In this document: in pieces, positions 1 to 50,545 of the stretch
How the letters are laid out: the number at the start of each line of letters is the position of its first letter
Position numbering within the stretch: the first letter of the stretch is position 1
Source of the DNA: Bacteroidia bacterium
GTDB lineage: Bacteria; Bacteroidota; Bacteroidia; Chitinophagales; UBA2359
Reading direction: 5' to 3'
DNA length: 50,545 bases
Assembly: GCA_030427245.1 (NCBI GenBank)
Contig: JAUHXA010000054.1
Span: 1-50,545 of the forward strand
Program-made: the position numbers and the translations under genes
Notes under the pieces: model-generated
Databases searched by the model: none
The model's input: the letters and a program-made list of their open reading frames with translations, nothing else
Told to the model about the DNA's origin: nothing

Positions 1-57
1 TTTGCACATCTCTCTTAGCATCTCTAAAGATACACTATCTAAATCTATATAACGCAT
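1..57 (-). CDS. Start of a minus-strand gene cut by the window edge (possibly IS630-type transposase)
   Basis: An ATG at 57 on the minus strand opens a frame that runs off the window after 19 codons; the peptide begins MRYIDLDSVSLEML. A TATTTTTG sequence (a Bacteroidota -7 box, TAnnTTTG) lies at 84-91 on the same strand, at a plausible distance upstream. The opening resembles the N-termini of IS630-family transposases, but that is from memory of the family and 19 residues cannot prove it. It would fit the adjacent transposon scar. Confidence 0.35.
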   Translation of the reverse strand, partial: MRYIDLDSVSLEMLREMCK

Positions 58-115
58 TGGATTTAAATTATTTAGTATTTAAGCAAAAATAATCATTTTA
101 GCCCATTAAATTTGA

Positions 116-1068
116 AGAGGTACTTATACAGCGGATAGCTTTTACGCTAAGGTAAAAGTGATACAGGCTATTAGAGGGTTGAAAAAACATTTGATAAGCA
201 AACTTCGACCAGATGCAAATTTGCGATATTTGTTAGACAGGAAAAAATATCCAGATGCTCATGGGAATAAAAAATACGATGGAAAGGTAAATTGGGGAGC
301 ATTAAATTTAGATAGATGGGAATTTGTTGGGGTAGATGAGAGGCATTCTCATTTACGCATTTACACACAAATATTATATAGCCCTCGATTCAAATGCAAT
401 ATCCGAGTCGTTTTTTTGTGGAATGCCAGAACCAATGCTTATGTAGTGCCTGAACGGAAAGAGATAATTGTCTGTCTATCAAAACATAACTAATGGTTAA
501 AACAAACGAACTTTTTCCTTCAATTTTTATATTCTTATAGCAACTTGATGTTAATTTATTAGGAATTTATTGAAGGTATTGATATATGGGGAAACTTTAA
601 AAAGTTCGTCTGTTTAAGTGTTTAGTTATGTTTTAACACTCAATTAGTTAAGAGTTTCCGTTCAAGCACTATGTATTGCTCTTTTCAACAGACGTTTCAC
701 AGGATGCTCGAAAGATTGTGTCCTATTATCAATTGAGGTTTCAGATTGAATTTATTTTTCGGGATGCAAAACAATTTACGGGGCTTACTCACTGTCAAGC
801 TCGGGGAGAAGATGCCTTAGATTTCCATTTTAACATGAGTTTTGCTGCCTTGAATCTGTATCAATACCATTGTAGAAAACCCAATTCAAGAAAATCTCTA
901 AACTCTTTTGTGAGAAAGGCTTATAACACTAAACTCGTTAAAACTCTTTTCCAGCAACTTAGCATTCAGCATGAGTTTAAGGGAATTTTTGACCAAAATC
1001 CATGTTTGCTTAATTTAAGTCACAATACTGTCCAAAAAATTATCAATATTGGACAAATGAACACATAA
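116..1068 (+). pseudogene. IS4-superfamily DDE transposase remnant, N-truncated and split by a MITE
   Basis: The frame opens after a stop at 113-115, reads TADSFYAKVKVIQAI (probably the second catalytic Asp region) and continues to about 445 (YSPRFKCNIRVVFLWNARTNAYV). It resumes at 676 with LLFSTDVSQDARKIVSYYQ. The C-terminal part carries the IS4 YREK signature, Y-x2-R-x3-E-x6-K, in YQLRFQIEFIFRDAK, and ends at 1068. The first half of the protein, including the first catalytic Asp, is missing. The central gap is a 224-bp insertion (446-669) whose precise removal with one TSD copy rejoins the two halves in frame. The gene is dead as it stands. The right-hand terminal repeat of the IS was not identified; it should lie near 1070-1110. 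Confidence 0.8.
446..669. mobile_element. MITE-like element, 224 bp, with long terminal inverted repeats and 6-bp TSD
   Basis: The left end (446-516) and the reverse complement of the right end (669-599) align without gaps over 71 nt. Shared blocks include GTGCyTGAACGGAAA at the tips and AAAACATAACTAA further in. It is flanked by the direct repeat TATGTA (440-445 and 670-675), a typical target-site duplication. It has no coding capacity. Removing the element plus one TSD (230 bp) restores the transposase frame, which fixes the boundaries. The autonomous partner that mobilised it is not in the window. Confidence 0.78.
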
Positions 1069-1254
1069 AAATCGCCTAACAATAACAAGTTTTGCACGGA
1101 CTATTGCTGATAATATGGTCGGAAATCCTCTCTGTAGAATATTCTTTAAAACAAATAGCAATCCTTTATCTTGTGTCTCAATCTCATTTTCTAAAAGATT
1201 TTGGACTACAAAATTCGGATTTGTAAAGGCATAATTTGCTGTATATTTTTTCAT
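1015..1254 (-). pseudogene. 5' remnant of an unidentified gene, truncated by the IS4-type element
   Basis: Translation from the ATG at 1254 gives MKKYTANYAFTNPNFVVQNL and continues through KNILQRGFPTILS. After about residue 50 (near 1100) the frame enters sequence belonging to the transposase remnant and stops at 1015. A GAGGTGA sequence sits just upstream, and the start lies 7 nt after the stop of the small gene at 1262-1411, so the two were probably co-transcribed. I do not recognise the family. The native part appears to be only the first 45-50 codons. The IS insertion explains the loss of the rest. Confidence 0.4.
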
Positions 1255-1261
1255 ATTCACC

Positions 1262-1411
1262 TCAATAATTTTCTAAATCTTCTTCATAAACTCTTTTGTG
1301 GCATCGAGTACAATACCATAATGGAAGTGGAATAATTTCCCAAGATTCATCCCAGTCCTCCCACTTGTGAATGCCAACTTTACACAACAGTTTTTTTAGC
1401 TTTGTTAACAT
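1262..1411 (-). CDS. Small zinc-ribbon-like protein, 49 aa
   Basis: ATG at 1411, TGA at 1262-1264. The protein begins MLTKLKKLLCKVGIHKWEDW, has the hydrophobic/aromatic segment WEIIPLPLWYCTRCHKR and ends DLENY. One Cys plus a His-Lys-Trp motif (CKVGIHKW) followed by CTRC resembles the small CxxGxHxW...CxxC proteins found in phages and accessory regions, which bind zinc. Function unknown. The next minus-strand gene starts 7 nt beyond its stop. The coherent composition, motif and coupling to a downstream start argue that it is real; short length limits confidence. Confidence 0.55.
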   Translation of the reverse strand: MLTKLKKLLCKVGIHKWEDWDESWEIIPLPLWYCTRCHKRVYEEDLENY

Positions 1412-1445
1412 TGTTGATTTTTTATATTGCTACCGAGCTCAAAGG

Positions 1446-1504
1446 AATATCTGCGTCTCCCAATCATTCCAATCAATACACCAAACTTCACTATCGCAGA
1501 TATT
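1446..1504. repeat. Inverted repeat in the 1412-1792 intergenic stretch
   Basis: AATATCTGCG (1446-1455) and CGCAGATATT (1495-1504) are perfect 10-bp inverted repeats separated by 39 nt. Nothing coding is visible around them. They may form a terminator-like hairpin or be the ends of a short dispersed repeat. The rest of 1412-1792 holds a decayed dnaE-tail copy (1599-1695) and the promoter of the next gene. Confidence 0.5.
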
Positions 1505-1598
1505 TCAGTTGAACTTAAGTATAAGGAGTAAAAACTATGATTTTGCCTGACTTTCCTATTTTGTAAAAATAACAAAATTGAGCGTAAATATAGCCTAT

Positions 1599-1695
1599 CA
1601 ATTTTACTTCACCCACATTTCCCCAATCCCCCTTCAATTTCTCAAATACCTCCTTCTTCACATCCAAATCAAAGACTTAGAAAATAATTTCACCA
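1599..1695 (-). pseudogene. Decayed duplicate of the dnaE 3' end (copy A)
   Basis: On the minus strand this stretch aligns over about 97 nt with the last ~34 codons of dnaE (4001-4106), for example CTTCAATTTCTCAAAnAC and TTAGAAAA. It carries a frameshift and stop codons, so it is non-coding. It begins at the position equivalent to the dnaE stop and loses similarity at the same internal point as copy B (3748-3853), suggesting a unit with defined ends. It is more diverged than copy B, hence probably older. Confidence 0.75.
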
Positions 1696-1741
1696 GAATA
1701 TTGGAGTCACAGGTTTTGAATATAGGGAATAAAGGTATCAA

Positions 1742-1768
1742 TTGTTTGTATAGAATTTGCTATATTTG
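1742..1768 (+). promoter_or_regulatory. Probable promoter of the Uma2 gene
   Basis: TATATTTG at 1761-1768 matches the Bacteroidota -7 consensus TAnnTTTG. A TTG at 1742-1744 lies 16 nt upstream, slightly short of the usual spacing. Transcription would start near 1775, about 18 nt before the ATG at 1793. Confidence 0.5.
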
Positions 1769-1792
1769 TAATGAACCATCAAGGTAACAAAA

Positions 1793-2407
1793 ATGTCAGC
1801 AGTTCCCAAAAACGAGGATAAACTTTATACGATTGAAGAATATTTGGCTTTAGAAGAAAAAGCCGAGCATAAAAGTGAATACTACAACGGTGTTGTGTGG
1901 GCGATGTCAGGTGGCTCATTGAATCACAGCGTTATTGCTAATAATGCAACAGGCACTATTCGGAGTGATTTGAAAGAAAAAAAGAGAAATTGCAGGGTAA
2001 CAAATAGTGATATGAAGGTAAAAGTAGAAAAAAGCAATTCTATTTTTTATCCCGATGGAATGGTTATTTGTGGAAAACCCGAATATGGCGAGAACCGTAC
2101 AGATATGGTCAAAAACCCCATTTTAATCATTGAAGTGCTCTCTCCTTCAACTGAAAATTTTGATAGAGGGAAGAAATTTCAAAAATACAGAACCATTCCT
2201 TCCTTCAAAGAATACGTCTTGATTTCACAAAAGCAAGCAAAAGTCGAGGTTTGGTATAAGGAAGATGTCGACCTATGGCGTATCTCTCATGCTTATGGTT
2301 TAGAAGGTGTTATCAAGTTGCGTTCCATAGAGTGTGAAGTATCTTTGGCAGATATTTATTACATGATTGACGATTTGGAAGACGCACAAATGGAAATGGA
2401 TTTTTAA
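1793..2407 (+). CDS. Uma2 family (DUF820) putative nuclease-fold protein
   Basis: The 204-residue protein has the Uma2/DUF820 layout: YTIEEYLALEEKAEHKSEYYNG near the N-terminus, a GGSLNHSVIANN loop, PDGMVICG and VKNPILIIEVLSPST in the centre, then DRGKKFQKYRTIPSFKEYVLI. The central Pro-Asp and the E-V-L segment correspond to the PD-(D/E)xK-like core of this family. Uma2 proteins are numerous in some Bacteroidota and cyanobacteria; their biological role is largely unknown. It lies between two dnaE-tail copies, convergent with the cupin/GNAT pair and 26 bp from it. A paralogue lies on the other side of dnaE (8740-9345). Confidence 0.88.
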   Translation: MSAVPKNEDKLYTIEEYLALEEKAEHKSEYYNGVVWAMSGGSLNHSVIANNATGTIRSDLKEKKRNCRVTNSDMKVKVEKSNSIFYPDGMVICGKPEYGENRTDMVKNPILIIEVLSPSTENFDRGKKFQKYRTIPSFKEYVLISQKQAKVEVWYKEDVDLWRISHAYGLEGVIKLRSIECEVSLADIYYMIDDLEDAQMEMDF

Positions 2408-2433
2408 TAAAAAGAACTCATTTGTAGAAAAAC

Positions 2434-2922
2434 TTAAACATAGACCACACCAAACTTTTCTTCAATCAATTGTTTATCATGTTGCCCTTCATGATTTTGT
2501 CTTGAAGTTTCGGCAAAAAAATCTTCTGCCCAATTGCCAGGGAATATATAACTCACGAGTCGAGCGGTTGATTTACCATTGTTTTTGATAAAGTGAGGTA
2601 TTCCTCTTGGGCAGTGAATCGTATCGCCCACCTCCAATTGATACCATTTATCTCCAATTTTAGCTTCGACTTCCCCCTCCATGATATGAAAAGTTTGGTC
2701 TTCCCATTTGTGATAATGATTGGGTACAAAACCATTTACTTCGATTATTCCGTCGGTTATCACATATTCATTATCGGTTTGACTGGCATTTACAATGATG
2801 TTTGTGTATTCACCTTTCGACATCCAATACTTTGGACTTGCATCTTTTTTGCTGACAACTAACTCTTTATTCGTTTTTTGACTTTTTTCCATGATTTGCT
2901 GCTGTCTTTTGTTCGCATCCAT
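2434..2922 (-). CDS. Cupin-domain protein, 162 aa
   Basis: A single cupin barrel spans roughly residues 70-145. Motif 1 is HYHKWEDQTFHIMEGEVEA, with His/His/Glu metal-ligand positions, and motif 2 is GDTIHCPRGIPHFIKN. It probably binds a metal and either a small ligand or an intermediate. The N-terminal 25 residues are charged and lack a signal peptide, so it is cytoplasmic. The ATG at 2922 overlaps the stop of the upstream GNAT gene by one base (TAATG), implying translational coupling and a shared task, perhaps modification or sensing of a small metabolite. The substrate cannot be read from sequence. Confidence 0.85.
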   Translation of the reverse strand: MDANKRQQQIMEKSQKTNKELVVSKKDASPKYWMSKGEYTNIIVNASQTDNEYVITDGIIEVNGFVPNHYHKWEDQTFHIMEGEVEAKIGDKWYQLEVGDTIHCPRGIPHFIKNNGKSTARLVSYIFPGNWAEDFFAETSRQNHEGQHDKQLIEEKFGVVYV

Positions 2923-3722
2923 TACCCCAAGTTACCCCCAATGATAGCATAAATATTTTGGGGCTGCCAATTTCTTTTCCTTCCCAATCTCATTCGTTTT
3001 TCTATTCGGAATTCATTGAAGTTATTTTGCCTCATAAACGCTCTTGCACTTAAATTGTCACTGGGAAAGGAAGCAAAATCTTTGGATTGCAAGCGCAACT
3101 TCGTTAGTTCTATTCCTGCTAAACTTGTAGTAGCTATTATCAAACCATGTCCTAAACTCGGCAAATAGAAACCTTTCACCTCATTGTCCTGTAAATACAA
3201 AAAGCCGTTTGAAAGGTGTTCTTCAAGAAGCAAAATCCTGTTTTCGGCTGAAACTTGTCTGTCTAAATCCAAAACTTGTTTTTTGAAGTCACTGTTAAAC
3301 TCCACAATATTCTCGGAACCTTCAAATGTGTTGTTTGCTCCTTCACACCTAAAAATTAAATACTCTGTTTCTATTTCAAAACCCATCTTTTTATACACAG
3401 GCTCACCCAGTTCGGTTGCCAAAAGATTGATTGTTTCACAGCCTTTGGAATAGGAGGTTTCCACTAAAGTTTGGGTGATTGCTTTTCCGATACCTTGATT
3501 TCTATAGTCAGAATGAACAATAATATGAGCCAACCAAGCAGTATCGTGGTGAATGATTGTTGCCCCAATACCCACTATTTTTTCGTCCATACACACTTTA
3601 ATCGGAAAGCAAAAACTTGTGTTGGTATAAAAGGCAATAATCGGAATAGCATCTTCCCAACCAAATGGAAGCAAGTCTGAGATAAAAGGTATGTCGCTAT
3701 GTTCTAAATTCTGTATGTCCAT
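2922..3722 (-). CDS. GNAT family N-acetyltransferase, 266 aa
   Basis: The N-terminal half is a GNAT fold: a strand-rich start, then IVGIGATIIHHDTAWLAHIIV and the acetyl-CoA-binding motif DYRNQGIGKAIT (Q/R-x-x-G-x-G/A) near residues 95-105, and VYKKMGFEIETEY as the closing motif. About 120 further residues follow, arranged like the second, usually degenerate, GNAT-type half of double-domain family members. It transfers an acyl group from acyl-CoA to an unidentified amine. The first ATG (3722) gives a typical start just before the fold. Its stop overlaps the cupin start by one base. Dna-E-tail copy B begins 25 bp upstream. Confidence 0.85.
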   Translation of the reverse strand: MDIQNLEHSDIPFISDLLPFGWEDAIPIIAFYTNTSFCFPIKVCMDEKIVGIGATIIHHDTAWLAHIIVHSDYRNQGIGKAITQTLVETSYSKGCETINLLATELGEPVYKKMGFEIETEYLIFRCEGANNTFEGSENIVEFNSDFKKQVLDLDRQVSAENRILLLEEHLSNGFLYLQDNEVKGFYLPSLGHGLIIATTSLAGIELTKLRLQSKDFASFPSDNLSARAFMRQNNFNEFRIEKRMRLGRKRNWQPQNIYAIIGGNLG

Positions 3723-3747
3723 TTGTTTGCTTTGTTATTTCCTGTTG

Positions 3748-3853
3748 TCAATTCAACTTCACCCGCATCTCCCCAAACCCCTTCAATTTCTCAAACACCT
3801 CCTTTTTCGCATCCAATTTCAAGGGCTTAGAAAACAATTCCACCTTACCATAG
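3748..3853 (-). pseudogene. Duplicate of the dnaE 3' end with intact reading frame (copy B)
   Basis: About 106 nt nearly identical to the dnaE terminus (4001-4106). It still translates as GKVELFSKPLKLDAKKEVF followed by EKLKGFGEMRVKLN and a TGA stop, differing from real dnaE at few residues. Upstream of GKVELF the similarity to dnaE stops abruptly. It is therefore a detached tail, not a full paralogue. Between it and dnaE (3854-4000) I see no gene. Confidence 0.8.
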
Positions 3854-4000
3854 TATCTAAAAATGGGGTTTTCATCCAAAAACTTCTATCATCTCAAAAA
3901 TAAACTCCAGCATAGCTCATTATTTTTTCGAAATCGATTTTGACTGTAAGGTTTAGGAGGATAGATACCAATTTAAGTCTCACCTCCCGATTCCCACTCC

Positions 4001-7000
4001 TCAATTCAACTTCACCCGCATTTCTCCAAAGCCCTTCAATTTCTCAAACACCTCCTTCTTCGCATCCAACTTCAAAGACTTAGAAAACAATTCCACCTTA
4101 CCATAGCCATTTCTGCGGTCAATCACATTGATAGCCAAAGACAATTTACCAGGATGTTGGTGACATAGGTTTTGCATACGGGTAATGAAAGTGTTGTCAA
4201 TGATGTCGAGCGGAATGCTGACGGTGATTTGTTTGGCTTCCTCCTCCAAAATCGTCGCCAACAAGCGCACCTTTGAGAGTTTGAACTCATAGCGGTCATT
4301 GTTGCCCCAACCTCGGTTTTTGTACTGACCTTTGATTTGTACCGCACGACCTTCCTCAAAGTAATTTTTGAAGGTCACATAGTCATCCCCAAACAGCACC
4401 AATTCATAGGCATTGTTGAAGTCTTCGACCAAAAATTTGCCAAATCCATTGCCGTTTTTGGTCAGCCTATGTTCGGCAGACATCACAATACAGCCAATAG
4501 ACAACTCGCTATTTGGGCGTTTTTCGATGTCGTCCAAAGTAGCATTGCAGAAAAAGTCGACCTCCATTTTGTAGTCGTCCAAAGGGTGACCTGATAAGAA
4601 AATCCCTGTCACCTCCCGTTCTCGCTTCAATCGCTCCATCAAGCCCCAATCCTCACAATCATAGACCGTTGGAGTCGCCACTTCTTGGTCTAAGACTGCT
4701 GCACCAAACAAGCTCATTTGAGGAGTCGAACCCTGTTTTTGGTATTGATTGCCAAACCGAATGATGCGTTCAATCAAGTTGGCATCTTCGCCATTGTGTT
4801 CGTAAAAATACTGCGCTCGGTGCAAACCAAAATTGTCGAAAGCCCCCGCCAAAGCCAAGTTTTCAAATGCCTTCTTATTGACCGTCCGCAAATTGACCCG
4901 CTTCACAATGTCAAAAACATCCTTGAACGCCCCGCCTTTTTTGCGTTCTTCAATCAAATCCTCTACTGCTGCCGCTCCAACACCTTTCACTGCCGCCATC
5001 GCAAAACGAATCTCTCCTTTTTTGTTCACTGCAAATTTGACATTACTTTCGTTCACATCGGGCGACTTGCAGGTCAGTCCCATTCGGTTACATTCACTCA
5101 AAAAGAAATTCAACTTTTTGATGTCTTTCATATTGTGACTCAACACCCCCGCCATAAATTCGGCTGGATAATTCGCCTTCAAATAAGCCGTTTGGAACGC
5201 CACCAAAGCATAACAAGTCGAGTGAGATTTGTTGAAAGCATACGAAGCAAACGCCTCCCAATCCTTCCAAACCTTGTCCAAGATTTTCTTTGGATGCCCA
5301 TTCGATGCCCCTCCTTCCAAAAACTGAGGGTACATCTTGTCCAACACATATTTCTGCTTTTTCCCCATCGCCTTCCGCAATACATCCGCTTCACCTTTGG
5401 AGAAGTTGGCTAATTTTTGGGAAAGAAGCATCACCTGCTCCTGATAGACGCAATTATGCAAAATGATGTTGTTGCCTACAAAATTGTGGATGTCTTCAAC
5501 AGTGATGTCGTAAACGAGTTCCTTTCCGACTGCTTCAATAGAGGTGATTTCTTGCCAGTGAATAGCTTGACCTTCTTTAGAGGATTGACCAATATCGCTT
5601 CTGTTGATATTCTCCACAAGATTCCCCGAGGTGTCGAGGCAGGAATTATAGAACGACAGACTCTTTTCGGAGAGTATATTCCCCTTTTTTGTCATTCTGT
5701 AAGAATCTTGTGAGTTGAAATCACCAAGCGTATTGCTATTGGCAGATAATTGGATATATTCATGGATTGTCAAGTCTGTTAGAGCCTGCCCCGATTCCTC
5801 AGAGACTTTAATATTTGTAGGCTTATTGTGATTTATAGATTCAGAACTCCGTAGGAATTCAACACCTAATTGGTTTTCCACACCTGACCTAACATCCCCC
5901 CTAACCCCCTTCAAAGGGGGAGTTTTAGCGTGAATTTGCCCTTTGAAGTTCGCAATAATAACTTGATAAGTTCCAGACTTTTCTTTAATCGTTGCAGTAA
6001 TCCCCAACCTCAACAAAAGCGTCTGTAAATCAAAAGCAAGCTTTTCGGAATCAGTTGTGTAAGCTATTTTTGAAGTATCTGAAAAATCACCATTCTCCCA
6101 AAGTTCTCCTACAAAAAACGCAATCAACTCTTCCTTCAATGAAAACACAAATTCGGGAATAATTTGCTGTTCCGCCAAGACCTTCAAAGCCGTCTTATCA
6201 TAATCTTTTCCTTCAACGACCTCCAATTTTCGAGGTGTTGCAATCGCATCACCTACTTTCAAATCACCAATTTCACGCCAACCATTTTCAGTCAAAACAC
6301 GGTGGTCGGGAGTTAACCGAACCTTACTGCCATTTCTCAACTTGACTTCCAAAACCTCTTTTTTGCCATTGCAGACCCAATAACTGACTTTCGCAAATTT
6401 TGTATTCAAATCGGAATCAACACCCTGTACTTCAAATGTTTCGGAAGTATCTGCGATTTCATCCAAACGTGTTCTTTCGCCCGTTTTTGGATTAAAAACC
6501 AGTGTATCACCAGTAACACAAATTCCGTAAGTTTCGTGAAGGTACTCCTCCATCGCATCCAAATCATAGACAATTTCCTCTCGTCCATGCTTTCGATTGA
6601 TAAAGTTTGGGATGTACTCCAATGGACCAGGACGGTAGAGGGCATTCATCGCAATGAGGTCATTGAAGGTCGTAGGCTTCAATTCTTTCATGTACTTCTG
6701 CATTCCCGCACTTTCATACTGAAAAATGCCAACCGTTTCACCACGTTGAAACAATTCGTAGGTCTTCACATCGTCCAAAGGCACTTCGTCAATGTCCAAT
6801 TTTACGCCATGATTTTCTTCAATCATTTGGACTGCATCCTTGATAATCGTCAAGGTTTTCAAGCCCAAAAAGTCCATTTTCAGCAAGCCCGCATCTTCCG
6901 CCACACTGTTGTCAAACTGCGAAATATACAGTTCGTTGTCCTTTGCCATTGAAACAGGCACATACTTGGTCACATCGTCGGGCGTAATGACCACGCCACA

Positions 7001-8614
7001 CGCATGAACACCTGTATTCCGAACCGAACCCTCCAATTTTTTGGCAGCACGAATCATTTGGGCAATGGGTTGATTTCCTTCTGCCAATTGGCGAAATTCA
7101 TTCGCTTTCTGCAATTCATCCGAATTCAGACTACTCTTCAATTTTTTGTCCACGTCTCCTTCCGCCAATACTTTTCCAAGACTTGCTTTGAGATTATCAG
7201 GAAAAGTTTTGGCGACTTTGTCGACTTCTGGTAGCGGGATGTTCATCACCCGTCCCACATCTCGAAGTGCAGATTTGGCTTTCATCGAACCATAGGTAAT
7301 GATTTGAGCTACTTGCTTTTGACCATATTTATCCACTACATAGTCAATCACTTTTTGCCGCCCTTCATCGTCAAAGTCAATATCAATATCGGGCATGGAT
7401 ACACGTTCTGGATTTAGAAAACGCTCAAAAAGTAGGTCGTATTTAATGGGGTCGACATTGGTAATTCCGATACAATAAGAAACTGCACTTCCTGCAGCCG
7501 AACCTCTACCTGGACCCACTGCTACGCCAATTTCTCTTGCAGTAGTCGTAAAATCCTGTACAATCAGGAAGTAACCAGGATAGCCAGTTCTCCGAATAGT
7601 TTCGAGTTCAAAATTGAGGCGTTCTTCAATTTCAGGAGTAATCGTTCCGTAGCGTTTTTTTGCACCTTCGTAGGTGAGATGTCTAAGGAAATCATCTTGG
7701 GTTTCAAAACCTTTTGGAATCGGGAAGGCGGGTAGTAGTACATCTCGTGCCAATTGAAGCGGCTCGATTTTGTCTAAAATTTCCATCGTAGTGTCCAAAC
7801 TCACAGGTACATCACTGAAGCGTTGCCCCATTTCTGCTTGTGTTTTGAAGTAAAAATCAGAGGAAGGGAATTTGAAGCGTTTGGTTTCCTCCAATAAGTT
7901 GCCCGTATTGACGCACAGTAAAATATCGTGTGATGCCGAATCTTCCTCTTCTACATAGTGACTGTCATTGGTTGCAATCACTTTGACATTGTACTTTTTC
8001 GCCAAGCGCAGCAAATGTTGATTGATGTCTTCTTGACTCACGCCTGACTCATCAATGTTTTCCAATCCATTGTGCCGTTGAATTTCGATATAGTAGTCCT
8101 CCCCAAAAATATCCAGCCACCATTTCAATGCGGCTTCTGCTTCTGCATGTTTTTTATGTAAAATCAATTGTGGAATTTCTGCACCGATACAGCAAGAAGT
8201 GGCTATGATGCCTTCATTGTATTGAAGGACAAGCTCTTTGTCAATCCGTGGATATTTACCATACATTCCTTCAATATAGCCGAGCGAACACAGTTTGACG
8301 AGATTGTGGTAACCGACTTGGTTTTTGGCGAGCATTAATTGGTGGTAACGCACATCTTTTTCGCCTTTGGCTCGGGAGAAAGCTTGTTTGTGGCGGTCTT
8401 TGACCATATAAAATTCACAACCGACAATGGGTTTGATGTTCCGTTTATTGGCTTCGGCTACAAATTTGAATGCGCCAAACATATTCCCATGGTCAGTCAA
8501 GGCAACTCCTTTTTGACCGTCTTTTACGGCTTTGTCCATCATTAGACCGATGTCGCTTGCGCCGTCGAGTAGAGAATATTGGGTGTGACAATGTAGGTGA
8601 CAAAATTCGGGCAT
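4001..8614 (-). CDS. dnaE: DNA polymerase III subunit alpha, interrupted by an in-frame intein
   Basis: Replicative polymerase catalytic subunit. The start is taken as the ATG at 8614 (MPEFCHLHCHTQYSLLDGA); an in-frame GTG three codons earlier is less likely. The PHP domain is at about 1-250 (HLHCHTQYS, TDHGNMFG, CEFYMV). The PolIII catalytic core carries PDIDIDFDDE with Asp409/Asp411 and the third carboxylate in MDFLGLKT (Asp581). The fingers motif TYGI-CVYQEQVM is split by an intein at residues 699-1054. The helix-hairpin-helix, OB-fold and C-terminal regions follow. The precursor is 1,537 aa, the spliced protein about 1,181 aa, which fits DnaE1. Two partial copies of its 3' end lie downstream, and Uma2 genes lie on both sides. 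Confidence 0.96.
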   Translation of the reverse strand: MPEFCHLHCHTQYSLLDGASDIGLMMDKAVKDGQKGVALTDHGNMFGAFKFVAEANKRNIKPIVGCEFYMVKDRHKQAFSRAKGEKDVRYHQLMLAKNQVGYHNLVKLCSLGYIEGMYGKYPRIDKELVLQYNEGIIATSCCIGAEIPQLILHKKHAEAEAALKWWLDIFGEDYYIEIQRHNGLENIDESGVSQEDINQHLLRLAKKYNVKVIATNDSHYVEEEDSASHDILLCVNTGNLLEETKRFKFPSSDFYFKTQAEMGQRFSDVPVSLDTTMEILDKIEPLQLARDVLLPAFPIPKGFETQDDFLRHLTYEGAKKRYGTITPEIEERLNFELETIRRTGYPGYFLIVQDFTTTAREIGVAVGPGRGSAAGSAVSYCIGITNVDPIKYDLLFERFLNPERVSMPDIDIDFDDEGRQKVIDYVVDKYGQKQVAQIITYGSMKAKSALRDVGRVMNIPLPEVDKVAKTFPDNLKASLGKVLAEGDVDKKLKSSLNSDELQKANEFRQLAEGNQPIAQMIRAAKKLEGSVRNTGVHACGVVITPDDVTKYVPVSMAKDNELYISQFDNSVAEDAGLLKMDFLGLKTLTIIKDAVQMIEENHGVKLDIDEVPLDDVKTYELFQRGETVGIFQYESAGMQKYMKELKPTTFNDLIAMNALYRPGPLEYIPNFINRKHGREEIVYDLDAMEEYLHETYGICVTGDTLVFNPKTGERTRLDEIADTSETFEVQGVDSDLNTKFAKVSYWVCNGKKEVLEVKLRNGSKVRLTPDHRVLTENGWREIGDLKVGDAIATPRKLEVVEGKDYDKTALKVLAEQQIIPEFVFSLKEELIAFFVGELWENGDFSDTSKIAYTTDSEKLAFDLQTLLLRLGITATIKEKSGTYQVIIANFKGQIHAKTPPLKGVRGDVRSGVENQLGVEFLRSSESINHNKPTNIKVSEESGQALTDLTIHEYIQLSANSNTLGDFNSQDSYRMTKKGNILSEKSLSFYNSCLDTSGNLVENINRSDIGQSSKEGQAIHWQEITSIEAVGKELVYDITVEDIHNFVGNNIILHNCVYQEQVMLLSQKLANFSKGEADVLRKAMGKKQKYVLDKMYPQFLEGGASNGHPKKILDKVWKDWEAFASYAFNKSHSTCYALVAFQTAYLKANYPAEFMAGVLSHNMKDIKKLNFFLSECNRMGLTCKSPDVNESNVKFAVNKKGEIRFAMAAVKGVGAAAVEDLIEERKKGGAFKDVFDIVKRVNLRTVNKKAFENLALAGAFDNFGLHRAQYFYEHNGEDANLIERIIRFGNQYQKQGSTPQMSLFGAAVLDQEVATPTVYDCEDWGLMERLKREREVTGIFLSGHPLDDYKMEVDFFCNATLDDIEKRPNSELSIGCIVMSAEHRLTKNGNGFGKFLVEDFNNAYELVLFGDDYVTFKNYFEEGRAVQIKGQYKNRGWGNNDRYEFKLSKVRLLATILEEEAKQITVSIPLDIIDNTFITRMQNLCHQHPGKLSLAINVIDRRNGYGKVELFSKSLKLDAKKEVFEKLKGFGEMRVKLN
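5453..6520 (-). other. DnaE intein, 356 residues, with degenerate homing-endonuclease region
   Basis: Intein Cys1 opens CVTGDTLVF (block A). Block B is GSKVRLTPDHRVLTENG, with the T-x-x-H pair at intein residues 70/73. Block F is VYDITVEDIHNFVG, and block G ends NIILHN with penultimate His and terminal Asn, followed by extein Cys. All splicing residues are therefore present and splicing should work. Residues 133-146 (IAFFVGELWENGDF) and the following DSEKLAFDLQTLLLRLGI look like one eroded LAGLIDADG motif and its trailing helix. No second motif is seen. Residues ~190-320 are low-complexity, palindrome-rich and unlike an endonuclease. It interrupts the conserved YGI/xYQEQVM site. Confidence 0.93.
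5844..5920. repeat. Palindromic repeats inserted inside the intein coding sequence
   Basis: GAACTCC-gta-GGAATTC (5844-5860) and CCCCCTT-CA-AAGGGGG (5905-5920) are short palindromes. They are translated as GVEFLRSSE and TPPLKGVRGD. Both peptides are typical of what Bacteroidota/cyanobacterial dispersed palindromic repeats give when they land in genes (recalled, not searched). They lie in the region where an endonuclease would be and keep the intein frame open. Confidence 0.65.
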
Positions 8615-8739
8615 GTTAATCACAGATTTTGCTGATGATACAGATGACGCTGATAATGAGTAGGGTCGACTGCTTATAAATTGATGATTGTTGTTGTTTT
8701 CGGAAAGCTAAGTTAGGGAATTTTTGAACGATTTTTCAC

Positions 8740-9345
8740 TCACAAATCCATCTTCTTCTGCACACCTCCCGAAAATTCAATGAAGGCATAAATGTCCTTC
8801 AAAGATATTTCGGCATCAATAGAATGAATTTGGATATTCTCTTCCAGACCTATCGCATGGGAAATGCGCCAAAGTTCTCTATCTTCCCAATAATATCCTT
8901 CTACAAAAGGTTGGTCTTGGTGGATTAGAATGTATTCTCGAAAGGAAGGGAGTGATTTGTAGAATCTGAATTTGTCACCTCTGTCGAAAGCGGCAGTACT
9001 TGTAGACAGCACTTCAATAACCAATTTGGGGTTTGTAATTATATCTTTTCTATTCAAATAATAATCAAGCTCTCCACAAACCATCATCGCATCAGGATAC
9101 ACACCTCTATTAACAGACTCAATGTATATTTTTAAATCACTATTGAAAGGACGACATTTTCCCTCTTTGTTTCGCAGTGCGTTTGCCAAACTTGCATAAA
9201 TATTTCCACTGATAGTGCTATGATTTGGAGTGCCTCCAGCCATAGCCCGAACAAAACCATCGTGGTATTCGTGTTTTCCTTCTGATTTTTCTTCCAGTTC
9301 CAAATACTCAGGGAAACTTATCTTTTTTAAAGCTAACTCATTCAT
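8740..9345 (-). CDS. Uma2 family (DUF820) putative nuclease-fold protein
   Basis: The start is set at ATG 9345 (MNELALKKISFPEYLELEEK); the longer frame begins at a TTG and overlaps the upstream gene. The protein has the Uma2 pattern: EGKHEYHDGFVRAMAGGTPNH, then YPDAMMVCGELDYY, ITNPKLVIEVLSTSTAAFDRG, FREYILIHQDQ and RELWRISHAIG. It is clearly paralogous to the protein at 1793-2407, sharing motif order and the ...ISLKDIY/VSLADIY ending, but is diverged. It lies 50 bp downstream of a FAD monooxygenase and 125 bp upstream of dnaE, all on the minus strand. Role unknown. Confidence 0.88.
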   Translation of the reverse strand: MNELALKKISFPEYLELEEKSEGKHEYHDGFVRAMAGGTPNHSTISGNIYASLANALRNKEGKCRPFNSDLKIYIESVNRGVYPDAMMVCGELDYYLNRKDIITNPKLVIEVLSTSTAAFDRGDKFRFYKSLPSFREYILIHQDQPFVEGYYWEDRELWRISHAIGLEENIQIHSIDAEISLKDIYAFIEFSGGVQKKMDL

Positions 9346-9395
9346 AATCCGTGAAATAAAATTTTGTTGTGATAAGCTAAGATAACAAAAAACCT

Positions 9396-10538
9396 TCAAT
9401 AATCAATGCTATAAACTGCCTCCATCTGCTTCTCTGCCAAACTCTGCGGCAATAATCGAAACATAAAATTTCGGATACCACGCCCATATTTGATGTGTGC
9501 CATGTCCCCAATTTGCTGAGAGGTATTCACAATTTTTTTCACCTTTTTGAAGCGCTTGTCTTGAAAGTGAGCAAATATTGAAGGAAAATCAGCATTTGGA
9601 TTTACTTCAAAACTTTTCATCAAAAAATAGGCATCTTCAACCGCCTGACCACCACCTTGACCCATATTGGGAGTCATTGCATGAGCCGCATCTCCAATTA
9701 GGCAAACTCTTCCTTCGTGCCATTTCGGAATCGGTTTGAAATCGTACATATCCGTTTTAACGATGTTTTCGAGAGGGGTAGTGGCCAAAATTGCAGGAAT
9801 AGGATAGGCGAAATTTTTGAACAAATTACTCAGGTGTGCTTTCCATTTTGACCTATCTTCATGTACATTTGGCGGACTTGTTTGAACGGCAAACCAATAG
9901 ACTTCTCGATTTCCAATAGCAGAAAATCCCAAACGAACTTGATTGCCCCAAGTTTCAATTGTGGCTTTTTGGTAGGAGGGAGGCAGGTCAAATTGGGTGA
10001 CTCCTCGCCAACATGTTTGACCCGAGTAGCGGTATTTTACATTGGGGAACAATTGTTTGCGCACATTGGAGTGAATACCATCTGCCCCAATTAAAAAGTC
10101 GGCTTCTGCACTGCTTCCATCTTTGAAGTGGGCTATTACACTGTTTTTTGTTTCCTCAAAAGATTGGAGCGCTTTTCCCAATTGTACGTTTTCGATGCCC
10201 AACTTTTCTAATAAAATGCGCTGCAATTTGGCTCGATGTATGGCGGTAATACTATGACCATACTTTTGCCGAATGTTTTGCATATTCGTGTCTTGAATCA
10301 CCTTCAAATTAGAGTCTGTAATCGCTACCTTTTCGAGGGGCATACCATGTGCTTCAATACGTTCTGCAAAACCCAATCTGTTAAAAACTTGCATGGCATT
10401 GGTCGCCATCCATATTCCTGCTCCTACGGTTTTAATTTCGGGAACGGCTTCGTAAACAGTGGTTTGAATGTCGATTTTTTGGAGGGCAATAGCAGTAGTT
10501 AGCCCTGCAATACCGCCTCCAATGATGAGTCCTTTCAT
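9396..10538 (-). CDS. FAD-dependent monooxygenase (PHBH/zeaxanthin-epoxidase-like), 380 aa
   Basis: N-terminal Rossmann motif GLIIGGGIAGLTTAIALQK (GxGxxG at 7-12) binds FAD. FLIGADGIHSNVR near residue 148 is the DG motif of flavoprotein monooxygenases, and VCLIGDAAHAMTPNMGQGG at about 278-296 is the GD motif contacting the ribityl chain. Length and motif spacing match class A flavin monooxygenases such as salicylate hydroxylase-like or zeaxanthin epoxidase-like enzymes, which use NAD(P)H and O2 to hydroxylate or epoxidise a substrate. The substrate cannot be deduced. It follows the NTF2-like gene by 14 bp, so the two are probably one operon; the NTF2-like protein may be an accessory binding protein. 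Confidence 0.9.
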   Translation of the reverse strand: MKGLIIGGGIAGLTTAIALQKIDIQTTVYEAVPEIKTVGAGIWMATNAMQVFNRLGFAERIEAHGMPLEKVAITDSNLKVIQDTNMQNIRQKYGHSITAIHRAKLQRILLEKLGIENVQLGKALQSFEETKNSVIAHFKDGSSAEADFLIGADGIHSNVRKQLFPNVKYRYSGQTCWRGVTQFDLPPSYQKATIETWGNQVRLGFSAIGNREVYWFAVQTSPPNVHEDRSKWKAHLSNLFKNFAYPIPAILATTPLENIVKTDMYDFKPIPKWHEGRVCLIGDAAHAMTPNMGQGGGQAVEDAYFLMKSFEVNPNADFPSIFAHFQDKRFKKVKKIVNTSQQIGDMAHIKYGRGIRNFMFRLLPQSLAEKQMEAVYSIDY

Positions 10539-10552
10539 GTTATTATACAGAT

Positions 10553-10918
10553 TTATCCCATCACCGCCTTTCTAAACTCAGCCGTGTCAAAATATACCCG
10601 CAAAGATTGAATCAATCCATCTTTGATTTCGTACCATTCGCTGACCTCCAAAGTAAGCGTTTCCCCTGAAGGAACGGCAACGGTTGTCGAAATTTGGGTA
10701 ATGATATAATCCTCCGTTTCAACGACTTTGTACAGAGTGCTATCGGTAATAGAGCTGAAAAAAGGAGTATTCACTTCAATAAAAAGCGACTTTCCTTCTA
10801 CTTGTGCCAATGGCCCGATTAGATTTACCTCTTCTGCAAGGAGTTCCTTCCAAGCATCTGTTTTGGCTAACATACTGGCTCTAAAGGCTTCAAAAACTTG
10901 TAGTGGTGAATGTGCCAT
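10553..10918 (-). CDS. NTF2-like / SnoaL-type protein, 121 aa
   Basis: MAHSPLQVFEAFRASMLAKT opens a small alpha+beta cone: a helix, then LLAEEVNLIGPLAQVEGK, strands containing EDYIITQISTTVAVPSGETL and SEWYEIKDGLIQSLRVYFD. The YEIKDGLI...VYFD pattern is characteristic of SnoaL-like polyketide-cyclase/NTF2 proteins. These often act as small-ligand isomerases or binding proteins. It is first in a likely two-gene operon with the FAD monooxygenase. A TATATTTG -7-like box on the minus strand (10947-10954) lies about 30 nt upstream of the ATG; the -35 side is poor. Confidence 0.82.
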   Translation of the reverse strand: MAHSPLQVFEAFRASMLAKTDAWKELLAEEVNLIGPLAQVEGKSLFIEVNTPFFSSITDSTLYKVVETEDYIITQISTTVAVPSGETLTLEVSEWYEIKDGLIQSLRVYFDTAEFRKAVMG

Positions 10919-11165
10919 ATTTTCTTATATGTTTATTTGATTTCGACAAATATACTTCATTTTCTTTTCAATTTAAAAATACATTTTCCCAAAAAAACGA
11001 ACTTTTTGCTGAAAATAATAGTTTATTAGACGTAAATTTACTATAATTATTCATTTTGGATTTTGAGAATAGGAGATAAAACCAAAAAGGTAAAATGTTT
11101 GATAATAAATCCTTTATTTTGTGTTTTTCCTATTTCGTTCAAGGTCTAAATATTTTCATTATCCA

Positions 11166-13631
11166 ATGACCAAAACCCTCGCCCACATCATTCTTCCTCT
11201 TGCTATTCCCCTCAAATATTCATACGAAGTCACCGACGAATGGAAAGACAAGATAGCCGTCGGCAAACGGGTCGAAGTGCAGTTTGGGGTGAAGCGAATC
11301 TACGCAGGAATGGTGAAGGAAATTTACGAAAAAGAAATGGAAGAAGGTGATTATGAACCCAAACCCATTTTGAATGTCTTGGATGATGAACCCATTTTGA
11401 CTCCCAAACAAATTGTGTTTTGGGATTGGTTGTCAGAGTACTATATGTGTACGGAAGGGGAAGTGATGTTCAATGCCCTGCCTTCGGGCTTCAAATTGTC
11501 GAGTGAAACCAAGCTCGTACTCAATCCCAATTTTGACCAAGATTTTTCACTTTTAGACGACAGAGAATACCTCATTGCAGAAGCTTTGACCAATCAAGAA
11601 GAAGTCACGATTGAAGATGTCCAAGATATTTTGGAGCTGAAAAACGTTTTCTACATCGTCAAATCTTTGATTGAGAAAAGCGTCATTATCGCTAAAGAGG
11701 AATTGCAGCACAAGTACAAACCCAAAACCAAAACCTGTATTCGTCTATCCGAAACCTATAAAGACGAAAGTACATTGGAGGCATTTTTTGAAGAAATTAG
11801 TCGGGCCTACAAGCAGCAAGCCATTATCATGTCTTACATTCAGTTGAGCAATGAGAAGGAGAAGCAAGACTTGTTTGACAAAAAAACGGTGCTGACCAAA
11901 GCCAATGCGAGCAGCGCACAACTGAAAGCCTTGATTGACAAAGGTGTATTTGAAGCCGTAGAAGTTGAGGTGAGTCGCCTGCAAGATGATTTTGAAGGAG
12001 AAACTTTGAACTACGAACTGTCTGTTCACCAAGAAGAAGCCTATCGCCAACTCAAAGCAGGTTTTGAGGAAAAGAATGTGGCATTGCTGCATGGCATTAC
12101 TTCAAGTGGCAAAACGCAGGTCTATATCAAAATCATGCAGGAAGTCGTGGCAGAAGGTCGGCAGGTCTTGTTTTTGATGCCCGAAATTGCGCTGACATCC
12201 CAAATGATTTCCCGATTACGCAAGGTGTTTGGTAGTGAAATCGGGATTTATCACTCCAAATTCAACTTTCAGGAGCGCATCGAAATTTGGCAGAAGGTTT
12301 TGCGAAATGAGTACAAGGTCGTTGTCGGTGCAAGGTCTTCTATGTTTCTACCATTTGCGGATTTGGGGCTGGTGATTGTGGACGAAGAGCACGACCATTC
12401 CTTCAAACAATATGATCCGAATCCTCGCTATCACGCACGAGATGCTTCCATTTATTTAGCGCATTTGTATGGTGCCAAAACCATTTTGGGTTCTGCTACG
12501 CCCTCGATAGAAAGTTATTACAATGCTGCTATCCTCAAAAAATACGTGTTGGTAGAAATGACCGAGCGTTTTGGAGGAGTTGAACCGCCCAAGATTGTGA
12601 TTGTGAATGTGAGTGAAGCGATGCGCCAAAAAGAAATGAAGTCTCACTTTACCAGTCTGTTAATCAATGAAATCAAACGGGTACTCAAAAACAACGAACA
12701 GGTAATTCTCTTTCAGAATAGACGAGGATATTCACCCTATCATATATGTCATGACTGCGGTTGGATTCCAAAATGCCATCAATGTGATGTGAGTCTGACC
12801 TACCACAAATACGCCAATCACCTCAAATGTCACTATTGCGGCTACACCCGACAACTGGTTTCTAAATGTGATGCTTGCGGCAGTACACATTTGAAAATCA
12901 AGGGCTTTGGAACGGAAAAGATTGAAGACGAACTGCAATTGCAGCTTCCCGAAACCAAAATCGGACGTTTGGACTTGGAGACTGCTCGCACCAAACATGG
13001 TTCTGAACGGATTATCAACAGTTTTCAAGAGGGCAAGGTGAAAATTTTGGTGGGAACGCAGATGGTGACGAAAGGCTTGGACTTTGACAATGTGAGTATT
13101 GTGGGAATTGTGAGCGCCGACCATTTGCTGAATTTTCCAGATTTTCGGGCGACAGAGCGAGCCTTTCAGTTGATGCTGCAAGTGAGTGGACGAGCTGGGC
13201 GACGTAAGAAGCAGGGTAAGGTTTTGATTCAAGCCTTGAATCCCAATCACCCGACTTTGAAGTTTGTCCTCTACCACGATTACCTCAATTTCTTCAAAAC
13301 CGAACTGCACGACCGCAATCGCTATCGTTATCCGCCTTATGTGCGTATGATTCGACTGACAGTCAAGCACAAAGACAAGGACAAAATCAACGAAGCTGCT
13401 AATTTGCTTGCTCGATACCTAAAGGAAGGACTGCCCAAAATGATTTTGGGGCCAACTGTTCCACCTGTGTCTCGGATTCGGTTGTATTATCTTCGTCACA
13501 TCATCGTCAAGCTTCCAAGAGACAACAAAGTGGTGTATTACAAGGAGTACATTCACCAAACGATTGCAAATATGAAGTTGGATAAGCGGTTTAAGTCGGT
13601 GGTAGTGCAGACGGATGTGGATCCGTACTAG
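11166..13631 (+). CDS. priA: Primosomal replication restart helicase PriA
   Basis: The start is set at ATG 11166 (MTKTLAHIILPLAIPLKYSY), where homologous proteins begin; the open frame extends 15 codons further upstream. The N-terminal 3'-end-binding domain is followed by a superfamily-2 helicase: Walker A GITSSGKT near residue 313, DEEH at about 406-409, and GSATPS. It also has the PriA zinc-binding insert with paired CxxC motifs (CHDCGWIPKCHQCDVS, CHYCGY, CDACGS) at about 530-580. At 821 aa it has the usual length. PriA recognises stalled forks and reloads the replisome. Divergent from the NTF2-like gene. Confidence 0.96.
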   Translation: MTKTLAHIILPLAIPLKYSYEVTDEWKDKIAVGKRVEVQFGVKRIYAGMVKEIYEKEMEEGDYEPKPILNVLDDEPILTPKQIVFWDWLSEYYMCTEGEVMFNALPSGFKLSSETKLVLNPNFDQDFSLLDDREYLIAEALTNQEEVTIEDVQDILELKNVFYIVKSLIEKSVIIAKEELQHKYKPKTKTCIRLSETYKDESTLEAFFEEISRAYKQQAIIMSYIQLSNEKEKQDLFDKKTVLTKANASSAQLKALIDKGVFEAVEVEVSRLQDDFEGETLNYELSVHQEEAYRQLKAGFEEKNVALLHGITSSGKTQVYIKIMQEVVAEGRQVLFLMPEIALTSQMISRLRKVFGSEIGIYHSKFNFQERIEIWQKVLRNEYKVVVGARSSMFLPFADLGLVIVDEEHDHSFKQYDPNPRYHARDASIYLAHLYGAKTILGSATPSIESYYNAAILKKYVLVEMTERFGGVEPPKIVIVNVSEAMRQKEMKSHFTSLLINEIKRVLKNNEQVILFQNRRGYSPYHICHDCGWIPKCHQCDVSLTYHKYANHLKCHYCGYTRQLVSKCDACGSTHLKIKGFGTEKIEDELQLQLPETKIGRLDLETARTKHGSERIINSFQEGKVKILVGTQMVTKGLDFDNVSIVGIVSADHLLNFPDFRATERAFQLMLQVSGRAGRRKKQGKVLIQALNPNHPTLKFVLYHDYLNFFKTELHDRNRYRYPPYVRMIRLTVKHKDKDKINEAANLLARYLKEGLPKMILGPTVPPVSRIRLYYLRHIIVKLPRDNKVVYYKEYIHQTIANMKLDKRFKSVVVQTDVDPY

Positions 13632-13666
13632 TTTTAAAGTCAGAAATCAAATATCCAACTTCTATC

Positions 13667-13685
13667 ATTGCATACCATATGCAAT
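13667..13685. repeat. Perfect 8-bp palindrome downstream of priA
   Basis: ATTGCATA-CCA-TATGCAAT. It lies 36 bp after the priA stop and about 90 bp before the next ATG. It may be an operator for the downstream gene or a weak hairpin. No T-run follows, so terminator function is unlikely. A TACTTTTG -7-like box (13723-13730) lies between it and the gene. Confidence 0.45.
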
Positions 13686-13775
13686 AAATATAAAATCATT
13701 AAAAACTGAATAACCTTTTTCCTACTTTTGTTGTTACAAAGTCACTTAAAAAATAAAGACATACTTACAATCTCA

Positions 13776-14849
13776 ATGCAATTATCCAAAACTCCTCTCA
13801 GCATTCGCAAAGAACGAGAATTAGCAACTCTGAAAAAGCGACTCAAAAAAACACGTACCCAACTCAAGCGCAACACTACCATGCTTGCTAACTTGCAAGA
13901 AAACATCACCAAATTGCAGCAATCTGTTGCCAACGGAATGATGGAGAAGCAAGAAGAAATGAAGGCCATTAAGGAAGAAATTCTGGCATTGTTGAAAAAA
14001 ATCATGGCTTCCAAAAAAGTAGATGAAGAAAGCAAAGAACAAGCAAAGGAATTTTATGATGAGTTGAGCGGATTGGATGATGGAAATCCCGATATGGAGG
14101 ACTTCAACGAAGAAGATTTTGAGGAAAATGGAGGAAGAGGTGGACGTTTTGCATTCTTTGAGCAATTCAGAGTCGAACCACCCAAAGCCGAACAACGCAG
14201 CATCCGCAAGGTATTTATCAAATTGGCGGCAAGGTTTCACCCCGACAAAGCGGCAACTCCCAAAGAAGCTGAATTTTTCCACAAACTCATGCAGCAAATC
14301 AATACGGCTTATGAACGCAACGACATCATGACTTTGCTGGATTTTGAAGCCAAATATGCCAGCTATGAAGCTGATAACAAAACTGAAGTAAGCAATGGGA
14401 TTGACGAATCAGCGATTGTAAGTTTGCTCGATCAAGAGATTGAAAAAACAGCGATAGAGTTGGATCTATTAGAGGGACAGTTGGTGCGAGTCAAGTCGGA
14501 GGTGAAAGATTTGAGGGCTTCGGATGCGGGGGAAATGCACCGAGAGGCAAAACGCGTGAAAAAATACGGCGGTGATTTTGTGGAGAGTATGAAAGAAGAG
14601 CTGGAAAATGCTGTCCAACAAATGTTGGCCATTAAAGGGGTAATGGAAGAATTGTTGAAAACTGGGACACTTACCAACGAAATGTTGATGAAGGCAGGCT
14701 TGATTTCGCCTTTAGAAATGATGTTTAGTGGTATGTATGACGAAGAAGATGAAGATTACGATGAGGAGGAAGATGAAGATATTGACCTTTTCGGTGATCT
14801 AAGTGCCAAAGACCTTGAAAAAGCCATTAAAAGTATGTTTGGTTTATAA
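13776..14849 (+). CDS. Coiled-coil protein with internal J-domain-like segment, 357 aa
   Basis: The start is set at ATG 13776 (MQLSKTPLSIRKERE). Residues 10-95 are a strongly charged heptad-like coiled coil. Residues ~138-195 read RSIRKVFIKLAARFHPDKAA then FHKLMQQINTAYERNDIMTLL, a J-domain with the HPD motif at about 155-157. Two further coiled-coil stretches and a very acidic stretch (EDEDYDEEEDEDIDLFGD) close the protein. J-domains recruit and stimulate DnaK/Hsp70, so this may be a dedicated co-chaperone, but the client is unknown. No membrane segment or signal peptide. Possible promoter at 13723-13730. Confidence 0.75.
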   Translation: MQLSKTPLSIRKERELATLKKRLKKTRTQLKRNTTMLANLQENITKLQQSVANGMMEKQEEMKAIKEEILALLKKIMASKKVDEESKEQAKEFYDELSGLDDGNPDMEDFNEEDFEENGGRGGRFAFFEQFRVEPPKAEQRSIRKVFIKLAARFHPDKAATPKEAEFFHKLMQQINTAYERNDIMTLLDFEAKYASYEADNKTEVSNGIDESAIVSLLDQEIEKTAIELDLLEGQLVRVKSEVKDLRASDAGEMHREAKRVKKYGGDFVESMKEELENAVQQMLAIKGVMEELLKTGTLTNEMLMKAGLISPLEMMFSGMYDEEDEDYDEEEDEDIDLFGDLSAKDLEKAIKSMFGL

Positions 14850-14907
14850 GTTGGTGAATTTTTTCGTTACCATTAATCAATAAATCACAAGTCGAATATC
14901 ATTAAGC

Positions 14908-14944
14908 ATAAATCATACATCCACCTGCGGGATGCATGATTTAT
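14908..14944. terminator. Long hairpin between convergent genes
   Basis: ATAAATCATACATCC (14908-14922) pairs with GGGATGCATGATTTAT (14929-14944) around a 6-nt loop, with about one bulge. It sits between the convergent J-domain gene and TonB receptor gene. It could end transcription from either side, though there is no clear T-run. It may equally be a REP-like palindrome. Confidence 0.5.
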
Positions 14945-14962
14945 GATTATTAGATTTCTTGC

Positions 14963-17266
14963 TCAAAAAGTAAAAGAACCTCCAAAACTCGGCAAAATCG
15001 GCAACTGATTGATGCGATCATATCGAACTCTATCGAAGTAAAAAATATTGGGGCGGTCGTAAACATTGGTTACACTTCCCGATAGCTCCAAGATAGAATT
15101 AGCTCCAATTGCAAACTTCTTCTTCAAAGACAAATCCAATCGGTGATAATCTGGCAAACGTCCGCCATTCAACTGCTCGTCAAAAATAATTCCCAAATTG
15201 CCATTCTCCGTAGTCAAATCCACATCAATACCGCTGTCCAAGAAGTTGAGGTTTTCGTAAAAACCCTGAGTTTGGGTAAACGGAAAGCCCGAACCATAAT
15301 TCCATCGAACACTCACCTCCCAATCTGTGTTTTTGCCGAAGTTGTAGCTACTCAAGAAGTTGAGATTGTGTCGACGGTCAAAGTGAGGATTGTAAATCTG
15401 CGTACCATCGTCTCTATCCACTTCACTAAGCGAATATACCAACCACACAAAGAGATTTTTGTAGTCGTATTTCAATAATAAGTCAACACCTGTTGCTGTA
15501 CCCGTTTCGATGATGTAGTTGGGGTCGCTGCCAAAAAGTTTGTTTCGATTCACATTCGTCAATTGACCAAAATTTTTGTAATAACCTTCTACATTCAAGG
15601 ACAACGAACTGGTCAAATCAAACTCTACTCCTGCAATCGCATGAGTTGCAGACTGCAAATTGTCACTTGCCCGATTGCCTTCCGTGTCAAAAATAGCTGT
15701 TTCGGGTGCGGATAAAAATCCAGTAAATAGGTTTACTACATCTCGGTCAGACTTCGTACTGATGAAGTTTTGGGTATAAACACCTCCTGCCAATTTGAAG
15801 CGAACATCCTCACTTGCATTGTATTTCAAGCCAAATCTGGGTTCAAACTTGAACTGAGCAGCCGAAGCATAATAGTTTATCCGAACACTCGGTTCGACAA
15901 CCAATTTATCGTTGATATTTGCCTTGTATTTCAAATAACCGCCAATCTCCGTGGTATTTTGATTCTCTTCAATTTTGAAGCCCAAAGGATTGATAAATTC
16001 AAAAGTTGTAGAATAGCCACTTACTTCAATACCATAAGTAATGTCGCTGCTATTTGGCAAAAAGTAATTGAAGTTGATTCCTCCATTGAAGCCTCCAATA
16101 GAACTTTGTCGAGGATTGCCCGTTCCTTCTTCCAAAGAAAGATTGTAGTCAGAAACAGATAAAAACCCATCCAAAATCATTTTGGATTGACCTGGAATCA
16201 ATACGAAAGTCGAACCAACTCCTGTAGCATCCCAACTAAAATCCGATTGTCCTGCAAACTTTGCATCATCTCCAAAACGGAAGCCTGATAAGTTGAACTT
16301 ACTTCCATTGTCGGTATTGAAGGACACCTTTCCATAAAGGTCGGTAAAAGTATAGGGAAGTCCTGCAGTGTCAATATAGGAGTAAAACGTTTTTGAAGTT
16401 TTGTCTAAATAAGAACTTTTAAGCGATAAGATATAAGAAGCACTTACGCCTACTCCGCCTTCCTTCAATTTCATCAAAGGCCCTTCCAAAATGGCTTTAC
16501 TTAAAAAGGTATTCGCTGCAATTTTGCCAGTGTGTCGGTTTTTGTTCCCATCCTTTGTGGTCACATCAATCACCGCCGAAATCCGACCACTGTATTCCGC
16601 ATTGAAGCCACCCGTCATAACTTCCACATTACGAATCAAGTCTGTTTCAAAAACTGAAAACAAACCAATCGAATGAAAGGGATTGTAAATCGTGATACCG
16701 TCCAACAAGACTCGTGTTTGAATCTGCGAACCACCCCGAATATAGAGCTGTCCACCCTGATCCCCCGTAAAGACGACCCCCGGCAAGACCTGTAAATACT
16801 GCGCCAAGTCGGGTTCTCCACCGATAGCGGGAATTTTGGTGATTTGTTTGGGAGTAATTTTGATAACCGATGTCCGAACTTCCGTTTGGGCTTCTTGTTT
16901 GGCAGCCCCAACTTCAAAAACATCCAATAAGATGTCGCTTTTGCTGACAAACAGTTTTTCGTTGAGAATTTGATTGGGTTTTACCACGATTTCAACCTTC
17001 GAAGTATCGTAGCCAATCCCTGTACTCATCAAAGTGTAAGTACCTTCAGGAACTTTATTGATACTAAAAAAACCGTTGATGTCGGTCGCCGCACCATAGG
17101 TTGTTCCTTCCAAAAAAACGTTGGTAAAAATCATCGGTTCGCCCGATTCCTTTTCATAAACAAAACCTCGAATAATGGCACTTCCGCTTTGTGCTTGTAA
17201 CAACGATGGAATACTCATCAAGGTCAATAATAGGGTGAAAACTAAGGTTTGTAATATTTTTTGCAT
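14963..17266 (-). CDS. TonB-dependent outer-membrane receptor with CarboxypepD-like N-domain
   Basis: Start at ATG 17266 (MQKILQTLVFTLLLTLM...LLQAQ, a signal peptide). The mature protein begins with a CarboxypepD-regulatory-like domain (IIRGFVYEKESGEPMIFTNV ... GYDTSKVEIVV). A plug domain follows (PDLAQYLQVLPGVVFTGDQG, LYIRGGSQIQTRVLLDGITI, NVEVMTGGFNAEYSG). The rest is a beta-barrel ending in the aromatic C-terminal strand SFGGSFTF. At 767 aa it is a typical Bacteroidota TonB-dependent transporter. No SusD-like lipoprotein is adjacent, so it is not a classical polysaccharide locus. The ligand is unknown. Monocistronic by layout. Confidence 0.93.
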   Translation of the reverse strand: MQKILQTLVFTLLLTLMSIPSLLQAQSGSAIIRGFVYEKESGEPMIFTNVFLEGTTYGAATDINGFFSINKVPEGTYTLMSTGIGYDTSKVEIVVKPNQILNEKLFVSKSDILLDVFEVGAAKQEAQTEVRTSVIKITPKQITKIPAIGGEPDLAQYLQVLPGVVFTGDQGGQLYIRGGSQIQTRVLLDGITIYNPFHSIGLFSVFETDLIRNVEVMTGGFNAEYSGRISAVIDVTTKDGNKNRHTGKIAANTFLSKAILEGPLMKLKEGGVGVSASYILSLKSSYLDKTSKTFYSYIDTAGLPYTFTDLYGKVSFNTDNGSKFNLSGFRFGDDAKFAGQSDFSWDATGVGSTFVLIPGQSKMILDGFLSVSDYNLSLEEGTGNPRQSSIGGFNGGINFNYFLPNSSDITYGIEVSGYSTTFEFINPLGFKIEENQNTTEIGGYLKYKANINDKLVVEPSVRINYYASAAQFKFEPRFGLKYNASEDVRFKLAGGVYTQNFISTKSDRDVVNLFTGFLSAPETAIFDTEGNRASDNLQSATHAIAGVEFDLTSSLSLNVEGYYKNFGQLTNVNRNKLFGSDPNYIIETGTATGVDLLLKYDYKNLFVWLVYSLSEVDRDDGTQIYNPHFDRRHNLNFLSSYNFGKNTDWEVSVRWNYGSGFPFTQTQGFYENLNFLDSGIDVDLTTENGNLGIIFDEQLNGGRLPDYHRLDLSLKKKFAIGANSILELSGSVTNVYDRPNIFYFDRVRYDRINQLPILPSFGGSFTF

Positions 17267-17438
17267 GAAAATCAATGATTTGTGGTTAGGGGAAACAGCG
17301 TCAACCTTTCTCCTACAAAAAGAGACACAAGATTAGGGAAAATTGGTTGGATATTCACTTAATGAATGTTAAGAATTGGGTAAGCTCGCAAGATTTTTGA
17401 TAATGAGAAAACAAAACACCCAGAAGCATCCAAAGCAT

Positions 17439-18119
17439 CTATTTAGCATCCATAATCTTCCCCGATTCCTCAATCTGATAAAATGTTTCCTTTAAAAATG
17501 GATTTTCTCCATTTTGCTGCAAAGTTTCCTCCAAAGAAATCAACAAACTTTCTTCAATGATGGCTCGTTTGATATAAAAAGCATCTCTCTTTTCCTCATA
17601 ATGGGCAATCTGCAAAGTCTCCTTCAACGTTCCGTTTGCATCAAAGACATTCAAATAATATTCAATTTGTCCATTGTCGAGACGCTTTTCAGCGTGAATC
17701 AAAACCGTGTGATTCGGCAGAGGAGTGGGGAGTTTTCCAATCGGAAAAAACTGAATTTTGTTTTCAATAGGTTGATTACCGTATTGATTTCGATACTCGA
17801 CTAATCTCTCAGGTGACATTAAATAGATGAGGTGTTTTCTTCCAAAAGCTTCTAAAAGAGACGTTTTTCCTGCAAAACCACTCCTCACCTTTTCCTTCAA
17901 ATCACGAGCCGATACTTCAAAGGGAAACTTCAACAGTGGGTAGTGATTTTCGAGAAGGGCTTCAAAATCTACTCGATTGCTGATGGTATTGGGTTTGCGT
18001 TTACCCTCTTTGTGCAGGAGGCAAAGTATATAAGCTACAACCAAGACCAGCAAAAAGATGTTAAACAGTAAAGTCGTTTTGGCTTTGGAATCGGCTAATT
18101 TCTTTTTACTTCGTGCCAT
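17439..18119 (-). CDS. Single-pass membrane protein of unknown function, 226 aa
   Basis: A basic N-terminus (MARSKKKLADSKAK) is followed by one strong transmembrane helix (LLFNIFLLVLVVAYILCLL, residues ~17-36). The remaining ~185 residues are then predicted to be outside the cytoplasm. They show alternating strands and helices (LIYLMSPERLVEYRNQYGNQ, VLIHAEKRLDNGQIEYYLNV) but no motif I recognise. It is divergent from the gene at 18197, with 77 bp between the starts. Unknown function. Confidence 0.7.
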   Translation of the reverse strand: MARSKKKLADSKAKTTLLFNIFLLVLVVAYILCLLHKEGKRKPNTISNRVDFEALLENHYPLLKFPFEVSARDLKEKVRSGFAGKTSLLEAFGRKHLIYLMSPERLVEYRNQYGNQPIENKIQFFPIGKLPTPLPNHTVLIHAEKRLDNGQIEYYLNVFDANGTLKETLQIAHYEEKRDAFYIKRAIIEESLLISLEETLQQNGENPFLKETFYQIEESGKIMDAK

Positions 18120-18196
18120 GTTTTATCTGAGTAATGAATTTTATAACCCTGTATTCTTTGCAATTTTGCAAGAATAAAAACAAAAATAACATTCCT

Positions 18197-18733
18197 ATGA
18201 ACAACAACATCGAACATCGCCTGCTTCAATTAGAAAACCAACTTCAATGGTACAAAAAATGCACTTTTATTGGTGCAATTCTTTTGATTGGATTTTTCCT
18301 GATCAGTGCCAATCATTTGAAGTCAGACGAAGTAACACCCAAAATCAAAGCCAAAAGCATAGATTTGGTCAATGACGATGGCAAAACCATGCTGTCATTG
18401 AGAGCATTGCCGCACTCAGGGAGTTTGTTGGTTTACAACAGTGCTGGTCAAGAAATGCTTTCTTTAAGTGCAGACAGCAACGAAAAAGGTGGCCTGTTGG
18501 AGATTCAAAACAAAGAGGCAAGCAACAAAGTACAGATTCGTTCTAATATGAAAAGTGGAGCAATTAAGATTTTTAATGATGCCGATGAAAGTATGGTTTT
18601 CATCAGTGAAGACCCTTCAACGAGCAAATCAGGCTACATCAACTTATCCAACAAAATCATCTTGGAAGCCACAAAAAGCAAGATTTATGTGGCGGATGAA
18701 GAAAAAGAAGGTAGCTATGTGGAGTTGCCGTAA
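18197..18733 (+). CDS. Membrane-anchored protein with beta-rich repeats, 178 aa
   Basis: Start at ATG 18197 (MNNNIEHRLLQLENQLQWYK), giving a short coiled coil, then a transmembrane anchor (CTFIGAILLIGFFLISA). The exposed part consists of short strand repeats such as KSIDLVNDDGKTMLSLRAL, LLVYNSAGQEMLSLSAD and AIKIFNDADESMVFIS. These resemble the GIxVYNxxGKxV repeats of stacked beta proteins. It ends SKIYVADEEKEGSYVELP. A fragment of a close relative of this tail lies at 22616-22690, so a second copy once existed nearby. Function unknown. Confidence 0.65.
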   Translation: MNNNIEHRLLQLENQLQWYKKCTFIGAILLIGFFLISANHLKSDEVTPKIKAKSIDLVNDDGKTMLSLRALPHSGSLLVYNSAGQEMLSLSADSNEKGGLLEIQNKEASNKVQIRSNMKSGAIKIFNDADESMVFISEDPSTSKSGYINLSNKIILEATKSKIYVADEEKEGSYVELP

Positions 18734-18782
18734 GTGCTTTGCTTTGTTGAGTCCTTATTTTGATACACAGATATTGACAGAG

Positions 18783-19118
18783 ATGTTTTTGGCAGAATAC
18801 TTTGATGAAACCATCGAAAGAATCCCTATGCCAATAGTGAATTCCAGTGCTAAAAGGGCATTTTCCACCAATGTTCCACTTTTTAAAATCTATCCCAATC
18901 CCACAGATGATTATTTTACCATTGATTTGAATGGAACAGGTATCGACAAAGACACCAGGTTGGATATACTGAATATGAATGGTCAAATTTTATCTTCTGC
19001 TGAAATAGACCATTTAGAAGTAATCTCTACAAGCGATTTAGAATCGGGAATTTATTTTATTCGACTGCATATAAATGGAAAATTGATTAAATCCGATAAA
19101 TTGGTCATTATCAGATAA
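18783..19118 (+). pseudogene. Orphan T9SS C-terminal sorting tail (tail type A)
   Basis: From the ATG at 18783 the frame encodes about 30 residues of unrecognised sequence and then a type IX secretion tail: IYPNPTDDYFTIDLNG ... LDILNMNGQILSSAE ... SDLESGIYFIRLHINGK ... KLVIIR. There is no signal peptide and no cargo domain, so it cannot function as a secreted protein. The tail is nearly the same as the one on the gene at 19194-20708, exactly 1,590 bp downstream. It is best read as the remains of a T9SS gene whose body was lost and whose tail took part in the tandem duplication. Confidence 0.7.
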
Positions 19119-19132
19119 ACCTTTTTAAACAA

Positions 19133-19173
19133 ATCCCTACGCCTTTTCGCAAGTCATAGGGGTTTCTCTTTTT
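19133..19173 (+). terminator. Imperfect terminator hairpin after the orphan tail
   Basis: A 13-bp stem with two mismatches (19133-19145 with 19151-19163) around TTCGC, followed by a T-rich run. It is the degenerate counterpart of the terminator at 20722-20763 in the second unit. Confidence 0.55.
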
Positions 19174-19193
19174 ACTTCTTAGCTTAAAATACA

Positions 19194-20708
19194 ATGCAAA
19201 AAACAATACTTTTATTCTTTCTGCTATTGATTTCACCAATAGTTTGTTCACAGGATTTTAATTATTTTTTCAAAACCATATCGAATGATTCAGTGAATCT
19301 TTTTTCTTTTGCAAGTTTACCTATTGAGGATGGTTATTTTGTGGTAGGTCCTTATACTACCAATACCCAGAGTGGAATTTATCTTCAAAAACTCGATGAA
19401 GACGGCAATTCTGATTGGGCGATAAAATTGGACGAACAATCCGTTGATAATCCTCCTTCTATGAATACAGGTAGTCTATTGATTCCCTTTGGAGACAATT
19501 TTTTATTGGCTTACAATAAACGAACAGAAAACAACAGTACAGATATAGGAATGATTCAATTTGATAGCGAGGGAGAGATTTTATGGCAAACTAAATATGG
19601 AGATGAACGAAAACAAAATCCACATATACTGTTGGGAACGAAAGACGGTGGGTTTATTGTAGGAGGGTATGAAAGTTATGTTTCTGGCATCACTCCTTTT
19701 CAGTATTGGACGATGTATGTGGTCAAAGCAGATAGCTTGGGCAATCAGCAATGGGAACAACGCTATACCTTAGATGAAGGCAATAGCAGCTTGACTGTGG
19801 ACATCATCGAAACCTTGGATGGAGGCTATTTATTGGGTGGATATGGACATTTGGAAGAGGACTTTGCTGGAGCCTACCAACAAGAGGCTTATGTCGTCAA
19901 AATAGATAGTTTGGGCAGTGCTGAATGGGAAAGAAATTATGGCACACTTGAATGGGATGATAGTGGGGTTAATGTTTATCAATATCCCGATAGCACCTAT
20001 CTTTTGTATGGCTCTGAGGGCGCGAGAGAAAGTATGTTTAACTATTTGATGTTTCGACATATTGACCAAGAGGGAAATACTTTGGAGGAAAATACTTATG
20101 AAGAATGGTATACTACTGGTACATGGAGGTTGTTTCCTTTAGAAGATGGCGGTTTTTTGGGATTTGCCAATCATCGCCTCAAAAAAAATGCCCCTGTACG
20201 CCCTCGTATGATGCGGTTTACCCCTTATTGTCGAGATACTTTGTGGACGAAAGTCATTGATTACCTACCAGAAGAAGAAAATTTAGGTATTCGAGATGTC
20301 GACCAAACCAATGATGGCGGTTTTATCATCACGGGTTTTCGTTCTTCTCCTTTTCCTCAATTCGGTTGGGTGTTGAAAGTCGACAGTCTCGGCAATGGTT
20401 GTTTGGAGTTTGGTTGTGACAGCAGCACGATTACCCACATTGAAGAAATTCCCCAATCTGAACAAAAACGGTTTTCTCTTTATCCCAATCCTACGAATGA
20501 TTATTTTACCATTGACCTAAATGGAATAGATGCTGACGAAGATACAAGATTGGATATACTGAATATGAGTGGTCAGGTTTTATCTTCTGCTAAGATAGAC
20601 CATTTGGAGGTGATTTCTACAAGCGATTTAGAATCGGGAATTTATTTTATTCGACTGCATATAAATGGAAAATTGATTGAATCCGATAAATTGGTCATCA
20701 TTCGATAG
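19194..20708 (+). CDS. Secreted T9SS type A sorting-domain protein (copy 1), 504 aa
   Basis: A signal peptide MQKTILLFFLLLISPIVCSQ is followed by about 390 residues of beta-propeller-like repeats with the recurring pattern DGGFIVGGYESY ... VKADSLGNQQWEQ, DGGYLLGGYG ... VKIDSLGSAEWER and DGGFIITGF ... LKVDSLGNGC. The C-terminus is a T9SS tail (LYPNPTNDYFTIDLNG to KLVIIR, tail A), which directs export across the outer membrane and surface anchoring. The nucleotide sequence is identical to copy 2 for most of its length; the two proteins differ in the tail. The identical 5' leader implies shared regulation. Function beyond surface display is unknown. Confidence 0.88.
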   Translation: MQKTILLFFLLLISPIVCSQDFNYFFKTISNDSVNLFSFASLPIEDGYFVVGPYTTNTQSGIYLQKLDEDGNSDWAIKLDEQSVDNPPSMNTGSLLIPFGDNFLLAYNKRTENNSTDIGMIQFDSEGEILWQTKYGDERKQNPHILLGTKDGGFIVGGYESYVSGITPFQYWTMYVVKADSLGNQQWEQRYTLDEGNSSLTVDIIETLDGGYLLGGYGHLEEDFAGAYQQEAYVVKIDSLGSAEWERNYGTLEWDDSGVNVYQYPDSTYLLYGSEGARESMFNYLMFRHIDQEGNTLEENTYEEWYTTGTWRLFPLEDGGFLGFANHRLKKNAPVRPRMMRFTPYCRDTLWTKVIDYLPEEENLGIRDVDQTNDGGFIITGFRSSPFPQFGWVLKVDSLGNGCLEFGCDSSTITHIEEIPQSEQKRFSLYPNPTNDYFTIDLNGIDADEDTRLDILNMSGQVLSSAKIDHLEVISTSDLESGIYFIRLHINGKLIESDKLVIIR

Positions 20709-20721
20709 ATCCTTAATAATC

Positions 20722-20763
20722 ATCCCTATGACTTTATCACAAGTCATAGGGATTTTTCTTTTT
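20722..20763 (+). terminator. Intrinsic terminator after T9SS copy 1
   Basis: ATCCCTATGACTT (20722-20734) pairs perfectly with AAGTCATAGGGAT (20741-20753) around TATCAC and is followed by TTTTCTTTTT. It lies just after the copy 1 stop and before copy 2, so the two copies are probably separate transcripts. Confidence 0.85.
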
Positions 20764-20783
20764 ACTTCTTAGCTTAAAATACA

Positions 20784-22370
20784 ATGCAAAAAACAATACT
20801 TTTATTCTTTCTGCTATTGATTTCACCAATAGTTTGTTCACAGGATTTTAATTATTTTTTCAAAACCATATCGAATGATTCAGTGAATCTTTTTTCTTTT
20901 GCAAGTTTACCTATTGAGGATGGTTATTTTGTGGTAGGTCCTTATACTACCAATACCCAGAGTGGAATTTATCTTCAAAAACTCGATGAAGACGGCAATT
21001 CTGATTGGGCGATAAAATTGGACGAACAATCCGTTGATAATCCTCCTTCTATGAATACAGGTAGTCTATTGATTCCCTTTGGAGACAATTTTTTATTGGC
21101 TTACAATAAACGAACAGAAAACAACAGTACAGATATAGGAATGATTCAATTTGATAGCGAGGGAGAGATTTTATGGCAAACTAAATATGGAGATGAACGA
21201 AAACAAAATCCACATATACTGTTGGGAACGAAAGACGGTGGGTTTATTGTAGGAGGGTATGAAAGTTATGTTTCTGGCATCACTCCTTTTCAGTATTGGA
21301 CGATGTATGTGGTCAAAGCAGATAGCTTGGGCAATCAGCAATGGGAACAACGCTATACCTTAGATGAAGGCAATAGCAGCTTGACTGTGGACATCATCGA
21401 AACCTTGGATGGAGGCTATTTATTGGGTGGATATGGACATTTGGAAGAGGACTTTGCTGGAGCCTACCAACAAGAGGCTTATGTCGTCAAAATAGATAGT
21501 TTGGGCAGTGCTGAATGGGAAAGAAATTATGGCACACTTGAATGGGATGATAGTGGGGTTAATGTTTATCAATATCCCGATAGCACCTATCTTTTGTATG
21601 GCTCTGAGGGCGCGAGAGAAAGTATGTTTAACTATTTGATGTTTCGACATATTGACCAAGAGGGAAATACTTTGGAGGAAAATACTTATGAAGAATGGTA
21701 TACTACTGGTACATGGAGGTTGTTTCCTTTAGAAGATGGCGGTTTTTTGGGATTTGCCAATCATCGCCTCAAAAAAAATGCCCCTGTACGCCCTCGTATG
21801 ATGCGGTTTACCCCTTATTGTCGAGATACTTTGTGGACGAAAGTCATTGATTACCTACCAGAAGAAGAAAATTTAGGTATTCGAGATGTCGATCAAACGA
21901 ATGATGGCGGTTTTATCATCACGGGTTTTCGCACTTCTCCTTTTCCTCAATTCGGTTGGGTGCTCAAAGTCGATAGCCTCGGCAACGGCTGTTTTGAGTT
22001 TGGTTGTGACAGTAGCACGATTACCCACATTGAAGAAATTCCCCAATCTGAACAAAAACGGTTTTCTCTTTATCCCAATCCTACACAAGGAGAAGTGACG
22101 GTTCAGTTTTATTCCCTCTTTGAAGGGAGCGAAGGGGATGTTCGAGAGGCATTGAAGAGCTTGTCCCGAAGTATCGGGAAATCGGAGTTGGTGGTGCGGG
22201 ATGTTGCGGGGCGAGTTTTGAAGAAAAAAAACCTGTCAGATTTAGACTACAAAAGTTTTGAAAACTTTTGTAGTCTTAGCACATCGGACTTGGAAGCAGG
22301 CATTTACTTTGTGCATTGGCAAACAAGCGAAGGAAAGAGTTTGGGAGTGGAGAAGTTGGTGGTGTATTGA
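20784..22370 (+). CDS. Secreted T9SS type A sorting-domain protein (copy 2), 528 aa
   Basis: Same signal peptide and repeat body as copy 1, with scattered synonymous and conservative changes only near residues 365-410 (FRTSPF for FRSSPF, GCFEF for GCLEF). After LYPNPT the tail is unrelated: QGEVTVQFYSLFEGSEGD ... ELVVRDVAGRVLKKKNLSD ... SDLEAGIYFVHWQTSEGK ... KLVVY (tail B). It is still a valid T9SS tail, so the two copies share cargo but carry different sorting domains. Part of the tail B coding sequence contains a short palindromic stretch (CAAAAGTTTTGAAAACTTTTG around 22250). Copy 2 probably represents the ancestral gene with its own tail. Confidence 0.88.
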   Translation: MQKTILLFFLLLISPIVCSQDFNYFFKTISNDSVNLFSFASLPIEDGYFVVGPYTTNTQSGIYLQKLDEDGNSDWAIKLDEQSVDNPPSMNTGSLLIPFGDNFLLAYNKRTENNSTDIGMIQFDSEGEILWQTKYGDERKQNPHILLGTKDGGFIVGGYESYVSGITPFQYWTMYVVKADSLGNQQWEQRYTLDEGNSSLTVDIIETLDGGYLLGGYGHLEEDFAGAYQQEAYVVKIDSLGSAEWERNYGTLEWDDSGVNVYQYPDSTYLLYGSEGARESMFNYLMFRHIDQEGNTLEENTYEEWYTTGTWRLFPLEDGGFLGFANHRLKKNAPVRPRMMRFTPYCRDTLWTKVIDYLPEEENLGIRDVDQTNDGGFIITGFRTSPFPQFGWVLKVDSLGNGCFEFGCDSSTITHIEEIPQSEQKRFSLYPNPTQGEVTVQFYSLFEGSEGDVREALKSLSRSIGKSELVVRDVAGRVLKKKNLSDLDYKSFENFCSLSTSDLEAGIYFVHWQTSEGKSLGVEKLVVY

Positions 22371-22429
22371 GATTGTGACATTGATTTAAGAACTGTTGTT
22401 GAAACGAAACTTGCCAACAATTTCCAATT

Positions 22430-22488
22430 TTGGCAACAGTTGAGTGGGTAGGTCAACTGTTGGCAAAGCCTGCTCCGAGAACTCGGAG
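22430..22488. repeat. Two adjacent hairpins of a palindromic dispersed repeat
   Basis: TTGGCAACAGTTGA (22430-22443) pairs with TCAACTGTTGGCAA (22453-22466) with one mismatch. Next comes CTCCGAG-AA-CTCGGAG (22473-22488), a perfect hairpin. GTTGGCAAAG and GTTGACAAAG flank the latter. The 22371-22524 stretch separates two copies of the tail B end and looks like an inserted repeat element. Confidence 0.6.
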
Positions 22489-22524
22489 GTCTCCAACCGT
22501 TGACAAAGTTTCCCTGTTCCAATC

Positions 22525-22584
22525 ATGCATTGGCAAACAAACGAAGGGAAAAGTTTGGGGGTGGAGAAGTTGGTGGTGTATTAA
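22525..22584 (+). pseudogene. 60-bp second copy of the tail B 3' end
   Basis: 22525-22584 matches 22311-22370 (the last 20 codons of T9SS copy 2) at nearly every base and ends in a stop at the same place. No gene body is attached. It is a relic of another T9SS gene or of a local duplication. Confidence 0.75.
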
Positions 22585-22615
22585 TTTTTTCTTATACAAA
22601 CTTGACCCACCAAAT

Positions 22616-22690
22616 TATTTTAAAAGTCAAAAAAGTGAAATATATGTGGTGAATGAAGAAAAAGACGGTATTTTTGTAAATAACGCTATT
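22616..22690 (+). pseudogene. 3' fragment of a relative of the 18197-18733 gene
   Basis: The stretch reads KSEIYVVNEEKDGIFVNN, matching the end of the 18197-18733 protein (KSKIYVADEEKEGSYVELP). No start or upstream part is present. TATTTTTG at 22669-22676 inside it may serve as the -7 box for the acyltransferase gene beginning at 22716. Confidence 0.55.
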
Positions 22691-22715
22691 ATTTTCATTT
22701 TCATTTTGATAATTT

Positions 22716-24494
22716 ATGCAAGCATTAACAGGCTTAGACGCTTCTTTTCTGTATTTAGAAACTCCCAACTCACCGATGCACGTTGGTGGATTGGCCATCA
22801 TTGAAGGACCTCTCGAATTTGACACCTTTCGGGACATCATTCAATCTCGTTTACACCTTGTCCCTTCTTTTACACAGAGATTGGTAGAAGTGCCTTTGAG
22901 TTTGGACTATCCGTACTGGATAGACGACCCCAACTTCAATCTAAGTCGACACATGCACCACACTGCCCTACCACAACCAGGGGATTGGAAACAGCTTCGA
23001 CGATTGGCTTCTCGATTGTTTAGTCAGCCTTTGAATCGGAATCGTCCGCTTTGGGAAGTTGTTTTCATTGAAGGAATCAACAATATTCCACAAGTGCCTC
23101 CAGGTTCAGTAGCGGTTTTGAGCAAGGTTCACCATGCAGCCATAGATGGAATGTCAGGGGCAGATATCAACAGCATTATTTACGATATGACCCCCGAACC
23201 CCGTAAGTTTCCGCCACCGCCTGCCAAAAAAATTGAATCCGTGCCAAGTGATTTAGAGTTGGTCAGAAGAAGTGCCGTCAACTTTGTCAAACGCCCTTTC
23301 AAATTGCCTAAGTTGCTTTTGGATACAGCTACTTCAACCGTCAAGGCGGGCTATTTGACCAGAGTGCGAAGTGCGCCGATGCCGACCTTGCCTTTCACTG
23401 CCCCCAAAACCATTCTCAACGGGCCTGTTTCGGCAGATAGAATTTGGGATACCTCCTTATTGTCTTTGGATCGCATCAAAAGCATCAAAAACATCATTGA
23501 AGGAACAACAGTAAATGATGTGATTTTGACAGCTTGTGCAGGTGCATTGAGGAGATATTTGCAGGAGAAAAATGAACTCCCCGAAAAACCTTTGGTAGCG
23601 ATGGTGCCAGTTTCGACTCGCACGAAGGAGGAAAAAGGAACAATGGGGAATCAAGTTTCTTCTATGTTTATTCCTTTGGGAACAGACATTGAAGACCCGA
23701 TTGAGCGATTGAGAGAAATCAACAAACACACTGTAAGCGGCAAAATCGTACAGCAAGCGGTGAATGCAAAATCATTGGTCGAATACAGCGAGTTTATTCC
23801 TTTTGGATTGGCAGGAACGGCAGCTCGTTTGTACAGTCGAGCAAATCTATCCAAATTACACAACCCTGTTTTCAACTTGGTCATAACCAATGTCCCAGGC
23901 CCGCAAGTGCCGATTTATATGGGCGGCAAACAATTGTTGACCAATATGGGAATGGCTCCTGTTATGGATGGGATGGGGTTGTTAATCACCGTTTTGTCCT
24001 ACAATGGCGTGGTTTCATTGAGTCCCGTTTCGGCTCGAAACATCATGCCCGACATGAGCAAATTTACCCGCTATCTGCGGGAAAGTGCCAACGAATTGGA
24101 GGCAGCAGTTTTGGCATCGGACGAAGCAAAAGAGGCGGCTTCAAAAGAAGTTCCTTTATCTGATATTACTCCTATTTTTCAATTTATGGCGGATTATTTG
24201 GCCAAAAATCCTACGATACAACTTCCTTCAAACGACATCTATCAGTTTGAAATAACAGGTAAACAGGCCCAGAATTGGGTGTTTGAACTTCAAAGCACAC
24301 CGCCTCGGATTTACGAAGGTACTACCGAAGATGCAAAGTGTACGCTGACCATGAAGGACAAACATTTTGCGGCAATGGCTGCGGGTCAATTGAAGGGTAC
24401 GGCTGCTTTTATGCAGGGAAAAATGAAGGTGAAAGGAGATGTGAATGCGGCGATTAAGCTGGGGAAAGTGATGGAAATTTTTCCGAAGGCCTAA
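22716..24494 (+). CDS. Wax ester synthase/diacylglycerol acyltransferase fused to an SCP2 domain, 592 aa
   Basis: WS/DGAT enzymes esterify fatty alcohols or diacylglycerol with acyl-CoA, giving storage wax esters or triacylglycerol. The N-terminus MQALTGLDASFLYLETPNSP is characteristic, the active site HHxxxDG is VHHAAIDGMSG (His139/His140/Asp144), and PLWEVVFIEG and VITNVPGPQVPIYMGG are conserved family segments. The last ~110 residues (IYQFEITGKQAQNWVFELQS ... CTLTMKDKHFAAMAAGQLKG ... KVKGDVNAAIKLGKVMEIFP) form an SCP2 sterol-carrier fold, a hydrophobic-ligand binder. This is a fusion; ordinary WS/DGATs are about 450-480 aa. The SCP2 part may hand over lipid substrate. Monocistronic; possible -7 box at 22669-22676. 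Confidence 0.93.
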   Translation: MQALTGLDASFLYLETPNSPMHVGGLAIIEGPLEFDTFRDIIQSRLHLVPSFTQRLVEVPLSLDYPYWIDDPNFNLSRHMHHTALPQPGDWKQLRRLASRLFSQPLNRNRPLWEVVFIEGINNIPQVPPGSVAVLSKVHHAAIDGMSGADINSIIYDMTPEPRKFPPPPAKKIESVPSDLELVRRSAVNFVKRPFKLPKLLLDTATSTVKAGYLTRVRSAPMPTLPFTAPKTILNGPVSADRIWDTSLLSLDRIKSIKNIIEGTTVNDVILTACAGALRRYLQEKNELPEKPLVAMVPVSTRTKEEKGTMGNQVSSMFIPLGTDIEDPIERLREINKHTVSGKIVQQAVNAKSLVEYSEFIPFGLAGTAARLYSRANLSKLHNPVFNLVITNVPGPQVPIYMGGKQLLTNMGMAPVMDGMGLLITVLSYNGVVSLSPVSARNIMPDMSKFTRYLRESANELEAAVLASDEAKEAASKEVPLSDITPIFQFMADYLAKNPTIQLPSNDIYQFEITGKQAQNWVFELQSTPPRIYEGTTEDAKCTLTMKDKHFAAMAAGQLKGTAAFMQGKMKVKGDVNAAIKLGKVMEIFPKA

Positions 24495-24569
24495 CGGAAC
24501 GCCAATGCCTTGAAAATCACAAAGGATATTTCACGTTTATGGATTATTTTTGAACAAAACGTTAAAAAC

Positions 24570-24600
24570 TTGCATTTCTATTGAAGATAATGTAATTTTG
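24570..24600 (+). promoter_or_regulatory. Promoter of the metY leader
   Basis: TTG at 24570-24572, a 20-nt spacer, then TAATTTTG at 24593-24600. Both boxes and the spacing fit the Bacteroidota primary-sigma promoter. Transcription is expected to start near 24606, about 34 nt before the leader-peptide ATG and about 370 nt before metY. Confidence 0.7.
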
Positions 24601-24639
24601 AATATTGTTTATTGATTTTTTTTCAAACTTAAACCAAAT

Positions 24640-24732
24640 ATGTTAAACCTTTTCCAAAATTCTTTTGATGTATCAATAGTACGTTGCTGTTGTTGTTGTG
24701 GGAATTTGAAAGGTCTTTGGTCTTCAAGATAA
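24640..24732 (+). CDS. Cysteine-run leader peptide of metY, 30 aa
   Basis: ATG at 24640, TAA at 24730-24732. The peptide is MLNLFQNSFDVSIVRCCCCC followed by GNLKGLWSSR. Five consecutive Cys codons (TGC TGT TGT TGT TGT) occupy 24685-24699. It lies between a good promoter and a strong terminator, in front of a sulfur-assimilation gene. This is the arrangement of ribosome-mediated attenuators, where a shortage of the charged tRNA stalls the ribosome on the run. Cys-run leaders are known in Actinobacteria; I do not know of one described in Bacteroidota. The peptide is probably not functional itself. No alternative ATG frame reads through the TGT repeat. Confidence 0.82.
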   Translation: MLNLFQNSFDVSIVRCCCCCGNLKGLWSSR

Positions 24733-24781
24733 GCATGTATTGTCAAACAACAACACAACAATTAATCTCAAAGAGCCTTTC
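24685..24781 (+). promoter_or_regulatory. Antiterminator and protector stems of the metY attenuator
   Basis: GAAAGGTCTTT (24708-24718), starting 8 nt after the Cys run, can pair with AAAGA-CCTTTC (24770-24774 and 24776-24781, one bulged G). These are 11 bp that overlap the 5' arm of the terminator, so the two structures exclude each other. The Cys codons themselves (24692-24699) pair perfectly with CAACAACA-type sequence at 24747-24754, extended further with one bulge and one mismatch. A ribosome stalled on Cys codons would free the antiterminator arm. A ribosome reaching the stop at 24730 would cover it, and the terminator would form. Confidence 0.72.
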
Positions 24782-24812
24782 TTCAAAAATATAGAAGAAA
24801 GGCTTTTTTTTT
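24774..24812 (+). terminator. Intrinsic terminator in the metY leader (attenuator)
   Basis: AGCCTTTCTTC (24774-24784) and GAAGAAAGGCT (24794-24804) form a perfect 11-bp stem with a 9-nt loop AAAAATATA, followed by nine T residues (24804-24812). It lies 42 nt after the leader-peptide stop and 168 nt before metY. Confidence 0.9.
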
Positions 24813-24851
24813 AGATTGGACTTTCCAAATTGTCAAAAAAAATCATCTAAT

Positions 24852-24938
24852 GAGAGTATCGGATGCCTTTTGGTCGAAACCATAAAAGTAGGCTATCAGT
24901 CAACTTGCTTTTAATCAGAAAGGTATCCGGTGCTTTTT
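24852..24938 (+). ncRNA. Second structured RNA in the metY 5' UTR (three-way junction, terminator-like)
   Basis: The outer stem pairs ATCGGATGCCTTT (24858-24870) with AAAGGTATCCGGT (24919-24931), two G-U pairs included. It can be extended by about six weaker pairs to 24852/24937, ending in a T-run. Inside are two hairpins: TGGT-CGAA-ACCA (24871-24882) and TAAAAGTAGG/CTTGCTTTTA (24883-24892 with 24904-24913) with an 11-nt loop. The compact three-way junction with a U-tract looks like a riboswitch-type or tandem terminator element. I do not recognise its sequence as SAM-I, SAM-II, SAH or cobalamin. Function inferred only from position. Confidence 0.5.
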
Positions 24939-24940
24939 AG

Positions 24941-26302
<1,362 letters not shown>

Positions 26303-26320
26303 GTCTTCGGAATACTGATT

Positions 26321-26645
26321 TTTTGAACCACAAAAGTATTTAGACTTTGGACGAAGGAGCAAAGAGGCAATAAGCAGGATTTAAGCCTTTGATAATGAAC
26401 ATTTTGCGACTAAATCTTCAATTTGGTTAAGTGTTTGGTTTACAGCGTTTTATGTCTTGCATCTTACGTTCTACTTCTTTTGTCCAAAGTCTAAAAAGTA
26501 TCAAAAAGACACAAAAGAGTTACTGCTTTTATGTGAAACCTTTTGTGTTCTTTGTGTCTTTTGTGGTTTGATTTGGATTCCGTACTGCTTTTTTTGAACC
26601 ACAAAAGCATCAAAAGGACACAAAAGAGGTGCTGATTTTGTGGTT
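26321..26645. repeat. Nested inverted and direct repeats filling the metY-metX gap
   Basis: The 390-bp gap has no gene. TTAGACTTTGGAC (26340-26352) is inverted at 26482-26494. TTTTTGAACCACAAAAG occurs as a direct repeat near 26321 and 26590. CTTTTGTGTnCTTTGTGTC-type sequence around 26540-26575 is inverted at about 26592-26628 (CCACAAAAG ... GGACACAAAAG). Such Bacteroidota dispersed repeats can form long hairpins and may weaken metX relative to metY. Confidence 0.65.
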
Positions 26646-26692
26646 TAATTTGCTTTCTATACTGATTATGAACCATATAAACAGATAAACAC

Positions 26693-27739
26693 TTGAACAC
26701 TAACACACAAACTTTCCAACATTTTCAAGAATTTTCCTTAGAATCAGGCGAAACATTGCCCGAAATTCAAATTGCCTACGATACCTATGGCGCAATGAAT
26801 GAGGACAAAAGCAATGTCGTGTGGATCTGTCATGCTTTGACTGCCAATTCGGAAGTACATGATTGGTGGTATGGCTTGTTTGGTGAAGGGAAAGTTTTAG
26901 ACCCAACTAAATACTTTATTGTGTGTGCCAATATGTTGGGCTCTTGCTATGGGACTACAGGACCAACAAGCACGAATCCCCAAACGGGACAGTCTTATTA
27001 CCGAGATTTTCCATTGATTACAGTGCGTGATATGGTCAATGCCCACATTTTGTTGCGAAAACACTTGGGGATTGAACAAATTTATTTTGGGGGAGGTGGT
27101 TCGATGGGCTGTCAGCAGTTGTTGGAATGGGCAATCATAGAACCGAATTTATTTGAAAGTATCTTTTTAGTAGCGGGAAATCACCGACATTCACCGTGGG
27201 GCATAGCCTTCAATGAAAGTCAGCGTTTGGCGATTGAAGCGGACAGTACTTTTGGAGAACCTCGGTTAGATGCGGGTGCAAAAGGTTTGAAGGCAGCTCG
27301 AAGTATTGGCATTTTGTCCTACCGACATTATGATGCTTTTTTACAAAGTCAGTTGGACGAAGAAGATAAGGTGGATGATTTCAAAGCTTCGAGTTATCAA
27401 GCCTATCAAGGAGAAAAACTACTGAAGCGCTTTGATGCCTACTCTTATTGGACGCTTTCTAAAACGATGGATACCCACAACATAGCTCGAAATAGGGGAG
27501 AGGCTTCGGAGGTTCTAACGGGAGTAAAGGCTCGTACATTGGTGGTCAGCATCAGTTCAGATTGGTTGTTTCCGCCTTCCGAGCAGCAGTTTTTGCACCA
27601 ACATATTCCGAACAGCAGTTACTTCGAAATTGAATCGTTTTATGGTCACGATGGTTTTTTGGTAGAATTTGAGAAAATCAACACGATTATTGCTGGATTT
27701 TTGCAGCAAAACAAACTGTTAGAAATGCGAAATGGATAG
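26693..27739 (+). CDS. metX: Homoserine O-acetyltransferase
   Basis: An alpha/beta-hydrolase-fold enzyme transferring acetyl from acetyl-CoA to homoserine. Motifs: GETLPEIQIAYDTYGAMN, WICHALTANSEV, ANMLGSCYGTTGPTSTNP, the nucleophile elbow GGGGSMGCQQ with Ser137, SSDWLFPP carrying the catalytic Asp, and GHDGFLVE carrying the His. At 348 aa it has the normal length. The only usable upstream start is TTG at 26693; the first internal ATG would remove the conserved GETLPEI strand, so a TTG start is chosen. It lies downstream of metY in the same direction, across a repeat-filled gap. Together the two genes convert homoserine to homocysteine. Confidence 0.94.
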   Translation: MNTNTQTFQHFQEFSLESGETLPEIQIAYDTYGAMNEDKSNVVWICHALTANSEVHDWWYGLFGEGKVLDPTKYFIVCANMLGSCYGTTGPTSTNPQTGQSYYRDFPLITVRDMVNAHILLRKHLGIEQIYFGGGGSMGCQQLLEWAIIEPNLFESIFLVAGNHRHSPWGIAFNESQRLAIEADSTFGEPRLDAGAKGLKAARSIGILSYRHYDAFLQSQLDEEDKVDDFKASSYQAYQGEKLLKRFDAYSYWTLSKTMDTHNIARNRGEASEVLTGVKARTLVVSISSDWLFPPSEQQFLHQHIPNSSYFEIESFYGHDGFLVEFEKINTIIAGFLQQNKLLEMRNG

Positions 27740-27764
27740 AAACATCCAAAGTTCAAACTCTTTT

Positions 27765-28766
27765 TTACTTCAAGGCTTGCAATACATCTTTCGCTTTTTG
27801 ACTGTAATCGTTCGCACTATTCGCCAAGTCATTGAAGTAAGGTTTTGCTGCACTCGAATTTCCTTGTTTGGCATAAGCCATTGCTAAGTAGTATTTTGCA
27901 GTAGCCAAATCATAAGTGGATAGTTCCAGGTTGTCTTTCTCTATCGCAGTTGTTAGATTTTGAGTTGCTTGGTTTAGGTCTTTCCCATTGAAGTAGTGTA
28001 CCATTCCCAATCGAAAATGTTTTCGAGCCAAATTAGTGTCTTCTATTTGTTGCAATGAATTGAGTGCCTTTGCATAATCTTTGCGCTTGAAATGATAATT
28101 GGCATCCTCGTATTGAAGTGCAAAAGCCTTTTCACTTTTTGTAGAAATAGAGGGAGTCTTTGGCGTGTTAGAAAAACTAACTCCCTCTTGATTTTGGTTT
28201 TTCCTTGATGTATTGTGGTCACTTTGTATGATTGAAGGGCGATTTTTAGTTGGGGTATTTTCGCCAATCTTATCTGGGTTTGAATAAGCCTCCGTTGTTT
28301 CTGTTTGTTTAGGTATATTTTGTTCTACCCAGCCTGAATATTCTACTTCATATTTTTCGAAAACTATTGAGGAAACATCGTTAGAGTTTTTGGCAAAATA
28401 ACTAAAAAGCGTATAGGCTGCAAAGGTTACTAAAACCATAGCTGCTGCCCTGAATAAGAAAGTTTTGCGGGTAGAGATAGAGACTATTTTTGGGCGCAAA
28501 TTTTCTACATTCTCTTCCATTTCTCGTCTATCTTCCTCCTCCAATTGTTTATCCAAAACCACATCCAAAACTGCAAATTTTTGCCGCAGTTTATCGGCTT
28601 CTTTGGCACGAATAGCTGTAATCATGGTTCGATAAATTTCGACTTCTTTTTGAAGTGCAGCATCCGTTTGCAGTGCGATTTCAAAGCTTTCCAGCTCCTC
28701 ACCTTCCAATTGATTGTCTATATAGAGTTCAATTTTATTGAATAGATTATTCATTTTGTTTGCCAT
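27765..28766 (-). CDS. Putative anti-sigma factor with transmembrane helix and TPR C-terminus, 333 aa
   Basis: The N-terminus (NLFNKIELYIDNQLEGEELE then FEIALQTDAALQKEVEIYR) is the helical anti-sigma pattern typical of Bacteroidota. One transmembrane segment (FLFRAAAMVLVTFAAYTLFSYF, about residues 103-124) follows, then a Thr/Ser/Asn-rich linker and a periplasmic region with TPR-like helices (YEDANYHFKRKDYAKALNSL, LARKHFRLGMVHYFNGKDLN, LATAKYYLAMAYAKQGNSSA). It lies 22 bp downstream of the sigma factor gene, the usual pairing. It probably sequesters that sigma factor at the membrane and senses an envelope signal through the TPR part. No zinc-type HxxxCxxC motif is seen. It is convergent with metX. 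Confidence 0.78.
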   Translation of the reverse strand: MANKMNNLFNKIELYIDNQLEGEELESFEIALQTDAALQKEVEIYRTMITAIRAKEADKLRQKFAVLDVVLDKQLEEEDRREMEENVENLRPKIVSISTRKTFLFRAAAMVLVTFAAYTLFSYFAKNSNDVSSIVFEKYEVEYSGWVEQNIPKQTETTEAYSNPDKIGENTPTKNRPSIIQSDHNTSRKNQNQEGVSFSNTPKTPSISTKSEKAFALQYEDANYHFKRKDYAKALNSLQQIEDTNLARKHFRLGMVHYFNGKDLNQATQNLTTAIEKDNLELSTYDLATAKYYLAMAYAKQGNSSAAKPYFNDLANSANDYSQKAKDVLQALK

Positions 28767-28788
28767 TTAATTTTAAAAAAATACACCC

Positions 28789-29559
28789 TTAATCTTGACG
28801 AAACCTTAATTTCTCACGCAGCAATTTCAAACACTTTGATTTTCGATTTCGGGCATTTTGGTCGTCCTTGTAGCCCATTTCGTTGGCAATAGACTCCATC
28901 GCAAATCCTTTCCAATAATAGAGTGCCAAAATTTCTTGACACTTTTCGTCTAAAGTCCGAATCATGTTTTTGACCTCTTCTTGCAGGGGAGTAGTTTCGG
29001 TGGTATAAGAAGACATCTCCACTTTGAATTGGAACCCTTCTTCAATATCGGGGCGTTTGTTTTCCCTGTTTTTTAGGGTAATCATTTTTTTCTTGCCAAT
29101 ATTGAACAAGTAGGTTTTGAGACTAACCTGCAATTCTATCAATGAGCCTTTATAGATATTCTGAACAAAGGCAATCATCAATTCTTGAAAGACATCTTCG
29201 GCGGTTTCATGGTCGTAACTAAACGAACTTCGGGCATACCGAATAAAATCGTTGCGATAAGTCTCGTAAATTTTTGTGATGATTCGCTCATCACCATTTT
29301 TAATCAAGCTAATTACTAAATTACCATCTCCAAGCATAAGTAGATAATCTTCTAAACTTTTATCCAATTGGTGAACTCGCTTGCTAATTACGTTTTTTCG
29401 GAAAATATCCAAAGTTTTTTGAAAGGCAATATTGGCTTCGTCTGCCGAACAAGCATAAACCTGTCTTGCCCATTTCACAAAAGAGAGCCATTGACTCTGA
29501 TAGATGTGTTCCAACACGGATTCATTCCCATTTTTGATTTCCTGTAAAATGTTCATCAT
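28789..29559 (-). CDS. ECF-type RNA polymerase sigma factor with duplicated region 2, 256 aa
   Basis: Residues 83-160 form a normal sigma-2 region (IKNGDERIITKIYETYRNDF, RYARSSFSYDHETAEDVFQE with the DVFQ motif). Residues 190-250 form sigma-4 (IRTLDEKCQEILALYYWKGF, a helix-turn-helix AMESIANEMGYKDDQNARNR). Residues 5-81 align with the sigma-2 unit across its length (IKNGNESVLEHIYQSQWLSF, FVKWARQVYACSADEANIAF), so region 2 appears twice. Ordinary ECF factors are 160-200 aa. The first copy lacks the D-x-x-Q motif (IAFQKTLDIF). Start is ATG 29559 or 29556. Probable operon with the anti-sigma/TPR gene. Confidence 0.85.
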   Translation of the reverse strand: MMNILQEIKNGNESVLEHIYQSQWLSFVKWARQVYACSADEANIAFQKTLDIFRKNVISKRVHQLDKSLEDYLLMLGDGNLVISLIKNGDERIITKIYETYRNDFIRYARSSFSYDHETAEDVFQELMIAFVQNIYKGSLIELQVSLKTYLFNIGKKKMITLKNRENKRPDIEEGFQFKVEMSSYTTETTPLQEEVKNMIRTLDEKCQEILALYYWKGFAMESIANEMGYKDDQNARNRKSKCLKLLREKLRFRQD

Positions 29560-29759
29560 ATTGTAAAGGAAGCTTAGTAATTGTTCATTTCTACCCTTAG
29601 TATCGCTTTCTTTTACAAACTGTAACCACCCAAATCTTTTTTTTTACATTATCTTCATTTTAATGGTTATTTTGATTTTTGAGAGTTACATCTGACCGAT
29701 TTGTGAGATTATAAAAATGGACGTCTGCTTCAAAAAACGGAAAAAATGGATAATAAATC

Positions 29760-31397
29760 ATGAAAAAACAGAACTATATATCATTGACAATTTGCTTTTT
29801 TTTCTTAGTAAGTTGGATCAATATACAGGCACAACCCATTCCGAAAAGTAGTGAGATAAAAGAATACGATAAAAAATTCGGAGAAGAACTCAAGAAGCCT
29901 TGGAAGGCTTTGGAACTAAAACAAACGGGAGATAGAATGGCTGAATTGGAGGAGAATGTCATAGAAGACCATTCTATTATAGGGATTTTGCCAAAGAACG
30001 AAGAAATAAGGGCTTACGACCGTTTCTTTGCAGAACAATTGCGGAGTGGCGAATGGCGAGAGGTCAATTTCTCCAAGACGGATTCATTTGACATGGAAAA
30101 ACCTATTTTTCCAGATGAGATTGGAAAAGAAGATATTCCACCTTTTGCTTCTATAAAAGATGGAACACGTCAAAAACCCAATCTTAAACCTGAAAAACTG
30201 CAAATTCCCACCGACTTCAAGCAAAAATACAGGGAGTGTGTGGGGGAAGTTGCTTCTACTGACAACATCAACTTTTATGGTTATGAATTTCCGATTTACT
30301 ACGACCACAAAGTGAAAAATTATCCCTTAACCTCTCCCATGGACATCGGTAATTTTTGGGAGGCTTTGAGCGAAAGTGAATGGAATATTTTTTTGAAGCA
30401 AATAGAAGAATACGCCACTGCTCTTGAATTGAAGTTTGACGATTGGGGATATGCTTTATTGATACACAAAATTGGGAAAAACATTTATCTACACAATCAA
30501 AATGCAAATATTCTATTTACCTGCTTCATGCTCAATCACTCAGGACTCTACTCCAAAATGACTTATGACAATGATTTAAATCTCAATTTATTATTGGTTA
30601 CAAACGATAAAATCCTCAATACCTTATATGAATTCGACAACTTCAATTATTACTACTACAACTTCAAAACTCCTTCCATCAAAAACATCGGAAGAACCAC
30701 TACTCCAAGCATCAACTTCAAACCTCCCAATGTATTTATGAAGCCCATTGCTTCCTTCGTGCGAAGAATGCCCAAACTATTACACAATGCAAATTATTAC
30801 AGCAGTAGAACTTATTATTTTACGACGAACGGAAACATCGAACAAGTTAAAGGGCATGTAAACCTCAATAGATTAAAATATTACAAAGATATACCACCTA
30901 CCACTTTAGAAATCTATTTTGAAGCCAGTTGTTTTATTCAATACAACGACAAATTGGTACACGATTTAGCCTCCCTTTTAGCAAAGCGAAACACTTACCA
31001 TGAAAAAATAAACTTGCTTTTGGATTTCACAAGCGCCAACAATTCCTTTAAATACAATGCCGACCGTCAGACCCTCTTTCCAGAAGAGACTTTAGCCAAT
31101 GATGAAAGTGATTGTGAAGACCGAGCCATTCTATTTGCTGCTTTAGCCAAGCGACTGTTGAATATAAAAGTATTGGGTATCAAATACAAACAACCCAAAG
31201 ATCATGTAATCGTCGCTGTTCCTCACAAACCCCATGTTGATGTCCCTTTGAACGATTTGGAACACACCGAATACAAAGGAAAAGAATACGTGCTTTGCGA
31301 CCCTACGGCACAGGGTGCGAGTTATGGAAAGGTCGCTACTGAACGGGAATACCAACCCTATGATAAATTTGATTTTCCGACGAGGTGTAGTGATTAG
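29760..31397 (+). CDS. Secreted protein with C-terminal transglutaminase-like domain, 545 aa
   Basis: A signal peptide (MKKQNYISLTICFFFLVSWI...IQAQ) precedes a charged region with two similar segments (IKEYDKKFGEELKKPWK and IRAYDRFFAEQLRSGEW). The last ~110 residues have the Cys-His-Asp signature of papain-like transglutaminase folds: NDESDCEDRAILFAALAKRL (Cys), PKDHVIVAVP (His) and KEYVLCDPTAQGA (Asp). Such domains in Bacteroidota are often proteases or peptidoglycan/amide-modifying enzymes rather than crosslinkers. It probably acts in the periplasm or on the surface. It is divergent from the sigma/anti-sigma operon (200 bp), so it may be a target of that sigma factor; this is inference. Confidence 0.78.
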   Translation: MKKQNYISLTICFFFLVSWINIQAQPIPKSSEIKEYDKKFGEELKKPWKALELKQTGDRMAELEENVIEDHSIIGILPKNEEIRAYDRFFAEQLRSGEWREVNFSKTDSFDMEKPIFPDEIGKEDIPPFASIKDGTRQKPNLKPEKLQIPTDFKQKYRECVGEVASTDNINFYGYEFPIYYDHKVKNYPLTSPMDIGNFWEALSESEWNIFLKQIEEYATALELKFDDWGYALLIHKIGKNIYLHNQNANILFTCFMLNHSGLYSKMTYDNDLNLNLLLVTNDKILNTLYEFDNFNYYYYNFKTPSIKNIGRTTTPSINFKPPNVFMKPIASFVRRMPKLLHNANYYSSRTYYFTTNGNIEQVKGHVNLNRLKYYKDIPPTTLEIYFEASCFIQYNDKLVHDLASLLAKRNTYHEKINLLLDFTSANNSFKYNADRQTLFPEETLANDESDCEDRAILFAALAKRLLNIKVLGIKYKQPKDHVIVAVPHKPHVDVPLNDLEHTEYKGKEYVLCDPTAQGASYGKVATEREYQPYDKFDFPTRCSD

Positions 31398-31419
31398 GAG
31401 CAAGGAGGCACCTGACACC

Positions 31420-32769
31420 TCACCAAATAATATTCCCTGCCGAGTCCGTATCATGTACCGACCAATAATCATTACCTCCACCCATATTGTTAATCACATT
31501 CATCATCGTTGCATGACTCTCCATTGAAGTTCGTTGAAGAATCGGCATAGAAGCGTTGAAGCCTCTTCGATATTCTAAATACTCTTCTATGGTCATACCT
31601 TTCTCGTCTGCCCATCGCTTCAAATCCTTATTCATATCCGCCATGATTTCATCCCCTGACATAGTGCTGTAATCCTTGACCGCTTCGTTGTAACCACCAT
31701 AATTCGCACCGTTTGAAGAATGGTTGGATACAGGCTGATTTTGGTAAGAATTAGCCATCATTTGCGATTTAATCTGTTGCTGTTGAGCTGCCGACATTTG
31801 ATTCCAATTTGCCTCTACGACCTGCCACAACAAACGAGCCGAACAAAAAACCTGTTTCTGTTCTAAAGGCAACTGAGCAAAACCGCTTACCAACTGCTGC
31901 TGAAAAGTTTGTTTTTCTTGTGAAGAAATGCTTTGGTTTACTCCTGCCAAATTATTTGTAAACTCAACATAGCTGATATAAGCCGCCACATCTTTGTCCG
32001 TCAAAACCAACTTATTCGCCGAATCATACGCCAACACCTGCAAATGTTGGTACAAAATCTGAAAAAATGGACTTTGCTTCAATGTCGGGTTTTGCTGGGC
32101 ATATCCATGTAAATTTGCAAACAATTCTTGGCGCGCTGCACCAATTTGCACAAAGTCGGTTTGGGCATAAATCACCTTCAAAGCATTGCCTACTTGATTT
32201 GCATCCTGCAATAAAGCAGCAGGACTTGCTTGAAAATCCGCTACTACTGCTTGCTGCAATTGCTTAACCTGATACGGCTGCAAATTGGCTTCAATCAAAA
32301 ATTCCAAAAGGGTGGTGTAAATTCGCACTTCTTTTTCCTTCAATATTTGCCCATCCTTATTCGCAAGTTCTTTATTGTATTGACCTTGTTCCCAAGGAAC
32401 TGCTACACTTGTGTTTGATGCCATTGAAGTAGAAGAAGAATGACTTACAGTAGTTGGATTTTGATTCACAAAATTCATCACCGTTCCATTCGCATCGCTG
32501 ATTTGAAAATTGTTGTGTGTCAATTGGTGCGCTGTATAAACCATCGCATTGCCGTAGGCATCTTGCAGCCAAAACTGATTGCCTTGCAGCGCATACTGTC
32601 CATAACTGTTTCCCTGTGCATATTGCAGTTGATATGAACCATCGGCATTGAGCTGCAATTGCATTTGAAAAGTCGGTTCTGACCACAATCCCACAAGAGA
32701 TTGAGCATGTGTTTTCATTGAAGTGAAAAGAGCAAAAAGAACGAAGGTCATCTTCAAAAGTGTTTTCAT
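31420..32769 (-). CDS. Secreted protein of unknown function, 449 aa
   Basis: A signal peptide (MKTLLKMTFVLFALFTSMKTHAQ) is followed by a short beta domain (SLVGLWSEPTFQMQLQLNAD ... YGQYALQGNQFWLQDAYG), reminiscent of lipocalin-like 'GxW' start domains. A Ser/Thr linker follows, then about 230 residues of Gln-rich helices (PYQVKQLQQAVVADFQ, QEKQTFQQQLVSGFAQLP). The C-terminus is hydrophilic with no T9SS tail and no lipobox. Not recognised. It is convergent with the transglutaminase-like gene, 22 bp apart. Confidence 0.7.
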   Translation of the reverse strand: MKTLLKMTFVLFALFTSMKTHAQSLVGLWSEPTFQMQLQLNADGSYQLQYAQGNSYGQYALQGNQFWLQDAYGNAMVYTAHQLTHNNFQISDANGTVMNFVNQNPTTVSHSSSTSMASNTSVAVPWEQGQYNKELANKDGQILKEKEVRIYTTLLEFLIEANLQPYQVKQLQQAVVADFQASPAALLQDANQVGNALKVIYAQTDFVQIGAARQELFANLHGYAQQNPTLKQSPFFQILYQHLQVLAYDSANKLVLTDKDVAAYISYVEFTNNLAGVNQSISSQEKQTFQQQLVSGFAQLPLEQKQVFCSARLLWQVVEANWNQMSAAQQQQIKSQMMANSYQNQPVSNHSSNGANYGGYNEAVKDYSTMSGDEIMADMNKDLKRWADEKGMTIEEYLEYRRGFNASMPILQRTSMESHATMMNVINNMGGGNDYWSVHDTDSAGNIIW

Positions 32770-32961
32770 GATTTTGATAGGTTTGAGGTTTAAAAGGATG
32801 TCAAAGTGTAATTGCTATCCTAATCTATTAATACCGTCCTCGCCCAAAAGGTGTACATCGTTTTTATATTTTTTTAAAAAAAAGTTTTTGTTGTTAAATG
32901 TTTGATTATTAGCTGGTTAAGATTCTATTTAAATTATTTGCCTCCAATAAAAGATGATTTT

Positions 32962-32989
32962 AATGAAAAGAGCAGTTACCCTTTTCATT
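32962..32989. repeat. 9-bp hairpin in the 32770-33150 intergenic stretch
   Basis: AATGAAAAG (32962-32970) and CTTTTCATT (32981-32989) form a perfect stem with a 10-nt loop. No T-run follows on the plus strand. The stretch is the divergent control region of the genes at 32769 (minus) and 33151 (plus). No clear TTG/TAnnTTTG pair was found in it, and no gene. Confidence 0.4.
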
Positions 32990-33150
32990 TCGTAAAGATA
33001 TAACAGCACTTATCAGTCATTAAGGATAGGAAATCAGCCTATAATACAGCAGAAAAACCTGCAAGTATTACTGGAATTGGTTTGCCCATACCTAAATGGA
33101 AAAATAATTTTAACTCCCATTTTTTTATAAAATCAACTAAAAAAGAACTT

Positions 33151-36100
33151 ATGAACAACTCAATTACCCTTAAACGGCTATGGTGCTGTATTTTTTTACT
33201 TTTTGTAAGCAATTACTTGGTAGCACAAACCGAAGCCTATGTTCCCAATCAATTGTTGGTGAAATTCAAAGCAGGTGTAGCAAGCGCACAAGCTGAAAAT
33301 ACGATTCAAAGTATGAACGCCAACATAGTCGAAAGCTTTGAAAATTTAGCCATTCAACAATGGACACTTCCCAATGAAGTCAGTGTCGATGGACAAAGCT
33401 TCACGACCAACAGTGTAACAGATATGGAAGCATTGGCGGCCTATATGGTGGCCAACAACGAGAACATCGAATTTGCAGAACCCAACTACTATATGAGTGC
33501 TTCTCCCACAACCTTTACTCCCAATGACCCAAACTTTACCCTGTTGTGGGGATTGAACAATACTGGTCAAACAGGTGGAACACCCGATATTGACATTGAT
33601 GCCTTGGAAGCTTGGGCAATCACGACAGGCGACAACAGTATCGTAGTAGGTGTGTTGGATTCGGGCATTGACTGGACGCATCCCGATTTGATTGACAACA
33701 TTTGGCAAAACGAAGGGGAAGACACAGACGGTGATGGCGTGTTGGTGCAAATCAATGGTGAATGGGTGATGGACCCGGACGATATGAACGGAATTGACGA
33801 CGATGGAAACGGTTATGTTGATGATTTCATTGGTTGGGACTTTGTGAATGACGACAACAATCCAGATGATTTGAACGACCACGGAACACACGTTGCAGGT
33901 ACGATTGCGGCAAGTGGCAACAACGGTTTAGGTGTAGTAGGCGTGAGCCATCAAGTAAAAATCATGCCTTTGCGTTTTTTGAACAGTGATGGAGTTGGAG
34001 CCGTTTCTGATGCGGTCAAAGGTTTGAATTATTCGATGGGTAAAGGTGTCTATTTGACCAACAATAGTTGGGGAAGTACAGGTATGTCCGAATCTCTTCG
34101 TTTGGCAATCGAACAAGCCGCAGAAGCCAATCAATTGTTCATTGCAGCAGCAGGTAACAATGCACTTGACAACGACATTATTCCCAACTATCCTTCCAGT
34201 TTTGACTTGGACAACATCATTGCAGTAGCGGCTATCAATTCAAGTGACCAATTAGCAGGTTTTTCCAATTATGGTGCAACGAGCGTGGATATTGCAGCCC
34301 CTGGTGTGGCGATTTTCAGTACTTTGCCCAACAACAGTTATGGCGGCGCAAACGGTACTTCCATGGCGACTCCTCACGTATCAGGTGCTGCCATTTTGCT
34401 GTGGTCACAAGATTTAAACGCAAGTTATACAAAGGTAAAAGAGGCGATTTTAAACTCAACAGATGCAGCAGGAACTCTATCAGGAGTAGTAGCGACAAAT
34501 GGACGATTGAATGTATATCAAGCATTGTTAGCAATGCAAGAATGTACGGCAGAGGCGGACTTCAATACGCCAACGGGCGTGATTTGTCCGAATACACTTC
34601 AGAGTTTTGAGAATACTTCAATAGATGGAATCTCTTTTGCTTGGTCTGTAAACGATGAGTTTTTGACAGACGATGAAAACGCCAAAATCATCTTTTCCGA
34701 AGCAGGCGAACACAGCATCAAATTGGTGATAACGGGCGAAGGTGAAGAGTGCAGCAGCGAGATGATTAAAAGCGTTTTTGTGACAGGTGCGGCAGATGCA
34801 GACTTCAATTATTCAATGGGCAGTTTGGAAGTTGTTTTTTCTCCTACGGATGTCAGTGAGGACTATACTTATCAATGGAATTTTGGCGACCAAAACAGCA
34901 GCACCGAAGAAAATCCTACGCACGAATATGCAGAAGCGGGTACTTACGAAGTGACTTTGGCAACAACCAATCCATGTAATGAAACCAGTTTTATGACCAA
35001 AACCGTTGTCGTTGAAGATGCGGTTCAAGCCCTTTGTCCTAGCTTAGAAGACTTCACTCCTGCGGCTCAAACGACAACTACTTGTAACAATCCAAACGGA
35101 AATATAGCACAGTTGCCAAATGTAGAAATCGGTGGTGATTTTGGTGCAAATGCAGTGGCGACATGGACACAAGACGAAAACGACCTGATTCAAGTACAAA
35201 TCGGTGCAAACAATGAAGTGACTTTGGAACAACAATTGGAGTGTGAAATTGGCGAATATCACTTCAATTTGACCATTACCTGTGTGGAAGATTCCACAGT
35301 GATTTTGGATGGCGGAAGTGCCGTATTTTTGGTATTTCCACAGCCGCAAGCTCCAACTTTGGTTCGTGATGATGAAGCGTGTAATTACACCGTAATGCCT
35401 GTTTGTGAATTTGACGAAGTTTCTCCGACCAGTATTTTTGTAGAGCAAGGCGGCGAAGCAGGTACAACAGATGTAAGCGTCAGCAATCAAGGTTGCCCTA
35501 CTGCAAGCGTTTTTGCAGTGGAATACGAGGCTTGTCCAGCAGTGGTTTCGGATGAATGTCCTACTCAATCAGATGTTTCTCCTACTTCAATAAAAACCGA
35601 GACTTGTACGAATACTGTTACCTTGCCTTTTGTTGATATTGATGGCGATAACAGCAGCAATGCCGTTTTGATTTGGAATTTGATAGGAGACCCCGACTTT
35701 GAAATTGCCTTAGGCCAATCTCCCGTCGTAGAACTTCCTGAAAATATGGAGTGTGAAGCACGAGTATATAAGTTTCGTTTGGACATTGCGTGTAGTGTAG
35801 ATGAAGGTACATTTTTGGAAGGTGGTACGGTGACCTACACTTTGTATCCTGAACCACAAGCTCCAAGCATCGAAAGAATTGATGATGAATGTAACTATTT
35901 GGTAGTGAAGCATTGTGAAGGTGACTTGATCAGTATGAATCCAGAAGACTTGGTGCAAGCACCCGACACAGAAGCAGGTGAAATCAGAGTAGAGGTGAGC
36001 AATGAAGGTTGTGACAATCCTTACGAATACTTCGTTCCTTTTGAAGCTTGTCCTCCAATCTGTCCGAAAGAGAATGAAATTGTTACCGTAGATTTCCACG

Positions 36101-38898
36101 AACATTTGTGTACTTCTATTGAAGGTACGACAGTTACTTTTCCTGCAATTGAAGTGATGGGAGAAGCAGTCGAAAATGCCGTTATTTCATGGCATTTACT
36201 CAGTCCAGAAGGAGTAGAAATTGAAGTTCCTGTGGGTCAAACTCCAACGGTGACTTTGCCTCAAAACACCGATTGTGGATACGTATTGTACGAGTTTGAA
36301 GCCTCTGTAAGTTGCTCTAAAGATGAAAGCATTGTTTGGTATGGTGGATATGCAAGCTACGAAATTTACCCCGAGCCTCAAGCTCCAATGATTGAAATGT
36401 CGCAAGACGAAGCAACAGGTACTTGTAGCTATTTGGTGATTCCTTTCTGTGAAGGCGATGTGGTAACACCCGAAGTTTTGGACGACCAAACACACAATAC
36501 CCCCGAAGGTTTTGCTGTATTTGAAGTGTCAAATGAAGGATGTGAAGCACGTATTTTTGAATTGGCAATTGAAGAGTGTCCTGCGGTTTGTGTGTTGGAA
36601 GACGAGTTTGAAAAATTGGCAGTGGAGGAAAGTATCTGCAACAGCGACTCAAATACGGTTGTTCTTCCAGAATTGAACATCGAAAGTGAAAGCATTGACA
36701 ATGCGGTATTTACATGGACTCAAATAGACAATGGCGCACCTATGGTTGAAGTTGGAGAAGGTGCAATGCCAACGGTTGTTTTGGAAGACAACAAAGAATG
36801 TGAGGCGGTTCGCTATGAGTTTGCCTTGACCATTACATGCAGCATAGATTCTACCATCAGTTATGAAGGCGGAACGGCAAGTTATGGCCTTTATCCAAGT
36901 CCAAAAGCCCCTGTAATTGAAAGAGTGGATGGAATAGAAGCGGCTGAAGAATGTGCTTACAAAGTCATTGCAGCTTGTGAGAGTGATGTATTGAGCGAAA
37001 CAGAATTTACCCAAGAAGCGGGTTCTGGTGAAACAGTTCGAGAAATTGTGGTGAAAAACGATGGTTGTGAGGCGACTTTTGAAGTGGAGTTTGAAGAATG
37101 TCCTGCGATTCCTTGCAGTTGGAAAATTGCAGAAAACGAAGTGAAATGTAATGCACCTTCTTATACGATGTGTATTGAAGCCGTAGATACTTTGAGTGAA
37201 GTCATCGGTATCAACTTCAATATGGGCTATCCTGAGGGTACGATGTTGGCGGATGCTGAGCCTTCTGCTCGATTCCAATTCAGCGATGACTTGGTGGACG
37301 ATGTAAGTAATTTGGCGAGTTTCAGCAGTGTTGCTCCCGATGGTTCTTTGAATGTAGTCGTGTATTTGAGCGAGATCACCGCAGGAACTATCAATGGCGC
37401 AGGTACTTTGGGATGTGTAGAATTCCACTTTGTAGAAGAGTTTCACAGTGACTGGCCCGAAGCAGCTTTCAGCATCCATTCTTTCCAAGAATCATATCTT
37501 TTGGAAACCAAAGAAATGTGTGTGGACGATGGGCTATTGACCATTGACTTTGACCCCGGTCATGAGTTGGCGTTCTGGGTTCGTGGAGACGAAAATCTTC
37601 CTTTGACCGACGATTCTGAAAACCCAATCACGTCTATCTATTCGGCTGATGAAGAGTGTGCGGCAACAGGCAACGAAAATGCGCTTTTGGACGAAAATGG
37701 CTCGGCAATCATCGGTTCTTCTGACTACTTCAAAGCGACTCGCTGGGTAGGTTGCGAACCTTTGAATCCTGTGGTGAATGGCGAAGATGCGCTTTTGACT
37801 GCCAAAATTGTGGCGAGAGATGGAAGTTATATTCCTGACATTTACGCTTTGACGGCGGCAGATGTAAACGACAATGGAACGGTAGATGGTGCGGATATTT
37901 CACTTATTTTGGCTCGCTCGGTAGGTGCTATTTGTAGCTATCCTGTGCAAGCAGACAAGGATACAAGCGACTGGAAATTTGAGCGTTACGAAGTAGCGAC
38001 CCAAGATTCTTCTTGGATGATGGATCCTGATTACCCTTACGGTACAGGAGGTGCAGATGCCAACCATGTTCCTTTGGCAAGCCAATGTCACTACACACCT
38101 GAAAATATGGGCGATACGTGCGCTTACACATTCAGCAGTTATGTAGCGATTTTGAAGGGCGACTTGGACAATACTTGGAATCAAGACTATGCTTTTGCAG
38201 TAGAAGCGCCTGGCAAATTGGTGATTGACTTGGAAGGTATGGCGGCATCTATTGACGACAAATACTACATTCCTGTGTATTACGATGGCGAAAAAGCCAT
38301 CAATGCAGTGGATTTCCGTTTGTCCTTCAATGCCGAAGAATTGGACATCGAAGAGGTGAAATTGGCGAGTGTCAACAATGGCGCACAAATCAACTTTGCA
38401 TGGAACAAGTTTGAAGAAAACGAATTGTTGTTGAGCGCTTATACTTTGGAGTCTCAAATCAATGCGGGCAAACCCGTCTTCTATCTAGTAACCTCTACGC
38501 CTCCGAGCAACGTTTCTGCAAGCAGCTTCCATAGCAATACTGCAATGCTAAATGGTCTACCTTCGGATATTGAGGTTGTAAGCGATGAATTGAGTACAGG
38601 TATTGATGAATTGACTGCTTCCTTGCATCAACTACATGCTTACCCAAATCCTGCAAATGACCAATTGAATCTTGTGTTTAGCAGCGAACAAACTGTTGAA
38701 AGTGTGACGTATACGGTTTTTGATTTGACAGGCAGAACAATTGACCAATATACAACTACTACTATGGGCAATGGAAATGGAAATGCGCCTTATGAAGTCA
38801 AAACGAGTGATTGGATGGCTGGAACGTACTTGATTACTGTTCAAGATGGTCTTGATGGTCGGTTTTTGGCGAGAGAGAAAGTGCTGATTGTTCATTGA
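33151..38898 (+). CDS. Large T9SS subtilisin-family (S8) protease with PKD, four long repeats and cohesin/dockerin-like modules, 1,915 aa
   Basis: Start at ATG 33151 (MNNSITLKRLWCCIFLLFVS, signal peptide). An S8 propeptide-like segment precedes the catalytic domain: Asp170 in GVLDSGIDWTHPDL, His244 in DHGTHVAGT, Asn in TNNSWGS and Ser404 in NGTSMATPHVSG. A PKD domain follows (EVVFSPTDVSEDYTYQWNFG). Four ~170-residue Cys-containing repeats occupy 35035-37110, each with P-Q-A-P and ending ExCP. A cohesin-like module (37116-37545), a dockerin-type calcium loop (DVNDNGTVDGADISLILARS), a second cohesin-like segment and a T9SS tail (HAYPNPANDQLNLVF) complete it. It is a secreted, probably surface-linked protease; a terminator follows. 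Confidence 0.93.
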   Translation: MNNSITLKRLWCCIFLLFVSNYLVAQTEAYVPNQLLVKFKAGVASAQAENTIQSMNANIVESFENLAIQQWTLPNEVSVDGQSFTTNSVTDMEALAAYMVANNENIEFAEPNYYMSASPTTFTPNDPNFTLLWGLNNTGQTGGTPDIDIDALEAWAITTGDNSIVVGVLDSGIDWTHPDLIDNIWQNEGEDTDGDGVLVQINGEWVMDPDDMNGIDDDGNGYVDDFIGWDFVNDDNNPDDLNDHGTHVAGTIAASGNNGLGVVGVSHQVKIMPLRFLNSDGVGAVSDAVKGLNYSMGKGVYLTNNSWGSTGMSESLRLAIEQAAEANQLFIAAAGNNALDNDIIPNYPSSFDLDNIIAVAAINSSDQLAGFSNYGATSVDIAAPGVAIFSTLPNNSYGGANGTSMATPHVSGAAILLWSQDLNASYTKVKEAILNSTDAAGTLSGVVATNGRLNVYQALLAMQECTAEADFNTPTGVICPNTLQSFENTSIDGISFAWSVNDEFLTDDENAKIIFSEAGEHSIKLVITGEGEECSSEMIKSVFVTGAADADFNYSMGSLEVVFSPTDVSEDYTYQWNFGDQNSSTEENPTHEYAEAGTYEVTLATTNPCNETSFMTKTVVVEDAVQALCPSLEDFTPAAQTTTTCNNPNGNIAQLPNVEIGGDFGANAVATWTQDENDLIQVQIGANNEVTLEQQLECEIGEYHFNLTITCVEDSTVILDGGSAVFLVFPQPQAPTLVRDDEACNYTVMPVCEFDEVSPTSIFVEQGGEAGTTDVSVSNQGCPTASVFAVEYEACPAVVSDECPTQSDVSPTSIKTETCTNTVTLPFVDIDGDNSSNAVLIWNLIGDPDFEIALGQSPVVELPENMECEARVYKFRLDIACSVDEGTFLEGGTVTYTLYPEPQAPSIERIDDECNYLVVKHCEGDLISMNPEDLVQAPDTEAGEIRVEVSNEGCDNPYEYFVPFEACPPICPKENEIVTVDFHEHLCTSIEGTTVTFPAIEVMGEAVENAVISWHLLSPEGVEIEVPVGQTPTVTLPQNTDCGYVLYEFEASVSCSKDESIVWYGGYASYEIYPEPQAPMIEMSQDEATGTCSYLVIPFCEGDVVTPEVLDDQTHNTPEGFAVFEVSNEGCEARIFELAIEECPAVCVLEDEFEKLAVEESICNSDSNTVVLPELNIESESIDNAVFTWTQIDNGAPMVEVGEGAMPTVVLEDNKECEAVRYEFALTITCSIDSTISYEGGTASYGLYPSPKAPVIERVDGIEAAEECAYKVIAACESDVLSETEFTQEAGSGETVREIVVKNDGCEATFEVEFEECPAIPCSWKIAENEVKCNAPSYTMCIEAVDTLSEVIGINFNMGYPEGTMLADAEPSARFQFSDDLVDDVSNLASFSSVAPDGSLNVVVYLSEITAGTINGAGTLGCVEFHFVEEFHSDWPEAAFSIHSFQESYLLETKEMCVDDGLLTIDFDPGHELAFWVRGDENLPLTDDSENPITSIYSADEECAATGNENALLDENGSAIIGSSDYFKATRWVGCEPLNPVVNGEDALLTAKIVARDGSYIPDIYALTAADVNDNGTVDGADISLILARSVGAICSYPVQADKDTSDWKFERYEVATQDSSWMMDPDYPYGTGGADANHVPLASQCHYTPENMGDTCAYTFSSYVAILKGDLDNTWNQDYAFAVEAPGKLVIDLEGMAASIDDKYYIPVYYDGEKAINAVDFRLSFNAEELDIEEVKLASVNNGAQINFAWNKFEENELLLSAYTLESQINAGKPVFYLVTSTPPSNVSASSFHSNTAMLNGLPSDIEVVSDELSTGIDELTASLHQLHAYPNPANDQLNLVFSSEQTVESVTYTVFDLTGRTIDQYTTTTMGNGNGNAPYEVKTSDWMAGTYLITVQDGLDGRFLAREKVLIVH

Positions 38899-38950
38899 TG
38901 TGATGCTTCAATGAGTGATTGATTTTAAGTGGAGAATAATCGTAAAAAGA

Positions 38951-38983
38951 AAGCACCTGCAAGAGATTGTGGGTGCTTTTTTT
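38951..38983 (+). terminator. Intrinsic terminator after the large S8 protease gene
   Basis: AAGCACCTGCAA (38951-38962) pairs with TTGTGGGTGCTT (38967-38978), two G-U pairs included, around a GAGA tetraloop, and is followed by a T-run to 38983. Confidence 0.9.
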
Positions 38984-39086
38984 GAACCTTTGATATGAAA
39001 TTAGTTTACTTATTGTTATATCAGGTGAAAAGTTTCTTAAATTCACTTTTCATTTTACCACCTACCTAAGTATAAAAGATAGTGTT

Positions 39087-40748
39087 ATGACCAAAGAAGA
39101 GTTAGAACGGCAAATTAAAAAATTGAAGGAAGATTTAAAAAATGCCAAAACCGAGAAAGAGAAAGTAGGTTTGCTTCTCAAATTACAACTTAAACATTAT
39201 TACTTGGGTAAAAATAAACCATCGTTGAAATATGGAGAATTGGCTATGGAGAAAGCTCATAAAACGGGGTTAATGGAGGAATTTATTGAAGCATCTATTT
39301 ATACTGCTTTTATTAGTTTAAAATTAGGGGAGGTAAGTAAAGCTCTTGAGGTAGGAAAGCGTAGTCTAAAGTTAGCTGAAAGCAAAGGTTTTTTAGAGGG
39401 ACAGGCAAAAGGGGCTGCCACCTTTTCTAATCTATATAATATGGCAGGTTATCCAAATGAGGGCATAAAACTAGCGAACAAAGCTTTGGTATATTTCGAT
39501 TTGATGCAAAAAACTTTTCACGAAGGAAAAAGAAAATACAAGGATAAAGATATTGTCAATGGAATTGCTACTGCTTATCATAATAAAGGTACATGTCATC
39601 AAGGGCTTTCTGAAATAATTCCTGCAATGGAATGTTATGCAAAAGCATTACGCTTTTATGATAAAAATGTTGAGGAAGGAAGTTTTTACATAGAAACTTT
39701 GTTTAACATAGCTAGTTTGCATTACTATTTGGAAGACTTTGATATAGCAGAAAGTTGCTTTAAAGACACCTTAAAAGAAGCTCAAAAGCGAGGAGATATT
39801 GATTTACTAGGACGATCCAACTATGCCTTAGGTGCAATAGCTTTTGAACATAAAAAATATGAATCTTCTTTGAATTATTGTTTAGAGGGGGTTTCTCTAT
39901 TGACCAAAGCGAAAAATATACCCGCCTTGTCAGTTGCATTGGGGTATTTAGCTAAAATTCAAATAATTTTTGGAGAAAAGGTGCAATCTGAAAAAAATAT
40001 AAAAAAAGCGATAGAACTAAGCGAGCACTCGAAGATAAAAGAGTGTCAAGTTATTGTTTTTGCAATCTATGGGTATTTGAAAATTCAAGAAGAAGATTGG
40101 ACAACAGCAGAAAATTATTTCAAAAAAAGTGTGGATTTGTGTATTGAAATTAAAAATAAGAAGGATTTGAAAAACAGCTATTTTGATTTGTTCTCGTTAT
40201 ACGAAAATCAAGAAAAATACAAAGAAGCACTTTTCTGCATCAAAAAATACATTTCTTTGCTTAAAGCCTTAGCCTCAGAAAGACAGAAGGCAACTTTGAT
40301 TCGAATCCCTATTGAATACAAAGTCAAAGATTTAGAACAATTGTTAAGCGAAACCGTAGAAAGTTTGTTGAGGTTAAAAGAGGAAAAAGAAATGAATCGT
40401 TCTGTATCCCTTATTCACAAATTTTTAAAGGTAAACAACCAAAAAATTCCACTTGAAAGTATCCTGTATATTATCAAAAAAGAGGGATCTAACAAAATAT
40501 TGATTTATGTAGAAGGTGAAAAAGAAGCAGTAGAAAAACGCATGACAATCAAACAAGTAGTAGAACAAACAAATGCTAAAAATCAACATTCTTTATTTCA
40601 ACAGATAAATAAATCCACCGTTGTAAACATCCAACAAATTAGGAGTGTAAAACCATCTTCAAAGACTATTCTAATGGAAAACAATCATGTTTTTGAGGTA
40701 GCCTCCTCATACCGTAAAATGGTAAAAGATAAATTTAGAAACCATTAA
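39087..40748 (+). CDS. TPR-repeat regulator with C-terminal LytTR DNA-binding domain, 553 aa
   Basis: The N-terminal ~370 residues are helical TPR units (KTEKEKVGLLLKLQLKHYYL, GSFYIETLFNIASLHYYLED, LLGRSNYALGAIAFEHKKYE, AENYFKKSVDLCIEIKNKKD). A short coiled coil (LEQLLSETVESLLRLKEEKE) leads to a LytTR domain at about 440-553 (FLKVNNQKIPLESILYIIKK, FQQINKSTVVNIQQIRSVKP, SYRKMVKDKF). There is no receiver domain and no signal peptide or membrane helix, so this is a one-component cytoplasmic regulator whose TPR part likely binds a peptide or protein. It lies between two large T9SS proteases and the beta-helix gene; regulation of these surface genes is plausible but unproven. Confidence 0.88.
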   Translation: MTKEELERQIKKLKEDLKNAKTEKEKVGLLLKLQLKHYYLGKNKPSLKYGELAMEKAHKTGLMEEFIEASIYTAFISLKLGEVSKALEVGKRSLKLAESKGFLEGQAKGAATFSNLYNMAGYPNEGIKLANKALVYFDLMQKTFHEGKRKYKDKDIVNGIATAYHNKGTCHQGLSEIIPAMECYAKALRFYDKNVEEGSFYIETLFNIASLHYYLEDFDIAESCFKDTLKEAQKRGDIDLLGRSNYALGAIAFEHKKYESSLNYCLEGVSLLTKAKNIPALSVALGYLAKIQIIFGEKVQSEKNIKKAIELSEHSKIKECQVIVFAIYGYLKIQEEDWTTAENYFKKSVDLCIEIKNKKDLKNSYFDLFSLYENQEKYKEALFCIKKYISLLKALASERQKATLIRIPIEYKVKDLEQLLSETVESLLRLKEEKEMNRSVSLIHKFLKVNNQKIPLESILYIIKKEGSNKILIYVEGEKEAVEKRMTIKQVVEQTNAKNQHSLFQQINKSTVVNIQQIRSVKPSSKTILMENNHVFEVASSYRKMVKDKFRNH

Positions 40749-40780
40749 AAATGGGATTTATGGAGTAAATCCCATTTTTT
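40749..40780 (+). terminator. Strong intrinsic terminator after the TPR-LytTR gene
   Basis: AAATGGGATTTA (40749-40760) and TAAATCCCATTT (40766-40777) form a perfect 12-bp stem with loop TGGAG and a T-run. It begins directly after the stop codon. Confidence 0.93.
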
Positions 40781-40831
40781 GTGGACTTCATCCCACTCGT
40801 AACAAATAAGTTTGTGAATAAATAGGTTATT

Positions 40832-40844
40832 CTGCATATTGCAG
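40832..40844. promoter_or_regulatory. Palindrome CTGCA-TAT-TGCAG upstream of the beta-helix gene
   Basis: A perfect dyad, extendable by one pair (T/A) on each side, 72 bp upstream of the ATG at 40917. It is a possible operator for the neighbouring TPR-LytTR regulator or another factor. LytTR sites are usually direct repeats, which argues against that pairing. Confidence 0.3.
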
Positions 40845-40916
40845 ATGATAATGATTAATGAGACAATGTTTTCGTTATCACTGTATATATATCTTGACCA
40901 ATTTAATTCACAAATC

Positions 40917-41957
40917 ATGAAACGACAACTATTCATTTCATTCTGTTTATTTTTTGTTTTCCAATCCAGCCTAGCACAAAACACCCTCATTCTAACACCT
41001 AATACTTCTTACACAAGTGCAGACAACAATGTGTATTATAATTTTCAGGACGCTCATGACGGTGCTAGTGATGGAGATATTATTCAGGTTCATCCTGGTG
41101 ATTACGGAGATGTGACAATCAGTAAACCGCTTACAATTATAGGAACGGGCTATAACTTATCTGACAATCCAAATACACAAGCAAATAAATCTCCCTCAGT
41201 ATTTGGATTGATAACTTTTGATATGGGTTCAGAAGGTAGCTCAATCACAGGATTAAAAATTGATGAAGGGCTTTACATTACTACAAATAATATTATCATA
41301 ATTCGAAACCACACAAAATATATTCGCTTAAACAATGCTAACAACATTTTGATTTCAGAGAATTATATCTCTAGCTACTATGGTGGTATAGGAAGCTCAT
41401 CTTCAGGTAGAGGAGCTATTTATTTAGAAGGCGATACGCCGAATTTGATAATAAGAAATAATTATATATCAGGTGCAGGTGGGTCTAGTGGGTATAGTTC
41501 GATACTCTGTAAAAACTGTACATCTGCAGGAATGATTTACAATAATATATTAGCTGGATCAACTTACTCTGTAAGCAATTATGTGATTAAAAATAATATT
41601 TTTATTTCAAATATAGTATATAATGGAACTGGGAATACAGTAATGAATAATATATTCGGTAATAATTCTACAGGAGCAGGAAACGGAATTGATAATGTTA
41701 CAGGACAAGACATGTCCGAAGTATTCGTTGGCTATCCCGATATAACAGGCTACAATACAGAAAACCGCTTCACTCTAAAAGCAGACTCCCCTGCAATTGG
41801 CGCAGGCGAAAATGGAGTTGATTGTGGCATATATGGAGGGGATACACCTTACATACCTTCTGGAATTCCTTCTGGACCACATATATATTCGTTAACGATT
41901 CCTTCTAATACTGGTGGAAGTATTCCTTTAGGATTTGGAGCGAAAACCCAAAAATAG
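40917..41957 (+). CDS. Secreted right-handed beta-helix protein, 346 aa
   Basis: Start at ATG 40917 (MKRQLFISFCLFFVFQSSLAQ, signal peptide). The body has the parallel beta-helix rhythm: FQDAHDGASDGDIIQVHPGD, VTISKPLTIIGTGYNL, SITGLKIDEGLYITTNNIII, NLIIRNNYISGAGG, YNNILAGSTYSVSNYVIKNN, FISNIVYNGTGNTVMNNIFG, and then an ADSPAIGAGENGVDCGIYGG closing motif. The fold is that of pectate lyases and related carbohydrate-active or adhesive proteins. No catalytic set could be assigned. There is no recognisable T9SS tail; it ends GGSIPLGFGAKTQK. The S8 protease gene starts 67 bp downstream, so they may form one transcription unit. Confidence 0.82.
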   Translation: MKRQLFISFCLFFVFQSSLAQNTLILTPNTSYTSADNNVYYNFQDAHDGASDGDIIQVHPGDYGDVTISKPLTIIGTGYNLSDNPNTQANKSPSVFGLITFDMGSEGSSITGLKIDEGLYITTNNIIIIRNHTKYIRLNNANNILISENYISSYYGGIGSSSSGRGAIYLEGDTPNLIIRNNYISGAGGSSGYSSILCKNCTSAGMIYNNILAGSTYSVSNYVIKNNIFISNIVYNGTGNTVMNNIFGNNSTGAGNGIDNVTGQDMSEVFVGYPDITGYNTENRFTLKADSPAIGAGENGVDCGIYGGDTPYIPSGIPSGPHIYSLTIPSNTGGSIPLGFGAKTQK

Positions 41958-42024
41958 CATTTTCCACACTCCAAATCCATCCAAAAATTTCAAACTGCAT
42001 TTCCACACTTTAATCTCCAATATT

Positions 42025-45000
42025 ATGAAAAACACAGCTATACAAGTTTGCTATGCCCTTTTTATACTGTTTACCTTCAATTCAACAGAATTACTTGCCC
42101 AACACTCCAAACTCTCTCCTTATACAAGGCTTTTCTACCAAGAAGCAATGACTTACAAAGCAGCTATCTATAAAGATGCCAATTCCAAAACCAAAGCCTT
42201 TCAAAAACTGAAAGAGGAATATCCTGTTCGCAGTGATGAAAAACGAGGAGAGTATATTCATGGTTTGATGGAGGTTGTACAAGAGCAATTGGACTATGAT
42301 GCTTTGAGAAAAGCGGGAGTCAAAATTGCGATTGTCAGAGATAATATTTGGCTGTTTACGATTCCTATTGATAAAATCCCTGAATTGGAAAAGGTCAAAG
42401 GAATTGCTTATGTGGATATAGACCAGTATTTAGAACCTACTTTGGATGAAGCTTTGAGTAGTGCGAAGGTGACGGATGTTCACTCGCCTCCAATAGAATC
42501 TACGTTGCCACAAGCTTATACAGGAGAGGGAATTACAGTTGCGCTTGTTGATCAAGGTTTTGATTATACGCATCCTACTTTTAGAGATGAAAATGGAGAT
42601 TTAAGAATTAAGGAGGTATGGGATATGATGGATAACGGAGTAGGAAACCCTCCAATGTTAGAATCATTACCTGATTTTGTTCCCAGTGATTTAGTAGAAG
42701 ATTTGGCTCAAGGCGTTTGGTTATCAAACTCATCAGAAATACTTAATAAGAAACATTCTTCTCAATGGAGTGAAATGCAAAGTTTTTCACATGGTACACA
42801 TGTTGGGGGTATTGCAGGAGGAAGGGGGGGAACAATAGAAAGCAATGCCAAATATAGAGGTGTAGCTTACGATTCTGAATTATTACTTATAAACAGTAAT
42901 TTAACTTACTCTCAGGTAGTATATGCTTTGCAGTATTTTAGTGAATATGCAGAAATATCTAATAAAAGGGTAGTTGTAAACTTAAGTTTTGGTAGTCATT
43001 CAGGACCGCATGATGGCACATTGCCTATTAATAAAGTCTTAGATTCATATATAGAAAATGAAAATTTGATAATTATTGGAGCTGCAGGAAATGAAGGGGA
43101 AAGTAATAGACATCTTTCATATTCATTCAGCTCTACAGAGACTATCGGAATACTTATAGAAGATAAAGAGGATGAAGAAAGTGATTTAGAAAAGATAGAT
43201 GGATATATCGATTTATGGGGGACTGAAAAATTTACAGAATTTAAAGCTTCCGTAAAAATAATAAGCTATGATAGTGATGGAAATGAAATAATTTTAGATG
43301 AAACTCCTTTTATTTCGGTACTTGATGAATCAACACCATATACCTTTCCTTTTACTAGTATTTCATTTATTAATACTCCTATTAGTAATATAAATGAAAA
43401 ACCTAACATGACTATAAATATTTACTTTAATGATTTAAATCCTTTTACAGATAAAAGGGTGAAATTAGAGATTATAAGTTTAAATAATACTATACATGGT
43501 TGGGGGGTCGAAGGTATTTTTTTCTCTAATACCCCCCAATCAAATCAGTTAATAAGTGGGGATTCAGATTTTACAGTGAGTTCTACAATCGGCGGAACTA
43601 AAAAAGTTATCACAGTAGGAGCATATTCAACAAATACTGTATTTTCAAATACTGATGGAACTACAATTTCATATCCCGATCAGTTTAATAGTATTGCGCC
43701 ATTTTCAAGTAAGGGACCAACTGTTGATAATATTACTAAACCTGAAATATGTGCTCCTGGTAATGTTATAATATCTTCTGTGAATAGTTTTGACTTCGCT
43801 TATAATTCAATTACTCTTACTACATGCGAACTAGTAGAAGATTGTAACACCCTTCCAATACCTTGTTCGGCCTGTAATATAGTGGATGAATATTCAAATA
43901 GTGAAGGAACATGGAAATACGCAGCAATGAGAGGTACATCACAAGCAGCTCCAATCGTCACAGGAATAGTAGCCCTAATGTTAGAAGCCAATAAAGATAT
44001 CAATGCTGATCTTGCCAAATGTATTCTAACCTCTACAGCCCAAACTGATGCTTTTACAGGAATAATCCCACCAGAAGGAAGCAATACTTGGGGGTGGGGA
44101 AAAGTAGATGCCCATGCCGCTGTCACAAAAGCATTGAATCCTATTGAAGTTCCTGAAAATCTAAATGTTACTGAAATACTAATTACCCAAGCAGATATTG
44201 AATGGCAAGACAATAGCACTTGTGAAGCCAATTTTGTCATTGAAGTCTCTGAAAATGACAATGCAAATTATCAAGAACGTGAATTAGTAGAACTAGATGT
44301 ATCTAATTTTACATTGAAGAACCTGACAGCCAATACTACTTATTATGTACGAGTGAAAGCCAAAAATGGAGAGGTAGAAACAGGCTATACCAATGAAATC
44401 AGTTTTACTACATTTCCCATATCTATTCCCCCAAGCAATCTAAGCACCACCATCGTAATGAATAATTCTATACAGTTAGATTGGTTGGACAATTCAGACA
44501 ATGAGATAGGGTTTTATATTTGGCGTTCTATTGGAGATGACCAACACTTTGAGTTTTTAGACGAAGTACTGCCAAATGTTACCACTTATATAGACCCCAA
44601 CTTACCAAAAAATACACCTGTCTATTACTTTATTAAAGCCGTTCCTATTGAGGGCGACTTGGTTGATTCCAGTAACATTGCTTTTGAGATTATCAGCACG
44701 AATACAAGTCCCTTATCTTCTATCACCGATATAGAAGCCTTTTTTGACACTGACCCTGGATTTGGAAATGGCATACCTTTGGCTTTCGTTCCCTCTAATA
44801 ATGTAAGCATTGATGAAATATTGGATATTAGCAGTTTAAACAATGGCGTACATATCCTTTACATAAGGGCTATGGATAGTAACAACCAATGGAGTTTGAC
44901 CAACAGCCGTTTATTTATCAAACAATCTTCCAGTACAGGAACAGAAGTAGCAGACATTGTACTGATTGAAGCCTTCTTTGACACTGACCCTGGATTTGGA

Positions 45001-46212
45001 AATGGCATACCTTTGGCTTTCGTTCCTGCTGACAATGTAAGCATTGATGAAATATTGGATACTGACAATTTACCCAATGGTGTTCATACGCTGTATATAC
45101 GAGCAAAAGATGAATATGGAAATTGGAGTCTAACCAATAGTCGTTTATTCGTGAAAAACACAAACTACCAACCTCAAACAGCCAACTTGGTAGAATTGGA
45201 GTATTTCTTTGATGAAGACCCAGGCTTTGACAATGGTACAAAAATACCTTTGCCATTGAAAGAGAAGGTAAACATTGCTTTTTTAGCAGAAAATGCGGGT
45301 TTGGAAGACGGTGAATACTTGTTTAGCCTAAGAGCCAAAGATGAGTTTGGGCGTTACAGTTTGGTACAAATGAATACGATTACTATAGACAATTCGCTCA
45401 CTTTTTATACAGTCGGAGCAACTGTTCTACACGACAATGGAGAAGGAACAACTACTTTGATTACAGGTGCAAATATAATCTTTGAAGGAGGTGGAGGATG
45501 TCTTACCAATATAAATGGACAATGTGAAATTTCATTACCCGAAGGATGGGAAGGAGAAATCAACGCTACAGCTTTAGGATATGTATTTAATGGCTTGATT
45601 GCCAATGAACCTGAGGAGCCATTGAATAGTGATATAGATATAATACTGACAATGGAAAAAGACCCAAATTACAATCCTTGTGAAATGGATTTAGCAGTCA
45701 CGATTAGTTATCCTGTTAACTATCCTGAATCTGCTATTGGTAGTCATATAGAGGTGAATGGCAAGATAAATAATGATTTTTATGCTCAAGCAGCTAAAAG
45801 TGTTTTATTAACTGAAGGTTTTGATTCTCAAAGTAATAATGTCATTATAATCGAAATTGAAGATTGTTTAACAGGGGAAGGAAGCCTGATGGTAGAACAT
45901 GTTTTAAAGCAAGAAGTAGCAAAAAATGAAAATTCGATTGCCTTAAATTCAAATGAAATTGAAGCAAATATATCTCCCAATCCATCAAAAGGACTGGTAA
46001 ATATTCAATTTACAATTGAAAAAGAAACACCTGTTTCTTTATATATTTTTGATATGAATGGGCGAAAAATAGCCAACCTTATTGAAGGGGATATTCGCAC
46101 ACCTAACAAATATCAACTATTATTTGATGGTAGTTACCTAAAGAAAGGAGCTTTTTATTGCAGATTAGAGACCAGAAATTGCTTTAAAACCATGCAGTTT
46201 GTTGTACAATAA
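42025..46212 (+). CDS. T9SS subtilisin-family (S8) protease with FnIII-type domains and triple C-terminal repeat, 1,395 aa
   Basis: Start at ATG 42025 (MKNTAIQVCYALFILFTFNS...LLAQ, signal peptide). Catalytic residues: Asp176 in ALVDQGFDYTHP, His256 in SFSHGTHVGGIAGG and Ser639 in RGTSQAAPIVTG, with NLSFGSHSG for the oxyanion Asn. A large insert lies between His and Ser. Two fibronectin type III-like domains (about 44,160-44,700) follow, then three copies of a ~70-residue unit (IEAFFDTDPGFGNGIPLAFV ... LYIRAKDEYGNWSLTNSRLF; third copy diverged). A peptidase-regulatory-like segment comes next, and a T9SS tail (ANISPNPSKGLVNIQFTIEK ... FVVQ). It is surface-exported. The 42.5-43.9 kb part is more AT-rich than the rest. 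Confidence 0.92.
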   Translation: MKNTAIQVCYALFILFTFNSTELLAQHSKLSPYTRLFYQEAMTYKAAIYKDANSKTKAFQKLKEEYPVRSDEKRGEYIHGLMEVVQEQLDYDALRKAGVKIAIVRDNIWLFTIPIDKIPELEKVKGIAYVDIDQYLEPTLDEALSSAKVTDVHSPPIESTLPQAYTGEGITVALVDQGFDYTHPTFRDENGDLRIKEVWDMMDNGVGNPPMLESLPDFVPSDLVEDLAQGVWLSNSSEILNKKHSSQWSEMQSFSHGTHVGGIAGGRGGTIESNAKYRGVAYDSELLLINSNLTYSQVVYALQYFSEYAEISNKRVVVNLSFGSHSGPHDGTLPINKVLDSYIENENLIIIGAAGNEGESNRHLSYSFSSTETIGILIEDKEDEESDLEKIDGYIDLWGTEKFTEFKASVKIISYDSDGNEIILDETPFISVLDESTPYTFPFTSISFINTPISNINEKPNMTINIYFNDLNPFTDKRVKLEIISLNNTIHGWGVEGIFFSNTPQSNQLISGDSDFTVSSTIGGTKKVITVGAYSTNTVFSNTDGTTISYPDQFNSIAPFSSKGPTVDNITKPEICAPGNVIISSVNSFDFAYNSITLTTCELVEDCNTLPIPCSACNIVDEYSNSEGTWKYAAMRGTSQAAPIVTGIVALMLEANKDINADLAKCILTSTAQTDAFTGIIPPEGSNTWGWGKVDAHAAVTKALNPIEVPENLNVTEILITQADIEWQDNSTCEANFVIEVSENDNANYQERELVELDVSNFTLKNLTANTTYYVRVKAKNGEVETGYTNEISFTTFPISIPPSNLSTTIVMNNSIQLDWLDNSDNEIGFYIWRSIGDDQHFEFLDEVLPNVTTYIDPNLPKNTPVYYFIKAVPIEGDLVDSSNIAFEIISTNTSPLSSITDIEAFFDTDPGFGNGIPLAFVPSNNVSIDEILDISSLNNGVHILYIRAMDSNNQWSLTNSRLFIKQSSSTGTEVADIVLIEAFFDTDPGFGNGIPLAFVPADNVSIDEILDTDNLPNGVHTLYIRAKDEYGNWSLTNSRLFVKNTNYQPQTANLVELEYFFDEDPGFDNGTKIPLPLKEKVNIAFLAENAGLEDGEYLFSLRAKDEFGRYSLVQMNTITIDNSLTFYTVGATVLHDNGEGTTTLITGANIIFEGGGGCLTNINGQCEISLPEGWEGEINATALGYVFNGLIANEPEEPLNSDIDIILTMEKDPNYNPCEMDLAVTISYPVNYPESAIGSHIEVNGKINNDFYAQAAKSVLLTEGFDSQSNNVIIIEIEDCLTGEGSLMVEHVLKQEVAKNENSIALNSNEIEANISPNPSKGLVNIQFTIEKETPVSLYIFDMNGRKIANLIEGDIRTPNKYQLLFDGSYLKKGAFYCRLETRNCFKTMQFVVQ

Positions 46213-46310
46213 AAGAATTACTACTGACTGCTACTTTAATAGATTTGGTAGACATCTCTTTAAGCGGATGTCTGCCTCTACCTCATTTTCTCACCTCAAA
46301 ACTAAAAGTC

Positions 46311-47003
46311 ATGACGACTAATCATTTTCCCATGGAAGGTCTCACTTTCAAACGCCTTTTACGTTTTTTTTTGCCTATGTTTCCAAGCCAAAGACCCTAT
46401 CAACTGCAGCAAAGAGAAAAAGGGGAATATCTCTACTTCCCCAATCAAAACCAGACTCATCTCTACCTCCTCCAAAAAGGGCGAGTAAAAGTAGGCACGC
46501 AAGTCAATGAAAGCCAACAGCATTTACAGCATATAGTTTGGGAAGGTGAACTATTTGGAGAATTGATTTTATTTGGTCAAAGCCTTTTAAATGGATTCGC
46601 ACAAGCATTGGAGGACGTAAAATACTATGCTATTGAAGTAGAGCCAATGCAGCAATTATTACAGCAAAATTGGATGGTACGTCAACAAGTATTGGAAGCA
46701 ATTAACAAAAGATTACAAGCTACCGAATCCCGGTTGCTTGCCCAACAAATACAAGACACACGTACACGCATTATTAATTTTTTACTGCATTTCTCAAAGA
46801 AAAGGGGGCGCAGAGTAGGCAAATACGGTTACTTTGTTGCTCCCTTTTTCAAACAAACAGATATTGCAGCTTTGACAGGTTGTTCTTTGCCAGCAGTAGG
46901 CTTGGTATTGAGAGAGTTGAAGAAAAAAGGGTTTATAACTTACTGCCACCACCAGCTACGGATTTACAATGAGCATGAATTGAAGTATCGAATTAGGAAT
47001 TGA
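46311..47003 (+). CDS. Crp/Fnr-family transcriptional regulator, 230 aa
   Basis: Start at ATG 46311 (MTTNHFPMEGLTFKRLLRFF). Residues ~30-125 form a cyclic-nucleotide-binding-like beta barrel (QQREKGEYLYFPNQNQTHLY, LLQKGRVKVGTQV, GELFGELILFGQ). The canonical cAMP-pocket motif R-S/T is not evident, so the ligand may differ. The long dimerisation helix (LEAINKRLQATESRLLAQQI) leads to a winged helix with FKQTDIAALTGCSLPAVGLV and LRELKKKGFITY (residues ~180-215). No FeS cysteines of the FNR type are present. The target is unknown. It stands alone between the S8 protease and a convergent secreted-protein gene. Confidence 0.9.
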   Translation: MTTNHFPMEGLTFKRLLRFFLPMFPSQRPYQLQQREKGEYLYFPNQNQTHLYLLQKGRVKVGTQVNESQQHLQHIVWEGELFGELILFGQSLLNGFAQALEDVKYYAIEVEPMQQLLQQNWMVRQQVLEAINKRLQATESRLLAQQIQDTRTRIINFLLHFSKKRGRRVGKYGYFVAPFFKQTDIAALTGCSLPAVGLVLRELKKKGFITYCHHQLRIYNEHELKYRIRN

Positions 47004-47054
47004 ATTCTTTAGGTCGCTATTTCGATTCATGCTCAAAAACCACTTAGCAACAAA

Positions 47055-47828
47055 CTATTCTATATAAGTAATACTATTACAATCTACTTCCACCCATTTT
47101 TCAAGAGAGCCTTCTTCTACCATTTTCTGTATGCTTACCATTGAAGATTCCGCAGGTACCTCTACTTCAACAATTCTGGCAGGCTTCACCAATTTAAGAG
47201 CCGCTACTATTCGATTTTTTGGAGGGACGATTTTTGTTTCTATGGAAGCGGGGCTCAGCACTATGGCTTTTTCAAAATGTTTAATAACGGCAGGAATCTC
47301 TACCTCAATAGGTCTTGGATGTACTTTGACTACTTGCTGAAATACGGTATCTACCCTTGCAGGAATCACTTCCCAACACCAGATAGCACAATCATCGAAG
47401 CTCTCGTTGGTGATACAAGAAGTGTTGCTGATACTTCGCTTCCATTTGAGGTGAGAAGGTTCTAATAATATAAATTCAGGTTGTTGCTCAAATACAGGAG
47501 GGACAAACGTATATTCCGTATGCTCGGGTTCAATGACTACTTGAACTTCTGCAGTCGTAAATTCTGATGGAATAACATTGAATACTTTATAGCCTTCTCT
47601 TTCTACGATTTCTCGATAAATGGTATCGTATTCGGCAGGTTCTACCATTATTTTTGTATAGGCTTCTTTTGTTATCACTTCTTCAAATACCGTCTCATAT
47701 TTTGGAGGCTTGAAGCATTTTTTATAGCACTTGCCAGCTTGTGCATTTTCTGGAAGTTCAGATATTTGGGCAGTTAAAGAATAAGAACAGATGAACAATA
47801 AAAGAATGAGGGGGATTTTTTGACTCAT
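47055..47828 (-). CDS. Secreted KCYKKC-type surface protein with Pro/Val-rich repeats, 257 aa
   Basis: A signal peptide (MSQKIPLILLLFICSYSLTAQ) is followed by AQAGKCYKKC and a series of short repeats of the type Y-x-x-V-x-x-x-V-x-x-x-x-x-Y-x-K-x-x-V-x-P-A (YETVFEEVITKEAYTKIMVE, YDTIYREIVEREGYKVFNVI). Similar GKCYxKC repeats head OmpA-like proteins in Saprospira-type Bacteroidota (recalled). Here there is no OmpA domain, only a second Cys-containing segment (SCITNESFDDCAIWCWEVIP) and more PA-x-V/I repeats. It is probably periplasmic or cell-surface and possibly structural. It is convergent with the Crp gene, 52 bp apart. Confidence 0.72.
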   Translation of the reverse strand: MSQKIPLILLLFICSYSLTAQISELPENAQAGKCYKKCFKPPKYETVFEEVITKEAYTKIMVEPAEYDTIYREIVEREGYKVFNVIPSEFTTAEVQVVIEPEHTEYTFVPPVFEQQPEFILLEPSHLKWKRSISNTSCITNESFDDCAIWCWEVIPARVDTVFQQVVKVHPRPIEVEIPAVIKHFEKAIVLSPASIETKIVPPKNRIVAALKLVKPARIVEVEVPAESSMVSIQKMVEEGSLEKWVEVDCNSITYIE

Positions 47829-48250
47829 GACCTAGGAAATTAAAAAGGTTTGTATTTTAATGAAAATTGGATAATAATTTTTTGCATAGCATATTTTAGG
47901 TGTTTATTGAAATGGTGTTCGTGATAAGTGTTTGAGACAAATGCCATAAAAATGTCATTTTGTATCGGTCTTCAAATACAGTATTCAAAAAAAGTGCCAC
48001 AGATGATACTTTTGGCGAAAAGGCCAATAGAGTTTATTTTTTAATCCGCAAGAAATGCAATAATAAAAGACTAAAATAGATGGTATTGAAGTAACTTGGG
48101 AATAGGTAGCTTACAAAGAATTATTTATGAAAATAAAATCGCAAACTCATTTTTAAGCGTTATTCATTAGATTAATTGTGGATTATATAGATAACTTTAT
48201 TTTATGGGTGAAGAAGACGGGAATATACATTTAGGGATTATTCAAAATAC

Positions 48251-48282
48251 TTGCGATAAGGATGAAAAAAATGATAAATTTG
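48251..48282 (+). promoter_or_regulatory. Promoter in the 47829-48480 gap
   Basis: TTG at 48251-48253, a 21-nt spacer and TAAATTTG at 48275-48282 fit the Bacteroidota consensus. Transcription should start near 48289, giving a ~190-nt leader for the gene at 48481. The rest of this 650-bp AT-rich stretch shows no gene. Confidence 0.6.
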
Positions 48283-48402
48283 CAGAAAACAATTTATTTG
48301 TAAATGTGATTTTTTGAAGAAATTAGTGCAAAAACAAAGCATAAGCAGCACTTTTCTTCACAATAGGAAAGCCAAATAGATTAATCCGCTCCCCAAATAT
48401 TT

Positions 48403-48424
48403 AGATCTACAAAGGTCTTTTTTT
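48403..48424 (+). terminator. Weak terminator-like hairpin in the leader of the 48481 gene
   Basis: AGATC (48403-48407) and GGTCT (48414-48418) form a 5-bp stem with loop TACAAA, followed by a run of T to 48424. With the promoter at 48251 it would define a transcript of about 135 nt. Confidence 0.3.
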
Positions 48425-48480
48425 AAAAATTAACTCCCTACCCCGAATTTGATTAGTTAATTTCCTAATTTAGATTACCT

Positions 48481-50424
48481 ATGCTTCCAAGAGTTTACCT
48501 TGTTTTAGGTTTGATGCTTCTGTATAGCACAACTATGATTCAGCCTATTTTTGCTCAAAATTTAGATACAACCGTCAAGGATGCTAAACATGAATTTGAA
48601 ACCCCAATAGAAAAATTGTTGAAAATACAACGGCTTTTGAATATATATGCCACAATTGGCAGGTTTTCAGGGGTTGCCGTTGTCACACGAAATGGAGAGT
48701 ACATTCACAAATTTACAACCAATTACGCAACTTTAGATTACAAAATTCGCTGTTCCCTTGCCTCACAATTCAATGCCTGTGGCATTACCGAGATATTTAC
48801 TGCTACTTCCATTATGCAGTTATTGGATAAAGGTCAGCTAAGTCTGAGTGACAAAATTGGGCAGTACTTATTCGATTTACCTGCCGAAATGAGCAATATC
48901 ACCATTCATCAACTGCTCACCAATACTTCAGGATTGAAGGATTACTACGATATAGACGAATACCGAAAAGGGTTTTATGACATTGACAGCATGGAAAAGC
49001 TAATAGATATAGTCAAGGACTATTCTTTAGAATTTACACCAGGTACTCAATACAAAAAAAGTGCGTCTGCTTACCTTTTTTTGGGCCGCCTAATAGAAAA
49101 GGTGTCAGGAATGTACTATCAAGATTACATCGAAAAAAATATATTCGCTCCAAATGACATGAAAAAATCAGGCGTGTATAACTGGTTTGACCCTGCCGAA
49201 CAAAAGGCAGTTGGATATCTCAAAAACAGAAAAAACGAACCCAAGGAAGCTCCCGAATATTGGGGCGCACTTGCTTATGGCGCAGACGGAATACATTGCT
49301 CTATTGAAGATATGGTCAAGTTCAACAATGCTTTTCAAAGAGGGACATTGTTTTCGAAAGAAGCCAAAAACTTGATGCTGACTCCACATCTGACCAATCC
49401 AGACAATGTACAAGAAAAAATAGGATATGGATTGCGCCTAAAGGAATCCAATAATTTCAAAATCCTACAACAAGGAGGACAGTTAGGAGGCATTGGCACC
49501 GATTTGAGGTATTACATAAAAGAGGGGTATACGGTGATTATATACTCCAATTATGGCGTTGGAACAGCGGCTATGATAGGTGATAAAATTGAAGAAATTT
49601 TGACGACACATACTTCAACAGTTGCCAACTCTGCAGTCAGTTTTGTATTGGAGGAAATGATAGAAACTAAGGGAATTGGTTATGTTGCAGACAATTTCGA
49701 AACCATTCTTGAGGACAACCATATTGTCCTTTTGAATCCGTGGCCACTCTATTTTCTTGGAAAAGACTACATCTCCAAGAACCAACCAAATGTAGCTATT
49801 AAGTTGTATAAATTGAGTATAAGGAAGTTTCCCAAAGAACCCATGCTCTATGATGCCTTAGGAGAGTGTTATTTTAAGGTGTTGGGGGATTGTTGGTCGG
49901 CAAATCAGGCCTTCAAAAAGAAATTGGAATTACAACCTACTGATTTACGTGCCAAGAGAATGTTAGAGACATTTGAAGACTTGGCTTGTACACAACTGTC
50001 TACTTCCAATCAAAACATAGCTTACCAAAACCCACCTAAAGGCAATAATCCTTTTGCGCTTCCAAAAAGCAATACAGAAAAACCCAGTGTACAGTCACCT
50101 CAAACCGAAGTGGATGAGTCTCCGCAAAGAGTGGTAAATAAACCCTATTCTTCTGACATAAAAATGCAAAATAAAAAGATATATACAACTGCAGAGACAA
50201 TGCCAGAATTCCCGGGAGGACAAGCGGCCTTACATCAGTACATCTATAAAAACTTACAGTATCCTGCACTTGCCTATGCCAACAATAAAGAGGGGGTTGT
50301 GTATATTGAATTCATAGTGGATGAATATGGAAATGTGGTAAATGCTAAAGTGAATGATTTTCATCAGGAGAGTGATGGAGACTTTGTTCTTGAAGCATTG
50401 CGCATCATAAACAGTATGCCTTGA
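48481..50424 (+). CDS. Catalytically dead serine-beta-lactamase/PBP-like protein with TPR and truncated TonB C-domain, 647 aa
   Basis: A signal peptide (MLPRVYLVLGLMLLYSTTMI...IFAQ) precedes a class C beta-lactamase/DD-peptidase fold: LLDKGQLSLSDKIGQYLFDL, ITIHQLLTNTSGLKDYYD, LIEKVSGMYYQDYIEKNIF. The SxxK motif is replaced by GITE (ACGITEIFTATS), the YxN position by KSA (YKKSASAYLFLG) and the HxG position by QQGG. It therefore should not hydrolyse a substrate, although the fold seems conserved. A TPR-like helical pair (KLYKLSIRKFPKEPMLYDAL) and a linker follow. The last domain is TonB_C-like (MPEFPGGQAALHQYIYKN ... GVVYIEFIVDEYGNV), ending early at INSMP. It is likely a periplasmic binding or scaffold protein. 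Confidence 0.85.
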   Translation: MLPRVYLVLGLMLLYSTTMIQPIFAQNLDTTVKDAKHEFETPIEKLLKIQRLLNIYATIGRFSGVAVVTRNGEYIHKFTTNYATLDYKIRCSLASQFNACGITEIFTATSIMQLLDKGQLSLSDKIGQYLFDLPAEMSNITIHQLLTNTSGLKDYYDIDEYRKGFYDIDSMEKLIDIVKDYSLEFTPGTQYKKSASAYLFLGRLIEKVSGMYYQDYIEKNIFAPNDMKKSGVYNWFDPAEQKAVGYLKNRKNEPKEAPEYWGALAYGADGIHCSIEDMVKFNNAFQRGTLFSKEAKNLMLTPHLTNPDNVQEKIGYGLRLKESNNFKILQQGGQLGGIGTDLRYYIKEGYTVIIYSNYGVGTAAMIGDKIEEILTTHTSTVANSAVSFVLEEMIETKGIGYVADNFETILEDNHIVLLNPWPLYFLGKDYISKNQPNVAIKLYKLSIRKFPKEPMLYDALGECYFKVLGDCWSANQAFKKKLELQPTDLRAKRMLETFEDLACTQLSTSNQNIAYQNPPKGNNPFALPKSNTEKPSVQSPQTEVDESPQRVVNKPYSSDIKMQNKKIYTTAETMPEFPGGQAALHQYIYKNLQYPALAYANNKEGVVYIEFIVDEYGNVVNAKVNDFHQESDGDFVLEALRIINSMP

Positions 50425-50425
50425 G

Positions 50426-50472
50426 TTTGACAGGTTTTTGAGATAACAAATGCAAAATCAGCACCTGTCAAA
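50426..50472. repeat. Inverted repeat directly after the truncated TonB domain
   Basis: TTTGACAGGT (50426-50435) and ACCTGTCAAA (50463-50472) are perfect 10-bp inverted repeats with a 27-nt spacer. The stop codon of the preceding gene (50422-50424) lies 1 nt before the first arm. ACCTGTCAAA-type palindromes are frequent dispersed repeats in Bacteroidota (recalled). It could also act as a terminator. Confidence 0.6.
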
Positions 50473-50494
50473 TTGTTTGTAGTGGGAAAAGCTA

Positions 50495-50525
50495 TTGCAA
50501 AAAATAAAAAATATCTGTATTTTTG
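50495..50525 (+). promoter_or_regulatory. Promoter for a gene beyond the right edge
   Basis: TTG at 50495-50497, a 20-nt A-rich spacer and TATTTTTG at 50518-50525 match the Bacteroidota promoter in both boxes and spacing. The transcribed gene lies outside the window. Confidence 0.6.
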
Positions 50526-50545
50526 CCGAATGTTTGTCCGCAAAG

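What the first reader, a model, noticed from the sequence alone, without database searches (positions are those of the whole stretch)
18890..22370. T9SS gene duplication with sorting-tail exchange at the YPNP codons
Two 1,590-bp units have identical cargo bodies but the proteins end in unrelated T9SS tails. Unit borders fall in TATCCCAATCC, the coding sequence of the conserved YPNP motif, present at all three junctions. This shows a simple way to swap export tails: short homology in the motif itself acts as a recombination point. Near-identity of the bodies but not of the tails suggests recent gene conversion.
Basis: seen in the sequence. Interest (0 to 1): 0.62.

Follow-up and report, generated by a model that had tools for sequence, protein, structure and literature searches.

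The report
Export-tail swap in duplicated secretion gene
A bacterium has two neighbouring copies of one secreted-protein gene that carry different export tails, joined at the short DNA word coding for the tail's first motif, and a related bacterium carries one such tail on many dissimilar genes, so these tails may move between genes as units.

Summary
Two units 1,590 bp apart carry the same beta-propeller-like cargo with different type A T9SS tails; TATCCCAATCC stands at all three junctions (18891, 20481, 22071). Corrections: the bodies are identical over 1,136 bp (19167-20302), then 12 of 121 bp differ (2 of 429 residues). The tails are distant members of one domain family.

Best reading, two events. 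(1) An old tandem duplication, its crossover confined to about 14 bp over the YPNP codons, joined body B to an upstream neighbour's tail. Tail C is native: a paralogue runs through YPNP into a related tail. Tail and 3' body show similar synonymous divergence (0.51, 0.46). (2) A later conversion made the 1,136 bp identical.

Generality is mixed. Among 264 tails, 3 of 8 well-preserved tail-only pairs border at YPNP; five begin 37-50 bp upstream. But a genome of the same family carries one 225-bp tail at 10 places; in 28 pairs without detectable body similarity, homology starts within 9 nt of YPNP in 26 and ends within 7 nt of the stop codon in 26. Shared tails have a precedent (Tannerella KLIKK proteases, origin left open).

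The parts
18734..18890 (+). remnant of gene X: 3' end of the body, open in the frame of tail A1 but without a credible gene start
   Evidence: frame open from 18555, overlapping the upstream 199-aa ORF in another frame
18891..19118 (+). tail A1 with stop codon (orphan type A T9SS tail of gene X)
18891..18901 (+). junction motif 1, TATCCCAATCC (YPNP codons)
19194..20480 (+). B1: body, 429 aa, modelled as beta-propeller
19167..20302 (+). identical tract, copy 1 (1,136 bp; begins 27 bp before the ATG)
20303..20423 (+). diverged 3' body of B1: 12 of 121 differ from B2
20481..20708 (+). tail A2 of B1 with stop codon (acquired tail), 29 of 228 differ from A1
20481..20491 (+). junction motif 2, TATCCCAATCC; the crossover lies within about 14 bp here
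20784..22070 (+). B2: body, 429 aa, 2 residues differ from B1
20757..21892 (+). identical tract, copy 2
22071..22370 (+). tail C of B2 with stop codon (native tail, 99 aa)
22071..22081 (+). junction motif 3, TATCCCAATCC
22164..22179 (+). hairpin-like word TCCCGAAGTATCGGGA inside tail C, 3 exact places in the genome
22249..22271 (+). palindromic dispersed repeat inside tail C, 10 places in the genome with up to 2 mismatches, 5 of them exact

Best explanation
Two neighbouring T9SS cargo genes, X (tail A) and B (tail C), underwent a tandem duplication in which the crossover fell inside the YPNP codons that open both tails. The unit tail A + intergenic + body B was copied, giving X-tailA, B1-tailA and B2-tailC: a whole, in-frame chimera in which the same cargo carries a second type A tail. 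Later a gene conversion homogenised 1,136 bp of the two genes. Shown: anatomy, position of the join, native status of tail C, similar age of tail and 3' body. Inferred: the crossover mechanism, its dependence on the short homology, and that both proteins are exported, perhaps to different fates.
For: B1 equals B2 up to 13 nt past the first base of YPNP and is unrelated after; B1 is 88% identical to X's tail from the first base of YPNP and unrelated before. The C97 paralogue aligns with B2 through YPNP into tail C and again at its 3' end. dS 0.51 for tail A1/A2 and 0.46 for the 3' body, 0 of 1,136 differences in the tract. Tail A was found as DNA only at these two places in the genome. Of 7 strong tail-sharing pairs that I listed in this genome, 6 lie within 5 kb, against 32 of 11,325 pairs overall, which fits local events. 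Independent support for YPNP as a border: the 10-copy tail family in G001.
Against: Eleven identical bases is little for RecA-type recombination (general knowledge), and 514 of 5,565 pairs of tails with a recognised motif share as much there. The four other high-identity tail-only pairs in this genome begin 37-47 bp upstream. The 71-bp identical patch 20424-20494 is not explained, though only weakly improbable (P at most 0.04). No close relative without the duplication was found, so the ancestral order is reconstructed, not seen.
Confidence: 0.72

Rival explanations
1. B was duplicated whole with tail C, and tail C of B1 was afterwards overwritten by conversion from the tail of X, as a cassette from YPNP to beyond the stop codon.
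For: G001 shows tails shared with borders at YPNP and stop, in most pairs without flanking homology, so tail-only transfer seems possible.
Against: What follows B1 resembles what follows tail A1 (29 of 48 intergenic positions, then identity), so the unit copied includes the intergenic stretch. One duplication explains this in one step.
Confidence: 0.15
2. The bodies are identical because the duplication is recent, and the 454-bp junction block (20303-20756) was imported from a diverged strain.
For: The divergent part of the middle is one contiguous block.
Against: Needs an import that happens to carry the same chimeric join, so the join must be older anyway; conversion within the array is simpler (reasoning).
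Confidence: 0.08
3. Assembly artefact.
For: Draft genome of 187 contigs; an exact 1,136-bp repeat is hard for short reads (general knowledge; the sequencing method is not known to me).
Against: The junction block differs from both parents at 10-13% in coding sequence, which a spurious copy would not. No N in the contig. Copy number could still be higher than two: any number of junction-plus-body units would fit the same assembly graph (reasoning).
Confidence: 0.03

Closest known systems
KLIKK proteases of Tannerella forsythia (Ksiazek 2015, PMC4404884; abstract and passages seen)
   Same: Six proteases of more than one family share a virtually identical T9SS tail; the authors suggest a relatively recent common origin and fusion, and say that its origin needs further research.
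   Different: In the passages seen no join position and no exchange event was described. Here one join is mapped to the YPNP codons, and in a relative both borders (YPNP and stop) are mapped.
Domain rearrangement and allelic exchange in Porphyromonas gingivalis surface proteins (Dashper 2017, PMC5266723; outline, abstract and passages seen)
   Same: Recombination makes mosaics of surface proteins that include T9SS cargos.
   Different: The passages seen concern catalytic and adhesin domains and exchange between strains, not exchange of the sorting tail within one genome.
Engineered T9SS tail swaps in Flavobacterium johnsoniae (Paillat 2025, PMC12618676; passages seen)
   Same: The tail dictates destination after export; type A tails give surface anchoring or release depending on the tail.
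   Different: Made in the laboratory, between type A and type B tails; here the swap is natural and between two type A tails.

Membership tests
Type A T9SS sorting domain (PF18962, TIGR04183) | Profile match at the C terminus | tested here: met
   All three tails pass the PF18962 cut-off (52.5, 55.1, 38.4 bits against 27). TIGR04183 is passed by A1 and A2 but not by tail C (20.9 bits against 23).
Type A T9SS sorting domain (PF18962, TIGR04183) | Relatedness to solved T9SS tails | tested here: met
   The profile of B2 and relatives matches 8glj_D (Por secretion system C-terminal sorting domain) and 8qb1_A (Mirolase) over the tail.
Type A T9SS sorting domain (PF18962, TIGR04183) | Export of the protein by a T9SS | not testable with these tools
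   Needs an experiment; the secretion machinery itself was not searched for.
Tandem duplication with crossover at short homology | Direct repeats at unit borders and a hybrid join | tested here: met
   11 identical bases at all three borders and a chimeric B1.
Tandem duplication with crossover at short homology | An unduplicated ancestor in a relative | tested here: inconclusive
   No close relative held: matches in 16 of 39 other genomes, 27-36% identical; a genome scan with B2 alone found none, one with an alignment found 38 loci at 21-33%.
Gene conversion between tandem copies | A sharply bounded identical tract between older diverged flanks | tested here: met
   1,136 bp without difference between flanks at 10% and 40%.
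Shared T9SS tail on dissimilar proteins (KLIKK-like) | Near-identical tail on proteins whose bodies are not alike | tested here: met
   G001: 10 tails 76.6-93.2% identical in DNA; 28 of 45 pairs have no body similarity at blastp E 1e-3. These tails are less alike than the published KLIKK tails. In the window, X and B1, where the body of X is only a remnant.

The most novel reading that the evidence does not exclude
In some Bacteroidota the type A T9SS tail behaves as an exchangeable DNA cassette bounded by the YPNP codons and the stop codon; it moves between cargo genes of different kinds by short recombination, so that tails evolve in concert across a genome and cargos can be readdressed in one step.
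Probability: 0.33. Interest if true: 0.7.

Novelty: new variant of a known kind. Interest (0 to 1): 0.5.

Why it matters
T9SS tails decide export and destination, and dissimilar secreted proteases of one species share near-identical tails whose origin was left open in 2015 (PMC4404884, passages). A mapped tail exchange, and a relative where one tail sits on many genes with borders at YPNP and stop, turn that into a testable question: do tails spread as cassettes, and does the shared motif place the join? B1 and B2 are also a natural pair, one cargo with two tails, for testing whether two type A tails send the same protein to different fates.

Tried and rejected
YPNP as the general breakpoint in this genome: rejected, since apart from the window's own pair the high-identity tail-only pairs there start at -37, -45, -47 and -47; the third pair of the C88 trio, which also shows body similarity, starts at -78.

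Ordinary whole-gene duplication as the explanation: seen elsewhere (four near-identical copies with their tails in G009), not here. A second survey in named genomes (71 tails in 38 loci, partly the same contigs as before) gave no tail-only pair by the same criterion.

Special length of the homology at the join: not supported, 514 of 5,565 pairs share 11 or more bases. The 71-bp patch before the join as a separate conversion: not convincing (P at most 0.04 by itself). Three tails were followed as DNA queries: the G001 tail gave 10 places, the C88 tail 3 (all in C88), the G024 tail 2; only the first is a dispersed family. G001 was followed because one of its pairs bordered at YPNP, so it is not a random pick.

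Limits of the survey: own tails were capped at 150 of 384 candidates; I added the window's tail C by hand. In 44 of 151 own tails no YPNP-like word was recognised and the profile start served as zero; one search left these out, and B1 too. In the relatives only tails with such a word and of 55 to 110 aa were kept. Of the 20 tail-only pairs, 12 were below 73% identity and are not in the count of 8; their borders run from -71 to +70, six of them between -8 and +5. On check I found that my first grouping of the G001 bodies into five types by eye was too generous: by blastp they fall into three groups; the odds of the novel case were lowered from 0.35 to 0.33 for that.

Full report
What is there. 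The window is contig C145, 1-50545, of a 7.58-Mb draft genome of 187 contigs. Between a 199-aa ORF without a Pfam match and a gene matching wax ester synthase/DGAT lie an orphan T9SS tail (A1, 18891-19118) and two T9SS cargo genes, B1 (19194-20708, 504 aa) and B2 (20784-22370, 528 aa). All three tails match PF18962; tail C of B2 falls short of the TIGR04183 cut-off, 20.9 against 23 bits. The body is modelled as a beta-strand-rich, propeller-like domain (mean pLDDT 79.7 and 81.0 with 20 aligned sequences); the best matches by sequence and by fold are the CylK structures (TM-scores 0.45-0.57, so a loose match). The tail part of the profile matches solved T9SS tails 8glj and 8qb1.

The repeat. 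Against a shift of 1,590, the stretch 18891-20494 has 60 differences in 1,604 positions, unevenly spread: tail 29 of 228, intergenic 19 of 48, then none in 1,136 (19167-20302), 12 of 121, none of 71 up to and just past the YPNP codons, and then unrelated sequence. TATCCCAATCC stands at 18891, 20481 and 22071. The bodies differ at 2 of 429 residues.

Where the join is. B1 and B2 agree until 13 nt after the first base of YPNP. B1 and X agree, at 88%, from the first base of YPNP on, and not before. So the join in B1 is confined from both sides to about 14 bp. The nearest paralogue, on contig C97, aligns with B2 straight through YPNP into tail C and again at the tail's 3' end, so tail C is native to the body and B1 is the hybrid. 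Tail A was found as DNA nowhere else in the genome.

Order of events. Synonymous divergence is 0.51 for tail A1/A2 and 0.46 for the 3' body 20303-20423 (75 and 41 codons): about one age. The 1,136-bp tract without a difference (log10 P at most about -31.5) is then best read as a later conversion. It starts 27 bp before the ATG and ends 178 bp before YPNP, so it is not the event that made the join. The block 20303-20756 differs from both parents, which no assembly duplication would produce; but any number of junction-plus-body units could be hidden in the draft (reasoning).

Is YPNP a general join? I collected 151 tails of this genome and 113 of nine unnamed relatives. Within genomes 169 pairs had same-register DNA similarity; 20 were tail-only (at least 100 nt of tail, left border within 150 nt of YPNP), and 8 of these had 73% identity or more. 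Their left borders, from the first base of YPNP, are 0 (window), 0 (G001), -2 (G024), -37, -45, -47, -47 and -50: 3 of 8 at the motif. The two at -47 come from one trio of genes. A further case in G024 borders at -4 but also shares its 5' flank and some body similarity. The linker before YPNP may simply evolve faster, so the cases under 80% are not clean; the window and G001 are. In this genome the other high-identity cases speak against YPNP as the rule. Of 7 strong tail-sharing pairs that I listed, 6 are neighbours within 5 kb, against 32 of 11,325 pairs overall. TATCCCAATCC occurs 33 times in the genome, its backward-read control 3 times.

The relative. Searching G001 with one of its tails as DNA gave 10 places on 9 contigs. 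Pairwise tail identity is 76.6-93.2%. By blastp at E 1e-3 the bodies held fall into three groups without detectable similarity: one of eight members linked by partly very weak matches (by eye a PKD-like set of five, two propellers of the family of B, and one other; the PKD name is recalled, not tested), and two single ones. Five of the ten bodies are held in part or are short (69 to 276 aa, or 159 and 150), so some similarity may be missed. In the 28 pairs of 45 without body similarity, homology begins within 9 nt of YPNP in 26 (the others at -19 and -29) and ends at 222-232 in 26 (the stop codon ends at 225; the others at 238 and 325). Tails are as alike between pairs without body similarity (83.1%, 28 pairs) as between pairs with it (82.6%, 17 pairs). 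The nearest tail sits on a body without detectable similarity for 4 of 10 tails, and for a further three on a body only 23-26% similar. Fourfold sites differ at 194 of 705 in the 28 pairs, short of saturation in my judgement, so selection on the protein alone does not explain the likeness. Tails there seem to spread or be homogenised across different genes as a unit from YPNP to stop.

What it does. That tails are sufficient for export, and that type A tails lead to anchoring or release depending on the tail, is published (PMC12618676, passages; PMC10202324, passages). B1 and B2 therefore look like one cargo with two addresses, which is inference. Tail C is 99 aa long against 75 for tail A and carries two hairpin-like or palindromic words also found elsewhere in the genome; the model of that part is weak (block means 57 and 51 at 441-460). 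The swap may have given the cargo a cleaner tail: speculation.

What is known. Shared tails on proteases are known from Tannerella forsythia, with the origin left open (PMC4404884, abstract and passages; the lead was recalled, then searched). Full-text searches for T9SS with domain shuffling, gene conversion, paralogues and duplication, YPNP, rgpA/rgpB conversion, modularity and concerted evolution listed no paper that by title and start of abstract treats tail exchange at the motif. One search listed 20 of 110 papers; only open-licence papers are held, so this is weak evidence of absence.

Noticed in passing
G001 loci L305-L314: A dispersed 225-bp T9SS tail in 10 places on bodies of at least three groups without detectable similarity, sharp at YPNP and at the stop codon.
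   Followed up: yes
22164-22179 and 22249-22271: Two hairpin-like or palindromic words, at 3 and 10 places in the genome, lie inside the coding sequence of tail C and may have lengthened it.
   Followed up: partly
22371-22525: Cluster of short dispersed repeats (31 matches in the genome, the query itself included) between tail C and a second copy of its last 57 bp.
   Followed up: partly
22526-22582: A 93% copy of the last 57 bp before the stop of tail C (22312-22368), a possible trace of a further lost unit.
   Followed up: no
22630-22677: A 79% copy of a stretch at the 3' end of the 199-aa ORF (18673-18720), so this stretch flanks the array on both sides.
   Followed up: no
L160 (C88:73678-79239): Three neighbouring T9SS genes with tails about 90% identical in DNA but bodies only 28-44% identical in protein.
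   Followed up: partly
L219 (G024), tails at 3674 and 4827: Two neighbouring genes share 5' flank and tail at 77-81% in DNA, while the bodies are only about 31% alike in protein over 159 aa.
   Followed up: partly
L082 (G009): Tandem array of four near-identical cargo genes including their tails, 1,533 bp apart.
   Followed up: no
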